Virus record (IMG/VR): IMGVR_UViG_3300036826_000065
Span: 1-54,786 of that record
Direction: 5' to 3' (one strand)
DNA from: a virus
DNA: 54,786 nt
Made by a program: the position numbers and the translations under genes. The notes below the pieces were generated by a model that did no database searches, was not told the DNA's origin, and saw only the letters and a program-made list of their open reading frames with translations. Below are positions 1 to 54,786 of the stretch, piece after piece (within the stretch, counting starts at the first letter, position 1; each line of letters opens with the position of its first letter).

Positions 1-127
1 GCGACTCGATCCGGCCCGCGATCCTTGGCGTTCGGCGTGTGCTTTAAGTGCGCCTCGGTTCCGTAGGCATAGCTCCATTCGTCGTTGCTGTAAACCGCAT
101 CGGCATGCACATAGCTGACGTCGCCGG
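1..127. repeat. Left copy of 127-bp terminal direct repeat (circular contig overlap)
   Basis: These 127 bases are identical to positions 54660-54786. An overlap of exactly 127 bp is what a k=127 de Bruijn assembler leaves on a circular contig, and the recT reading frame continues in phase across it. I therefore read it as an assembly overlap of a circular or circularly permuted genome of 54,659 bp, not as a biological terminal repeat. Confidence 0.95.
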
Positions 128-524
128 ATCGCCGGACTAACTCAGCGATGCCTTTGTAGTCGATGATCAGTTGGCACTCCATCGTGTTGTTCTTCCGGTT
201 TTTAAACGGAATCAGATGGGCACGCCGACCATCGGGCTCGAGACCCAGGCTGCTGCAATCCAGCAGACAGCGGAACAAACTCTCCCGCGAGCACTCGCCC
301 AACTCGGGAATCTTCATCATGGTTGTCAGGGCCACGCGGATGAACCTGTCCGGTCGCATGACCGCTGGAAGCACGGCTTGCAGAGCCTTCTTGAACTCGT
401 CCCCCTGGAGCAGTTCCTTCACCGTCCTGGGCTGCTTCGCCAGTTGTTGCGCGGCTTGCTCCGCGACGGCTGGCTTATCCGCCGGGTCCACCGGCAGCAT
501 GGGTTGTTTGGTTTCGTCAGGCAT
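1..524 (-). CDS. recT: RecT-family single-strand annealing protein, N-terminal part (split by contig end)
   Basis: The frame starts at ATG 524-522 and runs off the left edge. It continues at 54659 and stops at 54302, giving 882 nt and 293 aa, close to the usual 270-300 aa of RecT. This part holds the N-terminal half: the region around FKKALQAVLP, a segment on serial processing of host cells (SLFRCLLDCSSLGLEPDG), and IIDYKGIAELVRRSGDV, all typical of the family. RecT binds single-stranded DNA and anneals complementary strands during phage recombination, working with a partner exonuclease; that partner is the YqaJ-type gene directly upstream, with stop and start overlapping as TGATG. It belongs to the early operon driven from 2124-2152. 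The identity is firm; biochemical properties are inferred from the family. Confidence 0.95.
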   Translation of the reverse strand, partial: MPDETKQPMLPVDPADKPAVAEQAAQQLAKQPRTVKELLQGDEFKKALQAVLPAVMRPDRFIRVALTTMMKIPELGECSRESLFRCLLDCSSLGLEPDGRRAHLIPFKNRKNNTMECQLIIDYKGIAELVRRSGDVSYVHADAVYSNDEWSYAYGTEAHLKHTPNAKDRGPDRV

Positions 525-1492
525 CAAGCCGCCTCCTCCTTCTCTTCCTTCAAAAGTTTGGAGGTCAGCAGAAACCTCCGGCTTCCTTCCTTCGTCCGCG
601 AGTAGAACTCGATCAAGGCGTCACGTTCGGTCGGCAGCATGAACTGATTCATCAGCCCGCGAGCCATCGACTCCCAGTCAATAATGGTCCGGTCCTTGGT
701 CTTCCTCCAGGTGACCTGACCATCGACCCACTTGATGCCCTCGCGATTGGCGATCAATTGCTGTATCTGGACCTCCAGGTCTTCCTTGCGCCGCTTCAGG
801 TCGGCGCCGTTGATGCGGTTCCAAAGATACTCGTTCAATAACTCCAGTTCGGATTCATGGGCGAAGCGAAGGTCGGGCCTCTTGTGCGTGGGATAAGTCC
901 GCTGCAACCATCGCCGCGACAGGTCGCTGGAGGTAAGCTCCACCGGCACGCCGCGCACGACATGCGCGTCCCACCAGCGGCTGGCGACTCCCAGCAAGGC
1001 GTTGAATAACTCCGGGTCATGGCGGAACTCGTAATAGCGCATGGTCCCCCTATCATGGACAGCCAGAATCCAAGCCTCGCGCCCAGATACACCCAGATAC
1101 CAGTAACACTGAAGCGCGAAGTGCGCGGGCACTGAATCAATCGACTCCCCGAAGTGCAGGGGACTGAACTGTGTAACATGCTTGGCCTCCACGCCGACCT
1201 TCTCGCCCAGGGCGTCAGCGGTCCCCAGGGCGATGGCGCATTCGGGATGCTGGATCATGACGTTGGGCGTCACCGTCAGATTGAACCGGCGACTCGCCAG
1301 CGTGATGATGGCGGATTCAAACACATGCCCTTCGGCACGCTCATCGTCTACCTGGGGCTCCGGCTCCGCAATCGTCTCCGGCTCCGCAATCTTACTGATG
1401 AGCACGTCGCTCTCATCCTTGAACGGGTCTTCATGAATCAACGCCGATATGTCGCTTCCGCCGATGCCCAGGCGGCGCCGCAGCGGGTCCAT
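524..1492 (-). CDS. YqaJ-type viral recombinase / exonuclease
   Basis: This 322-aa protein carries the YqaJ hallmark IGGSD at residues 10-14 and a PD-(D/E)XK-like core (LGTADA followed by VGVEAKH). YqaJ-like enzymes are lambda-exonuclease-fold nucleases that resect double-strand ends for an annealing protein. I chose ATG 1492 because it overlaps the stop of the upstream gene (TAATG) and places the conserved RRLGIGGSD near the N-terminus; an in-frame extension to 1585 would overlap that gene and adds no recognisable sequence. The gene overlaps recT by one base. The C-terminal third is charged and probably helical. Together with RecT it forms a Red-like recombination pair. Family assignment is strong; substrate polarity is unknown. 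Confidence 0.9.
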   Translation of the reverse strand: MDPLRRRLGIGGSDISALIHEDPFKDESDVLISKIAEPETIAEPEPQVDDERAEGHVFESAIITLASRRFNLTVTPNVMIQHPECAIALGTADALGEKVGVEAKHVTQFSPLHFGESIDSVPAHFALQCYWYLGVSGREAWILAVHDRGTMRYYEFRHDPELFNALLGVASRWWDAHVVRGVPVELTSSDLSRRWLQRTYPTHKRPDLRFAHESELELLNEYLWNRINGADLKRRKEDLEVQIQQLIANREGIKWVDGQVTWRKTKDRTIIDWESMARGLMNQFMLPTERDALIEFYSRTKEGSRRFLLTSKLLKEEKEEAA

Positions 1493-1683
1493 TACCGTTT
1501 CCCCTTGCCGACAGCCACTGGCCGTCTCAGCGGTAATGGCTTGGCGACTTCCAAAATCAGGTCGGTCATTTCGACCTCGCGGCAATCAGCGCAGAGCCAT
1601 CTGCCCAGGAGATATTTCACGCCCAGCTTCTCCCTGCAACGGTCGCAGATCAACGCCGTCGCCCGCTCGCCTGGGTCAGGCAC
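1492..1683 (-). CDS. Small zinc-ribbon protein
   Basis: A 63-aa protein with two CxxC knuckles (CDRC and CADC, about 20 residues apart), the pattern of a structural zinc ribbon. I prefer the GTG at 1683 because GGGGAGG lies 7 nt before it and the start overlaps the preceding stop by 8 nt (GTGCCTGA). An upstream ATG at 1722 exists but would overlap the previous gene more deeply. The C-terminus is basic (GKGKR). It sits between an unknown small gene and the exonuclease, so a role in DNA or RNA binding is plausible but not shown. Confidence 0.75.
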   Translation of the reverse strand: MPDPGERATALICDRCREKLGVKYLLGRWLCADCREVEMTDLILEVAKPLPLRRPVAVGKGKR

Positions 1684-1993
1684 TGAGGGCCTCCCCAGCC
1701 GCCGCGCTATTGGTTCTCGCACGCCTGGGCGCCCGCTTCTTCACCACCGGCTTCTTGAGCGGCACGACCGGCGGCGTGACCGGCGCGGGACCATGCTCCT
1801 CTTCGTTGCATGGCGGCAATGAATTAATGCGACCGAAGATCAGGTCGTCGATGATGGCGCCCACGGGAAACTTAGCCAAGCCGCCGCCGTCGCGACGTTC
1901 CTTCTCCTCTAAAAGCCGCATCAATCCGATGCGCGTGAAATCGACGTACCGCCTGGGCCTGTTATCGTCAGCGGGCTTGTTGGGGCGAGCCAT
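1676..1993 (-). CDS. Hypothetical protein, first gene of the early operon
   Basis: This 105-aa protein is not one I recognise. The N-terminal half is mixed charged and hydrophobic; the C-terminal third is proline-, lysine- and arginine-rich (VVPLKKPVVKKRAPRRAR), suggesting a disordered nucleic-acid-binding tail. GAGGAG lies 10 nt before ATG 1993; an in-frame GTG at 1999 is possible. The leader from the promoter at 2124-2152 is about 120 nt. As the first gene of the recombination operon it could be regulatory, but nothing in the sequence proves this. Confidence 0.7.
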   Translation of the reverse strand: MARPNKPADDNRPRRYVDFTRIGLMRLLEEKERRDGGGLAKFPVGAIIDDLIFGRINSLPPCNEEEHGPAPVTPPVVPLKKPVVKKRAPRRARTNSAAAGEALSA

Positions 1994-2123
1994 AGACACA
2001 CGTCTCCTCTCGTTGATTTACTCGTCACTCAATGTGTCAGTTGAAGGGATCTATCTCAGTTGCTGAACGCCTGATTCCCAGCCCATTTGAATTTCTAAGG
2101 TCGCTCTCAACTTCGATGATGAG

Positions 2124-2152
2124 AATATACGGCGGCGCGAAATTCCTGTCAA
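2124..2152 (-). promoter_or_regulatory. Strong sigma70-type promoter for the early/recombination operon
   Basis: On the minus strand TTGACA (2152-2147) is followed after exactly 17 bp by TATATT (2129-2124). The -35 is a perfect consensus match and the -10 matches 5 of 6. It faces the early genes and lies about 120 bp upstream of the first start codon. A perfect 16-bp palindrome at 2187-2202 lies about 35 bp upstream of the -35 box. Confidence 0.8.
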
Positions 2153-2186
2153 GCCCAAATGATTGACAGTACACGACTTCTTTGCG

Positions 2187-2202
2187 AAAGTTGCTCAACT
2201 TT
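2187..2202. promoter_or_regulatory. Perfect palindrome, candidate operator
   Basis: AAAGTTG and CAACTTT are separated by two bases. A related GTTG/CAAC inverted repeat occurs at 2395-2407. Position next to the early promoter suggests binding by a dimeric regulator, for which the XRE protein at 41846-42112 is the obvious candidate; this is inference. Confidence 0.4.
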
Positions 2203-2595
2203 TTTGTCAAAAGTTTTTCTAATTCTTGCGCGAGCTTGTTCGCGAATTTGTCAGGAATTATTGAACAACTCTGAGCAAGCCAATCTGAGAAGTTCAATGC
2301 CCTCAATACAACTGCGTTACGGCGGCATGTGCAACGCACGTTGCGCGGCACGTTAAGGAGGCGAGTTCAGTCAGCAGAAACCTGCGCGAGACGCACAACA
2401 AAGTTGTCTCAGGAAGGCGATTTTGCGCCGAAAAATATTTTTCAGGTGCTTGGATTTTCTGTGACGGAGAGCACAGAGGACAAAACGCGCCGGGATGGTC
2501 TGGAATCAAGGGCTTGAGACTAAGACGTAGCTCTCGCTCAGGAGTTGTCCCTACGCCGGTCGGTCGCCGGAAGACGCGCTACAGGGGTTTACCGG

Positions 2596-2952
2596 CTAGT
2601 CGGCTGGCTTGGCTTCCAAGACTTGCAAGAGAGGCTCCAGCCAATCCAGTTGGCCGCAAGCCAGTTCCAGCGAGTCGCCCAGCTTGACCAACCTGCGAAT
2701 TTCGTCGTCGGTCAAACTCGCCTGGAAGAGCCCAGCCGTGTCGGCTGCTTCCGCAGCCACGTCATCGAAGACCATGCCGCCGTTTCCGTTGGGCCGGAGA
2801 TACTTGCGCTTCTCCTCGCTATTGATGCGGATCTTCTGCCGGACGTTGTACCAGCAACGCAGTTCCTCGCGCTTACCCTTCTGCTCGCCTAAGAGATTCT
2901 CCAATCCCAGGCGTTGCACGACGCTAAGTGAGATAGCTCGTTCACGTGCCAT
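2596..2952 (-). CDS. Hypothetical protein, last gene of the virion operon
   Basis: A 118-aa predominantly helical, charged protein with no motif I recognise (N-terminal MARERAISLSVVQRLGLENL, then EEKRKYLRP and a C-terminal helix rich in Leu, Glu and Asp). It lies 29 bp after the large tail fibre gene and is the last gene before the 2000-2595 control region, a place where fibre-assembly chaperones are often found in siphophages. That role is a guess from position only. Confidence 0.7.
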   Translation of the reverse strand: MARERAISLSVVQRLGLENLLGEQKGKREELRCWYNVRQKIRINSEEKRKYLRPNGNGGMVFDDVAAEAADTAGLFQASLTDDEIRRLVKLGDSLELACGQLDWLEPLLQVLEAKPAD

Positions 2953-2981
2953 ATTGACTTATTCTAACCTTGACTCGTTGT

Positions 2982-5900
2982 TTACGGCTCCGTCTCATAG
3001 CAAATGATGCCGCCGATAATACGAACGTTCACGTCAGCGTTGTTGATCTTCAACGCCACTACAGCCCCGCTAGCTACGGTGAGGCCTGTGTGATTGCCGT
3101 AGCTGGTGACACCGCCACCGATTATCCCAAAATCCCCGCCATACACATGGTTATTGGTCTGCACCGTTCTGAGCCATTTGCCGCCGCTGTCAGCGGACAA
3201 AATGCCGTTGATATTGATCTGCATGCAGGAGACGTTTCCAAGGTTGTCCACCTGGAAGTTGCTGCCGCCGCTGTACTGGAAGATAATGCCGGTTCCAGGC
3301 GCACCAGAGCACTGCACCGACCGGAATGTCACGTCGTTGGTGGTTCCCACCGGCTGGCCGATGGAGAGTGTCACCGTGTTGGAGCCGTTGCTGGCGGTCA
3401 CGCCAGTGCTTCCAGCAATCGAGATCGCGGGACCGCTCATGCCGTTCACGCTGGTCACGCCCGCGCCGGTCGTCGCGAAGTTGACCGTGCCCCAGCCGGT
3501 GCCGGTGTAGTAGTAATACGTGCTGCCGGACTGGTAGGCCAAGCCGCCCACGCCCGTGCCGGGAATCGGCAGGTTCGCACTGCCGAAGCCTCCCGTGCTC
3601 GTCATCATGAAGGCCGCGCCGCCATGACTGTCAGCCGCCCTGAAGTTGCCGTTCTCCAGATACACGCCGACCGACCTCGCATTCGTCTGGTCGTCATTCG
3701 GGGGGTTCGGATTCTCTCCGGTTACCTGCCCGCGCACGTGCAACTGGCCGGTGTTATGCAGCCACATTTTGGCGTAGCGCGAGGATTGGGTATTTGGCGT
3801 CACGTTGAATTGTATGTCGGTGCCCCAGGCCGAACCGCTCCAGGCCTCGCTGGTGACGAACGTGATGGATGCGCTCGCGGCTGAGATGAAGCCGCCGCTA
3901 TGGGCGCCGCGCCCGCCTATGGACATGAGCGTGAGGCCGCTCGGCAGATTCTGAAAGACGCCACTCCCTGGCAACCCGCCGGTATAGTATGCGCGGCGCC
4001 CGATAAAGCCTGGTACTCGGGTAGGATCGTTGGCTGAGTCGTAGCAATCCACGAGCAGATTGTTGGTCGCGTTGGAGGTCACGAATAAGCCGGTAACGCC
4101 GGTCAGGCCGGAGCCCAGGTCGGGCGTGAAGGCCGGGAAGACGCCGATCCGCCCCAGGGCGACGATGCCGCCGACCGTCTGAATGGAGTTGTAGTTGGTG
4201 GCGACGTCCACGTACAGCCCGCCGTTGCTCTGGATGAAGCCCTGTTCGCACTCGATGCCGACCACGCTGTTGGACGTGCCCTTGACGTGCAGGAATGTTT
4301 GCGGAGCGGGATTGTTAATGCCAACGTAGCCGTTGTACTGAATTCGCATTCGCTCGGTGCGAGTTGTGCCTCCAGCATATGTGTAGAAGGCGAGGCCGGA
4401 GGTCTGGCCACTCGCCGTCTCCCAGATTGCACTTAGACCCGGTGCAGCGGCGTAATAACTGGCGTTGTAATAAATCGGATCGCCCAAGTATATCGAGGCC
4501 GCAATCTTCGCGCTAGATGAAGTGTTGGCCGTAGCGTATGCGCCTATATCGCCCCTGACGGATAGGGTATTCCACGGCGCATCACCAATGCCCACGCTCT
4601 CATAAAACCGGGCGTAGGTCGACCGGAGTTCCAGCGACGTGGCATTGGAGCCGCCGCCTGATCCGTCGCCCACGAGGAAGGAGAGGGCTCCAGTGACGTA
4701 GTAGTTGGGAGAGGCGGATACGGTCACCGCCGTGCAAAGGATCGCCGCGCCGCCGTTGCCGGAACCGTACCAGTTGACGCCGCCCAGGATATCGCCGCTT
4801 TGGATCTTAGTCGGAGCCGCGAGAGTGCCCCGATGCCTGGAGAACGCTATGTACGGGTAGAAGTAACTGGTGTCGTTCGCATAGGTCATCGAGATCTGAT
4901 TCGTAACATCGCTCGCGATGCGGAGGATGCCAGGATTCAGACTGAGGATCTTATTGGTGTAATCCCAGGCGAATCCGGCCTCTCCGGTGATCCCAGTTCC
5001 CGTCTTGTAATACTGGATGGCCTGATCCGTCCCCGCGCCGCCGATGCTGGCGAGCGTGTTGAAGTTCAGCGTCTTCCAGCCCGCTGGCAGCGTTGGCGAG
5101 GGGGTATCATCCCAGTAGTAGTAAGTCGAGTTCCCTTGGAAAGCGAAGACGCCGTAGCCGCCCCCGGGCGGATTGAGGTCCGCTGTCGAGGCGTGGGCCT
5201 TCATGTGGACGTTCTGCGCGGTGACAAAGCCGGAAGCCGCGTTGATCCAGGCGTTGCAGCAGAGATGGGTTGTCAGCACCACCTTCGCCGCCGGGGGCTG
5301 GTTGGCACTGGAAGCCCAAAGTAGCACGTCGGTCCAGCCATCGGGGAATGAAGCGTTGAGCAGTGGCTGCGGGAAATTGATGCCGCCCTGCAACCTGGGC
5401 AGGTCGATGTAGCCACCTTTGTAAGGCGAGATGGAACTGGAAATGATGCCCACTCCATTGCAATACACGCCGCCAGTGGTGGCCTGGATCGCTTGGTAGC
5501 TGGGGGCTGGAGTGTAGAAGCCGTCCTCGCTGTGGATGTAGCCAATGGAAGCGTAAATCGACGGTGAACCAGAGACACCCATCACCTGGAGCGGCCAAGT
5601 GGGGGCCGTCTTGATGCCGACCTTACCACCGAAGTAGCTGGGGGCATCGCCAGTGTTGTACATAGCCCAGCTATCATTGGCAGTGGAGGATTGTTGGGTG
5701 AAAATCGCGTAGTTATGCTGGCCCGAACTTAGGGCCTCCATCCTGACCCCATAGAGATTGGTGATCGTAGTGGCGGCGGGATTAGATCCTATAAAACAGA
5801 ACCAGTTCCCAATCGTTGAGGTCGCGCCGCCGCCGTAGGCCCCGCCATCACACCAGAAGCCCATCACGTTATTGATCGTGCCGGTCGCCCCGGCGGTATA

Positions 5901-7292
5901 AACATAGGGACCAGCATTATACGCAACCAAGTAACCGATGGTGCCCGAACTCTGAACATAAGGTCGAGAGATGAACACATACACACTTGGGGAGGCCGTG
6001 GTCCCTGTTGTTACAAGTTGATAGAAATTGGCGTAACAGGTATTAGCAAGCGAACTATTATTGACGTATACTTCGTTCCAGTTCGGGATCAGCACGCCGC
6101 CCGTTGCATTGGAAATGTTGGCGCTGTTAAAAAGCGTGATCGCGGTAACGTCTGCAAAGCTCGTGACGTTGCTGGTGATACGCACTTTTCTGAACAGCCC
6201 GCCGCCGCTTGGAGCCTGAATCGCATTGTCAGCCGTGGAAGCGGTCTGGAAGCCGCCGTCCGCGACGACATAGGCATTGCTGACATAGATGCCTTGCTGG
6301 TTCGGCTTGCCGATGATGTTCAAGATCTGCTGCGTGTAGTCCCACTTGATATTTCCGTCGCCGCCAAAATGACCAGCGGCGTCTTTATACTGCACCGACT
6401 GAGTAACACCTCCCGGCGCGGTCCCGCCCGCGACCGCAGAGAAGTCGATCTCCTTCCACTGCGGAACCGTGGGGTCGAAGTACCAGTAGGTCGATCCGGC
6501 CTTATGGGCAATGGCTCCGTAGGCTGATACCGGCCCATTGAGGGTTGCCGGGTCGGAGTGACTCAGCATGTGGTAACCCTGCGCCGTGACGAACCCGGCG
6601 GCTGCATCGATCCAGGCGTTACAGCACAGGTGCTGGCCGATGATCTGCGATATCGTCCCGTTGGAAGTCGAGGCCCAGAGCAGCACGTCGGTCCCGGTGA
6701 ATGCATGGCCCGCCAGAGCCACCGGAAAGTTCAGCGCTCCCGCCAGCGAGGGGAAGTCGATGTAGCCGCCCCAGTAGGGCGTGGCGTGAGATGACAGATA
6801 AATCCCCGCGCAATCGATGCCGCCCTGGGGGATGCGCAACGAGTTGTATGCCGTGCTCGTTGGCAATGCCAAGTAGTCGGTTGTGAACTCGATGCCGTAG
6901 CCCGCCTGGGTATTGATCTCCGCGCCCTGGTCGGCGTTGAGGATCGTCTCGCCGGTCGATCTAATGAACGACATCTGCGTGCGCAGGAACGCGCCCGTGT
7001 CGTCATAAGCGAACAAGTGCAGGTCGGAGCCAACATTGCTTCCCGTTTCCGCGCCCTCCTCCGCGAACGCCCAGCGGGAAGTATTGTCGTTGTAGAAAAC
7101 GAGCTTGTCTGGAAACAGCGCACTAGACTGCTTCTTGTCGGCTGCGGTGAAATCTTCCGCCACGCTTACCAGCGAAGCGTTGTGTAAGTTGTGCTGGTTC
7201 CCGTCAATGTCGGACAACCAGGGCGTCTGCGCGGCGCCACTGCTTGATCCGCCGGTCGGAGAGCCTTTCTCGTAGATCCAAGATCGTGCCAT
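2982..7292 (-). CDS. Large tail fibre protein
   Basis: A 1436-aa protein rich in Gly, Ser, Thr, Asn and Tyr, typical of beta-structured phage fibres that bind the host surface. The N-terminus (about residues 20-45) carries the motif AAQTPWLSDIDG...L, which is also repeated six times in the other fibre gene (25552-27606). The middle contains an internal duplication: the segments around residues 180-300 and 635-755 both have a GGYID segment, then TDVLLWAS, then HLCCNAWI(D/N)AA(A/S)GFVTAQ, then an AGSTYWY/GNSTYYY element. No endosialidase-type autochaperone is visible at the C-terminus. The gene starts one base after the tail-tip stop (TAACATG), with GGGAG upstream. Fibre identity is firm; the receptor is unknown. 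Confidence 0.88.
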   Translation of the reverse strand: MARSWIYEKGSPTGGSSSGAAQTPWLSDIDGNQHNLHNASLVSVAEDFTAADKKQSSALFPDKLVFYNDNTSRWAFAEEGAETGSNVGSDLHLFAYDDTGAFLRTQMSFIRSTGETILNADQGAEINTQAGYGIEFTTDYLALPTSTAYNSLRIPQGGIDCAGIYLSSHATPYWGGYIDFPSLAGALNFPVALAGHAFTGTDVLLWASTSNGTISQIIGQHLCCNAWIDAAAGFVTAQGYHMLSHSDPATLNGPVSAYGAIAHKAGSTYWYFDPTVPQWKEIDFSAVAGGTAPGGVTQSVQYKDAAGHFGGDGNIKWDYTQQILNIIGKPNQQGIYVSNAYVVADGGFQTASTADNAIQAPSGGGLFRKVRITSNVTSFADVTAITLFNSANISNATGGVLIPNWNEVYVNNSSLANTCYANFYQLVTTGTTASPSVYVFISRPYVQSSGTIGYLVAYNAGPYVYTAGATGTINNVMGFWCDGGAYGGGATSTIGNWFCFIGSNPAATTITNLYGVRMEALSSGQHNYAIFTQQSSTANDSWAMYNTGDAPSYFGGKVGIKTAPTWPLQVMGVSGSPSIYASIGYIHSEDGFYTPAPSYQAIQATTGGVYCNGVGIISSSISPYKGGYIDLPRLQGGINFPQPLLNASFPDGWTDVLLWASSANQPPAAKVVLTTHLCCNAWINAASGFVTAQNVHMKAHASTADLNPPGGGYGVFAFQGNSTYYYWDDTPSPTLPAGWKTLNFNTLASIGGAGTDQAIQYYKTGTGITGEAGFAWDYTNKILSLNPGILRIASDVTNQISMTYANDTSYFYPYIAFSRHRGTLAAPTKIQSGDILGGVNWYGSGNGGAAILCTAVTVSASPNYYVTGALSFLVGDGSGGGSNATSLELRSTYARFYESVGIGDAPWNTLSVRGDIGAYATANTSSSAKIAASIYLGDPIYYNASYYAAAPGLSAIWETASGQTSGLAFYTYAGGTTRTERMRIQYNGYVGINNPAPQTFLHVKGTSNSVVGIECEQGFIQSNGGLYVDVATNYNSIQTVGGIVALGRIGVFPAFTPDLGSGLTGVTGLFVTSNATNNLLVDCYDSANDPTRVPGFIGRRAYYTGGLPGSGVFQNLPSGLTLMSIGGRGAHSGGFISAASASITFVTSEAWSGSAWGTDIQFNVTPNTQSSRYAKMWLHNTGQLHVRGQVTGENPNPPNDDQTNARSVGVYLENGNFRAADSHGGAAFMMTSTGGFGSANLPIPGTGVGGLAYQSGSTYYYYTGTGWGTVNFATTGAGVTSVNGMSGPAISIAGSTGVTASNGSNTVTLSIGQPVGTTNDVTFRSVQCSGAPGTGIIFQYSGGSNFQVDNLGNVSCMQININGILSADSGGKWLRTVQTNNHVYGGDFGIIGGGVTSYGNHTGLTVASGAVVALKINNADVNVRIIGGIICYETEP

Positions 7293-7293
7293 G

Positions 7294-10200
7294 TTAATCT
7301 CCCGCCGCCGTGATGGTAACCGACTCCAGCGGTCCCAGCGTTATTGTCGTCGCGGCGTCCCATAGCGGATCGCCCGCTTGCGGCGTGATGATCACGTTGT
7401 GCGTGCCCTTGACGTTGGCGATGTACAGCGCACGCCCCTGGTAATCCGCCAGCGCGAGCAGATGCACCGGCACATCGTTGGTGGAGCAGTCCACGCGGAT
7501 CGTCTGGTCGGTGACGCGGGCGAGCCAGAACGTGCTGCCAGAAACGTCTGGGTCGTTGGCAGATGGACCGATCTCGCGCACGCCCGGAGGTTCCGCGAAG
7601 ATGAAGATCTCGCGCATGCACGCCGACTCCTCATCGGTGATCCGCCCTTGATCATCGACCAGGAAGCCGCCGACCAGGGCGACCATGTTCTGCAAGTTCT
7701 CGATGCGCAGCCGCAATTCAAACGACACGCCAGGAGCCATGACGCTGGTGTCGGTCGTCTCAGTGAAGTAGACCCAATCGCGAGCTTCCACGATGCACAA
7801 CGACGTGTTGTCCGGCGGCGTGTCCAGCGGCGGGTTGACGGTGATGCGGATGTTTGTGTTCGCCGTGATGGCGCGAAACTGTCCGGCGCCCTTGCCGCGA
7901 ATGATGCGGAATATGTTGCCGACCTCCACGCCAGGATCGAGGCCAGCCCAGCCTGGGCGGAAGCCGGACTGTGCATAGCCTACAGAGTTATTCCACAGGG
8001 AATCCTCAACCCAGGTTCCGCCCGCGTCCCAGGAAGTCGGCTGCGACCGGGCGATCAGAACATCCCCAGGCTGTAGGGGATCACCGGCCATCGGGTCCGG
8101 CGTGACCGTGAACGATCCGGCGCTACTGTTGAAACCGATCACCTTGAAATTCCACAGGGGTGCAGAACCATCGCTGGCGTCCGCGACCGCTGTCAGGATG
8201 CGATTGTTCCAGTTATCGGTTGAGCCGATGAAGTCGTTCGACTGGATCGTGTTCGCCGCAACGCCGGTCACGACCACGCCAGCCACGCCACTGTGCCAGA
8301 CATGCTTCGCCTGGATACGCACCTTGCGAGCGGACTGTTCGGGAAGCTCGTGCGTCATGGGATGGACGGGACCGTTGAACGTGGTGCTCGTTGGTAGCGG
8401 CGCGACCGTGCTCTGCTGCCAGCCGATCAACCGCCGGTCGGTCCCCGCGTACAAATCCCAGGTGTCCCAGGAGCCGCTGGTCGCTGGCGTCATGTCGAGA
8501 TGCACGCCCTGGCCGGTGACGCCCGCAGGAATCCAGAGTGCAATCGGAAGAGACGGAATCGTGTAGCCCGCTGGCCCATGCTGGCCTACCGCGACGTAGA
8601 TCGTCATCGGACCATTCAGCGTGCCGCCTGGGACCAGCGTTGCGCCTAAGATCCTGGGCTGCACCTGCGCGGGAAATGTGTTGATGACCATCTCGCCGCT
8701 GACGAAAATGCTGGGCGCCCAGACGCCCTCGCGAGTAATGTTGTAGTCCTGCCACAAATCAAACGAACGCTCCATCGCATCGGTGTATACCGGATCGCCG
8801 GCAACCGGCCCAATACGATTCGGCATCCACGCGAGCCCATTGATGGAGGGCAGATGCTCCGGTATCACCGGGTCGGTCGGCACGTCGGCTGGCTTGGGAC
8901 CGGCGGTGAAGTCGTACATCGAATCGGTCACGCCGGAGCAGACGATATCGATGGAGAAGTCCGGGTTCAGCGTCCAGCGCTGCACGCGCCCTTTCTGGTA
9001 TGCGCTCGCGCCCGCAGGTAGCCGCGAATGCTGGACGCCGATAATATCGCCGCACTTGGTCTGCATCGCGAGCAGAGTCGTGCGGAACTGCATGTTGCGC
9101 GTGTTCTGCGGTTCGGTCGGTCCCCAGCCGCCCAGTTCCTCGCGCAGCCTTGCGACGAGGATGCGAGCGGCTTGCGACTTGGTGGACACGCCGACAAAGC
9201 TCATCTGGTTGCGCGTATACATCGGCGCCGCGCCGTTACCGGCGAATATCGCCTGATCAATGTCGTAAACGGAGATGGTGTTCAGGGCCCAGCCGGAGCC
9301 GGTCTGTGTCTGATCCGCCGCAAACTCCTCATCGCCAAATTGACCATCGAGCCAATTGAACTGCGGCGCCATCGGCGTTGCCTGAAGCGACTGGTACAGG
9401 ATGGTGTCTCGCGTGAAGCCCTGGCCCGTGAGCACGGCGGCGTTCTCGCGGATTCCGATCCAGAGCTTGCCATTGACGAAGGTGTAATACCCGCAGCAGC
9501 AGTTCAGAATTTCCTGAATCCAGTCCTTCAGCGGCTTCTGTTCTTTCAGCACGCCGCGAAACTTGAACTGCGATTCGTTCTGGGTCGGCACGATCATGCT
9601 GGGCACGATCTCCTCGCAGATCGCCGCCGCCGCGAGCGCCGCGTCCAGGTCGAAGTAATTCTCCATCTCGTTGGCCGGGATGGTGCCGATGATATCGTTG
9701 GTCACTTTCTCGCCCAGCCCGCGCAGGAAGACGTTGATCGCGATCCAGACCGGGTTACTGAGTCTCTGCTGCCAGTTGCGCGTCTTGTCGGCGTTCCACG
9801 ACCAGCCGTACATGCCGCCGACCACGGTGACGGTCATGTGCCGGTCCACAACCTGCTTCAGTTGCATGCCCGCGTCATCGGTGCGCCGCACTTCCGCGAA
9901 CGCCACGCCAGCGGCATAAGTGCTCTGCGCCGGAACCGCGCCCCAGGGCGAACTGCTGAGTTGAAAATATTCCGTTGTTAGATTTGCCGGATCGTTGCCG
10001 TTGATCCCGCGAAAGCCGCCGTTGTGAACGGGATCGTGCGGCGGCTGGTCGTCCAGCTTGTGCTTGAGCAGGTTGGTCGCGTAGCCCGCAATCGGACCCT
10101 CGCTGACGATGCCCAGGGCGCTGTAGAACTCGCTTTCTTCGCGACCGGCGGCGACGTCGCACACGACCGGCATCTCGTGGTCGGACCAGATCTCCTGAAT

Positions 10201-11346
10201 GGGCCGCTGATAGACGCTCTCGTTGGTCAGCGTGACCGAAGTGATGCGCGAACGCCCAAAGCCGAAGACGCCGGTTGAGTTGTCCTTCAGGCGGACGCTC
10301 GCCGGTAGCGCCACGATGCCGCCGAAGGAGCCCTTCACGCCGCGAGCGACACACGCATCGTAGTCCTTCGGACAATCGGGGAAGCTGGCCGTGCTGGGGC
10401 AGAACCGGCCCTTGTAGACCTTCCAGCACGTGCGCGAGACGGTGCGCGAGGGATAAGGAATGCCCAGTTCAAAGACGCCGTCGGAGCATTGGATGATGAA
10501 CCGGCCATCGCTGGTGAGGTTCCAGGGCCTCGCGTAGCCAGCCCAGAAGTCGATCAGGTAATTGGAATTGACGTGGAATAACTTGAACTCCACCGTGGCG
10601 CGGTAGAGGTTGATCAGGTTGGCGTACTGCGTCCAGACGTCATCGCTGTTACCGAACGTGAACGTGACCGCATCGCTGGCCTCGTTCAGCGTCTGCGTGA
10701 TCGCGGACCACTCCAGCAAGCGAGGCAGGAATAGCTGACCGTTCATGGTGACTCGCCGGTTGCTCAGATATAGCGGATCAGGCGCGACCGGACTGGGCAC
10801 AGACGCCGTTGGGACCGGCGTGCGCGGTGAGATCTTCACCAGCGGGATGAACTCCTGCACTTGCGCCTGAAGCGCCGGAGTTAGTGTCGCATCGGGGAAT
10901 CGCGTCACGCGCTGGGAAGCGCTGAACGTGTAGTTCGCCGTCGTCGTGGAAACCTCGATGAGCGTAATGCCGGGGTCGTTGCAGAGCATCGCGTAGAGAT
11001 GGTCGAAGGTGATCGAGGGGTTCTCGTAGCGGCACACCACGACCTCGGAGCCGCCGGGAAACTGATGCGTGTAATTGAACTGCGCGTACTGCCCTTGTGC
11101 TTGTTGGAAGTGGACCTTGAGCGCGTTGTACTCGTTGCAGGCGAGCCCGCGTGAGCGCACCACGCGGAACCGGCGTGCGCCGTTGCCCAGGAGGTAGCGT
11201 TGCTCCTGGTTGAGCCCCGGCTGGTCGAAGGTATGGATCGCAATCGGAGGCGTCCAGTCGAAGCCGCTGGCGTATTCGCCGGTAAGCGGAAAGTCTCCGA
11301 TGACGTGCGGATCAGGAATCGCAATCGGACCCAGGGAGTCGCTCAC
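7294..11346 (-). CDS. Tail tip protein, apparent fusion of gpM/gpL-like and gpJ-like modules
   Basis: A 1350-aa tail tip component. Residues 1-180 resemble the small minor tail protein encoded just upstream; residues 190-345 resemble lambda gpL/DUF2163 proteins, with four cysteines at 307, 316, 325 and 332 (C-x8-C-x8-C-x6-C) followed by SFGG, a spacing that could hold an iron-sulfur cluster as in gpL. The remainder (about 500-1350) has the length and beta-rich character of gpJ-type central tip/host-specificity proteins, with fibronectin-like stretches towards the end. In lambda these functions are separate genes. Start GTG overlaps the previous stop as GTGA. It lies between tape measure and fibre, the expected tail-tip position. 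Module boundaries are approximate. Confidence 0.82.
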   Translation of the reverse strand: MSDSLGPIAIPDPHVIGDFPLTGEYASGFDWTPPIAIHTFDQPGLNQEQRYLLGNGARRFRVVRSRGLACNEYNALKVHFQQAQGQYAQFNYTHQFPGGSEVVVCRYENPSITFDHLYAMLCNDPGITLIEVSTTTANYTFSASQRVTRFPDATLTPALQAQVQEFIPLVKISPRTPVPTASVPSPVAPDPLYLSNRRVTMNGQLFLPRLLEWSAITQTLNEASDAVTFTFGNSDDVWTQYANLINLYRATVEFKLFHVNSNYLIDFWAGYARPWNLTSDGRFIIQCSDGVFELGIPYPSRTVSRTCWKVYKGRFCPSTASFPDCPKDYDACVARGVKGSFGGIVALPASVRLKDNSTGVFGFGRSRITSVTLTNESVYQRPIQEIWSDHEMPVVCDVAAGREESEFYSALGIVSEGPIAGYATNLLKHKLDDQPPHDPVHNGGFRGINGNDPANLTTEYFQLSSSPWGAVPAQSTYAAGVAFAEVRRTDDAGMQLKQVVDRHMTVTVVGGMYGWSWNADKTRNWQQRLSNPVWIAINVFLRGLGEKVTNDIIGTIPANEMENYFDLDAALAAAAICEEIVPSMIVPTQNESQFKFRGVLKEQKPLKDWIQEILNCCCGYYTFVNGKLWIGIRENAAVLTGQGFTRDTILYQSLQATPMAPQFNWLDGQFGDEEFAADQTQTGSGWALNTISVYDIDQAIFAGNGAAPMYTRNQMSFVGVSTKSQAARILVARLREELGGWGPTEPQNTRNMQFRTTLLAMQTKCGDIIGVQHSRLPAGASAYQKGRVQRWTLNPDFSIDIVCSGVTDSMYDFTAGPKPADVPTDPVIPEHLPSINGLAWMPNRIGPVAGDPVYTDAMERSFDLWQDYNITREGVWAPSIFVSGEMVINTFPAQVQPRILGATLVPGGTLNGPMTIYVAVGQHGPAGYTIPSLPIALWIPAGVTGQGVHLDMTPATSGSWDTWDLYAGTDRRLIGWQQSTVAPLPTSTTFNGPVHPMTHELPEQSARKVRIQAKHVWHSGVAGVVVTGVAANTIQSNDFIGSTDNWNNRILTAVADASDGSAPLWNFKVIGFNSSAGSFTVTPDPMAGDPLQPGDVLIARSQPTSWDAGGTWVEDSLWNNSVGYAQSGFRPGWAGLDPGVEVGNIFRIIRGKGAGQFRAITANTNIRITVNPPLDTPPDNTSLCIVEARDWVYFTETTDTSVMAPGVSFELRLRIENLQNMVALVGGFLVDDQGRITDEESACMREIFIFAEPPGVREIGPSANDPDVSGSTFWLARVTDQTIRVDCSTNDVPVHLLALADYQGRALYIANVKGTHNVIITPQAGDPLWDAATTITLGPLESVTITAAGD

Positions 11347-11741
11347 GACGTGTAGACCTCGCGGAGGCCGAAGCTGGCCTGGGACCGCGCCAGCGAAATC
11401 TGATCGTTGAAGCTGCCGTCGAACACCACGCAGTAACGCCCCACGGGATTCGCGCCGGTCGGATCGTAAGTGAAGCCCGGTGTCTCAAAAACGGAATAGA
11501 ACCAAAACGCCTTGGTGAGATGCGCCTTGTAGAAGTTGAAGAGCGAGGTGTATTGCGTGGGCTTTAGCCTCTGCGTCATGCGGAAAAAGTGGCGCGGGTT
11601 CGACATGAGCGCGGCGCGATCCGAACTGCCGTCCATGTAGGAATCGACATATGCCTCGTAGCGCAGTTCCTCTGTGAAAGCCGCGCAAAGCGCCCACGGC
11701 ATGACTTCGGTCGGCGCCCCTGGACCCACATTACCCGGCAA
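11343..11741 (-). CDS. Minor tail protein (gpM-like)
   Basis: A 132-aa protein downstream of the tape measure and the inverted moron and overlapping the tail-tip gene by 4 nt. It begins at TTG 11741, preceded at 6 nt by GGGGAGG, the best ribosome site in the vicinity; an ATG start would lose the conserved N-terminus. Aromatic-rich strands (FNFYKAHLTKAFWFYSVFETPGF) and a C-terminal FNDQISLARSQASFGLREVY resemble small tail-tip attachment proteins. The N-terminal domain of the downstream 1350-aa protein looks related. Role inferred from order and composition. Confidence 0.72.
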   Translation of the reverse strand: MPGNVGPGAPTEVMPWALCAAFTEELRYEAYVDSYMDGSSDRAALMSNPRHFFRMTQRLKPTQYTSLFNFYKAHLTKAFWFYSVFETPGFTYDPTGANPVGRYCVVFDGSFNDQISLARSQASFGLREVYTS

Positions 11742-11809
11742 ATTGCAACCTCCCCATGGGGTGAAATGCTATTGACCGGCTGCGCGGGCGCGTGATGCGA
11801 TGAGAAGTT

Positions 11810-12274
11810 ATGCGTGTGCTCTTCTTTACTGCCATCGCCGCTGTCTGCATCTGGTTGGTCTTCTTTGTTCCTACTGAGAAATCAGGGACGGCGGCGTCAT
11901 CCGAAACAGTTGAGACGCGGAGGCCCCTTGTTCTGCCGGACGACCGTCCGGCGCCCGTAACAAGGCGAGGTCTGGTTGGCCGTAGGTTCAAGATAAAAAC
12001 GGTCTGGATTGGCCCTGGCGATGCAAACGACGCCGACCAAAAACTAAAGATCGTTGTGATCATGGTCGGCATGCGCGAGGGAGGCCGTTCGGCGGATAAA
12101 GCCTGGGATAATTTGATGAAGATGGTATTGCTGGGCGAAGCCGGATACGCGCTAAACAACCACACACTCCAAGTAATACAGCAGGTTGGTGATGCCTGCC
12201 GGTTTGAAAACCTCGCCACCGGTCCCATCAACCGTGGCTGGATACCTTGCGGGAAACTCATCTCGTTACCGTGA
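11810..12274 (+). CDS. Membrane-anchored protein on the opposite strand inside the virion operon (candidate moron)
   Basis: One of only two convincing plus-strand genes. The 154-aa product starts with a single hydrophobic anchor or uncleaved signal (residues 2-19, VLFFTAIAAVCIWLVFFV) followed by a Ser/Thr/Pro-rich linker and a soluble domain with two cysteines near the C-terminus. This implies an inner-membrane or periplasmic location. Codon choice is more AT-tolerant than its neighbours (many aaa, gat, att codons). Its 3' end overlaps the tape-measure stop by 17 bp, tail to tail. A weak TTGACC (11772-11777) is the only promoter-like element seen. Inverted extra genes in virion operons are often lysogenic-conversion or superinfection-exclusion genes; that is inference, and I do not recognise the family. 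Confidence 0.75.
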   Translation: MRVLFFTAIAAVCIWLVFFVPTEKSGTAASSETVETRRPLVLPDDRPAPVTRRGLVGRRFKIKTVWIGPGDANDADQKLKIVVIMVGMREGGRSADKAWDNLMKMVLLGEAGYALNNHTLQVIQQVGDACRFENLATGPINRGWIPCGKLISLP

Positions 12275-15200
12275 GCGGCTCCAGCAATGCGCTGGACTGC
12301 CGTGTCCTGTTCGTTCCCGTCACCGCCGCCGTTGTGTTCGCCGCGCCGATAGCGCCTGGGTTGCTGGCGATGGCGTTCACGACTCGGCCTTCCAGCAATG
12401 CGTTCGCTTGCCCAGGATTCAATTGCAGATACAGTGGCGGCTGCGGCGTGAGCGCTTGCGCGTACTGAGTCGTGGTCGCACCCGTGTATGGGCTCGCGAC
12501 CAATTGCCCACTGCTGTAGACCGGCTGCAATTGCAAGCCCCCGGTCGCACTCTGCGCGAAGGTCGCCGGATACATCGGTCGCGGGAGTGCAGCGTGCGTC
12601 TGGCCGGATGAGATGGCGTAAGCGCGGACGATCTCCTGCACTTCGGTTGAGTAGATGCCAGTGCTGATTTTGCCGCCGTACTTCTGGTTGATGATATCCG
12701 CGATACTTTGCAACACGCCCTGGTCTGGAATGATCACGTGATACGCCTGGAAGATTCTGTCGCGGACCTGCGAGAGGAAACCTGGGACAAGCATGCGGAT
12801 GGTTCCGGCAACCGCTCCGGCGGCTGCGCCGACAGCGGCTCCGATCAATGTGCCCACGCCGGGAATGATGGAGCCGATGGTTGCGCCCAGCATTGCTCCA
12901 CCCAGAATTGAGGAGCCCAGGCCGGTCACGCCTCCGCGCTTCATGCCGAATGCGATCAGCCCCGCGCCGGTTCCGGCGATGGCGCCCTTGCCCATTCCGA
13001 AGCCCAGGCCGGGAAGATTCTTGGCGATCTGCGAGCCAACGCTCGCGCCCAGCAGTGCGCCGCCGATGGCCGTCTGCGTCAACTGCCCCGCTCCGGTCTT
13101 GGCGCCCAGTCCGCCCATGATTAACGCGCCGCCCGCCAGGGCCATGATGTTAGCCATGCCGGTGGATTTCAGGATGGCGCCAGCCTTCTGCCAGATCGTC
13201 GCTTGCGACCAATCGACACCGCCGATTGGCTTCCCAATGTCGAAGCTGCCCTTGATCCCAGACCATACCTTCTTCAGCGAGCCCAGGAAGCCGCCTAGGC
13301 GCGACGTGCGTGCCCCCAGGATGGATGGTCCCGCTGAAGTCGCGTAGACCGATGGCAACGACCGTGTCGGCAGGTTCGCGATCTGATCGTTCGCCGTATA
13401 GATACCGCTGGTGCTCAGAAGCGACGGCAACGCCCGTGTCGGTAGATCGCCAAACGTTTCCTCGATCATGCGCTGGGCGTCACCTTGGGCGGCGCCGCCG
13501 ATGCCCCCAGGTCCCGCGAGCATACCTGGACCGCCGGGAGTGTAGCCGCCCGCGAGCATTTGCCGATTCGCCGCAGCCGCCAGCCCGCTAGCCGCCATAG
13601 CCAAGTCTTGCCCTGCCTGGATCAGGAGGACGGCGCTGAAGTTCAGGTTAGTGCTGGCATTCTCCAGCCCTTGAAAGGCCGGTATGGGCGCCTTGCTGCC
13701 CTCAAAGTAAGGCCTTCGCCCCAGCAGCCGATCCAGCCAGGACCCGGTAAACTCCACATGACCGCCGCCGAATGTCTCTTGCAGAGTTCCGGCGATCCGC
13801 GACGTGACGAAACCTTTCAGCGCATTGGTGAACGCGCCCTTGATGGCGTTACCGATGTTCTGCCAGACCGAATGCGTGCGATCCGTCAGCGCATTCCAGA
13901 ACTGATCAGTGAAGGAGAGCAGATCGCCGTACATGTCGCGCTGGCTTTGCAGGATCGCGTCATCGGTCGCTTTCCACGCCGCAAAACGCGCCTCCTGGGT
14001 ACGCTGACTGCTCTGAATATCCAGCGCTTCGTTCTGGCGCCGTGTCGTGGACCGCATTTCATCTACGACCGTTTCCGCATCTTTGTGCTTGGCCGCATAC
14101 TCCTCCAGGTATGCGTTGTTGGCGTCCTTCTGAATTTGGGTCTGCTTTTTGATGAACTCGATTTGTTCATCTTGAATGTTCTGGATCTGCTGCACCCGCT
14201 CTTGCAGGTTTCGGGGTCGCTGAAGCTCCAGCTTCGCCACGTTATAAGCGGACGCCCGCGCCAGACTCTGAATAGTGAGGTTGGCCTCCTCCTCGATGCG
14301 CTTCTTGGCGAACTCCAGCATGAGAGCCTGGGACTCTCGTTCTGTATCTACGCGATGTCTGGCGATGATGCGGTCATATCGGGCGGCGATATCGGCTTTG
14401 TCCTGGTTGCCTTCGGCGTAGATCCTGACGCTCTCGGCGTTCATTTCCTTGTATGCCTGGGCGATTTGGGCATTGGTCATCTTGCTGGTATCAAGCTCGA
14501 TCAGCCTCGCGTTGAATGCGCCTTCCGCAGCCGCAGCAGTGCGAACATCAATCTTGTCCTGCTCCACTTGCTTGACGGCGTTCAGATCGTCTTCATATGC
14601 CTGGGCCCTCGCTTCCGCGATCTTCTGCTTACCGGCGAATGTTTCGTCGCCGTAAATCAGTTCGGCCTGAGAGATCGCCAATTGCCGACCGGCGCGGGCC
14701 ATCTCCTCCGCGTTCTTGAGAGCTTCCTTTTTTCGTTCCTCCTCCAGCTTTTTCAACTCGGTATCGATCCTGATACCCAGCCTTATGCGGTATTGCGCGA
14801 TGGCCTCATCGTTTTTTTCTACCTTGCTGACGTCAGCCTGGAATTCCAGCGGCAACGCCTGGATAGGCTCCTTGCCGACTCGCGCCAGTTCTGCTCGCGC
14901 TTCCAATACGGCGCGTTTGGCCTCCTCCACCTGTTGCTTCATCTTTTCGGAGTTGAACCTCGCCCGCAGTTCGCGCTGGAGCCGTTCCTCCTCCGTCTCT
15001 CCGGCTGGCGCCGCCGCACCCGCCCCGGCTGGCGCTTTGGCTCTTTCGCGCCGTATCTCCTCGCGAGCTTGCGCCGCCGCACTCTCGCCATATACGCCGG
15101 TAACGAACGAGCCGATGAGTCCGGTAACGAGGCCTTGCCCAGGTCCTCCTCCCTGGCCGAAGCCCATCATCGCGCCGGTCTTCGCCGCTTCCCTGGCCGC

Positions 15201-16739
15201 ACTACTCGTGATGTAGCTGTAGATGCCGCCGACTACCAACGCGACCACCCCAGCCGTCAGTGCTCCGATCCAGCCCGCGCTCAGTCCTCCTGCTCCGATT
15301 GCCGTGCCGGTGATTCCGGCGACTTCGCCGCCGCCAGCGGCTGCGAGCCCTTCCAGCGACAGCGTCCCAGGATTCATGAGCGTTGTGATCCTGCCGCCGC
15401 CGAACATCCGGCTGAACCATGTGCCAATCTGCGATCCAGCCGCGCCTCCGGCGACGGCGCCGCCGATGCCCAATCCTCCTCCGGCTACGGCTGCGCCGCC
15501 CCCTACTGCGCTTCCAGCTACGGCGGCTGCACCACCGGCTCTCGCGGCTGCGACTCCTGCGGCGGCTGCGGCCTCGCCACTCGCCGCTCCAGCGCTGGCG
15601 GCGGCTGCACCAGCCTCGGCTGCGGCTGCGCCGGTTTTGACGGCGGCTTTGCCGACCTCCAGCGTGAGCGTGCCCAGCGTCGTGATTTCCGCCGCGCCCG
15701 CGCCGATGCCGATTGCCGCGCCCACGCCCGCCCGCAGTGCGCCGAAGAAACCCCTGAATCCGGCGAAGCCGAATGTCAGTAACTTGACGAACGAGCCAAT
15801 GCTGAAGATCACGCCCGCGAGTGCGGTCATGTAGAACAGAGCATCCTTGACCGCTTGCGGCAACCTGCCCAGGGCCTTGATGAGATCATCCAGAGTGCCC
15901 ACTAATAGGATCAGGAAATCGAGCGTCTTACTCAGCGAAGGCCCGAAACCTTTATCGAAGCTCTGCGCCAGCGCACCAGTCGTTGTCTTGAGGACGTTTT
16001 CCTTGCGCTCCAGATCTTCAATAGCCGCCGCAGCCGCCGCGCCGTGCGTCTCCATACCCGCCAATGTGGTTACGGCTGCGACGAATTCGGGACCGGAGAA
16101 CGGCTTGAGAAACTTCTCTGTTCCGAAACGGTCCAGGCCTTTCGTCTCCATGAGCTTGGCGAACACCGGCAATCCAGTCTCCGTAGCCAGACTTACCAGG
16201 GCTTTCATGGTGACGCCTGGACGCGCCATCGCCTTCGCCAGGAGATCGAAAACCTTCGGCAGTTCGTTGACGGACACGCCGACCTTGGCAAGCTGGTTGT
16301 TCCAGTTTTCAAAGATCCTGGGCAACTCCTTCATCGGGACGCCCTGTTGGACTAGCCTCTGAAGACCGGTCACCGCCTCATCGAAATTGACGCCAGTCGC
16401 CAGCGCCATCTCGTGGAGTTGCTTGAAGACTTCGCCGCCGCCCTCGGCCATGTTCTGAAACCCGCGCTGGATGCGGTTCAACTGATCGCCCAGGCCGATC
16501 ATCTCCTTCACGGCTTTGGCTACGCCCAGGGCGGCGAAGGCATTCGCCATGCGCCCCAGGTCGTTAGTCACGCCTTCGACGGAAATGCCAATGGAGTTGA
16601 TGCCCTTGCTGGCTTGCTCACCGGCCTTCTCGCCGGTCGGCCCCAGGGCGCCCATTTGCTTGTTGAGCTTGTCGATATCCTGGGACGCACTTTGGGAGTT
16701 GAAATCGACCTGGAGATAGATGCGGTTGGTAGCGGGCAT
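12258..16739 (-). CDS. Tail tape measure protein
   Basis: At 1493 aa this is the longest gene of the tail module and sits directly after the tail chaperone pair, as tape measures do. It has coiled-coil stretches (about 570-900, rich in Glu, Lys, Arg and Ala), several hydrophobic segments (about 270-350 and near 490-510), and long Ala/Gly-rich repeats (about 350-440 and 1130-1290). The length would set the tail to roughly 200 nm by the usual 0.15 nm per residue rule. Start ATG has GAGG 7 nt upstream and directly follows the stop of the T frame. The high-GC Ala/Gly stretches create very long spurious frames on the other strand. Confidence 0.92.
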   Translation of the reverse strand: MPATNRIYLQVDFNSQSASQDIDKLNKQMGALGPTGEKAGEQASKGINSIGISVEGVTNDLGRMANAFAALGVAKAVKEMIGLGDQLNRIQRGFQNMAEGGGEVFKQLHEMALATGVNFDEAVTGLQRLVQQGVPMKELPRIFENWNNQLAKVGVSVNELPKVFDLLAKAMARPGVTMKALVSLATETGLPVFAKLMETKGLDRFGTEKFLKPFSGPEFVAAVTTLAGMETHGAAAAAAIEDLERKENVLKTTTGALAQSFDKGFGPSLSKTLDFLILLVGTLDDLIKALGRLPQAVKDALFYMTALAGVIFSIGSFVKLLTFGFAGFRGFFGALRAGVGAAIGIGAGAAEITTLGTLTLEVGKAAVKTGAAAAEAGAAAASAGAASGEAAAAAGVAAARAGGAAAVAGSAVGGGAAVAGGGLGIGGAVAGGAAGSQIGTWFSRMFGGGRITTLMNPGTLSLEGLAAAGGGEVAGITGTAIGAGGLSAGWIGALTAGVVALVVGGIYSYITSSAAREAAKTGAMMGFGQGGGPGQGLVTGLIGSFVTGVYGESAAAQAREEIRRERAKAPAGAGAAAPAGETEEERLQRELRARFNSEKMKQQVEEAKRAVLEARAELARVGKEPIQALPLEFQADVSKVEKNDEAIAQYRIRLGIRIDTELKKLEEERKKEALKNAEEMARAGRQLAISQAELIYGDETFAGKQKIAEARAQAYEDDLNAVKQVEQDKIDVRTAAAAEGAFNARLIELDTSKMTNAQIAQAYKEMNAESVRIYAEGNQDKADIAARYDRIIARHRVDTERESQALMLEFAKKRIEEEANLTIQSLARASAYNVAKLELQRPRNLQERVQQIQNIQDEQIEFIKKQTQIQKDANNAYLEEYAAKHKDAETVVDEMRSTTRRQNEALDIQSSQRTQEARFAAWKATDDAILQSQRDMYGDLLSFTDQFWNALTDRTHSVWQNIGNAIKGAFTNALKGFVTSRIAGTLQETFGGGHVEFTGSWLDRLLGRRPYFEGSKAPIPAFQGLENASTNLNFSAVLLIQAGQDLAMAASGLAAAANRQMLAGGYTPGGPGMLAGPGGIGGAAQGDAQRMIEETFGDLPTRALPSLLSTSGIYTANDQIANLPTRSLPSVYATSAGPSILGARTSRLGGFLGSLKKVWSGIKGSFDIGKPIGGVDWSQATIWQKAGAILKSTGMANIMALAGGALIMGGLGAKTGAGQLTQTAIGGALLGASVGSQIAKNLPGLGFGMGKGAIAGTGAGLIAFGMKRGGVTGLGSSILGGAMLGATIGSIIPGVGTLIGAAVGAAAGAVAGTIRMLVPGFLSQVRDRIFQAYHVIIPDQGVLQSIADIINQKYGGKISTGIYSTEVQEIVRAYAISSGQTHAALPRPMYPATFAQSATGGLQLQPVYSSGQLVASPYTGATTTQYAQALTPQPPLYLQLNPGQANALLEGRVVNAIASNPGAIGAANTTAAVTGTNRTRQSSALLEPLTVTR

Positions 16740-17101
16740 TTACTTTCCTCTGGCCTTTTTCATCTCCTCGGTCTGATATCGGTCCCGCTCTTCCACGAGT
16801 TGCCGCAGCAGAACGAAACTCGGATAGGGAATTTCGGCCAGCGTGACCGCGACACCCGCCTGGAGAGCGAAATCAAGGTCAAGGACTGACGCCAGGAGTG
16901 CTGCGACTGGAGAGGCCAAATATTCGGACAGGAGTTGTTGCGGACACAACGCGCACGGCAGGACTCCGTCCTCCGGCTCCGGGTTCTCCATCAACACTTC
17001 CGGGCACAGCTTCGGGCTGGGACACAGATCCTTCTGGCGCAAGAGCCGGTGAAAGATAAAGCGAGGCGAGGGCGATTCCGGCCAGTCCCCGCCGACTAAA
17101 A
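16740..17101 (-). CDS. Tail assembly chaperone T domain, reached by -1 frameshift (gpGT-like)
   Basis: This frame has no good start of its own (the first in-frame candidate is TTG at 17042, without ribosome site) but is open from the slippery site at 17099-17105 to its stop at 16740. A -1 slip there would add 119 residues to the 203-aa G protein, giving a 322-aa GT fusion. The T part is rich in Leu, Pro and Cys and has helical C-terminal sequence ending in EEMKKARGK. In lambda and many siphophages the G/GT pair chaperones the tape measure; the tape measure gene begins immediately after this stop. Frame arithmetic confirms the -1 relation. Confidence 0.8.
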
Positions 17102-17707
17102 ATTTGCGTCATCGGCGCGAGGTCCAACGGAGCGGTCGATGAAGTCGATCACCGCTCGCACTACGGCGTCCTTGTGAGGACCCGGTATCCCTTTCGGGTA
17201 GTCGTCGCTCTTGCCGCCGCACTGGTCGTACAGCCATGCACCGGCCTCCGGCGTGGTAACCAGCAACTGCTGATTGAACGGCATGTCCAGCATGCGGAAC
17301 GCCGTGCGGCGGAACTTCACGACCTGATCCGCGCTGGGCAGCTTTAGGTGATGCTTCACGCGACCGTTGAGGATGATCGCCTCCACGTCGGCCTCGTTGC
17401 CCTCAAGCTCTACGCCGATCACGTCGCACGTACCGATGCTTTCCAGAACCTTCTGGGCTTCTGCGGGCGTCATGGCCGGTGCGCCGTTGATGGCGATAGC
17501 CTGATACAGCTTGACCTCCGCTTCGCCGGGTTCCGGCAGGATGGTTTCGCTGATGCCGCGCCCCAGGCGCCGGATCACGATCTTCCTGGCCTTCGCCCTG
17601 GTGATCCATTCAGCGTCGGTCGGAAAGCGCAGTACGACCTCTTGCGACTCCCCGCCGGTCGAAGCGACTCGCGCTTCAAATGCAATTTCCGAAGTAACAT
17701 CGAACAT
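17096..17707 (-). CDS. Tail assembly chaperone (gpG-like)
   Basis: A 203-aa protein between the major tail protein (with one small membrane protein in between) and the tape measure, the standard place of gpG. It has no transmembrane segment; residues 1-60 are beta-rich (FDVTSEIAFEARV) and the C-terminus holds helices and a final DFIDRSVGPRADDANF. It ends in GCA-AAT-TTT-TAG, where a -1 slip is possible. The start ATG directly abuts the stop of the small membrane gene (TGAATG). Confidence 0.82.
   Translation of the reverse strand: MFDVTSEIAFEARVASTGGESQEVVLRFPTDAEWITRAKARKIVIRRLGRGISETILPEPGEAEVKLYQAIAINGAPAMTPAEAQKVLESIGTCDVIGVELEGNEADVEAIILNGRVKHHLKLPSADQVVKFRRTAFRMLDMPFNQQLLVTTPEAGAWLYDQCGGKSDDYPKGIPGPHKDAVVRAVIDFIDRSVGPRADDANF
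17099..17105 (-). promoter_or_regulatory. Programmed -1 ribosomal frameshift site AAATTTT
   Basis: On the minus strand the heptamer A-AAT-TTT follows the X-XXY-YYZ rule in the zero frame and sits directly before the TAG stop of the G gene. The -1 frame downstream is open for 119 codons up to the tape-measure start. A GC-rich segment that could fold follows the stop. Confidence 0.8.
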
Positions 17708-17866
17708 TCAGGTCCTCACATTGGTGATGAGAAAAACGATGGTGAGCAGGGCAAGCCCCGCCGACTGCCAATTAATCGGTCGCGCAGTTGGGGCCTGCAC
17801 CTGGACCGTACCGGCCAGGAAGCAGAGCAATGCGGCGACGAGCAGCAGAATTGTGAGTATCGGCAT
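17708..17866 (-). CDS. Small membrane protein with two transmembrane segments
   Basis: This 52-aa protein has two hydrophobic segments (about residues 3-20 and 36-48) separated by a polar turn containing APTARPINWQ. It has an excellent ribosome site (AAGGAGG four bases before ATG 17866) and is packed between the major tail protein and the tail chaperone, so I regard it as real. A two-TM protein of this size could be a holin or a membrane-active morphogenesis factor; position inside the tail genes makes either unusual. Function unknown. Confidence 0.7.
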   Translation of the reverse strand: MPILTILLLVAALLCFLAGTVQVQAPTARPINWQSAGLALLTIVFLITNVRT

Positions 17867-17875
17867 ATGCCCTCC

Positions 17876-18988
17876 TTACAGCGCCAGGATGGCGTCCTTA
17901 TCGGTCGTCGCGGAGAACGTGACATAGGCGCCGGTCGTGGGCTTCAGCGGCGTCACCGTGCAATTGACGGTAACGATGCCGTCGGCCTCGCCGTTGGTCA
18001 CTGCGCTGAAAACCGCACGCGGGAAGTTGACCGTGAACTTATGCGTGTCCGGTCCCGCGCCGATGATCGCGCCGGTCACCGTGACAGTCACCGGCCCTTC
18101 GGTCTGCGGTGAAGACACGAGAGCGTTGTACTCTGCGGAGCCCTTGGATGCGCGAGCGACGAACGTTAACGCGCACTCGCGATCTCCGTACTCCATGCGC
18201 CCGCGCACGGCGTAACCCTGGTAAGTACCGCTACCTGGGAAGTAACCGCTGGGCAGACGCACGTTGTTGTTCCAGCGAAGCTCCAGCGAGATGAAGCTCT
18301 GCTGGAGCACGTAGTCGATGCCGACAATGCTGATCGTTGCGCTCGCCGCGTTGAGAAAGTTTTCCTTGGTCACTGGAGGCCAGGGCGTGATAGCCGAAGG
18401 CGATGCCATCTTGCCGGTCCCCACGCAGTTGACGCTGATGGTGCAGTTGGCGCGTCCTGGGCCACTCTGCATCGTGAGCGTCCAGTCGTTGACGACGAAG
18501 CCGATACCGGCGCGATCAATGACGGAGTCCGGCGGCGTGCGGATCTGCTCCGCGAAGGTGAACGGCGGCAAGTTGATGCACTGCACGACCGGGTCGCTGG
18601 GAGTCGCCGCATAAGTGAAGCCGGTGCCCGCCGCTGTCTTAGTCGCATTGCCGGTCGTAAAGCAGAACAACCACGCCATGAACTGCGACGAGACATACTT
18701 CTCGATGGTCACGGCGGCGTCGATGTTAGAAGGGAAAGTCTGCGTCGGAAACTCGTCGCCCTTACCGATATCCATCGCATCGGTTTCGTTAATCGGGTTG
18801 ACGACCATCAACGCCGGGTTGGTCTTAGTAAGTGACCAGACCTCCGCTGGCAGGTTCTCGGTTTGAACGGCGGATTGCGGCTTGAAGCCGAAGGCGATTT
18901 TCGTCTCGCGCACATTGGCGGGACAACTGGTCGGTCCCGCCATCGGCGTCACGGTATCAACGGGTGGATCTACAACGGTTGTGCCCAT
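17876..18988 (-). CDS. Major tail tube protein
   Basis: A 370-aa beta-rich protein located between the tail terminator-like gene and the tail chaperone pair, the expected position of the tube subunit. The C-terminal 90 residues (from about PVTVTVTGAIIG) look like an added immunoglobulin-like domain, as seen in lambda gpV, and there are many alternating hydrophobic strands (ATISIVGIDYVLQQSFISLELRW is one). Length is above the 200-250 of minimal tube proteins, consistent with the extra domain. Assignment rests on order and composition. Confidence 0.8.
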   Translation of the reverse strand: MGTTVVDPPVDTVTPMAGPTSCPANVRETKIAFGFKPQSAVQTENLPAEVWSLTKTNPALMVVNPINETDAMDIGKGDEFPTQTFPSNIDAAVTIEKYVSSQFMAWLFCFTTGNATKTAAGTGFTYAATPSDPVVQCINLPPFTFAEQIRTPPDSVIDRAGIGFVVNDWTLTMQSGPGRANCTISVNCVGTGKMASPSAITPWPPVTKENFLNAASATISIVGIDYVLQQSFISLELRWNNNVRLPSGYFPGSGTYQGYAVRGRMEYGDRECALTFVARASKGSAEYNALVSSPQTEGPVTVTVTGAIIGAGPDTHKFTVNFPRAVFSAVTNGEADGIVTVNCTVTPLKPTTGAYVTFSATTDKDAILAL

Positions 18989-18991
18989 GTG

Positions 18992-19447
18992 TTACGCATC
19001 TCCTGATTCTTTGATTTCAGTTCGTATGTAGAGGTAATCGATTCCCTCTGTATCCTGCGTCCAACCCAGTTCCTTGAGAGTCGCCGGTAAGACGCCGTCC
19101 ATGACCGGGCAATACCGCCAGCGCAACCCGTCGCCCGGTACGGGAATGCCGTTCACGATGAGATCTCCGATATCCAGCGGGCTTGCGCCCTTGTCGGCGC
19201 GGACGAACATCATCAGCGTGTGCAGCCACGCCTCCATCTCGCCTTCGGTGATAGTGGTGTCGTCCCAATAGACCATCACGGTCCCTGGGGCTTGCTGGTA
19301 GATCGCCCGCGCACGGGAATTCATCATCGGGTTTTCGTCCACGTACCCGAAGATATTGGTGGCGTCGTTCTTCAGAGCCGCCACTAATGGCGGAATCTTC
19401 TGGAGCGTGCTCACTACCGCATTAATAAGGCTTCGCCTGGACACCAC
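18992..19447 (-). CDS. Tail terminator-like protein (gpU-like)
   Basis: A 151-aa protein directly before the major tail protein, overlapping the upstream gene by 26 nt. Alternating strands and helices (VMVYWDDTTITEGEMEAWLH, MMFVRADKG) and length fit tail terminators, which cap the tail tube and join it to the head. The annotated start is GTG 19447 without an obvious ribosome site, so the true start may lie a few codons inside. Role inferred from gene order. Confidence 0.65.
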   Translation of the reverse strand: MVSRRSLINAVVSTLQKIPPLVAALKNDATNIFGYVDENPMMNSRARAIYQQAPGTVMVYWDDTTITEGEMEAWLHTLMMFVRADKGASPLDIGDLIVNGIPVPGDGLRWRYCPVMDGVLPATLKELGWTQDTEGIDYLYIRTEIKESGDA

Positions 19448-19916
19448 TTAGCTGCACCCATGCATGCTTTAAATAGATTCCGTACTGCTCGTTCGCCGCC
19501 GTGAACACTTCCACCTGATCGCTTGCCGCGAAGCCGATCATCTCCGCGTAGCCCTGGGCGCGGCGAGCGTGATCTCGAGCCGTTTTGCTCGTGTTCTCGG
19601 CGCGGATGGTATTCTGCGCGGCCTTGCGCAGCCCGAAGTTCTTGATCAGAAGTCCGGTCATCTTGTTGTCGCGCACCGGCCTCACGTGGAACTTTTTCTG
19701 CTTGATGATGGCGTACCTGGGCGTAAGCTTCGGCGCCGGATTGCCGTAAGCGTCTACGGCCTTCGACCAGCGTTCAAACTGCTTCGCCACCATCGAATCA
19801 CCGATGGTCTTGAGTTGCGGGTCGCTCAGATTCGGTTGTTTGAACCGGCCTCCGCGCACGCGCACCTTGACGTAGTTGCGATAGCTGCTGGCCGCTTCCC
19901 CGAAGTCGAAGGGCAT
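19422..19916 (-). CDS. Tail completion / head-tail joining protein (gpZ- or gp10-like)
   Basis: A 164-aa basic protein starting at ATG 19916, which overlaps the preceding stop by one base (TGATG). It has the helix- and basic-rich character of lambda gpZ and HK97 gp10 proteins (AKQFERWSKAV, TARDHARRAQGYAEM) followed by strands near the C-terminus (QVEVFTAANEQYGIYLKHAW). The position between connector and tail terminator genes fits. The frame is open much further upstream, but that part lies over other genes and is not coding. Confidence 0.72.
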   Translation of the reverse strand: MPFDFGEAASSYRNYVKVRVRGGRFKQPNLSDPQLKTIGDSMVAKQFERWSKAVDAYGNPAPKLTPRYAIIKQKKFHVRPVRDNKMTGLLIKNFGLRKAAQNTIRAENTSKTARDHARRAQGYAEMIGFAASDQVEVFTAANEQYGIYLKHAWVQLSGVQAKPY

Positions 19917-20230
19917 CAGCCTCTCTCCTGAAGCACGACGCTGGTATAGCCGATGATGAATTCGTTCACACGCACCACGTCGAACTCGACGCCATCGTTG
20001 AACACCGCATCGCCACGCTCCGGCACGCTGGGCAGGTCCGTATTCTGAATCCACAAATGCGAATAGCGCCCAGGCGATTGATCCTCGTCCTCGGCGCCGT
20101 CTTTCCAAATGGCTCTGATCGTGAATCCCGGCGAGTTTCCGCCGATGCGGTATTCGACCTCTTGCCCGAACACCGGCAAGAGCGCCGCCCATAGTTCCGG
20201 CGCGAAGAACGCATTGAACGCCGTCGCCAA
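19916..20230 (-). CDS. Head-tail connector / stopper-like protein
   Basis: A 104-aa beta-rich protein (VEYRIGGNSPGFTIRAIW; GDAVFNDGVEFDVVRV; TSVVLQERG) resembling small head-tail joining proteins such as lambda FII. It begins at TTG 20230, with AGGAGG six bases upstream; no ATG is available. It follows the major capsid gene after a 105-bp spacer that contains a strong hairpin. Confidence 0.72.
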   Translation of the reverse strand: MATAFNAFFAPELWAALLPVFGQEVEYRIGGNSPGFTIRAIWKDGAEDEDQSPGRYSHLWIQNTDLPSVPERGDAVFNDGVEFDVVRVNEFIIGYTSVVLQERG

Positions 20231-20247
20231 ACTGTTCCTCCTTCCCT

Positions 20248-20293
20248 GCGCGATTCCCCGGAGGAAACTGGCTGGGCTCTCCGGGGAATGCGC
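20248..20293 (-). other. Strong RNA hairpin after the major capsid gene
   Basis: ATTCCCCGGAG (20253-20263) pairs perfectly with 20279-20289, and flanking GCGC arms extend the stem after a one-base bulge. No U-tract follows, so an mRNA-stabilising or processing element is more likely than an intrinsic terminator. Confidence 0.65.
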
Positions 20294-20335
20294 TGGATTT
20301 GACCCACGACTCCGGCGATGGAGCCGCGAGCAAAA

Positions 20336-21358
20336 CTAAAGCACCTTCGCCTTGAAACTCGCGTTCGGGCGATAGGGCACGACCAGCGGCGCGGATTGCA
20401 GCATGACGAACCGCACCGAAGGATCTTCCTCGATCCAACTCTTGACGAAATACTGGACCGCTTGCAGACCGGCCTGTTCGTCGCGCACGGCGCCATAAGC
20501 TTGCACGCCTTCGATTGCGGACGAAGTCAGCACGCACGTCTGCGCGGGGAAAATGGGTTTCTCCACGCCGTCGGCGGGATCTACATACCAACCGGCGTAG
20601 ACAAAAATGTTGAAGCCGTCGATGGTTCCCTGGTACACGCCGCCTTCGGTGATCTGCGCATCCTGGGTCATGGTCGGCATGTTTTGATAGACCCGCTGCA
20701 ATGTCAGCCGGTCTTTCACGTTCGGATGGTTGCGGAAGACTTTCCAGACGTCCACGCCCATGATCACGTCGGTAACTTGCACGCCCGTGCTCTGCAAAAC
20801 GATCTGCGACCAATCCTGCAAGTCATCGAGCGGAAAGCCGGTAGTGACTGACCATAGAGTAGAGGCCACGATGGTGTTACCGGCGGCGCGTCCGAAGTCC
20901 AATACGACGGTCGGGTACTTATCGCCAGTGATAGTGGACTTACCTGTCACCAATACCTCTGACGCCATCACTTCCATGCGGCGCCGCACCATGTCCACTT
21001 GGTCTTGCAGGTCGCGGGCGATGAGTTGCCGTAGCCGGTCGCCGGGAGTCATCGTACCGCCGATCTGCTCGCCGGGTCCGCGCTTCAGCGGGCGATTCAT
21101 ATCGAACACCCTTTTGTCCTTCACATACGCGGGCCGGAACGTTGCGGTTTTAAAGTTCAGCGAAGCTACAATCTGACCTTCGACTAATGGACTTACAAAC
21201 GGACTGATGCGCCGCTTGCCGTCGAGTGTGTCGAAGTGAATGTCTTCGCTGGTTTCGGTTTGCACCGTGCCGAAGTATCTGTCGATCAGAAACTGTGGGT
21301 TGCCCAGCAAGGAGGCGACGACCCTTGTCAGCACGTCTGTCGAAAAAAGATCTGCCAT
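20336..21358 (-). CDS. Major capsid protein (lambda gpE family)
   Basis: A 340-aa protein matching the lambda gpE-type capsid family in length and sequence character: N-terminal MADLFSTDVLTRVVASLL, then the conserved DTLDGKRRISPFVSPLVEG region, the GPGEQIGGTMTPGDR loop, ARDLQDQVDMVRRRMEVMASE helix, VIMGVDVWKVFRNHP, and a C-terminal region ending in strands. It assembles the icosahedral shell and is preceded by the decoration protein gene as in lambda (D then E). AGGAG lies 7 nt before the ATG. Hairpins lie in the spacers on both sides (21395-21433 and 20248-20293). Confidence 0.94.
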   Translation of the reverse strand: MADLFSTDVLTRVVASLLGNPQFLIDRYFGTVQTETSEDIHFDTLDGKRRISPFVSPLVEGQIVASLNFKTATFRPAYVKDKRVFDMNRPLKRGPGEQIGGTMTPGDRLRQLIARDLQDQVDMVRRRMEVMASEVLVTGKSTITGDKYPTVVLDFGRAAGNTIVASTLWSVTTGFPLDDLQDWSQIVLQSTGVQVTDVIMGVDVWKVFRNHPNVKDRLTLQRVYQNMPTMTQDAQITEGGVYQGTIDGFNIFVYAGWYVDPADGVEKPIFPAQTCVLTSSAIEGVQAYGAVRDEQAGLQAVQYFVKSWIEEDPSVRFVMLQSAPLVVPYRPNASFKAKVL

Positions 21359-21394
21359 TCTGTTGCTCCTGAAATGTCCAAACTTTGTAATCCC

Positions 21395-21433
21395 GCCGCT
21401 TCCTGCGACTCATCGCCTAGCCGCAGGAACGGC
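21395..21433 (-). other. Strong RNA hairpin before the major capsid gene
   Basis: TTCCTGCG (21400-21407) pairs with CGCAGGAA (21422-21429), extended by GCCG/CGGC with a one-base bulge. It fills the 87-bp spacer between decoration and capsid genes. Candidate 5' stabiliser or processing site for the capsid message. Confidence 0.6.
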
Positions 21434-21445
21434 TAAAAGGTCCAC

Positions 21446-22090
21446 CTACGGCGTCGTCGGTGGAGGCGTCGTCGGCGCAGCCGGTTCAGGCGGCGGCACG
21501 TCCGCGAGTTCGGGATGCAATGCTCGCTCTTCGGCGGTCAGGTAACCCAACAGAGAATCGCTGGGCGGCACTGCCGGTGGAGGCGGCGGTTCGGTGGCGG
21601 CGGCTGCGGCGGTGTCCTCTGCGGCCTTGAGCGCGGCGCGGTTCGCATCGAGTTGGGCTTTGGCTTGCGCCGCCTCGGCGTCCATCGGAGCGCTCTTGAC
21701 CAGCGTGCCGTCGGTGTACACGACCGACTCGATGAGGATGGAGAAGTTGCGAAGTGCGTCTGCCACGGCGCCATGCCCCAATGCAGCGGGCCATACCACT
21801 GCGGCTGCGGAGAACTTACCGCTGAGATACACGGTCGCGGCGACAGTGGCGGTAGTGGCGTCAATGTCGTTGACCAGGATTGCATTGCAGTCGGCGGCGG
21901 CTGCGGGAAGTGTGATGGCGCCGGTCGCTGGATCGATCTTGACGATGGTCCCGCGAAGCAGGACGCCGATGCCGGAAGCCACCGTGCCGCTCCGCGATAC
22001 GACGTCGTCGCCGTCGGTCAACAACGGCAAGTAAGAGAATGGCGTCGTCGAGAACATGGCCTGAGCCATGGGATTTGCTACTGCTGGCAT
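21446..22090 (-). CDS. Head decoration protein (gpD-like) with proline-rich tail
   Basis: A 214-aa protein. Residues 1-125 match the lambda gpD-like decoration family (GVLLRGTIVKIDPATGAITLP; NAILVNDIDATTATVAATVYLSGKF), which trimerises on the capsid surface and stabilises it. Residues 130-160 form an Ala-rich helix and the last 45 residues are a Pro/Ala/Thr-rich linker, absent from gpD (110 aa), which might display on the capsid exterior. It lies between the protease and the capsid gene, exactly the lambda order. Confidence 0.88.
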   Translation of the reverse strand: MPAVANPMAQAMFSTTPFSYLPLLTDGDDVVSRSGTVASGIGVLLRGTIVKIDPATGAITLPAAAADCNAILVNDIDATTATVAATVYLSGKFSAAAVVWPAALGHGAVADALRNFSILIESVVYTDGTLVKSAPMDAEAAQAKAQLDANRAALKAAEDTAAAAATEPPPPPAVPPSDSLLGYLTAEERALHPELADVPPPEPAAPTTPPPTTP

Positions 22091-22107
22091 GCTCGTTTAG
22101 CTCCTTT

Positions 22108-22497
22108 CTATGCGACCCGCCGGTCCTTCGGAACGAACCGCAGGATCGAGGCCGCTTCGGTTTCCGCACTGTCACCCAGCCCCGCGTCGGCGGATGTTCC
22201 GACCTTCGGATTGGGCACTTGACTCATGGCGTGTTCCAGCCGGTTCGTCGGCGCCGGAGCAACCGGAACCGCGAGCGGCGCGGAGGCGAGAACCTTGCGT
22301 GCGGCGTCGGGCTCAAGATCAGTCTCCAGGGCCAGCGTGCGGGCGAGTTGCTCGCGTCCGTTGGCTTCCTGACACGTGAGAATGGCTGCGATCCGCACTC
22401 GTTGATCGACCGGGGATGCAGCCGCCGGGACCGGCGCAGGAGCCGGTGGCGTCGTAGCGGGCGGTGTCGTCCCGCCAGTGGCGATTGGATCATTCAT
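22108..22497 (-). CDS. Probable internal start for a separate scaffold protein (Nu3-like)
   Basis: Inside the protease gene, ATG 22497 (MNDPIATGG) begins exactly at the junction between the protease domain and the Pro/Ala-rich scaffold domain and has GGAG 9 nt upstream. In lambda the scaffold Nu3 is translated from an internal start within C. A 129-aa scaffold would result. This is inference from placement and ribosome site. Confidence 0.5.
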   Translation of the reverse strand: MNDPIATGGTTPPATTPPAPAPVPAAASPVDQRVRIAAILTCQEANGREQLARTLALETDLEPDAARKVLASAPLAVPVAPAPTNRLEHAMSQVPNPKVGTSADAGLGDSAETEAASILRFVPKDRRVA

Positions 22498-23403
22498 CGT
22501 TGTTTGCTCCGTTGTTGAGGCGGCTGACGCCGCTGGTCGTAAGAGGTTGTCTATGGTGACCGGGTTGCCCAACTCGTTCATCAGCGATTCAAAGTTGGAC
22601 ACAGAGTCGGCCATACCGGCGGCGACGGCTTGGCGTGCGATCATGACGCCGCCGCGACCGTAGTTCTGCGTGACGTTCTCCGCTGTCGTGCCGCGAAACG
22701 CAGCCACGCGGGAAACGAAGATTTCGGCAAGGGAGTCCGCGATAGCGAGAAGCTGGGCTCTTCCCTCATCGGTCCCGGCGTCAGCCCGCTTTAACGGGGA
22801 AACAGTGCTGACGATCTCGTACCGCTTGACTCCCCGCTTTTCCTGAGCCGCCCTATTATCCATGACGGTCACTACCACGCCGATGGAGCCCAGGAAGCTT
22901 GACTCGTTGGACACGATGCGCGAGGCCGCGCTGGCGATCCAGTAAGCGCCGCTGGCGGCGAGCCCGTCCACGTAAGCCGTCACCGGCTTGATGGCGGCGC
23001 CAGCCCGCACCATGTCGGCAAGCTCGCTCACGCCGTCTACCTGACCGCCGGGAGAGTTGACGTTCAGGACGATCTGCTGGACCGCAGAGTTCTCAATCGC
23101 CGCCTGGAAGTTCTGCGCGAGCGTCTCAATCGCCGTCGCGCCGGAGATCCTGGTGAAGATATCGGCGTATCTAAAAATCGGGCCGGTCACGTCGATAACT
23201 GCGATGCTTCCGCGCATCGTGACGTCGCCGCCGGTATTCTCTAGCGGCTGGCCCAGCTTCGCCGCGACGGCCTCCAGGTCGATCTCGCGACCGTCCATGT
23301 GGCGTTCGACGATATCCATGATGGTGGTCATCGAGCGGTCGGTGATAGCCCATGGCCTTTCCTGAATCGCTTGGAGCACGCGGAATAGCGGATGCCCTGG
23401 CAT
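22108..23403 (-). CDS. Head maturation protease with C-terminal scaffold region (S49 family, gpC-like)
   Basis: A 431-aa protein. Residues 60-290 are an S49/SppA-type serine protease: NVNSPGGQVDG (115-125), the nucleophile in GLAASGAYW (Ser151), and a downstream lysine in the VSPLKRADAG segment (Lys205) as likely general base. The last 130 residues are Pro/Ala-rich then helical and fit a scaffold domain as in lambda gpC/Nu3. The protease cleaves portal and scaffold during prohead maturation. AAGGAG lies 5 nt before the ATG. An internal start at 22497 could produce the scaffold alone. Confidence 0.9.
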   Translation of the reverse strand: MPGHPLFRVLQAIQERPWAITDRSMTTIMDIVERHMDGREIDLEAVAAKLGQPLENTGGDVTMRGSIAVIDVTGPIFRYADIFTRISGATAIETLAQNFQAAIENSAVQQIVLNVNSPGGQVDGVSELADMVRAGAAIKPVTAYVDGLAASGAYWIASAASRIVSNESSFLGSIGVVVTVMDNRAAQEKRGVKRYEIVSTVSPLKRADAGTDEGRAQLLAIADSLAEIFVSRVAAFRGTTAENVTQNYGRGGVMIARQAVAAGMADSVSNFESLMNELGNPVTIDNLLRPAASAASTTEQTTMNDPIATGGTTPPATTPPAPAPVPAAASPVDQRVRIAAILTCQEANGREQLARTLALETDLEPDAARKVLASAPLAVPVAPAPTNRLEHAMSQVPNPKVGTSADAGLGDSAETEAASILRFVPKDRRVA

Positions 23404-23405
23404 AG

Positions 23406-24980
23406 TTACTCCTTCTGCCTGACCGGCGTAACTGTGGGCTCTGCTGGCGAGCCGACCGGCGCGGGCGGCGGCGGTTCGACATACAGTCCCAACTGCTTCA
23501 GCCGCTCGCGTTCAATCGCGGCTTGTTCCAGCACTTCCATCCAGTCATCGCCCTGTTCGGCGCACTCTTTCTCCAGCGTGGAAGTCATGGACGCCATGCG
23601 AAGCTGACTCGCCTCCGCTTCCTTCATCGGATCGACATAGCCCCTGCCTGGGCCGATCCATTTGGCGCGTTCGTAGAGCGGGCGCAGGTCGTAGTAACCC
23701 GGCGCGTCGATGAGTCCCGCGTTCACGGCTTCCTCCAGCCAGAGGCAGTACACCGGCTGCAACCAATAGCTCGCCAGGAACATCCTGCGCGACATGAAAT
23801 AGCGCCATGCCTCGTTCAGTGCGGCGCGAGCGCTGGAGTAGTTCGTCTTACTGAAATCCTTGATCGCGAGTTCATACGGCATGCCCAGGGCGACACCGAT
23901 CTGCCGCTGCACCGCTTCGACGAAGTTGTTGTACTGCGGCGCCGGTCGCGTGGGCGTGAAGGGAGTGAGTTTGTCTCCTGGGTAGAGCGGAATGATGGCG
24001 CCGCCTTCCAGTTGCACGCGCCACTGGTTCTTATTCTGCAAATAGGCGTTCGGATCGCCGCCCATCAGCTCGTGGATGGCTTGTGGATCGAGCGGCGTCT
24101 CGATGACGCCCGCGACCAGGGAGTTCACGATAGCCGACTGCAACTCGGTTCTCTGGTAGCTGTCCAGCATGCGGAACTGCTCGATGACGGAGGAGAGGAC
24201 CGGCTTGCCGCGAGTCTGATCGACGCGATCCGTCGCGAGCACGTGGATCACGCGCTTCCGTCCCCACTCGGTTTCCGCCGGTATCGCTTGCCAGGGACCG
24301 ACCACGTTGACCCAGCCGGTAATCACCATCCAGTCCTGCATGACGCGCACGTAGTAGGTGAGCGGCTTGCCGTAGTCGTCCATCTCGATGCCGCCCCGAA
24401 GCTTCAAGGTCGGCGGCGTGAAGTTGGGGTTGCTGAGACGATCTACTTCGATCAACTGCAAACACGTGCGGAACGGCGTGTCGCCACGCTCCAGCCAGAG
24501 AGGCAACGCCAGCGCTTCGCCGGACTCGATGCACGACCGATAGACCAGCGACGTCAGGTAGTGGAAGTTGAACCGGCCAGCGGCGTCACACGCCGTCGTA
24601 TCGGCCCAGGTGCGCCAGAGTGACTCGACTTGCTGCGACCAGTCTTCCGCCCAGGCGATGTCGCGTCCCAGGGCGCGGTAATCGGGATAGCACGCGAGCC
24701 GCAGCCCGATGCCGACCACGTTGTCCACCAGTGTCTGGAACGCGCCGCTGGTGACGCCGTTGTTCCTCGCCAGATCGCGGGACCGCGCCACCAGCATGTC
24801 CTGGTCCGGCAAAAGCTCCGCGTCCGCCATGGCGCGGAACGGCAACCAGTTCGCGAGTTGCTTGCGCCAGCGGGAAGCTCCGGCATAGGGCCTCTCGGTG
24901 GACAGGTCGGCAGTCGCGCCATTAGCCCCGCCACGAGGCTTCCAGAGGCTCTGGAGCCACTTTACCGGCGAGGCCGTCAC
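23406..24980 (-). CDS. Portal protein (lambda gpB family)
   Basis: A 524-aa portal protein, which forms the dodecameric DNA channel at one capsid vertex. Typical gpB-family features: an early RSRDLARNNGVTSGAFQTLVDNVVG segment, RCIESGEA-like YRSCIESGEALALP, the HVLATDRVDQTRGKPVLSS region, and SSARAALNEAWRYFMSRR towards the C-terminus. I place the start at GTG 24980, which overlaps the preceding stop as GTGA and has GGAGG 7 nt upstream; the open frame extends a further 25 codons without support. Its stop is 3 bases before the protease start. Gene order portal-protease-decoration-capsid equals lambda B-C-D-E. Confidence 0.93.
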   Translation of the reverse strand: MTASPVKWLQSLWKPRGGANGATADLSTERPYAGASRWRKQLANWLPFRAMADAELLPDQDMLVARSRDLARNNGVTSGAFQTLVDNVVGIGLRLACYPDYRALGRDIAWAEDWSQQVESLWRTWADTTACDAAGRFNFHYLTSLVYRSCIESGEALALPLWLERGDTPFRTCLQLIEVDRLSNPNFTPPTLKLRGGIEMDDYGKPLTYYVRVMQDWMVITGWVNVVGPWQAIPAETEWGRKRVIHVLATDRVDQTRGKPVLSSVIEQFRMLDSYQRTELQSAIVNSLVAGVIETPLDPQAIHELMGGDPNAYLQNKNQWRVQLEGGAIIPLYPGDKLTPFTPTRPAPQYNNFVEAVQRQIGVALGMPYELAIKDFSKTNYSSARAALNEAWRYFMSRRMFLASYWLQPVYCLWLEEAVNAGLIDAPGYYDLRPLYERAKWIGPGRGYVDPMKEAEASQLRMASMTSTLEKECAEQGDDWMEVLEQAAIERERLKQLGLYVEPPPPAPVGSPAEPTVTPVRQKE

Positions 24981-25252
24981 GGCATTGCCTCCATGCTGAC
25001 CGGCCTCCGGCGCGAGCGGTAGAACGCCGTGAGGTCGCCCCGCGCCAGGGCGCACTCTGCCGTGAGCTTGTCGATGTAGCGTTGCAGGTCACCGATGGCG
25101 GTCTGCGACCCCTCGTACTCGACGCGTCCCAACTGCGGCGTCTCGATGGCGGAAATATTCTGCCCGCGCATGAGCACGCCCATCTGCGCCTGGGCGTCCG
25201 CGAGTTGCTGGCACGGCAACGGAATCGGATTCGGTCTGCGGTTGCAGGGCAT
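24977..25252 (-). CDS. Head-tail joining protein (gpW-like)
   Basis: A 91-aa protein preceding the portal gene, where lambda carries W. It has a helix with AQAQMGVLMRG, a strand segment QLGRVEYEGSQ, and a helix DLQRYIDKL, the pattern of the gpW fold. It overlaps upstream and downstream genes by 1 and 4 nt. Confidence 0.7.
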   Translation of the reverse strand: MPCNRRPNPIPLPCQQLADAQAQMGVLMRGQNISAIETPQLGRVEYEGSQTAIGDLQRYIDKLTAECALARGDLTAFYRSRRRPVSMEAMP

Positions 25253-25539
25253 CAGATCAGCTTGTTGATGACCGCTTCAGTCGCGCCCTGAAGCGCGGCG
25301 TCGGTAACATCCGCCCCAGCCGCCTGGACTGCCGGGTCCATGACGACCGGCGTCTGGAGTTGCGCGGCAATCGCATCGGGCTGCTGGTACATCGACTGCG
25401 CCCAGCGCAATCTCGCGTTGTGCGCCACCACGGTCGGCTCCTCGTTCATCACCGTGGTTGCAAACTGCATCGACGCGACCTTCACGCGCCCGCGAAACGT
25501 CATATCGACCATAAGTTGCGATGATTCGGTGTAAGTCAT
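25252..25539 (-). CDS. Hypothetical virion-operon protein
   Basis: A 95-aa protein I do not recognise. It is mostly helical, with MTFRGRVKVASMQFATTVMNEEP at the start and an Ala-rich C-terminus. Ribosome site GAGG precedes ATG 25539. It lies between the short fibre gene and gpW. It might be a minor head protein; nothing decides this. Confidence 0.7.
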   Translation of the reverse strand: MTYTESSQLMVDMTFRGRVKVASMQFATTVMNEEPTVVAHNARLRWAQSMYQQPDAIAAQLQTPVVMDPAVQAAGADVTDAALQGATEAVINKLI

Positions 25540-25551
25540 CTAAGTTCCTCG

Positions 25552-27606
25552 TTAAGCTGCATACTTCACCCTGTTTCCGTCGGCGGGATCGTACCAAAGC
25601 GTCTTGGCTCCAGCCGCTGGCGCGGTAGATGGCAGACCGGGCAGACGCAGATTCGCACTCCCGTTAATATCGCCGCCAACGTCGAGTTGATAGGCGGGGC
25701 TGGCCGCGCCAAGGCCGATGCCCACGAGGCCAGCTTGGGTTACGTAGACGCGCACGTTGCTGGAATTGGTGACTACGCAGAAACCAGTGCCGCATTCAAT
25801 ATTGAAGTTGCCTCGCTTTGGGACAGCCGCTCCATGACTAGGCCCGTAATAGGTGAGGTAACTGTTCACGCCCGCCTGATTGAAGCCAAAGGCGATAGAT
25901 CCGGCGCCGTCACTACCAGTGGCGAAGAACGGAACGTTATTTCCAGCGGGGAGTGTCGCGGTAATGTGCCGAACGGCGGTAAGTATGTTCACGTTACTCA
26001 GGTTCTTAGCGCCGCCGTCAATGTTTGTTGACCACGGTGTCTGCGCCGCGTTGATCGTCAGATTCATCACGCCCGCAGAGAAGCTTGTTCCCAGCGTGAT
26101 GTTCGTCCCGGCGATCATGTTCAGGATCGTCGAAGCACCGTAGGGTGTGGAGTTCACGCGCACGTCCAGCCCAGGCGCGAACGGTGCGCCGTTGACCCGA
26201 TAGACTCCGGTGGTATTCACGTCGCCGGTAACATCGAGTGGATAAGCCGGGGCTCCATTGAGGACGCCGACCCGCCCGGTGTTTCCGTCCAGTCCCAGGA
26301 CGGTGAGCCAATCGGTATTGCGCTGGAACTTCAGGACGCCGCCGCTCGTGCCTACGCCCCATTGGAACGAGATACCGGGGTCGGTGATGTACATCCAGGT
26401 CGTATTGATGCTTCCGTTGAACCAAGTTGCATCGATGCTTTCTACGTTGTACAAACCGAAGCCGCCGCCGTCGATGGCACTAAGCCAGGGCGTCTGACTT
26501 CCGCCTCCGCCACCGCCGCCAATCGGCACTCCGTTGACCCGGTACTCTGCTCCGGTTGGGATATTCACGTTGCCGCTAGGATCGACCTGAAGCAGGTTGA
26601 CCCAGGTATCGGTGCGCCGCACGGTCCAGTTGCCGCCCATGTTATCCAGCGACATGTTCCAGGCGTAAGTGCTCCATACATCTGGCATCTGAATGCCGCG
26701 TACATTGATGTGAGCGTTAGTAGTTATGATGCCTACGTTATAGAGTTGAAAGCCTCCGGCGTCTATGTCACTCGTCCAGGGAGTCTGCGAGCCACTGCCG
26801 ATAGGTACACCGCCAATCGTGAAGTTGTAGCCATAGGCGACGTTGATATTGCCGCCAAATGATAACTGCGGAGGTGAGTTGGCGCTAATAGAGAAGAGAT
26901 TATTGCCGCCATACTGGATGTTCAGAGCGCCGCTACTGCCCCAGACTATCCATTGCCCAGACGGCCCCGCGACCGTCTGGTCCTGCATCTGAAGATTCGC
27001 ATTAATAGAGAGGTTGTTGACGTTGCTGAGGTCATGTCCCGCCGCATCAATGTCGCTCGTCCAGGGCGTTTGGTTTCCGCCAGTGGCGAGCGGAACACCG
27101 TTGACCTTATACTGCCCGGTGATATCTATGTCGGTGACGCCGCTGAGTGAGTGACCGCCGCCGTCAATGTTACTCAGCCAGGGAGTTTGCGCCGCGCCGC
27201 CGATAGGGACGCCGTTGATCTTGAAGGTGTAGCCCAGGTTGTATATGTCAACGATATTTATGCTGCCCGCGACTCCTAAGTCCCCGGTCACACTCATCCC
27301 AAAAGGATCTACGCCGGTAAAGCCGAATAGGGTGCTGCCGTAATACGACAAGTTCAGATTACCGGCATCGCCAAAGAACGTCCATGACTTAGGCGGCGTC
27401 AGATCTATGATATTCAGATAGGGCGCACTGATCTGGCTGGAAGCCGTTATGTTGCGGACGTTATTCAGATCGTGGTTAGCCGCATCGATGCTCTGCGTCC
27501 AGGGAGTCTGGGACGCCGCCGGACCCGGAGGCCCAGGAGGTCCCTGACAGTAAGACACCTTGAATTGCTGCTTCGGAGTTAGCGTGGCTTTGAACTGTTG
27601 CGTCAT
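25552..27606 (-). CDS. Fibre protein with collagen-like start and repeated QTPW motif
   Basis: A 684-aa fibre. Residues 20-29 are collagen-like (GPPGPPGP), followed by a motif QTPWxSxIDxxxxxLxNV repeated six times, interspersed with short strand-rich segments and ending in a GSANLRLPGLPSTAPAAG region common in phage fibres. The motif also occurs once at the N-terminus of the 1436-aa fibre at the other end of the operon, so the two are partial paralogues or have exchanged modules. Location between terminase and portal is unusual for a fibre gene. Start overlaps the previous stop (ATGA). Confidence 0.82.
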   Translation of the reverse strand: MTQQFKATLTPKQQFKVSYCQGPPGPPGPAASQTPWTQSIDAANHDLNNVRNITASSQISAPYLNIIDLTPPKSWTFFGDAGNLNLSYYGSTLFGFTGVDPFGMSVTGDLGVAGSINIVDIYNLGYTFKINGVPIGGAAQTPWLSNIDGGGHSLSGVTDIDITGQYKVNGVPLATGGNQTPWTSDIDAAGHDLSNVNNLSINANLQMQDQTVAGPSGQWIVWGSSGALNIQYGGNNLFSISANSPPQLSFGGNINVAYGYNFTIGGVPIGSGSQTPWTSDIDAGGFQLYNVGIITTNAHINVRGIQMPDVWSTYAWNMSLDNMGGNWTVRRTDTWVNLLQVDPSGNVNIPTGAEYRVNGVPIGGGGGGGSQTPWLSAIDGGGFGLYNVESIDATWFNGSINTTWMYITDPGISFQWGVGTSGGVLKFQRNTDWLTVLGLDGNTGRVGVLNGAPAYPLDVTGDVNTTGVYRVNGAPFAPGLDVRVNSTPYGASTILNMIAGTNITLGTSFSAGVMNLTINAAQTPWSTNIDGGAKNLSNVNILTAVRHITATLPAGNNVPFFATGSDGAGSIAFGFNQAGVNSYLTYYGPSHGAAVPKRGNFNIECGTGFCVVTNSSNVRVYVTQAGLVGIGLGAASPAYQLDVGGDINGSANLRLPGLPSTAPAAGAKTLWYDPADGNRVKYAA

Positions 27607-27944
27607 GCTACCGCCCTGGTAACCTCCGAAGTGACTCGCACGTTACCGGCGAGGATGGTCGTAACTTGACCCGCTGGCGAAGTGATCTGTAAGTCCCATA
27701 CATAATCGCCGCATAGGTTGACTGTTTGACTCGCTGGAATAGTAAGTGAGATCGCCGGCGATGCAACCGCAGTTACTATCTCAATGTCTACGTCAGGATC
27801 GTTGTCCGCGACGTCCTGGCGGATCTGCGCCTTGGCCGTATATCCCGCGATCACTTGGTCCGGCGGCACGCCGTTGGAAGTCACCGTCACGGTCGCGCCC
27901 CAATCGTCGCCCTGGTAGATGATGAGATCTCCTCGATCAGGCAT
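27603..27944 (-). CDS. Small beta-sandwich protein, possible baseplate/fibre adaptor
   Basis: A 113-aa beta-rich protein: LIIYQGDDWGATVTVTSNG, YTAKAQIRQDVADNDP, and ASPAISLTIPASQTVNL. This pattern resembles the N-terminal domain of BppU-type proteins and small fibre-associated proteins. It immediately precedes the fibre gene and overlaps it by 4 nt, which supports a role in attaching or assembling that fibre. Assignment tentative. Confidence 0.65.
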   Translation of the reverse strand: MPDRGDLIIYQGDDWGATVTVTSNGVPPDQVIAGYTAKAQIRQDVADNDPDVDIEIVTAVASPAISLTIPASQTVNLCGDYVWDLQITSPAGQVTTILAGNVRVTSEVTRAVA

Positions 27945-27947
27945 CCA

Positions 27948-30900
27948 TCACTCCGTGAAATCCGTTCTTGCGCTGAAGCTCTGGAACTGCGGCATCGGCG
28001 TCGTGCGGAGCTTCGGCGCGGCCACCGGCTTCCTGGCGCTCGCGGGTTCGTTCTTGCGTTCGGTCGAGGTCAGCCGGTCTTGGAGATCCTGCCAGCGGGC
28101 CTCGTTCCAGCTTTCAAACCGCATGCTCGCCGCCGCCGCACGTGCGTAGATCCGGCAATTCCCGGCGACGAAGACTTGCCCATTGCGTCGGCAGATCAGC
28201 GTCCCGTTGGGGACCGTCGCGCAATATACGGTTCCTTGATGCTGGACCGTGCGACCGATAAATCCACGCTGTCCATTGGCGCCGCCATCTAGATACGCCC
28301 GCTTTACATGGGAATTCTCATGTACATGGAATTGATCGCGGGTATTGTCTCCGGTGCGTCCCCTGATTTCGTAAGGCCGCGATTCCCTGCGATGAGATCT
28401 GGGCGCACTCCCCAGCTTGAGAAAAAGTTCCTGGTAGTCGTCGGCTAACTTCTCGCAGACGGTCGCGATCACTCTACAGTCGCCGGATTGAAGCCAGCCA
28501 TCGCCCAGGACTGCCGTCTGAAGAAACGCCTCGATGACGTCCCGTGACGACTGCTTGATCCACGACGGGATGCGGCGGCTTTCCTGCAATCGCCCCCAGG
28601 GCGCCACCTCATCGAATAACTGCTTGGAGGTCGCGGTGAACTTATGGACTCCGTCGTTCCAACTAAATCGCCAGGGAAGCCTGTCCAGTAATCGGGCGAT
28701 GGCTTCAACGTTCTCCTTCTTGGTTTGGCAAATGCTGACCAGCCGCCGCACCGACCCCTCGTGCTCATTGATCGCCGCCGAACCCTCTGTAATCCACCAG
28801 CCATAGAACCGCGCCAGATCCATCGCATCAACATGTCGCTCCGGCTCGATCTCCATGCCGGAGTCACTCTTATGGCTCGCAGGAATCGTAATCTGTGGTG
28901 CGCCACGCTCCAGCCATTGGCCGGTTAACTTGATCTGATGCCGCTGGGTTAATTCGCGGGCGAGCGTGACCTGGGGACCGACTACACCATTGCGCGAGGG
29001 AAGATAAGTGACCATGCGGTGAGCAGGCGTCGTGAGGATATCGATGCGCCTCCCCTGGAGATGCACCATGTCGCCGCTGTACTGGCGAATGATCAGGTCG
29101 GATGGCCGCTGGAATTCGATGGCGTCCGTCTCCAATTCCACGGTCGCGACCTTCTGGCCGGAAAGATCGATGAATCGCTTCCATCCCTCGTCGGTCAGCA
29201 CCTCTGTCGAGGCGTCGAAGCAATCGAGAGCCTCGTTCCGCTCGCGGTGCTTTTCCCACTGGGTCTTCTTCATGCCGCGCACCGTCGATGTAACCAACCG
29301 CTCCGCTGTTAGCTGTTCAAAGTACTCGCGTGAGTAATTGGGGAAGTGGCAGAAGCCGACCGGCCAGGATTCGCCCGCGCTCAGGTCCGGCGTGCGGCTC
29401 CGCAGCCAGCGGTAGAGTTCCTCCTTCGCGATGTCCACGTTGACCGGCCAGAGCCGGATGCCGTACTTGAGCTTGCTGCCATGGGGGCCGACCTCCACCA
29501 TCGAGGCCGACCCCACCAAGGACGCGGGCCTGTTACTCCCCTTAACCCCCATCACGCGCATCGGGCTCATGCGCCGCACGTAGTCGTAAACCGCCATCGT
29601 GTTGAAGCCGGTGTCGATGGCGAGCTTGGCGATCCGGGTCGGCTGACCGTACTCGGTCGGAATGTCCTCGTCCAAGAGCTTGGTGATGTTCTCCCAGACC
29701 TGCGGCTGCGACGTGTCGCCGTCGAACACGCGATAGTCCACAGACCAGCTATGCCGGTCGCGACCCCAGGCGACGATCTCGCATTCCAGCCGCCGCGCCT
29801 GGACGTCCACGCCAGCGGTGACCAGGATGCCGCCCTCCGGCACCACGCCCAGCATGTAATCCTCGCGCCGCTCATAGAGCCGGTCAGCGTCCGGCGCCTC
29901 CGCGACGTCCAGCCAGGGCAAGCCCAGGATGGTATTAACGAAGATCTGCTGCTTCTGCGGGTCTTCCCCGGCCTCTTCGCGTTTGCGGGCGACGTCCTCC
30001 CAGGAGAGCCAGCCGACCGGCGAGTAGAGCGACGACAGGTGGTAGCCGTGCGTGCGCGGGTTCTCCGCGCCGTCCGGCCTCCACTCGCCACGCGGAAGCA
30101 TGTACGCCTTGTGGTGGTTCGCCAGTCCCTCGCCGCAGCCCGCGCAGTGATAGCGGGCCGTCTCCGGCTTGCCGTGCTGCCAGCGGAGTTGGGCGAACAC
30201 CAGGACCTGCTTCTCGCCGCAGTGCGGACAGGGCACCCAGTATTGCCGCTTGTCGCTGTCCTCGTAGAAGCGCTCGATGCGCGAGTGTCCGCTGACGGTC
30301 GGCGTCGAAACGATGAAGATCTTCCGGCGTGCGAAGTTCGTCGTGCGGGCGATGGCGAGTCCGCATGGTTCGCCCTCGCCTTCGACGTCGCCTTTATAGC
30401 CATCGACCTCATCGAGGAAGAGATACCGCGCCGACATACTGCGGAGTCCCTTGGCTGAGTTAGCCCCGGTCATTACCAGTAACCCGCCAGGGAATTCCTT
30501 ACTAAGTAGCGTGTTGCTGCTATCTCTAGATCTGGAGTCTTTCACCCGCGTGCGCAGCACGACGGAGTCTTCTATGAGCGGGCCGATGCGTTGCTTACTG
30601 TTGCGCCGCGCCATCTCGATGGTCGGTTGCACCACGAGCATGGGACCGGGCGCCATGTGGATGACGAAGCCGACCCAGTTATTCCCAGCTTCCGTCCCCC
30701 CGATTTGGGCCCCCTTCTGGAACACGACCGTCTCGACGCGGGAAGCCGGGGAGAGATCGTCCATGATGGCGCGGAGAAACGGCGCACGGGAAGTGCGCCA
30801 CGGTCCCGGCTCCGGCGACGAACGCGCCGATAGCTGACGGAACTGATCCGCCCATTGACTGATCGTGAACGCGGGGTCAGGTCTGGCTCCGTCGCGGGCT

Positions 30901-30959
30901 GCGCGATCATACACCGCAGCCGCGTCCGCGATCCTCTCGCCAATGAGCGCGACGTCCAC
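27948..30959 (-). CDS. Terminase large subunit (GpA family) interrupted by an intein
   Basis: The 1003-aa precursor splices in principle to 648 aa, the normal GpA length. ATPase: a GpA-type variant Walker A (QKGAQIGGTE, 81-90), Walker B LFLDEVD (180-186), IVSTP (216-220). Two CxxC pairs (244-247, 272-275) form a zinc site. Nuclease acids: Asp385 (AGVDV), Asp449 (LAIDT) and Asp579 (NEALD). The intein (580-934) lies directly after Asp579, and the extein resumes with CRIYARAAA. The terminase packages DNA and cuts ends; GpA-type enzymes usually make cohesive (cos) ends. Start GTG directly follows the previous stop (TAAGTG). Splicing is needed to reunite the nuclease active site region, so the intein must be active unless the gene is defective. 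Confidence 0.93.
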   Translation of the reverse strand: MDVALIGERIADAAAVYDRAARDGARPDPAFTISQWADQFRQLSARSSPEPGPWRTSRAPFLRAIMDDLSPASRVETVVFQKGAQIGGTEAGNNWVGFVIHMAPGPMLVVQPTIEMARRNSKQRIGPLIEDSVVLRTRVKDSRSRDSSNTLLSKEFPGGLLVMTGANSAKGLRSMSARYLFLDEVDGYKGDVEGEGEPCGLAIARTTNFARRKIFIVSTPTVSGHSRIERFYEDSDKRQYWVPCPHCGEKQVLVFAQLRWQHGKPETARYHCAGCGEGLANHHKAYMLPRGEWRPDGAENPRTHGYHLSSLYSPVGWLSWEDVARKREEAGEDPQKQQIFVNTILGLPWLDVAEAPDADRLYERREDYMLGVVPEGGILVTAGVDVQARRLECEIVAWGRDRHSWSVDYRVFDGDTSQPQVWENITKLLDEDIPTEYGQPTRIAKLAIDTGFNTMAVYDYVRRMSPMRVMGVKGSNRPASLVGSASMVEVGPHGSKLKYGIRLWPVNVDIAKEELYRWLRSRTPDLSAGESWPVGFCHFPNYSREYFEQLTAERLVTSTVRGMKKTQWEKHRERNEALDCFDASTEVLTDEGWKRFIDLSGQKVATVELETDAIEFQRPSDLIIRQYSGDMVHLQGRRIDILTTPAHRMVTYLPSRNGVVGPQVTLARELTQRHQIKLTGQWLERGAPQITIPASHKSDSGMEIEPERHVDAMDLARFYGWWITEGSAAINEHEGSVRRLVSICQTKKENVEAIARLLDRLPWRFSWNDGVHKFTATSKQLFDEVAPWGRLQESRRIPSWIKQSSRDVIEAFLQTAVLGDGWLQSGDCRVIATVCEKLADDYQELFLKLGSAPRSHRRESRPYEIRGRTGDNTRDQFHVHENSHVKRAYLDGGANGQRGFIGRTVQHQGTVYCATVPNGTLICRRNGQVFVAGNCRIYARAAAASMRFESWNEARWQDLQDRLTSTERKNEPASARKPVAAPKLRTTPMPQFQSFSARTDFTE
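28158..29222 (-). mobile_element. Intein with LAGLIDADG homing endonuclease in terminase
   Basis: 355 residues, from Cys580 to Asn934 of the terminase frame, with Cys935 as +1 residue. Splicing motifs: block A CFDASTEVLTDEGW; block B with T644-x-x-H647 in TTPAHRM; block F/G ending VFVAGN before Cys. The usual penultimate His is Gly here. The centre holds two LAGLIDADG-like motifs, FYGWWITEG (718-726, acidic residue Glu725) and FLQTAVLGDG (812-821, Asp820), so the endonuclease may be active. It is inserted at a very conserved point in the terminase nuclease domain, a typical homing target. Confidence 0.9.
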
Positions 30960-31466
30960 TTAGCGGAACTCACCCAGGGCCGCAGCCAAGCATTTGTCCG
31001 GCGGGTAGCCGTGCGTGAAGTATTCGCACTGCAAACCCACGTTCGCCTTGCCGCCCTTGGCCTTGATCCACGGCACCTTGCGGTTGGCTGCGTAACCGCC
31101 GCCGTACTCGTCATCCTGGGGCCAGTCGTAGTACATCTTTGCGTCCGGGTCGTAGTTGTCCTGCACGAGCTTCAACATGGTCGCGGCGGCATACCCGGTT
31201 CCGCAGTAGCGCGGCGCCTCCTGGCGGAAGCCGCCCTGGGGCAGACTCACCGTCACATAGCCCAGGAAATACAGGCTGGGAAACGCGCACACCGGGCTGG
31301 GCTCAGGACCGATCCGCGTATTCATCTGCCAGTTGTCCGGTGGACCGAACTCCGCGATTTGGCACTCGCGCATTTCATCGGAGAGTTCCTGAGCGGTCCC
31401 AGGAATCGCAGGGAGTTGAGCAATGGAATCCTTCAGGTCCTTCAGTTTGTCCAAGGCTTCCGGCAT
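30960..31466 (-). CDS. Hypothetical protein between terminase subunits
   Basis: A 168-aa protein with several cysteines (CQIAEFGPPDNW; YCGTGYAAA; CEYFTHG; DKCLAA) and a Pro/Tyr-rich middle. I do not recognise it. It directly abuts the large terminase start and is preceded by a tiny acidic ORF. A packaging or connector role is possible from position only. Confidence 0.75.
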   Translation of the reverse strand: MPEALDKLKDLKDSIAQLPAIPGTAQELSDEMRECQIAEFGPPDNWQMNTRIGPEPSPVCAFPSLYFLGYVTVSLPQGGFRQEAPRYCGTGYAAATMLKLVQDNYDPDAKMYYDWPQDDEYGGGYAANRKVPWIKAKGGKANVGLQCEYFTHGYPPDKCLAAALGEFR

Positions 31467-31468
31467 AG

Positions 31469-31537
31469 TTACTCCTCTTCCTTGTCGTCGTCGCCGTTAT
31501 CTTCCTCGTCGTCCTTCGGCTTATCGATGTAAGTCAT
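31469..31537 (-). CDS. Possible 22-aa highly acidic peptide
   Basis: ATG 31537 with GGAG upstream (GGAGTTACTT) opens a 22-codon frame of which 14 residues are Asp or Glu, ending in DDDKEEE. Its last codons contain the ribosome site of the next gene (GGAG then TAACT then ATG), so it could be a translational-coupling leader or merely spacer. Low certainty. Confidence 0.35.
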   Translation of the reverse strand: MTYIDKPKDDEEDNGDDDKEEE

Positions 31538-31546
31538 AAGTAACTC

Positions 31547-32053
31547 CTAAGTCAGGTTAGTTTCCGCGAAGTCGGTAAATACCCGGCGGATTTCCTCCTC
31601 CAAGATGGAGAAAACCTTGGCCTCGTCCTTCTCCCCGGCCAGGAGTGGCGCGACCCTGGCGGGAATATTCAGACACGCATCGCGAATCATCCGAAACCGG
31701 CTGAAGGCGGCGCGTTCGACAGCGGTGCGGGAAATCAGTTCGCCAGCGCGAACCTCAAGCTCCAGCTTGCGGCGTTGCGCGTCGTAGACTTCCTTCAGGG
31801 CGCGAGCGTCGGCGTACATCATTCCGGCGACCGGCTCCGTCGCGGAGGTCGTCGCGGCGCCCTGCTTCTGCTGCGGGCCGCTGGGGCCAGCGGAGATCTT
31901 GCTGCGGGAGTGCGCTTCCCATTCGCGATCCGCCGCTTCGCTATCGATGGTGCCGTCGGCGTTGCGCGTGATGCGCCCGTCGCGCACGGCGTTAGCGATG
32001 GTCTGTGGGTTCACGCCGCGCTGGACGGCGTATTCAGTGATCGAAACGTCCAC
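31547..32053 (-). CDS. Terminase small subunit-like DNA-binding protein
   Basis: A 168-aa protein with an N-terminal helix-turn-helix (EYAVQRGVNPQTIANAVRDGRI, 7-28), a disordered linker, and C-terminal helices (ALKEVYDAQRRKLELEVRAGELIS; FSRFRMIRDACLNIPARVAPLL). This arrangement is that of lambda Nu1-like small terminases, which recognise cos and recruit the large subunit. It is upstream of the large terminase. Start is GTG 32053 with AGAGG 10 nt before. Confidence 0.78.
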   Translation of the reverse strand: MDVSITEYAVQRGVNPQTIANAVRDGRITRNADGTIDSEAADREWEAHSRSKISAGPSGPQQKQGAATTSATEPVAGMMYADARALKEVYDAQRRKLELEVRAGELISRTAVERAAFSRFRMIRDACLNIPARVAPLLAGEKDEAKVFSILEEEIRRVFTDFAETNLT

Positions 32054-32161
32054 GACAGTCTTGCCTCTTGGTCGGAAGTGCTGTACACTTCGCCTAAGTA
32101 AAGCCTGTCGAAGATATCGTTCATGGAGCCGCTGGCATCGAACCCCAGCGGCTTCGCTGTT

Positions 32162-32389
32162 TTAAACCTTGGGTGCGGGCGCGGGAGGCGGCGTCGTGGT
32201 CGTCGTCGCCGGAGTCACCGTGACCGGAGCCGCAGGAGCCGCCGGTTTCGCTTCGGCCTCATCTTCACTCACCATCACCAGGGCGGTAAGCTCGCCAACG
32301 ATCACGCCCTTGACCGGCGTGCCGTCCACGGCCACCTCGCCGGACTTCGCGCCGTCCTTCGCGCCGATAGGGATTACGAGTGAGATCAT
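32162..32389 (-). CDS. Small hypothetical protein with Pro/Thr/Ala-rich tail
   Basis: A 75-aa protein starting at ATG 32389 (AAGGA six bases upstream). The N-terminal 45 residues form strands (SLVIPIGAKDG, VKGVIVGELTALVMVS) and the rest is Pro/Ala/Thr-rich (APVTVTPATTTTTPP). A longer in-frame extension upstream lacks a ribosome site. First gene of the virion operon; function unknown. An AT-rich stretch with a weak TTGACC/GATAAG pair just upstream may be its promoter. Confidence 0.6.
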   Translation of the reverse strand: MISLVIPIGAKDGAKSGEVAVDGTPVKGVIVGELTALVMVSEDEAEAKPAAPAAPVTVTPATTTTTPPPAPAPKV

Positions 32390-32657
32390 GAGTTGTCCTT
32401 TGACTAACTGACTTATCATCGATTCACCCATAAGGTCAACAAAATAATAAGTTACGACACTTAACCTGCTATAATGAGGTTTAAGGTGGTAGTAAGTAGC
32501 CGCCGAACCCGCCCAGGCCGACCGGCCAGACCCCCAGGAAAATCCCCGAAGCGGAAAAGAGCCCTCGCCAAACATTGTCATTTGTGGGGAGGTGTACGCA
32601 CCCATGCAGGCGCGAAGCCGCCGGGGAGCCACCGCCTTCGGTAGGACCCGCAAACCG

Positions 32658-32900
32658 CTGAAAACAAAGGAGATTCCGGTTTTAAACCGCGAATACACAA
32701 ACAGAAAGTGTACCTTTGCGGCGCAAAGCGTTGTAACGCTCGTACACCTCTGATTCCATTGGGTTTAGCTGGGTCAGGTTTGTGGAGCCGTGCGAGTCGG
32801 CGTAATCCATTGAAAACAAAGGGCTAGTCCTGGGCGCATGGTGTCGGCGCATGCCCAGGGCGCACGCGGCGCACGGTTTAAGCCATTGAAAACAAACGGC
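32658..32900 (+). repeat. Three copies of a TGAAAACAAA(G/C) motif
   Basis: Copies at 32658-32672, 32807-32824 and 32882-32900; the last two share CCATTGAAAACAAA. A fourth, inverted copy lies at 36404-36420. All are outside genes. Role unknown. Confidence 0.55.
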
Positions 32901-33627
32901 TGACAGCCATTACCGCCGCCTATTACCGCCGCTAACCGTGGCGTGCCCAGGGTGCCAAACGCCTATCTTCGGAGCATTATCAACGGTTTAGCAGGAATTT
33001 ATCCCCAGGGCGCAAGTTTTTGGTCGGAATCGGCTGTCGGCACGCCGAAACCGCTATGTAATTCTTTCAAAACTGCGACTGTATCAGACTAGCTTGTCTG
33101 ATATATTGCAGATATCTGAGTCCGAATATGCTGCTTTACCAGGGCGCATGCGGTCGGCACGCCCTGGGCGCATGCTGTCCGATACCTGGGCGGCGCATCC
33201 TGGGCGCCCTGGGCGCACGTGCGGGGTATTCCTGGGCATGCTGGGCACGCCCTGGGACGGCTGACGGTCGGCGCCCTGGGCATGCTCGCCGCTCGCCGAC
33301 CTGGGGACGGTCGGCGCATCCTAAAGGGACGGCTATCGGGCGCCCAGGTCGCGACCTGGGACAAATGGGCTATGGCTATTTATTCACTGGAATGTATATT
33401 TATCCAAACGGCTGTCGGCACGCCCTAATCTCTGCTAGGTTTCTAGCATGTTTTTCCACAGGATACGGGGAGGATAAATTCGCTTTACTTTCACTTCTTT
33501 TCGGTTTTCGTTCGCCTATGGGGAATACCCTGATACCGGGGAGTTTCCTGAGGCGCATCCTAGGGCCTGCAAACGCTCAGGAACCCTATGTCCGTTTGTG
33601 GGATTATCAATAACTTACAGACATACT

Positions 33628-33642
33628 GCTACAGACTGTAGC
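33628..33642. repeat. Perfect inverted repeat GCTACAG-A-CTGTAGC
   Basis: A 7-bp stem with a one-base centre, followed by ACTG-CTTTATA-CAGT nearby (33643-33657). Reads as a protein binding site rather than an RNA hairpin. It lies about 140 bp beyond the end of the ribozyme operon. Confidence 0.4.
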
Positions 33643-33780
33643 ACTGCTTTATACAGTGTTTATGCATCCCCTGGGGCGGCGCATCCTGGGCACGCCCTAA
33701 AACACGTTGGGCGCCCTAAGTCTTGCGACCTGGGCGCCCAATGGAATGGTGGGGCTGTAATGAGGTATTGCGGGGTAACC

Positions 33781-34056
33781 TTACGGCACGAGTGAAACCA
33801 GTGTGCAATGCTCACAAAACAGTGCGCCGTTACCGACCGCAGCAAACGGCACGCCCTGGGCGCATCCTGGGCACACGGCACGCAAGTCTAGATCGCACGT
33901 TGCGCCGTACCAGGGCGCGTCAGCGGTCGGCGGTATTGCGCCGCTATGCCAATCCTCTACATCGGCAAGCGTCATACCTAGGCACGCACGCACGTCAGCG
34001 TGCCGCGCAAGTCGCAGAGCAAGCGACAGCAAGGTTTCGATAACCTGGGCACGCAT
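33781..34056 (-). CDS. Small HTH/zinc-knuckle protein, last gene of the ribozyme operon
   Basis: A 91-aa protein with an N-terminal helical HTH-like segment (LRLARHADVRACLGMTLADVEDW) and a C-terminal CPGC...CEHC pair typical of a zinc ribbon. It starts one base after the stop of the previous gene (TAGCATG), with GGGAG 10 nt upstream. A DNA-binding role is likely but unproved. No terminator with U-tract is seen after it. Confidence 0.65.
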   Translation of the reverse strand: MRAQVIETLLSLALRLARHADVRACLGMTLADVEDWHSGAIPPTADAPWYGATCDLDLRAVCPGCAQGVPFAAVGNGALFCEHCTLVSLVP

Positions 34057-34057
34057 G

Positions 34058-34288
34058 CTAGTTGGACTCCCTGGGCGATTCCATTGAATCCAATTCGACA
34101 GCCGCTATCGTCGTCAGGTCGTATCCCTGAGCATCAACACGATCAATCAAGCTTGACCATGCGGCTGTCAGGGACTCGCAGTGAAAGCAGAATAGGCGCG
34201 TGCGCCCATTGTTCAAATGGAACCGAAAAAAGAACAACGATAGGCGCGTATCGTTGTTGATCAACTGAGTATGTCTGTTAATCGTCAT
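34058..34288 (-). CDS. Hypothetical protein downstream of hammerhead ribozyme 4
   Basis: A 76-aa protein starting at ATG 34288, the first ATG after the ribozyme at 34298-34348. The frame extends upstream through the ribozyme, but that part is identical in sequence at unrelated genes and is not coding. Content: FFFRFHLNNGRTRLFCFHCE with a CxxC-like pair, otherwise unremarkable. GGGAG from stem I of the ribozyme is its only ribosome site. Function unknown. Confidence 0.7.
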   Translation of the reverse strand: MTINRHTQLINNDTRLSLFFFRFHLNNGRTRLFCFHCESLTAAWSSLIDRVDAQGYDLTTIAAVELDSMESPRESN

Positions 34289-34297
34289 AGTGGGTAT

Positions 34298-34348
34298 CTC
34301 CCTACGCCTCACGGCGTTTCGTCCCATCCCAGGGACTCATCAGGGGAG
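34298..34348 (-). ncRNA. Type I hammerhead ribozyme (copy 4)
   Basis: Minus strand, 5' to 3': stem I strand CUCCC, core CUGAUGA, stem II GUCCC/GGGAC with loop UGGGAU, core GAAA, stem III CGCC/GGCG with GUGA tetraloop, cleavage triplet GUA, then stem I strand GGGAG. All invariant core positions are present. Predicted cleavage is between 34303 and 34302, 14 nt before the start codon of the next gene. It directly abuts the TAA of the upstream gene. The sequence is identical to copies 2 and 3. Confidence 0.92.
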
Positions 34349-35065
34349 TTAGGATGCGAGCACAATAAAGGGAGAGTCGGCGTTAATCGCGAGTCCCTTC
34401 GCCCTTAAGCCGACAACGACTCCCTTCGGGTCCAGAAATCGCAAGTCGTGCAAGTCGCCATCAATCACACGGTAACCATGCCACGTCTCAGGCAAAGGGA
34501 AACCTTTGCGCACATGAAACACGACAGCGACATTGACGCCTAGCGCGAGTACTCGCAGGGACTCAGTTAGATTCTCGCCACTGTAGCTGTATGTCAGATG
34601 GTAGTTAGGTAGCTGGCGCAAATCCGCTTTAGGTAGTTTGGTGTAATCGTAAAAGGTTACCTGGGGAAACGACCGCGCCATTTCTTTGGCTAACCACGGT
34701 AGATCACTCGTGCCGTTGATACGGACAGCTAAACGCATGCCGCGTTTGGCGGCGCGGCGCACGTACATGCCAATGTCATACCTGAGGCATGCCAGAAACA
34801 ATGCACGATTGCCAGCCAGCAACATAGTCTTGGCGACTCGTGCCGCTTGCACGTTGCGAAACCGCCCCATGCCAGCCATATTGAGACATAGCGCTATGCA
34901 CCATGCCGTTGCGCCTAGGCAGACATTGAGGACTCCTGAAGACATAGCTGGCGCCAGATACATAATCGCTGTCAGCCAGCCTAGGGACTCGCCCTTGACA
35001 GTCTTGTAATTGTCATCCTGCAATAGCCGTTTGTAACCGTTTGGTTTCCGTTTATTCGTCGTCAT
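34349..35065 (-). CDS. GP88-family phage protein
   Basis: A 238-aa member of the phage 'gene product 88' family, recognised by KGESLGWLTAIMYLAPAMSSG, the cysteine block NVCLGATAWCIALCLNMAG, RINGTSDLPW, FYDYTKLP, and C-terminal VIDGDLHDLRFLDPKGVVVGLRAKG. The family is widespread in phages and its biochemical role is not established; conserved cysteines hint at a metal site. Translation starts at ATG 35065 after ribozyme copy 3, and its stop codon TAA touches copy 4. Length is normal for the family. Confidence 0.88.
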   Translation of the reverse strand: MTTNKRKPNGYKRLLQDDNYKTVKGESLGWLTAIMYLAPAMSSGVLNVCLGATAWCIALCLNMAGMGRFRNVQAARVAKTMLLAGNRALFLACLRYDIGMYVRRAAKRGMRLAVRINGTSDLPWLAKEMARSFPQVTFYDYTKLPKADLRQLPNYHLTYSYSGENLTESLRVLALGVNVAVVFHVRKGFPLPETWHGYRVIDGDLHDLRFLDPKGVVVGLRAKGLAINADSPFIVLAS

Positions 35066-35077
35066 AGTAGTTTGGGT

Positions 35078-35128
35078 CTCCCTACGCCTCACGGCGTTTC
35101 GTCCCATCCCAGGGACTCATCAGGGGAG
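35078..35128 (-). ncRNA. Type I hammerhead ribozyme (copy 3)
   Basis: Same 51-nt sequence and fold as at 34298-34348. Predicted cleavage between 35083 and 35082, leaving a 17-nt leader (GGGAGACCCAAACUACU) before ATG 35065 of the GP88 gene. It abuts the TAA of the upstream gene (35131-35129). Confidence 0.92.
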
Positions 35129-35347
35129 TTAGCGAACCCGGAACACCGGACGGCGCCCACAGTCCTCCCCAGGGCGCACGGCAACGTTGATTCTACCGAC
35201 CTTGATTTCGGAACCGCCAGCTAACCACTGATACTTGCGCGGCGAAACCTTGACCCATGGACCATGCGCAAAGTTGTAGCAAGTACACTCCAGTACGGAG
35301 TGATCGAATTCAAACGTGGCGCCAATTTCCAGGTCGCGAAATTTCAT
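35129..35347 (-). CDS. Hypothetical protein, probable SH3-like/beta-barrel fold
   Basis: A 72-aa protein (MKFRDLEIGATFEFDHSVLE...WVKVSPRKYQWL) whose pattern, 'F.dL..G..F.f......wvK.s...y', is common among small phage and bacterial proteins of unknown function. It overlaps the upstream stop as TAATG, so it is translationally coupled and, unlike its neighbours, has no ribozyme before it. Its own TAA abuts ribozyme copy 3. Confidence 0.75.
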   Translation of the reverse strand: MKFRDLEIGATFEFDHSVLECTCYNFAHGPWVKVSPRKYQWLAGGSEIKVGRINVAVRPGEDCGRRPVFRVR

Positions 35348-35571
35348 TAGCGTAAACCTCCATTGAGCAGCACACGATAAGTGTGATTCCCAGCAAAGTC
35401 GCTGTATCGGTATTCCACGCGATTACGATTCCGATAATCGCGTGTTGCGTCGTTATGGCCGAAGTAGTCACGAGTCCAATCTGTCGCCAGCCAGAGAAAC
35501 TCGCAATGAACGGTGACGTCAAATGACGTTTCCGTCTGGTTTTCAAAACATACGATGTAAGGTCTTTCCAT
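35347..35571 (-). CDS. Hypothetical protein downstream of ribozyme copy 2
   Basis: A 74-aa polar protein rich in Tyr, Arg and Asn (WTRDYFGHNDATRDYRNRNR). Not recognised. ATG 35571 follows ribozyme copy 2 at 10 nt from its GGGAG; leader identical in length and almost in sequence to that of the gene at 34058-34288. Confidence 0.68.
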   Translation of the reverse strand: MERPYIVCFENQTETSFDVTVHCEFLWLATDWTRDYFGHNDATRDYRNRNRVEYRYSDFAGNHTYRVLLNGGLR

Positions 35572-35580
35572 AGTGGGTAT

Positions 35581-35631
35581 CTCCCTACGCCTCACGGCGT
35601 TTCGTCCCATCCCAGGGACTCATCAGGGGAG
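35581..35631 (-). ncRNA. Type I hammerhead ribozyme (copy 2)
   Basis: Identical to copies 3 and 4 over all 51 nt. Predicted cleavage between 35586 and 35585. 5' end abuts the TAA of the gene at 35632-35871; the product begins 14 nt before ATG 35571. Confidence 0.92.
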
Positions 35632-35871
35632 TTAGTGTCTCCAAAACTTGCCATTCGGACTGGCAGCGCCGTCAGGATTGATATAACCGTGGCATTCGTC
35701 AGCGGGTCTATACCACGTCAGCAATAGGGACTCTGACGGATTAGCATAGTGCTTAAGGTATCGGCGCATTTGCAGCATCGCGCCCTGATCAGTGTGCGCC
35801 GTCAGGCGAACATAATTTCGCTCGCCTAGGCTGTCGATAATCTCAATCGCGTATGTCGTGTAAGGTTTCAT
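35632..35871 (-). CDS. Hypothetical protein between ribozymes 1 and 2
   Basis: A 79-aa protein (YAIEIIDSLGERNYVRLTAHTDQGAMLQMRRYLKHYA...) with a probable strand-helix-strand start. Not recognised. ATG 35871 follows ribozyme copy 1; GGGAG of its stem I lies 9-10 nt upstream. TAA stop touches ribozyme copy 2. Confidence 0.7.
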   Translation of the reverse strand: MKPYTTYAIEIIDSLGERNYVRLTAHTDQGAMLQMRRYLKHYANPSESLLLTWYRPADECHGYINPDGAASPNGKFWRH

Positions 35872-35880
35872 CGTTTGTGT

Positions 35881-35936
35881 CTCCCTACGGCGCCGTGGGC
35901 GCCGTTTCGTCCCATCCCAGGGACTCATCAGGGGAG
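35881..35936 (-). ncRNA. Type I hammerhead ribozyme (copy 1, longer stem III)
   Basis: Same core and stems I and II as the other copies, but stem III is CGGCGCC/GGCGCCG with loop CAC instead of CGCC/GGCG with loop GUGA. The two arms changed together, keeping full pairing, and the GUA triplet is retained. Predicted cleavage between 35886 and 35885. It abuts the TAA of the upstream membrane protein gene. Confidence 0.92.
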
Positions 35937-36161
35937 TTAGGACAAGTCAGCCAGTAGCGCAACGACGGCGCCGATTACCGCGCCGCCTAGTCCGGTGATT
36001 GCCGCCCATGCGCCGGCTGACCAGACAGTGGGCGCCGCAACATGGAGTGTTGCCGCGACAGCTAGCGCGAGAAATCCGACCGCTGAAAGACCCAGGGCGC
36101 CGCACATGAAGTAGTCAACTACCGGGATGCCGTTTGTGTAACTGCGTTTGTTGTTTGTCAT
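35937..36161 (-). CDS. Two-TM membrane protein, candidate holin
   Basis: A 74-aa protein with two hydrophobic segments (about residues 18-42 and 51-71) and a basic N-terminus (MTNNKRSYTN), giving a class II holin-like topology. No endolysin is next to it, so a holin role is only suggested by size and topology. First gene of the ribozyme operon; upstream DNA (36179-36339) is strongly structured. Its TAA touches ribozyme copy 1. Confidence 0.68.
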   Translation of the reverse strand: MTNNKRSYTNGIPVVDYFMCGALGLSAVGFLALAVAATLHVAAPTVWSAGAWAAITGLGGAVIGAVVALLADLS

Positions 36162-36178
36162 AGGTAAGTCAATCCTAG

Positions 36179-36339
36179 TGACTACTCCCCAAGGTAGTCA
36201 AGTGTCGGCGCAAGTCAGCTATTGACTTTGCGGCGCAAACGCGAGTTAGGCTGACTCAGTGGCGCCGACCGCCGTGCGCCGCATGCCATAGTCTTACCGT
36301 GCGCCCTGGGCATGCTGTATCAGTGACTTACAGCATGCC
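36179..36339 (-). other. Structured leader region of the ribozyme operon
   Basis: Three separate foldable units: TGACTAC/GTAGTCA hairpin (36179-36200); a nested hairpin with three perfect stems, GTCGGCGC/GCGCCGAC (36204-36211 with 36262-36269), AGTCAGC/GCTGACT (36213-36219 with 36250-36256) and TTTGC/GCAAA (36227-36231 with 36235-36239); and an 11-bp stem GGCATGCTGTA/TACAGCATGCC (36309-36319 with 36329-36339). No U-tract follows any of them. I do not recognise a known RNA family. Confidence 0.6.
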
Positions 36340-36616
36340 GTAGGACTAGCTATAGGCGTTAGCCGGTTTCGGACCGACCGCTCGGTTTCCTGACCCCGGC
36401 TTTCCCCTTTGTTTTCAAGCACGTACCAGCGTTACAAGAAATTTCACCCCAAACGGGCTTGGGGCGTTTGGAGAGGTCGATCCTATAGATTTTGAATGGG
36501 CCAATTTTTGGCCGGAAATATTTTGGGAGTCCCAGGCCGGAGACAGAGCCCATATAAAAGGAAAGCCCCGCGCCGCCGAAGCGGAACGCGGGGCTGAAGG
36601 TTTCCAGGGGGGGGTG
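36340..36616. other. Non-coding stretch with small hairpins
   Basis: No gene seen. It holds CCCCAA-ACGGGC-TTGGGG (36446-36463), GGCCAA-TTT-TTGGCC (about 36499-36513), an inverted copy of the TGAAAACAAAG motif (36404-36420), and the terminator at 36554-36595. A promoter for the ribozyme operon should lie here, but no good -35/-10 pair stands out. Confidence 0.5.
36554..36595 (-). terminator. Intrinsic terminator after the 36617-36862 gene
   Basis: AGCCCCGCG (36564-36572) pairs with CGCGGGGCT (36587-36595); on the minus strand the stem is followed by TTTCCTTTTAT. It ends the two-gene unit 37011-36617. Confidence 0.85.
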
Positions 36617-36862
36617 CTACTTACCCCAAACGTCTGGCAGCATGGACTGACAAACCGCTTCAAACAGGCTGTCGATGGCTTTCAGCGGTACACCATCCAG
36701 ATCAGATACGCTCCGCATGATGGTAACGACTTCCCGCGCAATCATCGCCTCTTGCAGCCCCACGCCCAGGGCACGGTAGACCGGGTCGCTTGAGAGCTTT
36801 TTTGAAATCGCCTTGAGTTGAGCTTTTTGCCAGTTGCCGCCCTGAAGGCTGGGGCTCGTCAC
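36617..36862 (-). CDS. Hypothetical helical protein
   Basis: An 81-aa, mostly helical protein (WQKAQLKAISKKLSSD; LQEAMIAREVVTIMRSVSDLDG). Start is GTG 36862, overlapping the previous stop as GTGA, with GGAGG 7 nt upstream. It is followed at once by an intrinsic terminator. Not recognised. Confidence 0.75.
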   Translation of the reverse strand: MTSPSLQGGNWQKAQLKAISKKLSSDPVYRALGVGLQEAMIAREVVTIMRSVSDLDGVPLKAIDSLFEAVCQSMLPDVWGK

Positions 36863-37011
36863 TGCACTTCCTCCGCGAGGAGGTCGAGAGCCATGTCGAT
36901 ATGGACGGCGGCGTCCCGCAGGTGGTCGATGGCGGTTTGGCCTTCGGCTTCCATAGCCGCGCCCAGTTTGATGATGGCGCTATTCGCGAGTTCTTTCCAG
37001 GTCGTCTTCAT
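36859..37011 (-). CDS. 50-aa helical protein
   Basis: A 50-aa amphipathic helical protein (MKTTWKELANSAIIKLGAAM...HLRDAAVHIDMALDLLAEEVQ). The ribosome site GGGAG and leader (GGGAGACACCCACC) closely resemble the leaders left by ribozyme cleavage further down, although no hammerhead precedes it. Instead a CCTTAG/CTAAGG hairpin covers part of the ribosome site. Coupled to the next gene by GTGA. Function unknown. Confidence 0.7.
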   Translation of the reverse strand: MKTTWKELANSAIIKLGAAMEAEGQTAIDHLRDAAVHIDMALDLLAEEVQ

Positions 37012-37023
37012 GGTGGGTGTCTC

Positions 37024-37043
37024 CCTTAGATCTCAGCCTAAGG
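37024..37043 (-). promoter_or_regulatory. Hairpin overlapping a ribosome site
   Basis: CCTTAG (minus 37043-37038) pairs with CTAAGG (37029-37024), and the GG of the second arm is part of AAGGGAG, the ribosome site of the gene at 36859-37011. A possible protein- or RNA-controlled translational switch. Confidence 0.4.
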
Positions 37044-37065
37044 GGTAATCGCGCCTTCAAGTCAA

Positions 37066-37096
37066 GCAAAAAAGAGGGCCTCGCAGAAGGAGGCCC
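37066..37096 (-). terminator. Intrinsic terminator after the 41585-37167 operon
   Basis: GGGCCTC (37076-37082) and GAGGCCC (37090-37096) form a 7-bp stem with a 7-nt loop, followed on the minus strand by TCTTTTTTGC. Confidence 0.85.
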
Positions 37097-37166
37097 AGAT
37101 TTGTGGATGTATTGAACTGAGAAGTCGGCAGGTTGACTGCCAGGGAATACCGAAACCTCCCCCAGT

Positions 37167-37685
37167 TTACCGCGCCGGTCGCCACAGGACGTCCTCAACC
37201 GGCGTCTTGCCGGTGACCAGGGGATGGTGCAGCCAGTAGGCATCCAGGACGTTGTACAGCCTTAGGCGCCCAGAGGCTCTGTAGACGCTCCGCAGGTATT
37301 CCGGCCTGATCGGCACCCCCAGGTAGGGGACAGCGGCATTGGCGCCCCTCCAGGCGAGTTCCACGGCTATTCCTGGGGCGCTTGCGGGCTGTACCCAGGC
37401 GTGATGGATGGCGAGCGGGATGGTTGGTGAGACGGCGTACCCTTCCACGTAGACCCACTTGTGCGGGTAACGGGTGGCGAGCCGGTAAGCGCGGGTGAAA
37501 CATTGCTGCGGCTCCAGGGGATGTTTATTCTGGCGCCAGGAGAATTCCTGGCCGTGCCGCAGCACGAGATCCTCGATGCAGATGAACCGCCGCTCGTCGG
37601 CGCCAGGGATGGTGCGATGGATCGTGACCATGTTGCGCAGGAAGGTGCGGAGGTCGTCGATCATGCCGGTTCGATCTCGTTTCAT
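37167..37685 (-). CDS. Conserved phage protein (YVEGYA...HAWV type)
   Basis: A 172-aa protein with CFTRAYRLATRYPHKWVYVEGYAVSP, a single HHAWV, and YLGVPIRPEYL, a set of motifs seen in many phage proteins of unknown function, in which the Cys and His resemble an NlpC/transglutaminase-like dyad. I chose ATG 37685 because it overlaps the preceding stop (ATGA); the open frame further upstream overlaps that gene. It is the last gene before a strong terminator. Catalytic function is inference. Confidence 0.7.
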   Translation of the reverse strand: MKRDRTGMIDDLRTFLRNMVTIHRTIPGADERRFICIEDLVLRHGQEFSWRQNKHPLEPQQCFTRAYRLATRYPHKWVYVEGYAVSPTIPLAIHHAWVQPASAPGIAVELAWRGANAAVPYLGVPIRPEYLRSVYRASGRLRLYNVLDAYWLHHPLVTGKTPVEDVLWRPAR

Positions 37686-38272
37686 TGGGTGCGCCTCCGC
37701 ATCTCGGATGGCATGAAGTCGTGCATCGACCACTTGCCGTATCCAAACATTTTCAATCGCCCGTCGAAATCTTTCTGATCGTTGAGCATGAATTCGGGCT
37801 TGCCGATGAAGAGCCGCCCTTGAATATTCTGCACGCAGGTACACACGCGCTCCGGCGTCTGCACCAGTGCGTTGAGGGCATCGCGGACGGTCAGGAGGCC
37901 TTGCGCAACTAGCTCGTGCTGATGGTCGGCGCCCTGATCGAGATGGGCCCTGATCTCGGCCTCCGGCAACGCCATCAACGCTGGCGTCGTGCCGAAGCGG
38001 TTGATCACCGACACCAGCGCGACGGCGTCCGGCTTGACGATATCGACGGCGAACCGCAGGATGCCGAATGCCGCGTTCTTGGTCGCGCCGCTATTGAGCC
38101 AGTCGTCGCCCAGGCGTTCCGCGATCTCGGCTTCGACCTTGCGCATGCGGTGGAGCGTCTCGCCCTGGTGCAACGTCGCGATCAACATGCCGAAGCTTTT
38201 CTTCTGCCGGAGATCGACCTTCGCCATATTCAGCGCTTGCGCGGCGATGCCCTTGAGTTCCGCGTCAGTCAT
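37682..38272 (-). CDS. Hypothetical protein
   Basis: A 196-aa protein, largely helical in the first half (DAELKGIAAQALNMAKVDLRQKKS) and with two close cysteines (RVCTCVQN) in the second. Start ATG 38272 overlaps the preceding stop as ATGA; a GTG at 38296 is an alternative. Not recognised. Confidence 0.75.
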   Translation of the reverse strand: MTDAELKGIAAQALNMAKVDLRQKKSFGMLIATLHQGETLHRMRKVEAEIAERLGDDWLNSGATKNAAFGILRFAVDIVKPDAVALVSVINRFGTTPALMALPEAEIRAHLDQGADHQHELVAQGLLTVRDALNALVQTPERVCTCVQNIQGRLFIGKPEFMLNDQKDFDGRLKMFGYGKWSMHDFMPSEMRRRTQ

Positions 38273-38505
38273 TGTCTTTGCATCCAAAACGTCCACGCCA
38301 GGACCGCAGCCCTGGCGGCTTGCCGCTTGGTCATGTGCGGCGGATCGTGCTCACCGGCGCCTGGGACATAGCACATGCAGCGATGTTCGATATGCGCCAC
38401 CGAACCCATGATGGTGCGGAAGCCGCACTCGCCGTGCATCGGCTGTTTAAAGTCGGAATGCTGTTCGCTCTCCGCGACCGGCTCGCCGCACCACAGGCAG
38501 ATCAT
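38269..38505 (-). CDS. Small zinc-binding protein
   Basis: A 78-aa protein beginning MICLWCGEPV, with CxxC at 3-6 and later MHGEC, HRCMCYVPG and HDPPH, suggesting a zinc site. ATGA overlaps at both ends show tight coupling. Function unknown. Confidence 0.75.
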   Translation of the reverse strand: MICLWCGEPVAESEQHSDFKQPMHGECGFRTIMGSVAHIEHRCMCYVPGAGEHDPPHMTKRQAARAAVLAWTFWMQRQ

Positions 38506-38705
38506 GAAGGGCTCTCCAGTTGATATCGGACGTAGCCGCCCTTATTTTCCAAGGTCACTCTCCATTCGCTCCAGCCCGCTGGCACCAGCTTGACGAACTC
38601 GTCGAAGGGTAGGCTGAAAGAGCCGCCATTGTGCCGAAGCATGACAAATAGACACAGGGCAAGCTCTCTACAGTGCTCCTCGTTTTCGTCTATTTCCTCG
38701 ATCAT
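38502..38705 (-). CDS. Small hypothetical protein
   Basis: A 67-aa protein with an acidic start (MIEEIDENEEHCRELALCLFVML) followed by a strand-rich second half (WRVTLENKGGYVRYQLES). Coupled by 4-nt overlaps to both neighbours. Not recognised. Confidence 0.72.
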   Translation of the reverse strand: MIEEIDENEEHCRELALCLFVMLRHNGGSFSLPFDEFVKLVPAGWSEWRVTLENKGGYVRYQLESPS

Positions 38706-39031
38706 GACCTTACCGCCATCTTCACGCCCTCCAGAACCTTCTCGTGACCGGCGAGCGCTTCCTCGTAGCTCCGGTAGCGCCGCTGCATAATGTCCTCGCT
38801 CGCGAGGCTAATCCCGCAGCCGCCGAAAATCATCGTCTCCCACAAAACCGGCTTGCCGGACCGCCACCAGTTGTGATCGACGCCCAGGAACACGGTGCTG
38901 ACCGTGTAGTCGCCCACGCGATCCTGGCGCACGACGCGATCCGAAAGTTCAAACCACGTCGCCCACTTGAAAATGTCCGGTTCTTCAACCGGCGTCTTGC
39001 CATCCAGCGCCAGGATGTAGTTCTTGATCAA
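38702..39031 (-). CDS. Conserved phage protein
   Basis: A 109-aa protein starting at TTG 39031, with GGAGG 7 nt upstream and a TTGA overlap with the preceding stop. ATG further upstream in this frame lie over the previous gene. Motifs FKWATWFELSDRVV, TVFLGVDHNWWRSGKPVLWETMIFGG and a C-terminal helix RYRSYEEALAGHEKVL belong to a family common in phages, of unknown function. Confidence 0.75.
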   Translation of the reverse strand: MIKNYILALDGKTPVEEPDIFKWATWFELSDRVVRQDRVGDYTVSTVFLGVDHNWWRSGKPVLWETMIFGGCGISLASEDIMQRRYRSYEEALAGHEKVLEGVKMAVRS

Positions 39032-39963
39032 ATCTTCACCTCCACGTCGATATCGCGCACGATCTTCCGCTTCTTGTTGCCGCGCACGGTCATCGGCGTC
39101 CAGACAAGCTGGTGATATTTGCCGAACAAGCCTGGGCCTTGCCGATAGTCGCGGAAATGCCCACGGCAAATGTGCATCGCCTTCGCGAGCCCAACTTTGT
39201 CGGCGTTGCCCTCGCGCCGCAGGATCTGTTTCAGCGGATCGATGATGAGCGTCTTGAAGCCGGTCGGCGTCTGGCCTTCATGCCGCTCGCGATGCCTCTT
39301 AACGAGCTTCGCGTCGATCTTGTTGTCCACGACGCGCACGTTGCGACAGTGAAGGAAGCACATTGCCAAGCATGTCGGCTTGACGAACGTCATCAGGTTG
39401 CGCATTGTCTCGTCGTAGGGCTCGCCGCTGGGCGAGTAGGTCTGCATCCAAGGCCGGTCGATGATGACGCCGTCCTTATCGATCATCAGAAAGATCGAGC
39501 CGTGCGGGCCGTCCGCGACGACGTCGCGCCGCATGCGGTAGTCGATGAAGACTTCAAACCAGAGCAACCATTTGCACTCGTCCGGCGGTTTCTGATCCGC
39601 GACGATCTCCTTCGCCGGATCGAGCGAGGTCGTCAGCACGCCCAGGCGCCCGCCGCCCCATTTGTCGCTCAGATCGGTGAGCCCTTTTTCCTTGGAGTAA
39701 ATGTGATTGGGTAAGGGATGTTCAGCGAAGAACTGCGGCCAGGGCGGCGCAAGGTTGGGGAAGTCTTCCTTCAAGTCCCAATATTCCTGATCGGACTGAT
39801 AGAAATATTCCGCGACGTTGGGAATGTGCAAGCACGGCATGTCGTTCTGGAGAAGCTCCAGAACCTTCTGGGCGTGCTTTTCCCAGGCGTCGTACTTGGA
39901 CGGTGCAACGAACCAGGGCGCACGCACCGGGCCGCGCCGGAGATCATCGAGAAAGCGAGCCAT
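39028..39963 (-). CDS. Hypothetical phage protein with conserved C-terminal block
   Basis: A 311-aa protein. N-terminus: helices with WEKHAQKVLELLQND. The C-terminus carries HICRGHFRDYRQGPGLFGKYHQLVW, a block frequent in phage proteins of unknown function (a histidine/arginine cluster followed by GLFGK). It shares overlaps with both neighbours (TGATG and TTGA). Possible nuclease or nucleic-acid binding role is only suggested by the conserved polar block. Confidence 0.72.
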   Translation of the reverse strand: MARFLDDLRRGPVRAPWFVAPSKYDAWEKHAQKVLELLQNDMPCLHIPNVAEYFYQSDQEYWDLKEDFPNLAPPWPQFFAEHPLPNHIYSKEKGLTDLSDKWGGGRLGVLTTSLDPAKEIVADQKPPDECKWLLWFEVFIDYRMRRDVVADGPHGSIFLMIDKDGVIIDRPWMQTYSPSGEPYDETMRNLMTFVKPTCLAMCFLHCRNVRVVDNKIDAKLVKRHRERHEGQTPTGFKTLIIDPLKQILRREGNADKVGLAKAMHICRGHFRDYRQGPGLFGKYHQLVWTPMTVRGNKKRKIVRDIDVEVKI

Positions 39964-40250
39964 CAGTTGCGCTTGCTCCAGTTGTTGGGCACTGCCCCGC
40001 GTATCTCTTCCGCGACGACCTCCGGCTTGTCCGGCAATCTCACCTCGTCACCGGGCTTGAGTCCTCCCAGCGCGAGCCAGCATTGCTCGCAGATGATCGG
40101 CATCGCCGTTCGTTTCTTGAGCAAGCGCTGGCTGGACGGCGACACGATTACCTGTGCGCCGCACTCGCCGCACTTGCGGTCGAAGCTTGAGCCGCGAGTC
40201 GCCCAGTCGGCGTCCGCTCTCGCGCATATGAGCACCATCGGATCGTTCAT
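39963..40250 (-). CDS. Zinc-ribbon protein
   Basis: A 95-aa protein with CGECG (residues 28-32 region) and ICEQCW, two knuckles about 25 residues apart. I start it at ATG 40250 (MNDPMVLICARADADWA); the frame upstream lies over a non-coding hairpin region. Function unknown. Confidence 0.72.
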   Translation of the reverse strand: MNDPMVLICARADADWATRGSSFDRKCGECGAQVIVSPSSQRLLKKRTAMPIICEQCWLALGGLKPGDEVRLPDKPEVVAEEIRGAVPNNWSKRN

Positions 40251-40287
40251 TCTGAAATCTCGAGCCTCTGTATCATGGTAGAAAATC

Positions 40288-40349
40288 GGGGGCCGAATGC
40301 AGCCGGGGCGCGAGCCTTGCAACCTTCAACCCCGAACCTTGTCGGCCCC
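40288..40349. other. Inverted repeat in a 104-bp spacer
   Basis: GGGGCCGA (40289-40296) and TCGGCCCC (40342-40349) can pair across a 45-nt interval. No U-tract follows. It separates the genes at 40355-40684 and 39963-40250. Confidence 0.4.
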
Positions 40350-40354
40350 TGTGA

Positions 40355-40684
40355 TTATGCGGCGTGCGACTTGCGGAACTCGCGCACGCTTTCCCCGCGT
40401 TTGCGAGGCAAGCCGTAAGCCGTCGGATCGAACAAGCTCGTCAGCGGCGACTCAGGATGCTTGCGCCAAATCTCGGTCGATTGGAATTCGCGCCATGCAT
40501 CCGCGCCCTGGCGAGTGAGATGGAAGCCGCGCCCTGGGCGGTACACGATCCACTTGCGGATGAGCATCGAGCGGAAAGGTCGTTGATCGTATTTCCCGGC
40601 TTCGCTGATGGTCATGTAGTAGCCGGAGCCGGACTCCGCGAAGGCGCGGAGCATGGGATAGCCACGATTGGAAAGTTGGATCAT
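40355..40684 (-). CDS. Winged-helix-like small protein
   Basis: A 109-aa protein. The sequence GYPMLRAFAESGSGYYMTISEAGKYDQRPFRSMLIRKWIVYRPGRG... followed by HLTRQGADAW has the helix-turn-helix-wing layout of small phage winged-helix proteins. Overlaps its upstream neighbour by 4 nt. DNA binding inferred. Confidence 0.68.
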   Translation of the reverse strand: MIQLSNRGYPMLRAFAESGSGYYMTISEAGKYDQRPFRSMLIRKWIVYRPGRGFHLTRQGADAWREFQSTEIWRKHPESPLTSLFDPTAYGLPRKRGESVREFRKSHAA

Positions 40685-41064
40685 GACTTCTTCCTCATAC
40701 CCCCTTTGGCAAGGGTTTCAAGAGGATTCTTGGATGGCCCTTTCGCAAGCTCTTTGTACGAGGATCGTGGGCGCGAGTCCGCATAGGCCGACATGAAGGT
40801 CATCTGCACCATGCCGAACACTTCGTTCACCGCCATGTGGACGGCATGATTTCTGATGTCGATAGGCAGACGGAAGTGCAGATCTTCCTTCCCTTCGTCG
40901 CTGAAGCCGTATTCGACCGTGACGGTCAGCTTGTTGAGGTTGCGATCCAGCGGCGTTTTGAAGGATGCGCGTATGTTGATCCATTCCAGGTTCCGCCGGA
41001 GTTCCCAGATCAGGAGGATCAGGACGCGGGCGATATTGCGGATCGACTTCACCTGGGCCTTCAT
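40681..41064 (-). CDS. Hypothetical protein
   Basis: A 127-aa protein with a hydrophobic helix near the start (IARVLILLIWELR) and an acidic-basic middle (LTVTVEYGFSDEGKEDLHFRLPIDI). Not recognised. 4-nt overlaps with both neighbours. Confidence 0.7.
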   Translation of the reverse strand: MKAQVKSIRNIARVLILLIWELRRNLEWINIRASFKTPLDRNLNKLTVTVEYGFSDEGKEDLHFRLPIDIRNHAVHMAVNEVFGMVQMTFMSAYADSRPRSSYKELAKGPSKNPLETLAKGGMRKKS

Positions 41065-41585
41065 GCTTCAGCCCCCAGGTGTCCGTTTTTTTTTAAGCCG
41101 CGACCGGCCACCATTGCCGCCAGCCGCGCCTTCTGCTCGCGAGGCGTCAGTGCGTCCCAGCGCTTGCGCCGCGCACGCGTGGCCTTATTCACCCACTTCT
41201 TATGATCCGGGTGATCGGGGTGACGAATATCGGTCGGAGACAAAGCGGACACTTTGACGACCGGCGTGTCCTTCGGCTTGCGCTTCGCCACGCGCCGCGC
41301 CATCTCCAACTTCCTCTCCTCCGGGTCGTCCGGCCAGCCGGTGCGCAGGCTGGGGATTTCGCGCCGTCTACCGCGCCGCCGGGTCGCCTCCTGAACGACC
41401 GGCAGGATATCGCGAACGACAATCGGTTCGGTTTCTTCCGCGTTGGGCAGCAGAGCCTCCAGCGCGTCGATCTGCCGCTGCAATGCGGCGATCTTTCGTT
41501 GATGAAGCTTCACTCCTTCCTTGAGGCCTTCCAGTACGGCCTCGATTTCTTCTTGGTTGATCGTGTTGTGGGTTTCGGTCTTCAA
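41061..41585 (-). CDS. Hypothetical protein with coiled coil and basic tail
   Basis: A 174-aa protein, first gene of this operon. Residues 10-45 form a coiled coil (IEAVLEGLKEGVKLHQRKIAALQRQIDAL), then a basic, Pro-rich middle (EATRRRGRRREIPSLR) and a C-terminal ARRKRWDALTPREQKARLA resembling a DNA-binding NUMOD-like or SAP-like helix pair. The promoter at 41660-41688 precedes it. Function unknown. Confidence 0.72.
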   Translation of the reverse strand: MKTETHNTINQEEIEAVLEGLKEGVKLHQRKIAALQRQIDALEALLPNAEETEPIVVRDILPVVQEATRRRGRRREIPSLRTGWPDDPEERKLEMARRVAKRKPKDTPVVKVSALSPTDIRHPDHPDHKKWVNKATRARRKRWDALTPREQKARLAAMVAGRGLKKNGHLGAEA

Positions 41586-41659
41586 TTCCTCTGACTCCCG
41601 CTTCTCCTCAGACTTTTTCTAATCCCCGTGACGCGAGCGCACTCAGACTTTTGCGAGAT

Positions 41660-41688
41660 ATATTATCTCCGGCGTGCTTCGGATACAA
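41660..41688 (-). promoter_or_regulatory. Sigma70-type promoter for the 41585-37167 operon
   Basis: On the minus strand TTGTAT (41688-41683) and TAATAT (41665-41660) are separated by 17 bp. It is AT-rich and lies about 75 bp before the first start codon, in the divergent region shared with the repressor gene. Confidence 0.6.
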
Positions 41689-41722
41689 ACAAATTTTTGA
41701 CAAATATGTAACAAACATACCG

Positions 41723-41832
41723 CATGTAATGAAGCCGAACGGTCACCCAGCAACCCTGCTGCGATGCGGTCCAGCACACTATATTCCAGGGGCAATTTTA
41801 CGACGTGGCTAAGTTTATACCCGTCATGTAAT
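41723..41832 (+). promoter_or_regulatory. Candidate repressor operator repeats
   Basis: The octamer CATGTAAT occurs at 41723-41730 and 41825-41832, and a TATGT-AACAA-ACATA inverted repeat lies just before (41705-41719). They flank the divergent start region between the repressor and the leftward operon. Binding is not shown. Confidence 0.4.
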
Positions 41833-41845
41833 TTTTGTAAACAGA

Positions 41846-42112
41846 ATGAACAAGCCTCCACTACCGGAAGCGCTACAGCGAACGTTCGGCAAAACCGTGA
41901 GATGTCTGAGGAAGCGAATCGGCATGGCGCAGGAAACGCTGGCGCTGGAAACAGGCATAGGGAGAAGCTACATGGGAGCACTGGAACGAGGGCTCCATAG
42001 TCCGTCGCTGAATACGATTTATCAACTGCTGCCAGTCTTACGGGTGAGCTTCCCCGAATTTGCGCAGGAGTTTGAAAACAACCTGCACCCACGCGCAAAG
42101 CGGCAAGCGTAG
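41846..42112 (+). CDS. XRE-family transcriptional repressor
   Basis: An 88-aa DNA-binding protein on the plus strand with a complete helix-turn-helix: FGKTVRCLRKRIGMAQETLALETGIGRSYMGALERG (about residues 11-46), typical of the Cro/CI and SinR fold. It has no separate oligomerisation or protease-cleavage domain. It has no clear ribosome site and may be leaderless or weakly translated. It diverges from the 41585 operon and converges on the replication genes (6 bp apart), the placement of a lysogeny regulator. A plus-strand terminator lies only 1.4 kb further on (43481-43510). Confidence 0.85.
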   Translation: MNKPPLPEALQRTFGKTVRCLRKRIGMAQETLALETGIGRSYMGALERGLHSPSLNTIYQLLPVLRVSFPEFAQEFENNLHPRAKRQA

Positions 42113-42118
42113 GCATGC

Positions 42119-42475
42119 CTATCCGGCCTGGGCGACGATGCAGCCGCATCTCTTCGCGCCGGATATTCCCTTGCGCTCCACGATCCTCCAGCCGGAGCCG
42201 CCGCAGAGTGGACAGCCGGTGTTCTGCGGGGCGCCCAGGTATTCGCCGGGACGCGGGTTGAAGTGATCGTAGATATCCACCGGCTTGGGGCAGTCGTGCT
42301 CTGACTTGATCCATCCGGCGACGAACGCCTCGGCGGCTTCCATGCTGGGCGCACTCTGCATGGCCTTGATCAGCATGGCGACGGCCTCGTCGTCCTTGGG
42401 AAAATAGTTCAGGCCGGAGAGTCGTCTAACCAGCAGAAACGCTGAGTCCCCGGCTATTGATTCTCGCGAGGGCAT
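42119..42475 (-). CDS. Zinc-motif protein downstream of the replication gene
   Basis: A 118-aa protein with a helical N-terminal half (DEAVAMLIKAMQSAPSMEAAEAFVAGWI) and a DnaJ-like zinc knuckle (CPLCGGSGW...KRCGC). Start ATG 42475 has AAGGAG six bases upstream and lies 50 nt inside the 3' end of the replication gene. Possibly a helicase-loader-type accessory, by analogy with phage replication cassettes; not proved. Confidence 0.68.
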   Translation of the reverse strand: MPSRESIAGDSAFLLVRRLSGLNYFPKDDEAVAMLIKAMQSAPSMEAAEAFVAGWIKSEHDCPKPVDIYDHFNPRPGEYLGAPQNTGCPLCGGSGWRIVERKGISGAKRCGCIVAQAG

Positions 42476-43373
42476 CCATCACTCCTTGGTGTTTCGCCTG
42501 GACCTCGCTCATCGGCTTCCTGGGGACCGGCGCCATGAGCCAGTCGCCATCGCTGATCCATCGCCACAATTGGGGCCTGAATTTTTCCACCGGCAACGTG
42601 AGCCAATATTCCCGCCATGCCGCGTGCGCGGACCGGAGCTTCGCCGCCGCCCCAGGATCGCGGGCCAGAACCTTCTCTACTTCGGGGATGGCCTTCAGCG
42701 GTAGCCCAGGTTGCGGATGGTCCGCGAGCAACTCCCAGGCCAGGGCTTCGGCTTCGGAGCACGACCCCTGGCTCGCCCGGTGAGCCTGGGGTTCAACCGG
42801 GGTTGTTAATTCTTCAACCTGGGTTGCCGGAGAGGCCGACATTGCCACCTCCGGGTCGTGTTGGTTTAGATTTTTATTCGCCGCCGCCGCCGCCGCCGCC
42901 GCCGTTTCCCTACTTTCTCCAGATGGCACGGCGGCATGAGAAAGAACGTCTAGTTCAGAAACGTCTGGTTCATATAAGGATAGCTGGCCTCCGCTTTGTC
43001 GCTGGTGACGAAGCTGGTTTGTCACCCGTGACGAAGCTGGTTTGTCAGATCTGACAGGTTTCGGAGGCGCTTTCCACTCGCCGGGAGTGGCGAATTCGTA
43101 GGAGCATCCGCGACCTGTATCCCAGCCGCAGCGCACGATGCCCAGGGCGCGGAGTTGCGCCATGCCGCGATCCAGCGTGCTCAGGCTGAATCCCGCCCGC
43201 TTCGCCAATGTCGCCCGCTTCGGGTTGCATTGGCCGCTCTTTTGGTTACGAAACGAATAAAGGACCAGGAGCACTTTTAATGCGGCGAGCGATACATCCT
43301 TGCGCAGAATTAATGCCTGGGGGACACAAACGAATGGTTGTGTGAGAGAATTATTAGCGGATGCGTTTGTCAT
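42426..43373 (-). CDS. Winged-helix replication initiation-like protein
   Basis: A 315-aa protein. Residues 25-90 form a winged-helix domain of the phage replication type (SLAALKVLLVLYSFRNQKSG; KRATLAKRAGFSLSTLDRGMAQLRALGIV). A long flexible linker with a run of alanines encoded by a pure (GCG) codon repeat (42879-42904) follows, and a C-terminal domain with LPVEKFRPQLWRWISDGDW resembles the end of phage replication organisers. Its ribosome site and start codon lie in a perfect hairpin (43371-43388). It probably opens the origin or recruits the helicase. Confidence 0.72.
   Translation of the reverse strand: MTNASANNSLTQPFVCVPQALILRKDVSLAALKVLLVLYSFRNQKSGQCNPKRATLAKRAGFSLSTLDRGMAQLRALGIVRCGWDTGRGCSYEFATPGEWKAPPKPVRSDKPASSRVTNQLRHQRQSGGQLSLYEPDVSELDVLSHAAVPSGESRETAAAAAAAANKNLNQHDPEVAMSASPATQVEELTTPVEPQAHRASQGSCSEAEALAWELLADHPQPGLPLKAIPEVEKVLARDPGAAAKLRSAHAAWREYWLTLPVEKFRPQLWRWISDGDWLMAPVPRKPMSEVQAKHQGVMDALARINSRGLSVSAG
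42879..42904. repeat. (GCC)n trinucleotide run
   Basis: Eight uninterrupted CGC/GCC units encode a polyalanine tract within the replication protein's linker. Such pure runs are prone to slippage; each change would be in frame. Confidence 0.85.
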
Positions 43374-43388
43374 AGGACGTTTCCTATG
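43371..43388 (-). promoter_or_regulatory. Hairpin enclosing ribosome site and start codon of the replication gene
   Basis: On the minus strand CATAGGA-AACG-TCCTATG is a perfect 7-bp hairpin in which AGGA (ribosome site) pairs with the TCCT directly before the gene, and the final ATG is the start codon. It could limit translation of the initiator. Confidence 0.6.
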
Positions 43389-43480
43389 GGCCGCCGTTGG
43401 GTGTCTCCCAAAAATATTCGGCGGCGGCTCTAAGCCTGAGCGACTTTGAAGCGGACGCTCAGGCGGGATTAGCAGGTAGA

Positions 43481-43510
43481 GCGGTTGGCGACGGCCAGCC
43501 GCTTTTTTTT
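43481..43510 (+). terminator. Intrinsic terminator on the plus strand
   Basis: GCGGTTGGC-GACG-GCCAGCCGC (one G-U pair) is followed by eight T on the plus strand. The only plus-strand gene upstream is the XRE repressor, so its transcript may run antisense through both replication genes to this point. Confidence 0.75.
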
Positions 43511-43511
43511 G

Positions 43512-43898
43512 TTAGGGGGAGTGTTCAAATCGACGCAACCATTCCAATAACTCTTCGACCGATTCCACTACCACAACTTCCAGCCCGTAGAGGCGCAGTT
43601 CGGCGTGCCGCCTCAACTGCACCTCGGAGATCGCGCCGCCTGGGCGCTTGACCTCCACGAGAAAACTGGGATGCCGCACCGCGATCCAATCCGGGTCGCC
43701 TGGGACGCCCATGCGGATGAAGCAATTGTTCGGCGTCTTGAACAGGCCCACGTGCTGGCGCACCGGCATGTAGCCCTTCAGCCGGAGAATGTCGAGACAG
43801 CCCTTCTCGACGTCGTTCTCCGAAACCTTGATCTTCGGCGCACGCAGTGCGAAGCGCTGACGCGCCTCCTTCGTTCTGCCGAACAGATCGCGGCTCAT
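43512..43898 (-). CDS. VRR-NUC domain nuclease
   Basis: A 128-aa minimal VRR-NUC protein: ENDVEKGCLDILRLKGYMPVR, then FIRMGVPGDPDWIAV with the conserved Gly-x-Pro-Asp, and FLVEVKRPGG containing the E-V-K catalytic pair, followed by QLRRHAELRLYGLEVVVV. These stand-alone phage enzymes act as Holliday-junction or structure-specific nucleases. Start ATG 43898 overlaps the previous stop (ATGA). It belongs to the methyltransferase/replication block. Confidence 0.88.
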   Translation of the reverse strand: MSRDLFGRTKEARQRFALRAPKIKVSENDVEKGCLDILRLKGYMPVRQHVGLFKTPNNCFIRMGVPGDPDWIAVRHPSFLVEVKRPGGAISEVQLRRHAELRLYGLEVVVVESVEELLEWLRRFEHSP

Positions 43899-44116
43899 AC
43901 GTTCGCTCCAGCGCTGGCTTGCGCCTCCGGGTCGAAGTACACGTGGACTCCCGCCCGCATCAACGTGCCGATGAGCGCGACCCATTCGGGCTTGCTGCAT
44001 GAGACGACGCCCAGCACGTTCCAGCCGGTGACGGCTTCGATCTCGATGCGCCCGTGGAAAATCTCAGGCGGCGCGGTGCGATGCCAGCGGAGGCGGAATT
44101 GAGAAGCCGGTGTCAC
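43895..44116 (-). CDS. Small hypothetical protein
   Basis: A 73-aa protein begun at GTG 44116 (GTGA overlap with the preceding stop; AGGAGG 10 nt upstream). Content: beta-rich start (FRLRWHRTAPPEIFHG) and a central WNVLGVVSCSKPEW. Not recognised. Confidence 0.65.
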   Translation of the reverse strand: MTPASQFRLRWHRTAPPEIFHGRIEIEAVTGWNVLGVVSCSKPEWVALIGTLMRAGVHVYFDPEAQASAGANV

Positions 44117-44448
44117 GCCGCGACGGCCTCCTGGGCGGCGGCGCGGACCTCGATCCGGCACTTGGAGCAGACGTCATGCTTCTCCAGTTCGTCCCAGGCG
44201 AGCACGCCGCGCTTATGGGCGCGGGTGATATCGTCGCCGCACCACGTGCGCGTCACGCGCTCACCGAACATCCAGATATGCCGCACGCGCCCTATGACCG
44301 CCGTCTTGAGCGCATACCGGCCCTTCACGACGGAGATGAGGAAGATCAATTGTTGCTGGTACACCGCTTCGGCGTTGCGCTTCTGCACGCACGCGGGGCA
44401 GACCAGCGCGAGATCCGGCACGGGATTTTTGCAATCACGACAGAGCAC
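44113..44448 (-). CDS. Zinc-ribbon protein
   Basis: A 111-aa protein with CRDCKNP at the start and CPAC (residues 17-20), and a second pair HDVCSKC near the end, giving two zinc knuckles. Start GTG 44448 directly follows the stop of the overprinted methyltransferase-locus frame (TGAGTG), with AGGAGG four bases upstream. Function unknown; DNA binding likely. Confidence 0.72.
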   Translation of the reverse strand: MLCRDCKNPVPDLALVCPACVQKRNAEAVYQQQLIFLISVVKGRYALKTAVIGRVRHIWMFGERVTRTWCGDDITRAHKRGVLAWDELEKHDVCSKCRIEVRAAAQEAVAA

Positions 44449-45586
44449 TCAACCTCCTAGCAAGAACCGTGTATGCGACCGCAGCCTGGAGAGGTACGAC
44501 TCCATTTCCTGCGCACTGAAGACGAGGTCGGCGTTCGACCAGCCAAGTGGCGCACCCATCAACCAATCGACGAAAATCGGATTTAGCCTCGGCCTGAAGA
44601 TCGAGCGGACCCGATTGTAGGGCCAGGGCAAGCGCAGCCTTAACTGGCGACAAAGCTGGAGAAAAATGCGGACTCGTTCGGAGAAACTCAGACCATCGAC
44701 AATCGAGAGGTCCTGGGGCAAAGAGGGGAAGAGTTCCGCTTGGTTCTTCAGGTCCACCGTGTGCTTGATTCCCCGCGCATCCACTCCCCGCCGTGCGACC
44801 GTCGCCGGGTCCAGCTTGTTCCCGCCCTGGGGCGTGCGCGGCGTCTGCCAGTATTCCGTCTGGTCCTGCAAATCCATCGCGTGACCGGAGCCCCGCCGCT
44901 TCCCAGGCGCCTGACTGCCGCCCTTCTGCGGATGCCCGCCCTGGGGCGTCTGCCACTGCCGCGCCGCATCCGTTAACGTCGTGCCGTCGTGCATGACGCC
45001 GGTCATGGTGGATTGCCTCGCGGAGGACTTGCCGTCCTTGCTCGTGGCGGTAGGCCAGGAAGAAAGTTCGGAGGCGCCCGTGAGAGGCGCCCACGTGGGA
45101 AGCTCGTAGGCTTCCCCACGCGCAAGTAAACCCCAGCGCGGCCAGATCCCTGAGAACGATTCCCATGCCCCCCACAGGGGTTGTTGCGCCGTCATCCAGG
45201 TCTGCAAATCGCTCAACTGGGCGATCAGTGTCCCGCAGGATTCCGTTGACGTTCTCGCCGCAGAAGAGCGGGGCTCCGCACTCGTCGATGATCCTGGCGA
45301 TATCGCTCCAGATCCATCGCTGGTCGTTGGCTCCTCGGCGTGTACCGGCGACGGAATGCGGCTGGCAAGGCCAACCGGCAACGACGCAATCCACTCGCTG
45401 ATGGAGGGGTCGTGCATCGAATCCCAGCACGTCGCGGAAGAGCTTCGCGTGCGGGAAGCGGAGCCGGAATCTTCGCGCCGCGTGCGCGTTGTTTTCGACG
45501 CCGGCAATCGTTTTGTAGCCTGGGAATGCGGCTTCGACGGCGAGGTCAAGCATGCCGATTCCCGCGCAGAGGGAGAGCCCATTCAC
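44435..45586 (-). CDS. DNA (cytosine-5) methyltransferase
   Basis: A 383-aa C5 methyltransferase. Motif I LSLCAGIGMLDL (4-15), motif II GVENN (29-33), motif IV with catalytic cysteine AGWPCQPHS (70-78, Cys74), motif VI CGENVNG (109-115), motif VIII GRLRTFFLA (170-178) and the C-terminal CAGNGVVPLQAA (about 358-369) are all present, so the enzyme looks intact. It transfers methyl groups from SAM to cytosine and may protect the phage against restriction. Start GTG 45586 overlaps the preceding stop (GTGA); GGAGG is 4 nt upstream. The whole gene is overlapped in the +1 frame by a second recognisable coding frame. It overlaps the next gene by 14 nt. Confidence 0.92.
   Translation of the reverse strand: MNGLSLCAGIGMLDLAVEAAFPGYKTIAGVENNAHAARRFRLRFPHAKLFRDVLGFDARPLHQRVDCVVAGWPCQPHSVAGTRRGANDQRWIWSDIARIIDECGAPLFCGENVNGILRDTDRPVERFADLDDGATTPVGGMGIVLRDLAALGFTCAWGSLRASHVGASHGRLRTFFLAYRHEQGRQVLREAIHHDRRHARRHDVNGCGAAVADAPGRASAEGRQSGAWEAAGLRSRDGFAGPDGILADAAHAPGREQAGPGDGRTAGSGCAGNQAHGGPEEPSGTLPLFAPGPLDCRWSEFLRTSPHFSPALSPVKAALALALQSGPLDLQAEAKSDFRRLVDGCATWLVERRPRLQCAGNGVVPLQAAVAYTVLARRLSALS
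44449..45582 (-). CDS. Second, overprinted protein in the +1 frame of the methyltransferase gene (WPTP-type phage protein)
   Basis: This 377-aa frame runs uninterrupted through almost the whole methyltransferase gene, one base out of phase. The middle and C-terminal parts match a phage family usually annotated as methyltransferase-associated: WESFSGIWPRWG (140-151), YELPTWAP (159-166), SSWPTATSKDGK (174-185), two further WQTP blocks (210, 245), and NPIFVDWLMGAPLGW (334-348). The first 55 residues are Ser/Arg-rich. ATG 45582 has GGAGG at 8 nt, better spaced than the GTG of the methyltransferase, and the stop abuts the next gene. I think both frames are translated; how they relate functionally is unknown. 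Confidence 0.6.
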   Translation of the reverse strand: MGSPSARESACLTSPSKPHSQATKRLPASKTTRTRREDSGSASRTRSSSATCWDSMHDPSISEWIASLPVGLASRIPSPVHAEEPTTSDGSGAISPGSSTSAEPRSSAARTSTESCGTLIAQLSDLQTWMTAQQPLWGAWESFSGIWPRWGLLARGEAYELPTWAPLTGASELSSWPTATSKDGKSSARQSTMTGVMHDGTTLTDAARQWQTPQGGHPQKGGSQAPGKRRGSGHAMDLQDQTEYWQTPRTPQGGNKLDPATVARRGVDARGIKHTVDLKNQAELFPSLPQDLSIVDGLSFSERVRIFLQLCRQLRLRLPWPYNRVRSIFRPRLNPIFVDWLMGAPLGWSNADLVFSAQEMESYLSRLRSHTRFLLGG

Positions 45587-45807
45587 GCGACCTCCTGCGC
45601 CAGGGCGCGGCGGATGGCTGGCTCGTCCTCAGGGAATTTCTCGATGGCCGCTTCGGGCGTCATCGAGTATTCGACCAGCGGTCGGCGTCCCCGCCAGCAT
45701 GCCGGTCCATGCCAGTGGTAATGGAATAGGCCGTCCCGGCGCAGATGCAGCCATTCCTCGCATCCGCGACCGGCGGGACGATGAAATACCTGAACCGGGT
45801 CGCTCAT
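45583..45807 (-). CDS. Small hypothetical protein
   Basis: A 74-aa protein (FHRPAGRGCEEWLHLRRDGLFHYHWHG...) rich in His and Trp, with a C-terminal helix containing PEAAIEKFPEDEPAIRRAL. It shares GTGA with the methyltransferase start. Not recognised. Its upstream neighbour is the integrase terminator, so transcription must begin inside 45810-45890 or read through. Confidence 0.7.
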   Translation of the reverse strand: MSDPVQVFHRPAGRGCEEWLHLRRDGLFHYHWHGPACWRGRRPLVEYSMTPEAAIEKFPEDEPAIRRALAQEVA

Positions 45808-45828
45808 GGGCTAGAGCGCCCCCAAACG

Positions 45829-45861
45829 CAAAAAAGCCCAGGGGTATAGAGCCCCTGGGCT
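45829..45861 (-). terminator. Strong intrinsic terminator after the integrase
   Basis: AGCCCAGGGG (45835-45844) pairs perfectly with CCCCTGGGCT (45852-45861) around a 7-nt loop; on the minus strand the stem is followed by TTTTTT. It ends the early operon. Confidence 0.92.
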
Positions 45862-45866
45862 AATTG

Positions 45867-45882
45867 CCCTCTGATCAGAGGG
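45867..45882. promoter_or_regulatory. Perfect 16-bp palindrome CCCTCTGATCAGAGGG
   Basis: It lies between the integrase stop and the terminator. Could be a protein binding site; it has no loop and so is not a good RNA hairpin. Confidence 0.45.
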
Positions 45883-45890
45883 TTGGCGGC

Positions 45891-47660
45891 TCACGCCGCG
45901 ATCCGTACCCTGGTCGTTACCTGGAGTTGCTTATTGTAAATCGCACGTTCAGGCTGCTTACAATTAGCAACATTCAGGCGAACCAGGATGGTGATTTCCG
46001 CCCAGCCGTGTGCGTAGCGTATGCCGCCAGCCGGAATCCAGTCCAGCAGGATGGCTTGTTGCTCCACCGGGTCGGTCGTTTGGAAAGCCTTGCGGGCTAG
46101 CCGCTGAATTGTGGCGAGGTCGTATTGCTCCGGCTCAACCTCTCCGGCTCCGGCTTCGATGCGCCGGTCCAAGAGGGCGAGTTCGGTTTTATATTTCGCC
46201 ACCAGCCCAGCATACTCCGCTTTGTCCTCGTCGGAGTCGGCGTCGATCTCCTTTCTCATCGCTTCCCGTCGCTTCTGATCCTTCCGCTTCCGCTCTTCGC
46301 GGAGGCGAGCCAGTTCGGCCTCGTCGTCCGGCGTGACGACCTCACCGAACTTCTCCGCGACCAGCGACTCCAACTGATCGCAGACGGCGGTCTTCAGCCC
46401 ATTCCAAACGCCGGGATGCAGAATGTCGGCGCGAACGGATTTGGAATCGCACTCGTAATGTCCCTCCGTCTTGTGCCGGTGCGTGCAGCGGTAGTACAGC
46501 GTGCGCGTGCCGTCGTCCTTCACCGCACTTCCATGCGCGGGCGCCATCGCTTTTTTGCACTCCTCACCGATGCCCTCGCCGGAGATCACGGTGGCGCCGC
46601 AGGAAACCAGCGTGCTGAGTATCGCCACCTGACCGCCGTCTTCGGCTCGCCGTGCGGGCTTGCCAGTGGACGCGGCGCCATTGCGCTTCAGGCCTTCGAT
46701 GATGGCCGCTTGCTCATCCGGCGTCCAGATGCCGCCACCGGGCATCTCGATCTTGCCAGCCCACTCCTCGCGGGGCTTGAACACCTTCACGGTGCGAACC
46801 TTGTGCCGCTCCGCTTCCGGGTTACGAACTTTTTTGGGCTCGATGAACTTGCGCTTGCCGTACCACCATTCGCCGCTGGAATAGGTCCAGTCGTTCGCGA
46901 TTGCGGCCACGGTAATCGGATTCCAGCCCAGCTTGCCGCCGGGAGTCTTGATGCCACGCGAGTCCAGTTCCCGGCAGATGCCACGCTGGGTGCCTTCGCG
47001 CCCCCCGGCCAGCGCGAGTTCACCGATTAGCTGCACGACTTCCAGTTCGTTCACGCGCCGTTCGTAGAAGTTCTGCGGTCTGCCGGTCGGAACTTCCTCG
47101 TTGGCGTTCAGAGCCCGCGCCGCGATCTCCCTGGCGGTCACCATGTGCCAGCCGTAGGGCGCACCGAAGTGCGCGAGGCCCTTCGCCAGCTTCGCCATCA
47201 CGCCATAGCGGGACTTCTCCGCAATGTCGTCCCGCTGATACTGGGCGACGGTCAGAAACATGTTCATCTGCATGCGGAACCAGCCGCTGTCCTGATACCA
47301 GCCCAGGTCGCCCAGCAGCACGTCGGCCTTCAGTTCGCGGAACTCGCGGATGGTTGCGAGCCCGCCTTCGACGTCGCGGGAGAAGCGGTCGATCCAGGGG
47401 AATGCGACGGCGTTCGCCACGCCAGCGCGGATCTGTTTTTTGGCGAGCCGGATCGAAGGCCGGTTGAAGTCAGTGCCGCTGTAGCCCTTGTCTTCGATCA
47501 TCAGTTCGGCGGGAATGTCGCAATCGTACTTGTCGGCCAGGAGGGCGAACTTGTTGCCCTGTCCGTCGAAGGAGTAGTTGCCGACCTGCTTCAGCAAGCT
47601 GACGCGCTTAATCCCGATTGCGATCCGGCGTGCCGGTCTTGGGAATGCTCTTGCGGCCAT
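45891..47660 (-). CDS. int: Large serine recombinase (integrase)
   Basis: A 589-aa serine integrase. The catalytic domain has IGIKRVSLLKQ with Ser21 as nucleophile, GYSGTDFNRPS (59-69), FPWIDRFSRDVEGG (87-100) with the conserved arginines, and MNMFLTVAQYQRDDIAEKSRYG. A recombinase domain follows (GAPYGWHM; RGICRELDSRGIKTPGG), then a zinc-ribbon (LVSCGATV...YYRCTHR...YECDSKSV) and a coiled coil (ELARLREERKRKDQKRREAMRKE). Such enzymes insert phage DNA at attP x attB without host factors and need a directionality factor to excise. It indicates a temperate lifestyle. ATG 47660 has GGGAGG 9 nt upstream. It closes the early operon before the terminator. Confidence 0.95.
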   Translation of the reverse strand: MAARAFPRPARRIAIGIKRVSLLKQVGNYSFDGQGNKFALLADKYDCDIPAELMIEDKGYSGTDFNRPSIRLAKKQIRAGVANAVAFPWIDRFSRDVEGGLATIREFRELKADVLLGDLGWYQDSGWFRMQMNMFLTVAQYQRDDIAEKSRYGVMAKLAKGLAHFGAPYGWHMVTAREIAARALNANEEVPTGRPQNFYERRVNELEVVQLIGELALAGGREGTQRGICRELDSRGIKTPGGKLGWNPITVAAIANDWTYSSGEWWYGKRKFIEPKKVRNPEAERHKVRTVKVFKPREEWAGKIEMPGGGIWTPDEQAAIIEGLKRNGAASTGKPARRAEDGGQVAILSTLVSCGATVISGEGIGEECKKAMAPAHGSAVKDDGTRTLYYRCTHRHKTEGHYECDSKSVRADILHPGVWNGLKTAVCDQLESLVAEKFGEVVTPDDEAELARLREERKRKDQKRREAMRKEIDADSDEDKAEYAGLVAKYKTELALLDRRIEAGAGEVEPEQYDLATIQRLARKAFQTTDPVEQQAILLDWIPAGGIRYAHGWAEITILVRLNVANCKQPERAIYNKQLQVTTRVRIAA

Positions 47661-47781
47661 TAGCGCGTTCCTCCCTTTCCAGCCGTCTGCCGATTTCGAC
47701 CAGACGCCTCAGAGCCGCCGTGAGCTTCGCGCCTTCCAGCGGTTGCCCTTGCTTCAGCGTGACTTTGATCTTGCGGGCCAT
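47608..47781 (-). CDS. Small basic protein overlapping the integrase start
   Basis: A 57-aa frame (MARKIKVTLKQGQPLEGAKLT...RRLVEIGRRLEREERANGRK) rich in Arg and Lys, overlapping the integrase by 53 nt in another frame. Basic small proteins before serine integrases are sometimes directionality factors; the ribosome site is weak and I am not sure it is expressed. Confidence 0.45.
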   Translation of the reverse strand: MARKIKVTLKQGQPLEGAKLTAALRRLVEIGRRLEREERANGRKSIPKTGTPDRNRD

Positions 47782-47895
47782 CAGTGATGGCTCGTCGTGA
47801 TGACCATGCCTTGAGCATGGTCTGTATGGTTTCGGTCATGGTCTATGCGTAGCATGGGCCGTCTGCTTCAAGTCAATGGCCTTGGGGTGAAATCC
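47782..47895. other. Candidate attP / regulatory spacer upstream of the integrase
   Basis: A 114-bp non-coding spacer with a perfect GACCATGC-CTTGA-GCATGGTC hairpin (47802-47822) and further ATGG/CCAT half-sites (47826-47858). Serine-integrase attP sites are usually within 100 bp of the gene and imperfectly symmetrical; this is a candidate only. Confidence 0.4.
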
Positions 47896-48192
47896 TCATC
47901 CCTCCCAGGGCGTCAGGGCGAAGCCGTCGCCCTCCGGCGGATGATCGACCCACAGGGCCTCGTATAGCGACTCGCTCCGCGAGACGACTTTGTAGTCGAG
48001 TTCGCCCGCTCGCCGCAGCATGCGCAGGATGCGATCCGGCGAGCCGGGCGCCACTTCGCCCACGTTCACGCGCACGTAGCGCCGCAGATCGTCCGCGAAG
48101 AACTGCTGGCCGCACCGCTCGCGCATAAACGCTTTGACGGCCCCGCCGATACGCTCGCTGACGCGCTCGATGTTCTCTTGCTGCTCGTCCAT
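47896..48192 (-). CDS. Winged-helix-like small protein
   Basis: A 98-aa protein from ATG 48192 (MDEQQENIERVSERIGGAVKAFMRERCGQ...). The segment FFADDLRRYVRVNV...SPDRILRMLRRAGELDYKVVSR has the helix-turn-helix-wing layout of small DNA-binding proteins found in many phage early regions. Function unknown. Confidence 0.7.
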   Translation of the reverse strand: MDEQQENIERVSERIGGAVKAFMRERCGQQFFADDLRRYVRVNVGEVAPGSPDRILRMLRRAGELDYKVVSRSESLYEALWVDHPPEGDGFALTPWEG

Positions 48193-48196
48193 CGCC

Positions 48197-48451
48197 TCAT
48201 TCCATGCCCAGTTCCTGGCGCACACCGGGAAGGTCGCGGAACCAGAACCGGCGCCCGTCAGCCGACTCGCCGGTCAAGTGCATGCGCAGAATTGGAGATT
48301 GCTTCCCGCGCAGATGTTCACGCAGCCACTGGAGCCCAACGACAATGAAGCCGTGCGGGCTGCGGGAGTCCACCTGGGGCGGCATGGCCGCGACTTCGGT
48401 CTTGGAGAGTACATCCGCCATTCCGTCCCAGGGATTGATCTCATCGGTCAT
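48197..48451 (-). CDS. Hypothetical protein
   Basis: An 84-aa protein from ATG 48451 (GGAG 7 nt upstream; MTDEINPWDGMADVL). C-terminal part LRMHLTGESADGRRFWFRDLPGVR is probably a strand pair. Not recognised. Confidence 0.68.
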   Translation of the reverse strand: MTDEINPWDGMADVLSKTEVAAMPPQVDSRSPHGFIVVGLQWLREHLRGKQSPILRMHLTGESADGRRFWFRDLPGVRQELGME

Positions 48452-48509
48452 TTGATTTCTCCTCGCCTCGCCATGCCCCTCCGCGCCCAACCGGGCCTCG
48501 CCGGGTAGA

Positions 48510-48731
48510 TCATTCGTCGGCCTCCAGAATCGATATGCCGCCAGCTTGCTTCGCCGCCTCATCGAGCAGGTCCATTCCCGGCTGGTTGGTCGCGAAGATG
48601 TAGATCGGCCCTTCCTCCGGCTGCACCACCTTCCTCACCGTATAGAAGGGGTCCGGCGACGTGATGGAGTGCGTGCGGAAAACATCCGTCAGCAAGTCGC
48701 CCAGGAGGAGAGCCATTTCGTTGCTGGTCAT
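48510..48731 (-). CDS. Hypothetical protein
   Basis: A 73-aa protein: helical start (EMALLLGDLLTDVFRTHS) then strands (FYTVRKVVQPEEGPIYIFATN). ATGA overlap with the preceding stop. Not recognised. Confidence 0.7.
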   Translation of the reverse strand: MTSNEMALLLGDLLTDVFRTHSITSPDPFYTVRKVVQPEEGPIYIFATNQPGMDLLDEAAKQAGGISILEADE

Positions 48732-48952
48732 CGCTTCGGCCTTCTGAATAACTCGCGATCAGGGCACGTAACGAAGTGCGACTCGCCGTCCGGGTTGTAG
48801 ATTCCCAGCACGCCGTTCAGGTGGCGCACCATATAGACTTCAGCCTTGCAGTTGGGACCGCGACACACAGATGGATTCCCAACACGCGACAGTAACGCCC
48901 GCGTGAGCGCGTGGGCGCGTTCCAGTTCGGTTAGTTCATTTACTCCAGACAT
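48728..48952 (-). CDS. Small zinc-binding protein
   Basis: A 74-aa protein with VCRGPNCKAEVYMV...LNGVLGIYNPDGESHFVTCPDREL, in which C-x4-C, a histidine and a later cysteine resemble the small CxxC phage proteins that bind zinc. GGAGG precedes the ATG by 7 nt. Confidence 0.7.
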   Translation of the reverse strand: MSGVNELTELERAHALTRALLSRVGNPSVCRGPNCKAEVYMVRHLNGVLGIYNPDGESHFVTCPDRELFRRPKR

Positions 48953-49158
48953 TCAGTCCCCTCCGCAGTGATCGTCACCGAATGCAGCAGATTGCGCGAG
49001 CGATCTCGCCATTCGATCTCGACGCCGCCAATTAAGTTGGCCCGCACTTCGGGCGTGGCGTTGATGATTTGTTCGGCCAGAAAGATGGCCGCTTCGCTGG
49101 GCGGCTGATCGCCGCAGCCTGGGTCGGCCCCGCGCAGATAATCAAGCTTGATTGTCAT
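48940..49158 (-). CDS. Hypothetical protein
   Basis: A 72-aa protein from ATG 49158 (AAGGAGG upstream). The middle AAIFLAEQIINATPEVRANLIGGVEIEW is a helix-strand unit. Overlaps the next gene by 13 nt and the previous by 4. Not recognised. Confidence 0.7.
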   Translation of the reverse strand: MTIKLDYLRGADPGCGDQPPSEAAIFLAEQIINATPEVRANLIGGVEIEWRDRSRNLLHSVTITAEGTECLE

Positions 49159-49490
49159 TCGCCCTCCTTCGGCGGCTCCTTCACGGGTTTCAGCGAGCCG
49201 GAGTCCTCCTCCATCAGCCGCTGGCCTTCCTCCCAACTCACTGCGTTGGGATACTCCACCATCTCGATGCCGCGCCGCTTCAGTTCCTTCATGACCTTCT
49301 CCATGTGATCCGCGAATGAGCGGTTGTGCGCGTGTCCCAGGACCCAGCACAGGACCTCCGCATAGGAATGAATACGGATCGCTAACATCGAGCCGGAGCC
49401 AATGGGGATGCTGGGCTCGAGAATGAGTCCCGCGTATAAGTCGTGCGCGAACTGAATCTCGCGCAAGCTACGGATTTTAGGCCTTTCCAT
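49155..49490 (-). CDS. Hypothetical protein
   Basis: A 111-aa protein from ATG 49490 with GAGGGGG just upstream. Helical, with MLAIRIHSYAEVLCWVLGHAHNRSFADHMEKVMKELKRRGIEMV as its core; C-terminus Glu/Lys-rich. Not recognised. Confidence 0.7.
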   Translation of the reverse strand: MERPKIRSLREIQFAHDLYAGLILEPSIPIGSGSMLAIRIHSYAEVLCWVLGHAHNRSFADHMEKVMKELKRRGIEMVEYPNAVSWEEGQRLMEEDSGSLKPVKEPPKEGE

Positions 49491-49680
49491 CGCCCCCTCG
49501 CTTGAATTGAAGCTTGCGGGCGAAGTCGAAGAGCACGTCATAGGCGACAAGATAAACGTCCCGTTTCCGCTTCTCACTGATCTCCAGGTAGCGCGGGAAA
49601 AGCCGAATGATGAGAGGCCGGTCGCGATGCTTTGCCGCCGTCTCGCGAATTACTGAGCTTGAGCTTTCAAGCTTGGTCAT
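49477..49680 (-). CDS. Small basic hypothetical protein
   Basis: A 67-aa protein (LIIRLFPRYLEISEKRKRDVYLVAYDVLFDFARKLQFK) with basic amphipathic helices. ATGA overlap with the preceding stop; 14-nt overlap with the next gene. Not recognised. Confidence 0.68.
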   Translation of the reverse strand: MTKLESSSSVIRETAAKHRDRPLIIRLFPRYLEISEKRKRDVYLVAYDVLFDFARKLQFKRGGDGKA

Positions 49681-49841
49681 AACTCCTCAGTCGCGCCGCA
49701 GGTTTGACACACATATCCATAAAACACCATCCATTCCGAATAGCCGTCACAACTGACGCCCGATGGATACTCAACTTCGGCGTAAGTCATCGGGGCGCCG
49801 CATGAGCAAACCTTCTCGGGTTGATCATTCTCGCCTTGCAT
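49677..49841 (-). CDS. Small zinc-finger protein
   Basis: A 54-aa protein from ATG 49841 (MQGENDQPEKVCSCGAPMTYAEVEY...). CSCG and a C-terminal VCQTCGA make a CxC/CxxC zinc site. The frame further upstream is formed by the pentamer repeat and is not coding. It directly follows the repeat array 49842-50309. Confidence 0.65.
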   Translation of the reverse strand: MQGENDQPEKVCSCGAPMTYAEVEYPSGVSCDGYSEWMVFYGYVCQTCGATEEL

Positions 49842-50309
49842 CGCACTGCCCCACCTCACCATGCCCTGCCCCACCTCGCCAGACATTGCCTCGCCATGCC
49901 TAGCCATGTTGAGGAAAAAAACCTCGCCTTACCTTACCTGACCGTGCCCGACCCTACCCGACCCTACCCGACCAGACCTCACCCGACACAGCCTCGCCAT
50001 GCCCCGCCGCTGAAAAAAAAGAATGAGTGCAGCCTCGCCATGCCTCGCCGTGCCGGACCTCACCTCGCCATACCGGGCCACGCCTTAACTCGCCTAGCCC
50101 CGCCATACTTTAAATCCTCGCCTCGCCATGCCTGACCAAGCCAAACCGCGCACGGCCTCACCATGCCGGACCCCGCCCAGCCACAAGATGAAAATATGAG
50201 TGCAACCTCGCCTTACCTTGCCGCGCCGCGCCACTCCCCGCCACTCCATGCATTGGCCCACCACGCGATGCCACGCCAAGCCTGACACCGCCCTGCCTCA
50301 CCACGATCT
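49842..50309 (-). repeat. Degenerate pentamer repeat array A
   Basis: About 470 bp built of 5-bp units: CCNNN on the plus strand (CCTCG, CCATG, CCGTG, CCACG, CCGGA and so on), hence NNNGG on the transcribed strand. Two A-rich inserts (about 50011-50031 and 50183-50206) interrupt it, each ending in ATGAGTGCA(G/A)CC. Frames within it are spurious. It separates the ParB-like gene from the next early genes. Confidence 0.85.
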
Positions 50310-50990
50310 CTACGCGGCTGTCATCGTCTTGCCGGACAGCAAGCCAGCCAGCCGCTCCAAAGCCTTGCGAACATCGTCGTTCGCGAGATCCATGAGCCCG
50401 CTCTCTAGGAGATCGATCACCTGACGGATCATGAACGTCTGGGTCGCGCCGCCCAGGCGTTTATTCACCTCGACCTGCTCGCCGGTCAGCGTCATTCCGC
50501 TCATGTGGGCGGCGGCGCGTTTCAGCGGAATCGGCTGCGGCTTCTTTTGCCCCGGCACATTCAATTCGCCCAGCCGGTTGAGCCGAAGCTCGCCCAGTTT
50601 CATGACCGTCACGCCCAGGGCGGCGGCGGTCTGATCAACCGTCAGTTCCAGCTTCTGCCCAATCAACTGACAGCGGATGCGGTCAATGTTCGTCAGTTTG
50701 CGCCCATGATCCGCGTTCAGGCGCATCGCATCCATGAATAGCTCGCCATCGGTCTTATAGTTCCGTGTCACCACCTCGACCGGATATTCCTTGCCGTGCA
50801 GCGACAGATACAGTTTGTACCGATGGAAGCCGTCCACGATCCGCCGCGATTTCGCGCAGATGATAATCGGCGGGAATGTTCTCCCGGCCTTCAGCGATTG
50901 CTTCATTTCCGCGACGTGGTACATATCTACCGACTCTCGCGGATAAACGTCATAGTCCAAAACTAAGTCGCTCAATTTATAAGTCTTCAT
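50310..50990 (-). CDS. ParB-like nuclease/partition-type protein
   Basis: A 226-aa ParB-family protein with the ParB N-terminal fold: VDGFHRYKLYL (the family G-x-H-R motif at about residues 51-61) preceded by MKQSLKAGRTFPPIIIC, then a helix-turn-helix (VDQTAAALGVTVMKLGELR) and a C-terminal helical region. Phage ParB-like proteins act in DNA processing, partition or as CTPases. I start at ATG 50990 (GAGG just upstream). It is flanked on both sides by pentamer repeat arrays. Confidence 0.82.
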   Translation of the reverse strand: MKTYKLSDLVLDYDVYPRESVDMYHVAEMKQSLKAGRTFPPIIICAKSRRIVDGFHRYKLYLSLHGKEYPVEVVTRNYKTDGELFMDAMRLNADHGRKLTNIDRIRCQLIGQKLELTVDQTAAALGVTVMKLGELRLNRLGELNVPGQKKPQPIPLKRAAAHMSGMTLTGEQVEVNKRLGGATQTFMIRQVIDLLESGLMDLANDDVRKALERLAGLLSGKTMTAA

Positions 50991-51331
50991 AACCTCGCCC
51001 TGCACCGCCAAACCTCACCATGCCTCGCCGTACCCAACCCGGCCAGACCCCGCCAAGCCAAGCATCACCCCGCACGGCCCTGCCACGCCCCGCTGCAAAA
51101 GAGTTCCACAAATCTTATAAGTGCAACCGCGCCATGCCTTGCCGAACCGCGCCAGGCCGTGCCTGACCCGGCCAGACCTCGCCTGACCAGACCCGGCCAA
51201 GCCTCGATCAGGAGGAGCAGGGCGGGAAGCAGCCCGCCCTGTCGAAGTATGTGTCAGAGTTGTCCTCGCCTTGCCTCGCGCCGCCCAGCCCGGCCAGACC
51301 TTGCCGCGCCAGGCCGCGCACGGCCTCGCCT
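50991..51331 (-). repeat. Degenerate pentamer repeat array B
   Basis: About 340 bp of the same CCNNN-type repeat, with an A-rich insert (51097-51126) ending ATAAGTGCAACC and a second interruption near 51210-51260. It lies between the 51332-51907 gene and the ParB-like gene; its last units merge into the ribosome site of the latter. Confidence 0.85.
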
Positions 51332-51907
51332 TCAGTTCTTAGAAGTCTCCAGAAGTCGTAGACTGAAACGTCCGAATGGTCCTCCCTTCTCCGGTCGGTA
51401 ATCACCGATGCCGACCATGCGACCGGCGAGGTTGCCAATCTCCTCGATCATCTTCAGGTTCTCCACGATGGTGTCGTCCACCTCCAGGTTCACGACCGCT
51501 CGCCAGTTTTCGATCTTTGGGCGCGAGCGCATGATGCCGATGGTCTTGTTGAGGACCACGCGCCGGGTATCCACCGTGTAGCTCTTGCCGCTCATCGGCT
51601 TGCCCTTGGCGTCCAAGATCTGGAAGTATTCGTCCAACGGGAAGATGGTCGCCTTCAGAACTCCCAGCGCACTGAGCTTGCCGATGCGACGGCCTTTGCC
51701 GCCGCTGGCAATCGCCGCCTTCACGGCGACTGTGGGAAAGACGAAGTTGCCCTTCTCATCCAGGTAACGACCGGCTGCGGCTTCGTCCTCCGGCTCCGGC
51801 ACCTTCTTGGTGTCCAGCTTGCCGTGCTTACTGCCGCTCATTGCGGAAGGGTTGTGCATCAGAATCGGCGTCGTGCCGACCAGTTCGACTTTAATATTCG
51901 TTGACAT
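51332..51907 (-). CDS. Conserved phage protein of unknown function
   Basis: A 191-aa protein with a recognisable phage-family pattern: IKVELVGTTPILMHNPSAM at the start, then FPTVAVKAAIASGGKGRRIGKLSA, RSRPKIENWRAVVNLEVDDTIV, and a C-terminal GIGDYRPEKGGPFGRF. The family is common next to phage recombination genes. Its fold has been thought RAMP-like by some resemblance; I treat that as unproved. Clear ribosome site (GAGAGG). Flanked by arrays B and C. Confidence 0.78.
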   Translation of the reverse strand: MSTNIKVELVGTTPILMHNPSAMSGSKHGKLDTKKVPEPEDEAAAGRYLDEKGNFVFPTVAVKAAIASGGKGRRIGKLSALGVLKATIFPLDEYFQILDAKGKPMSGKSYTVDTRRVVLNKTIGIMRSRPKIENWRAVVNLEVDDTIVENLKMIEEIGNLAGRMVGIGDYRPEKGGPFGRFSLRLLETSKN

Positions 51908-52164
51908 ACACGTGTCCTCTCAGTTCTCATTGATTGGATTGACCATGCCCCGCCATACCACGCCGAATCACGCCTGACCAAGCCAAACCCAACCGCGCCT
52001 AGCCAAACCCTGCCGGGATGCTATGTCCGGGGTTGCCCAATAGTTTCGGTATTAGGCCCTTGTATTAAGAAACCTCGCCTTGCCATACCATGCAGTGCAT
52101 TGCCATGACCCGCCGGACCTCGCCGGACCAGACCTCGCCTAGCCGTGCCACGCACCGCCATGCC
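51908..52164 (-). repeat. Degenerate pentamer repeat array C
   Basis: About 250 bp with the same CCNNN periodicity in two blocks (51941-52014, 52071-52164) around a 55-bp non-repeat insert (52015-52070). The first 40 bp next to the gene start are ordinary leader. Confidence 0.8.
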
Positions 52165-52533
52165 TCAACTCTCAGAATCTTCGTCAAGATCTTCCCTGTC
52201 GAATAACTGCCTCTGCAACTCGCCGGGAGTCATCTTCTCGACGCGAATCGGCTTACCACTGCTCGCAACAAAAACAGTCTTTTCGCCAACTGAGGGCTCA
52301 TCGAAAGTAACCCCAATCTCCATCTCCTCCAACTCATAGCCCAGGGCGAGTTTCTGCTGGAGATCGCTGCACGCCTTCTCGGCGGTCAGGATCTCACTGG
52401 CAATCGCGGACGTCATTGCCTTTTTCCGACTGCGCAGTTCATAAATCGCTCCCACGCGAAAAACCAGTTCGTCCTTCATCCGCGACGTCTCTTCGGCGGT
52501 GAACGGTCGCTTCACTTCCTCCGTCATCTTCAT
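52165..52533 (-). CDS. Hypothetical protein
   Basis: A 122-aa acidic protein with a central helical region (VGAIYELRSRKKAMTSAIASEILTAEKACSDLQQKL) and an acidic C-terminal tail (REDLDEDSES). GGAGG precedes ATG 52533 by 8 nt. Located between the DGQHR protein and array C. Not recognised; the acidic tail recalls single-strand-DNA-binding partners. Confidence 0.7.
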   Translation of the reverse strand: MKMTEEVKRPFTAEETSRMKDELVFRVGAIYELRSRKKAMTSAIASEILTAEKACSDLQQKLALGYELEEMEIGVTFDEPSVGEKTVFVASSGKPIRVEKMTPGELQRQLFDREDLDEDSES

Positions 52534-52546
52534 GAAGTAAGCCTCC

Positions 52547-53512
52547 TTAGTGCGCCCAACTGGGTTGTGGCAAGAACACCTTCTTGCCGGTTTCGGTTTG
52601 CAGCCGTGCGACGAAGATCGCCTTCACCCGGTTGTACGCGGGCGTGCGGTCGCGTTCGGAGATCGTGCGCCCCAGGAGCCAATCGACATAGTCCGCTGTC
52701 GCGCTTACCGACATGAGACATTTCTTGAACGAATCCCTGGTAATCGGCGCCACCTTGCTCGACAGTTCGGGGTGCAGGACTAAGCGCCGGAAAAGCCACA
52801 TGCAGATGATCATGTTGAGCGTTGACCAGAGCCGACCGTACTGCAAGTCGCGCCCCCAGGCGCCCACGGCAAGATTCAGGAATTCGATGAGCGCATCGTA
52901 CTCCTTCGGATCGAGCGTTTCCGCGACCAGGGCGGCGCTTAATGTGGCGCCCGTGCTGGGGACTTCCGACATGCTGCCGCGCCATGCCCTGAGGACCAGC
53001 GACATGCCCACGACCGGCGCCGACTGATTGCGGCGGATGTAATCGTAGCCGACAAAGGGACAATGCGCCCGCAACTTCCGCAGCCCGTCGATGGAGGACT
53101 CCAGCCCGCGCAGGATATCGTCTGGGCGCATGCGGACCAGTTGCGAGTTCAGCCGGACGAACTCCTCGCCCATGTCGGCCATCGAGTTGAAGTAGTGCGT
53201 CCTGACGTCGGTGTAGCCTTCCTTGCAGCCGGAGAGGATGAACGACTCCTTCCTGTGCTGGCCGTCGATCAGATAGATCTCGCCGTCCAGAATCGCCAGC
53301 GTGATGATTCCCGGCCAGACGCCGCCGTCGCGCTTCATCTCTTCGGCCAGGGCGCGGACCTTCTCGTTCTGGCGCACCGGCCTCTGGAACGGCGGCGACT
53401 TCCACTTCTCCAGCAACGTGGGCGTCACCATGATGGTGTCCACGACGGTGCGAGTCTTTTTCTCCACCGGCGTTTGCGGTTTCACGATTTTAAATAGCGC
53501 GGCCAATGGCAT
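52547..53512 (-). CDS. DGQHR-domain protein
   Basis: A 321-aa protein with ILDGEIYLIDGQHRKESFI, the DGQHR signature of DndB-like and ParB-superfamily proteins, and a preceding PPFQRPVRQNEKVRALAEEMKRDGG that resembles the ParB substrate loop. The C-terminal half is a long helical domain (EYDALIEFLNLAVGAWGRD; LNMIICMWLFRRLVLH). DndB-type proteins regulate phosphorothioate modification; phage homologues have unknown roles. ATG 53512 is 9 nt after GGAG; a TTG two codons earlier is possible. It lies between the TcmP-like gene and the acidic protein. Confidence 0.82.
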   Translation of the reverse strand: MPLAALFKIVKPQTPVEKKTRTVVDTIMVTPTLLEKWKSPPFQRPVRQNEKVRALAEEMKRDGGVWPGIITLAILDGEIYLIDGQHRKESFILSGCKEGYTDVRTHYFNSMADMGEEFVRLNSQLVRMRPDDILRGLESSIDGLRKLRAHCPFVGYDYIRRNQSAPVVGMSLVLRAWRGSMSEVPSTGATLSAALVAETLDPKEYDALIEFLNLAVGAWGRDLQYGRLWSTLNMIICMWLFRRLVLHPELSSKVAPITRDSFKKCLMSVSATADYVDWLLGRTISERDRTPAYNRVKAIFVARLQTETGKKVFLPQPSWAH

Positions 53513-54275
53513 GTGCAACGTCTCCTTCCTCAGTGGTCATTTCCGCGAGCCGATAAATCTCCTTGGCCTCCGGCGAGTCCAAGAGATGCCAGCCCATTGC
53601 GTCGTAGGGCCTCATCCTTGCGCTCCGCAGGATCATCCGAACGAATTGCCCGTGCCCATGGTTGCTGCGGTCGCTGATCAAGCCGTGCGGTCTGTGGAAG
53701 AGCTTGGGCATCTCCTCCAGCCGGTACAGCCTCCGGTGCGCCTTCTCCGGGTTGGCCTTCAGGTCGCCGCGCATCAGCCGGTAATGGCGCAGGTTCAAAT
53801 TCATGATCAGGTCCATGCGCGGGAAGCGGGCGCAGCACTCGATGATCTCCGCGACCGGAACGCCCGCGCCGGTCCTGCTCCGATACAGCCAGCCGTTCGG
53901 GTCGATCACGATACTGCCGACAGCGTGCGGCGGCATGCCCTTGGCCCATTCCATGAAGTGCCGGTTATCGAGCATCTCCACCCGGCAGTTGGGTCGGCCT
54001 CGCAGCCGCGTCTCAAGCTCGCCCGCGCGGGCGTTATCCAATTCAAAGAACATCGCCTTCCAGCGGCGCAGATGTTTCTGCGCAAGCTCCAAGAAGACCA
54101 GCGGCGTACCGGGGACGCCGTACTCATCGTTCCAACCGGAACCGGCGTTCAAGTCGAAGTGATAGTAAGTATCGCCAGGGTAAAGTATCCGCATGCTCAT
54201 GCTGAACATAGCGGCGATCCGCCGCCCTTTGTCGCAAGTGCTCAGACCTTGCCCTTGACGTCTGCCATCCTGCAT
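53490..54275 (-). CDS. Three-Cys-motif-partner-like (TcmP) protein, possible methyltransferase fold
   Basis: A 261-aa protein with YYHFDLNAGSGWNDEYGVPGTPLVF near the N-terminus, matching the 'YIDLFAGSG...GSPL' signature of TcmP proteins, a Rossmann-like SAM-binding fold, followed by VIDPNGWLY and a C-terminal helical region. TcmP proteins act with a small three-Cys-motif partner in defence-related loci; no such partner is visible next door. Start uncertain: ATG 54275 keeps the N-terminal helix, ATG 54209 would remove it. It overlaps the next gene by 23 nt and follows recT by 26 bp. Confidence 0.72.
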   Translation of the reverse strand: MQDGRRQGQGLSTCDKGRRIAAMFSMSMRILYPGDTYYHFDLNAGSGWNDEYGVPGTPLVFLELAQKHLRRWKAMFFELDNARAGELETRLRGRPNCRVEMLDNRHFMEWAKGMPPHAVGSIVIDPNGWLYRSRTGAGVPVAEIIECCARFPRMDLIMNLNLRHYRLMRGDLKANPEKAHRRLYRLEEMPKLFHRPHGLISDRSNHGHGQFVRMILRSARMRPYDAMGWHLLDSPEAKEIYRLAEMTTEEGDVAHAIGRAI

Positions 54276-54301
54276 AAGTTCGCCAGCTTTCGGTAAGGGA
54301 G

Positions 54302-54786
54302 TTACTCTTTGGGCGGCTCGCCGGTTTCCTGCGCCGCCGACATGACCCGGTCGCGGAGCTTCGGCCTTTCTTTCGCACCGGCCTCCAGTTGCTTCGCGCC
54401 TTCGTCGAGGACTTCTTCCCAGCCGCTGACATCCACGGCTTCGGTGTCCTCCTTCTCGATGACGTTGCGCACCTCAGGCGAGAGCGGAAGCCACTTGGAA
54501 TGGCGGCGGAAAACCGTCTTCTTCGCCATCTCGTCGAAATCGGTCACCCATGGTCCCTGATCCGGCGACTTACTGCGCTTGCGGATCTTCTCGATCTCTG
54601 ACGGGTTCATGACGATGAAATCTTCGCTACCGTCCTTGAATCGCACGTAGGAATAGTAAGCGACTCGATCCGGCCCGCGATCCTTGGCGTTCGGCGTGTG
54701 CTTTAAGTGCGCCTCGGTTCCGTAGGCATAGCTCCATTCGTCGTTGCTGTAAACCGCATCGGCATGCACATAGCTGACGTCGCCGG
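54302..54786 (-). CDS. recT: RecT-family annealing protein, C-terminal part (split by contig end)
   Basis: This frame enters at the right edge; 54660-54786 is the repeated overlap and corresponds to 1-127. The remainder holds YYSYVRFKDGSEDF, MNPSEIEKIRKRS, and WVTDFDEMAKKTVFRRHSKWLP, the diagnostic C-terminal block of RecT proteins, ending in an acidic and Gln/Glu-rich tail with stop at 54302. Joined with the left-edge part it gives one intact 293-aa protein with no frameshift. Confidence 0.95.
   Translation of the reverse strand, partial: GDVSYVHADAVYSNDEWSYAYGTEAHLKHTPNAKDRGPDRVAYYSYVRFKDGSEDFIVMNPSEIEKIRKRSKSPDQGPWVTDFDEMAKKTVFRRHSKWLPLSPEVRNVIEKEDTEAVDVSGWEEVLDEGAKQLEAGAKERPKLRDRVMSAAQETGEPPKE
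54660..54786. repeat. Right copy of 127-bp terminal direct repeat
   Basis: Identical to positions 1-127; see the left copy. It lies inside recT, which is continuous across the join. Confidence 0.95.

Follow-up and report, generated by a model that had tools for sequence, protein, structure and literature searches.

Hammerhead ribozymes with the Shine-Dalgarno sequence of the next gene in stem I: an intercistronic array in a tailed phage genome

Phage hammerhead clusters and engineered switches

Hammerhead ribozymes in groups were described from prophages more than once. According to passages of Perreault et al. (2011; PMC3088659), prophages carry several hammerheads around single genes or short runs of genes 'on many occasions', three tandem prophage sets cleaved in vitro and one in E. 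coli, and the hammerheads were proposed to process long phage transcripts into gene-length mRNAs. A specialist review of 2017 restates the clustered prophage hammerheads and treats the role of prokaryotic and phage hammerheads as an open question (PMC6155905). The window analysed here, which is the whole stretch of 54,786 bases of an IMG/VR virus record, likewise holds several hammerheads that flank single genes or short blocks, as in the clusters presented in those passages. By contrast, the same passages (PMC3088659) are silent on a Shine-Dalgarno sequence in stem I (the word 'Shine' occurs nowhere in the text), on a stop codon right next to a hammerhead and on any swapping of cassettes by close relatives.

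Arrays of this kind are also found in other phages. A scan of IMG/VR for the hammerhead core followed by a GTCC stem II, with the stem I sequence unselected, returned at least 120 loci, and 4-10 strict hammerheads were present at 6 of 120 loci among the matches listed. Among these matches, two single phage contigs have arrays bigger than that of the window, each on one strand, with 10 hammerheads at 2276-9477 of L115 and 8 at 1341-6845 of L065. Both are regular type I arrays with the same core and stem architecture as the window, but the stem I sequence differs, and the Shine-Dalgarno sequence, where seen, lies downstream of stem I. The preliminary description of the window had regarded a four-ribozyme intercistronic array as undescribed, a claim that has to be withdrawn given these larger phage arrays and the prophage clusters published in 2011 (passages of PMC3088659). 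The tandem array itself is thus not new, and the Shine-Dalgarno sequence within stem I is the less ordinary feature.

The masking of a ribosome-binding site by a hammerhead is known from engineered bacterial switches (aptazymes), which hide the Shine-Dalgarno sequence and free it by cleavage (Wieland and Hartig 2008, as cited in a passage of PMC12192606); a sensor freeing a Shine-Dalgarno sequence is described in the same review (PMC12192606). Such switches are built from a Schistosoma hammerhead and a ligand-binding module. Stem I is said to do the masking in the Wieland and Hartig design. The elements of the window resemble the engineered switches in that the ribosome-binding site is masked by the ribozyme, whereas release on activation is a feature of the engineered ones; they differ in being natural, repeated, located between genes and devoid of a visible ligand domain. 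No report of a natural ribozyme-borne Shine-Dalgarno sequence of this kind was found in the literature searched, which consisted mostly of work outside subscription journals.

Four type I hammerheads in a minus-strand operon

The window belongs to a tailed phage, with genes for a portal, a head protease, a gpA-type terminase and a large serine-type integrase. The latter (45894-47660, minus strand) matches PHROG integrase and DNA invertase profiles, and the phage is therefore probably temperate. The minus strand carries the ribozyme array, upstream of the terminase genes (Table 1). The large terminase subunit (27948-30959, minus strand, 1003 aa) contains an intein-like insertion of the LAGLIDADG type (Pfam LAGLIDADG_3 at residues 808-861); the terminase frame of L155, a close relative presented below, is only 650 aa long, so that the insertion is probably absent there.

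Table 1. Hammerheads, Shine-Dalgarno sequences and genes of the array, listed in the direction of transcription, and type II hammerheads of cultured Streptomyces phages
Feature	Position	Strand	Remarks
Gene MTNNKRS	35937..36161	-	74 aa, hydrophobic; its TAA adjoins copy 4
Hammerhead copy 4, type I	35881..35936	-	predicted cut 35886/35885; covariance model 32.9 bits, E 7.6e-8
GGGAG, copy 4	35881..35885	-	Shine-Dalgarno of gene starting 35871; spacing 9 nt
Gene MKPYTTY	35632..35871	-	79 aa; between copies 4 and 3; missing in relative L155
Hammerhead copy 3, type I, 51 nt	35581..35631	-	predicted cut 35586/35585; covariance model 42.6 bits, E 6.7e-11
GGGAG, copy 3	35581..35585	-	Shine-Dalgarno of gene starting 35571; spacing 9 nt
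Gene MERPYIV	35347..35571	-	74 aa; first of two genes between copies 3 and 2
Gene MKFRDLE	35129..35347	-	72 aa; second of two genes between copies 3 and 2
Hammerhead copy 2, type I, 51 nt	35078..35128	-	predicted cut 35083/35082; covariance model 42.6 bits
GGGAG, copy 2	35078..35082	-	Shine-Dalgarno of GP88 gene starting 35065; spacing 12 nt
GP88-family gene	34349..35065	-	238 aa; between copies 2 and 1
Hammerhead copy 1, type I	34298..34348	-	predicted cut 34303/34302; covariance model 42.6 bits
GGGAG, copy 1	34298..34302	-	Shine-Dalgarno of gene starting 34288; spacing 9 nt
Gene MTINRHT	34058..34288	-	76 aa; downstream of copy 1
Type II hammerhead, L367	842		
Type II hammerheads, L368 (Streptomyces phage R4)	1541, 2224		
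Type II hammerheads, L369 (Spernnie)	1479, 1541, 2672, 2874		four in 1.5 kb
Type II hammerhead, L370	1542		

Each element follows the layout TAA/CTCCC-CTGATGA-GTCCC-TGGGAT-GGGAC-GAAA-stem III-TA/GGGAG, in which the first slash separates the stop codon of the upstream gene from stem I, directly adjoining it in 4/4 copies, and the second marks the predicted cut. The core (C3 U4 G5 A6 N7 G8 A9, G12 A13 A14 A15.1, U16.1, H17, read as CTGATGA ... GAAA ... TA) is complete in all four copies and is surrounded by paired stems of 5, 5 and 5 pairs (8 in copy 4). The end of stem I is open while stems II and III are closed by loops, which corresponds to the type I topology, and the minimum-free-energy fold of each element taken alone is the hammerhead. 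Stem I (CTCCC/GGGAG) and stem II (GTCCC/GGGAC) are, like the core, common to all copies; loop II of copy 4 is TGGGAT, and stem III is CGGCGCC-CAC-GGCGCCG in copy 4, where it is fully paired, versus CGCC-GTGA-GGCG in copies 1-3. Copies 1, 2 and 3 are identical over 51 nt, with 0 such identities expected by chance, and for copies 1 and 3 the identity extends over 67 nt, between the stop codon and the ATG inclusive. From the end of stem I to the ATG there are 9, 12, 9 and 9 nt. These results bear out most of the preliminary description, which had presented the four elements as complete type I hammerheads serving as regular intercistronic parts: their coordinates, strand, core, stems and cleavage triplet, the identity of three copies over 51 nt, the cut position at 34303/34302 and its equivalents, and the start of each copy right after a TAA and its end 9-12 nt before an ATG were all reproduced.

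One of the genes between the ribozymes belongs to the GP88 family, as had been proposed earlier and is confirmed by profile matches (Pfam PF17338, E 1.3e-41; phrog_1617, E 4.5e-69). No family was found above the cut-off of Pfam- and PHROG-type profile searches for MTNNKRS, nor in family searches for MKPYTTY. MERPYIV and MKFRDLE overlap at 35347 within the unit bounded by copies 3 and 2, and the latter has an ordinary Shine-Dalgarno sequence, GGAGG; the ribozymes are thus intercistronic, as first described, but the unit between copies 3 and 2 holds two genes, and one gene per ribozyme is not strictly the rule.

Several other readings of the elements were discarded. An association with GP88 was rejected, as the fetched flanks of the other 79 GP88-bearing viral loci (L168-L246) contain 0 strict type I or type III hammerheads. 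None of the terminator-like sites in the window coincides with a ribozyme, so the elements were not retained as intrinsic terminators. ATGs inside the ribozymes (34327, 35107, 35610 and 35928, minus strand) are in frame with the downstream genes, and automatic gene callers may consequently extend genes into the ribozymes. A role of the ribozyme as an N-terminal coding extension (for example MGRNAVRRREIPTM...) was rejected when the frames were read, because the fourth copy of L155 breaks the frame.

The identity of the elements was approached by pattern scans and by covariance models. A relaxed scan for hammerhead types I, II and III, tolerating one core mismatch, gave exactly four matches in the 54.8 kb, namely the copies of the array, and 0 hammerheads in 20 Markov-randomised windows. 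No Rfam model matches the window at its gathering score, a library threshold rather than a defining biochemical feature of hammerheads. Below it, the copies match RF00008 at E 4.9e-7 to 5e-3, the best match being copy 2 (41.4 bits, E 4.9e-7, against a gathering score of 48.5). Core and stem II are alike in the copies and in the Rfam hammerhead families (RF00008 and related clan members), and the RF00008 matches rest on these two parts, but in the wrong permutation, since RF00008 corresponds to type III. A type III reading of copy 2 would need mismatched stem III pairs and pairs more weakly than the type I fold; it was not kept.

A covariance model was therefore built from 34 type I hammerheads of other phages; neither the window nor its close relative contributed to the training set, and no element in it has GGAG in stem I. 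In the window, this independent model picks out the four copies alone (E 6.7e-11 to 7.6e-8), so that the miss at the Rfam gathering score stems from the Rfam models. The covariance-score check proposed in the preliminary description has accordingly a divided outcome, with all four copies below Rfam gathering and all four found by the phage type I model. The stems of the training set covary (133 two-sided changes versus 32 in shuffles), which is supportive but not independent evidence, as the set was chosen by a script that required pairing. The exchange of stem III with pairing kept, both between copies and between genomes, is independent of that selection.

Natural hammerheads use a tertiary contact for speed. 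No contact of loop II with stem I or the flank is evident in the copies, and their cleavage at cellular magnesium could consequently be slow. A UGGG/CCCA pairing of loop II with the tail can be drawn for copies 1-3, but neither copy 4 nor any of the four L155 copies allows it, and loop-tail pairing shows no excess in the class with GGAG in stem I (9% versus 7% shuffled); this pseudoknot was not adopted as the tertiary contact. In other phage type I hammerheads with a 5-bp stem I (e.g. L076 and L007), complementarity between loop II and the tail that follows stem I on its 3' side occurs in 43% of cases versus 15% in shuffled pairs, which makes a loop-tail pseudoknot likely for them.

Shine-Dalgarno sequences within stem I

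In 4/4 copies, the GGGAG that forms the 3' strand of stem I is at once the Shine-Dalgarno sequence of the next gene, 9-12 nt before the ATG, and it directly follows the predicted cut. No further Shine-Dalgarno sequence lies between stem I and the ATG in any of the four copies. Ordinary genes of the window also use GGAG-type sites, including GGGAG at 34056, 47660 and 7292. The preliminary description was right about the distance of 9-12 nt to the ATG, but it had overlooked that the 3' strand of stem I serves as the Shine-Dalgarno sequence. The predicted unpaired probability of this sequence rises after the cut in 18 of 20 elements; the predicted gain is nil for copies 1 and 3 (0.50 to 0.51 and 0.50 to 0.49), where, in the folding model, GGG probably pairs again with a CCC just downstream.

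The same arrangement recurs in other viral lineages. A further scan of IMG/VR sought hammerheads whose core is immediately preceded by CTCC, allowing three registers, and the result was pooled with the sample unselected for stem I. Stem I contains GGAG in 34 distinct type I elements, a set that includes the window's own copies and in which several rows share a genome or metagenome. A start codon lies 4-12 nt after GGAG in 26 of these 34, and a start lies 4-12 nt past the end of stem I in 6 of 165 other type I elements among the matches listed (Fisher p 5e-20, the rows not all being independent). An upstream stop codon is found within 2 nt of stem I in 26/34 of the GGAG elements versus 34/165 of the others, again among the matches listed. 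The predicted cut sits one or zero bases before the Shine-Dalgarno core GGAG in these elements. Counted by eye, the arrangement occurs in about 12-13 lineages. Of 16 records that were checked, only 2 have a recognisable terminase in common with the window. Among the matches listed from the unselected sample, it is found in 2 of 128 type I elements, both from L070, and thus cannot be the general purpose of phage hammerheads. As far as these sequences go, a Shine-Dalgarno sequence in stem I is a recurrent minority design.

Outside these viral records, a scan of 84,980 bacterial genomes with the TAACTCCN-core found nothing, a search of GenBank phages gave only partial matches of 18-21 nt, several of them to type II hammerheads, and a plasmid search only 19-nt matches. 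Cultured Streptomyces phages carry type II hammerheads in or beside intercistronic spacers, with no hammerhead feature in their records (Table 1), and are good material for a wet test.

Cassette exchange and possible roles of the array

The closest relative found (L155/L167) has a terminase and a GP88 protein that are 94% and 95% identical to those of the window; the two genomes are collinear, with the same gene order and about 70-80% nucleotide identity. L155 harbors four such elements and no others with the same core pattern in its 53.5 kb, and stem I CTCCC/GGGAG as well as the adjoining TAA are kept in 4/4 of them. Across the eight copies of the two genomes, stems I and II are invariant, while loop II (TGGGAT, TGCAAT, TGGGAC) and stem III vary, the changes in loop II and stem III of L155 keeping the pairing. 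The gene content between the ribozymes differs: the place of MKPYTTY in the window is taken in L155 by a gene of the PAPS-reductase family and by MTKKTRR, and L155 carries an additional gene with a ribozyme between GP88 and MTIN. The PAPS-reductase-family gene (8740-9597 of L155; PF01507, E 1.2e-18) directly precedes a ribozyme and is missing from this stretch of the window. Homology between the two genomes ends 11 nt before copy 4 and restarts 7 nt after copy 3, and the best match of copy 4 is a non-orthologous L155 copy (95% over 79 nt). Since these breaks flank copies 4 and 3, the sequence comparison indicates that genes here were exchanged as cassettes with ribozymes at their borders. Other differences in gene content between the two genomes have no ribozyme at their borders.

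In hammerhead chemistry, the upstream product ends with a 2',3'-cyclic phosphate and the downstream product begins with a 5'-OH, an end that is a poor substrate for 5'-end entry by RNase E and RNase J. We infer from what is known of core biochemistry that the four elements cleave. The reading that we hold to be the probable one, although with reserve, is that the hammerhead spacers would cut the operon RNA into gene-sized mRNAs with a 5'-OH end on which the Shine-Dalgarno sequence is exposed, much as in the engineered switches. Each hammerhead would fold as the transcript emerges and would cut between H17 (an A) and the first G of GGGAG, which would split the polycistronic RNA into gene-length pieces, the distances from one cut to the next being 300, 503 and 780 nt. 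The upstream mRNA would end shortly past its stop codon in a structured 3' end with two hairpins and a 2',3'-cyclic phosphate, and the downstream mRNA would begin with a 5'-OH on GGGAG, the Shine-Dalgarno sequence of the next gene. Before the cut, GGGAG would be paired in stem I; afterwards, the 5-bp stem could dissociate and free the site. As the upstream stop codon adjoins stem I, the stem should also be pulled apart by a ribosome that terminates there, which would provide an alternative exposure through upstream translation. Going by its usual footprint, a ribosome at the TAA should sit over the 5' strand of stem I and over the beginning of the core, thereby opening the site and delaying cleavage. 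Given the poor entry of RNase E and RNase J at a 5'-OH, stabilisation of the mRNA is plausible, and we infer a role of the array in Shine-Dalgarno unmasking, mRNA stabilisation and coupling.

A rather unlikely alternative is that the ribozymes only process and stabilise mRNAs, the Shine-Dalgarno sequence being placed in stem I for compactness and its masking having no regulatory effect. A spacer of stop codon, ribozyme and start codon, of about 60 nt, is shortest if one strand serves both purposes, and cleavage would be fast and co-transcriptional. The spacers are indeed minimal, with a stop offset of 0 and a start 9-12 nt past the stem, and gene-length mRNA processing was what Perreault et al. 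(2011) proposed in the passages of PMC3088659. Where a Shine-Dalgarno sequence is recognised in other phage hammerheads, it lies mostly downstream of stem I, so masking is not needed for hammerhead function; among the matches listed, such a downstream site is seen in 37 of 99 elements that have a start codon within 45 nt, with a median start offset of 21 nt. However, compactness alone need not yield an exact Shine-Dalgarno sequence in stem I, at functional spacing, in about 12-13 lineages. It also leaves unexplained why stem I is invariant in eight copies from two genomes whereas stem III is free to change, although shared use as a Shine-Dalgarno sequence could by itself account for this.

The cassette borders raise the question of whether the elements are maintained chiefly as recombination joints, short identical sequences at the edges of interchangeable gene cassettes, their ribozyme activity being secondary. 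The homology break flanking copies 4 and 3 with a different gene set between them, the extra gene and ribozyme of L155 between GP88 and MTIN, the likeness of copies within a genome and the non-orthologous best match of copy 4 would all fit such joints, yet plain joints would not need the core, the pairing and the Shine-Dalgarno sequence that are kept in 8/8 copies, and gene-content differences also occur at ribozyme-free places. A joint role can moreover be a by-product, and as the main reason for persistence we consider it improbable. That the elements are inactive relics or chance hairpins that do not cleave in the cell is scarcely credible: they reach no Rfam family at gathering score and no tertiary contact is evident, but the core is perfect in each of the eight copies of the window and its relative, stem III is replaced with pairing kept, and randomised sequence gives zero matches.

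Beyond cleavage with exposure of the Shine-Dalgarno sequence, we tentatively propose as a possibility that phages use intercistronic modules in which ribozyme and ribosome-binding site are one structure, translation being gated by self-cleavage or by the preceding ribosome, and which form the borders of exchangeable cassettes. If true, the engineered hammerhead switches would have their natural counterpart in these modules, and some of the unexplained phage hammerheads would gain a concrete function. The elements of the window tie the ribozyme physically to a translation start, which offers a direct and cheap reporter test of the purpose of cleavage. Should the gating be true, phages would already use a design that synthetic biologists made in 2008, and the modules would amount to insulated parts for operons, ready for use.
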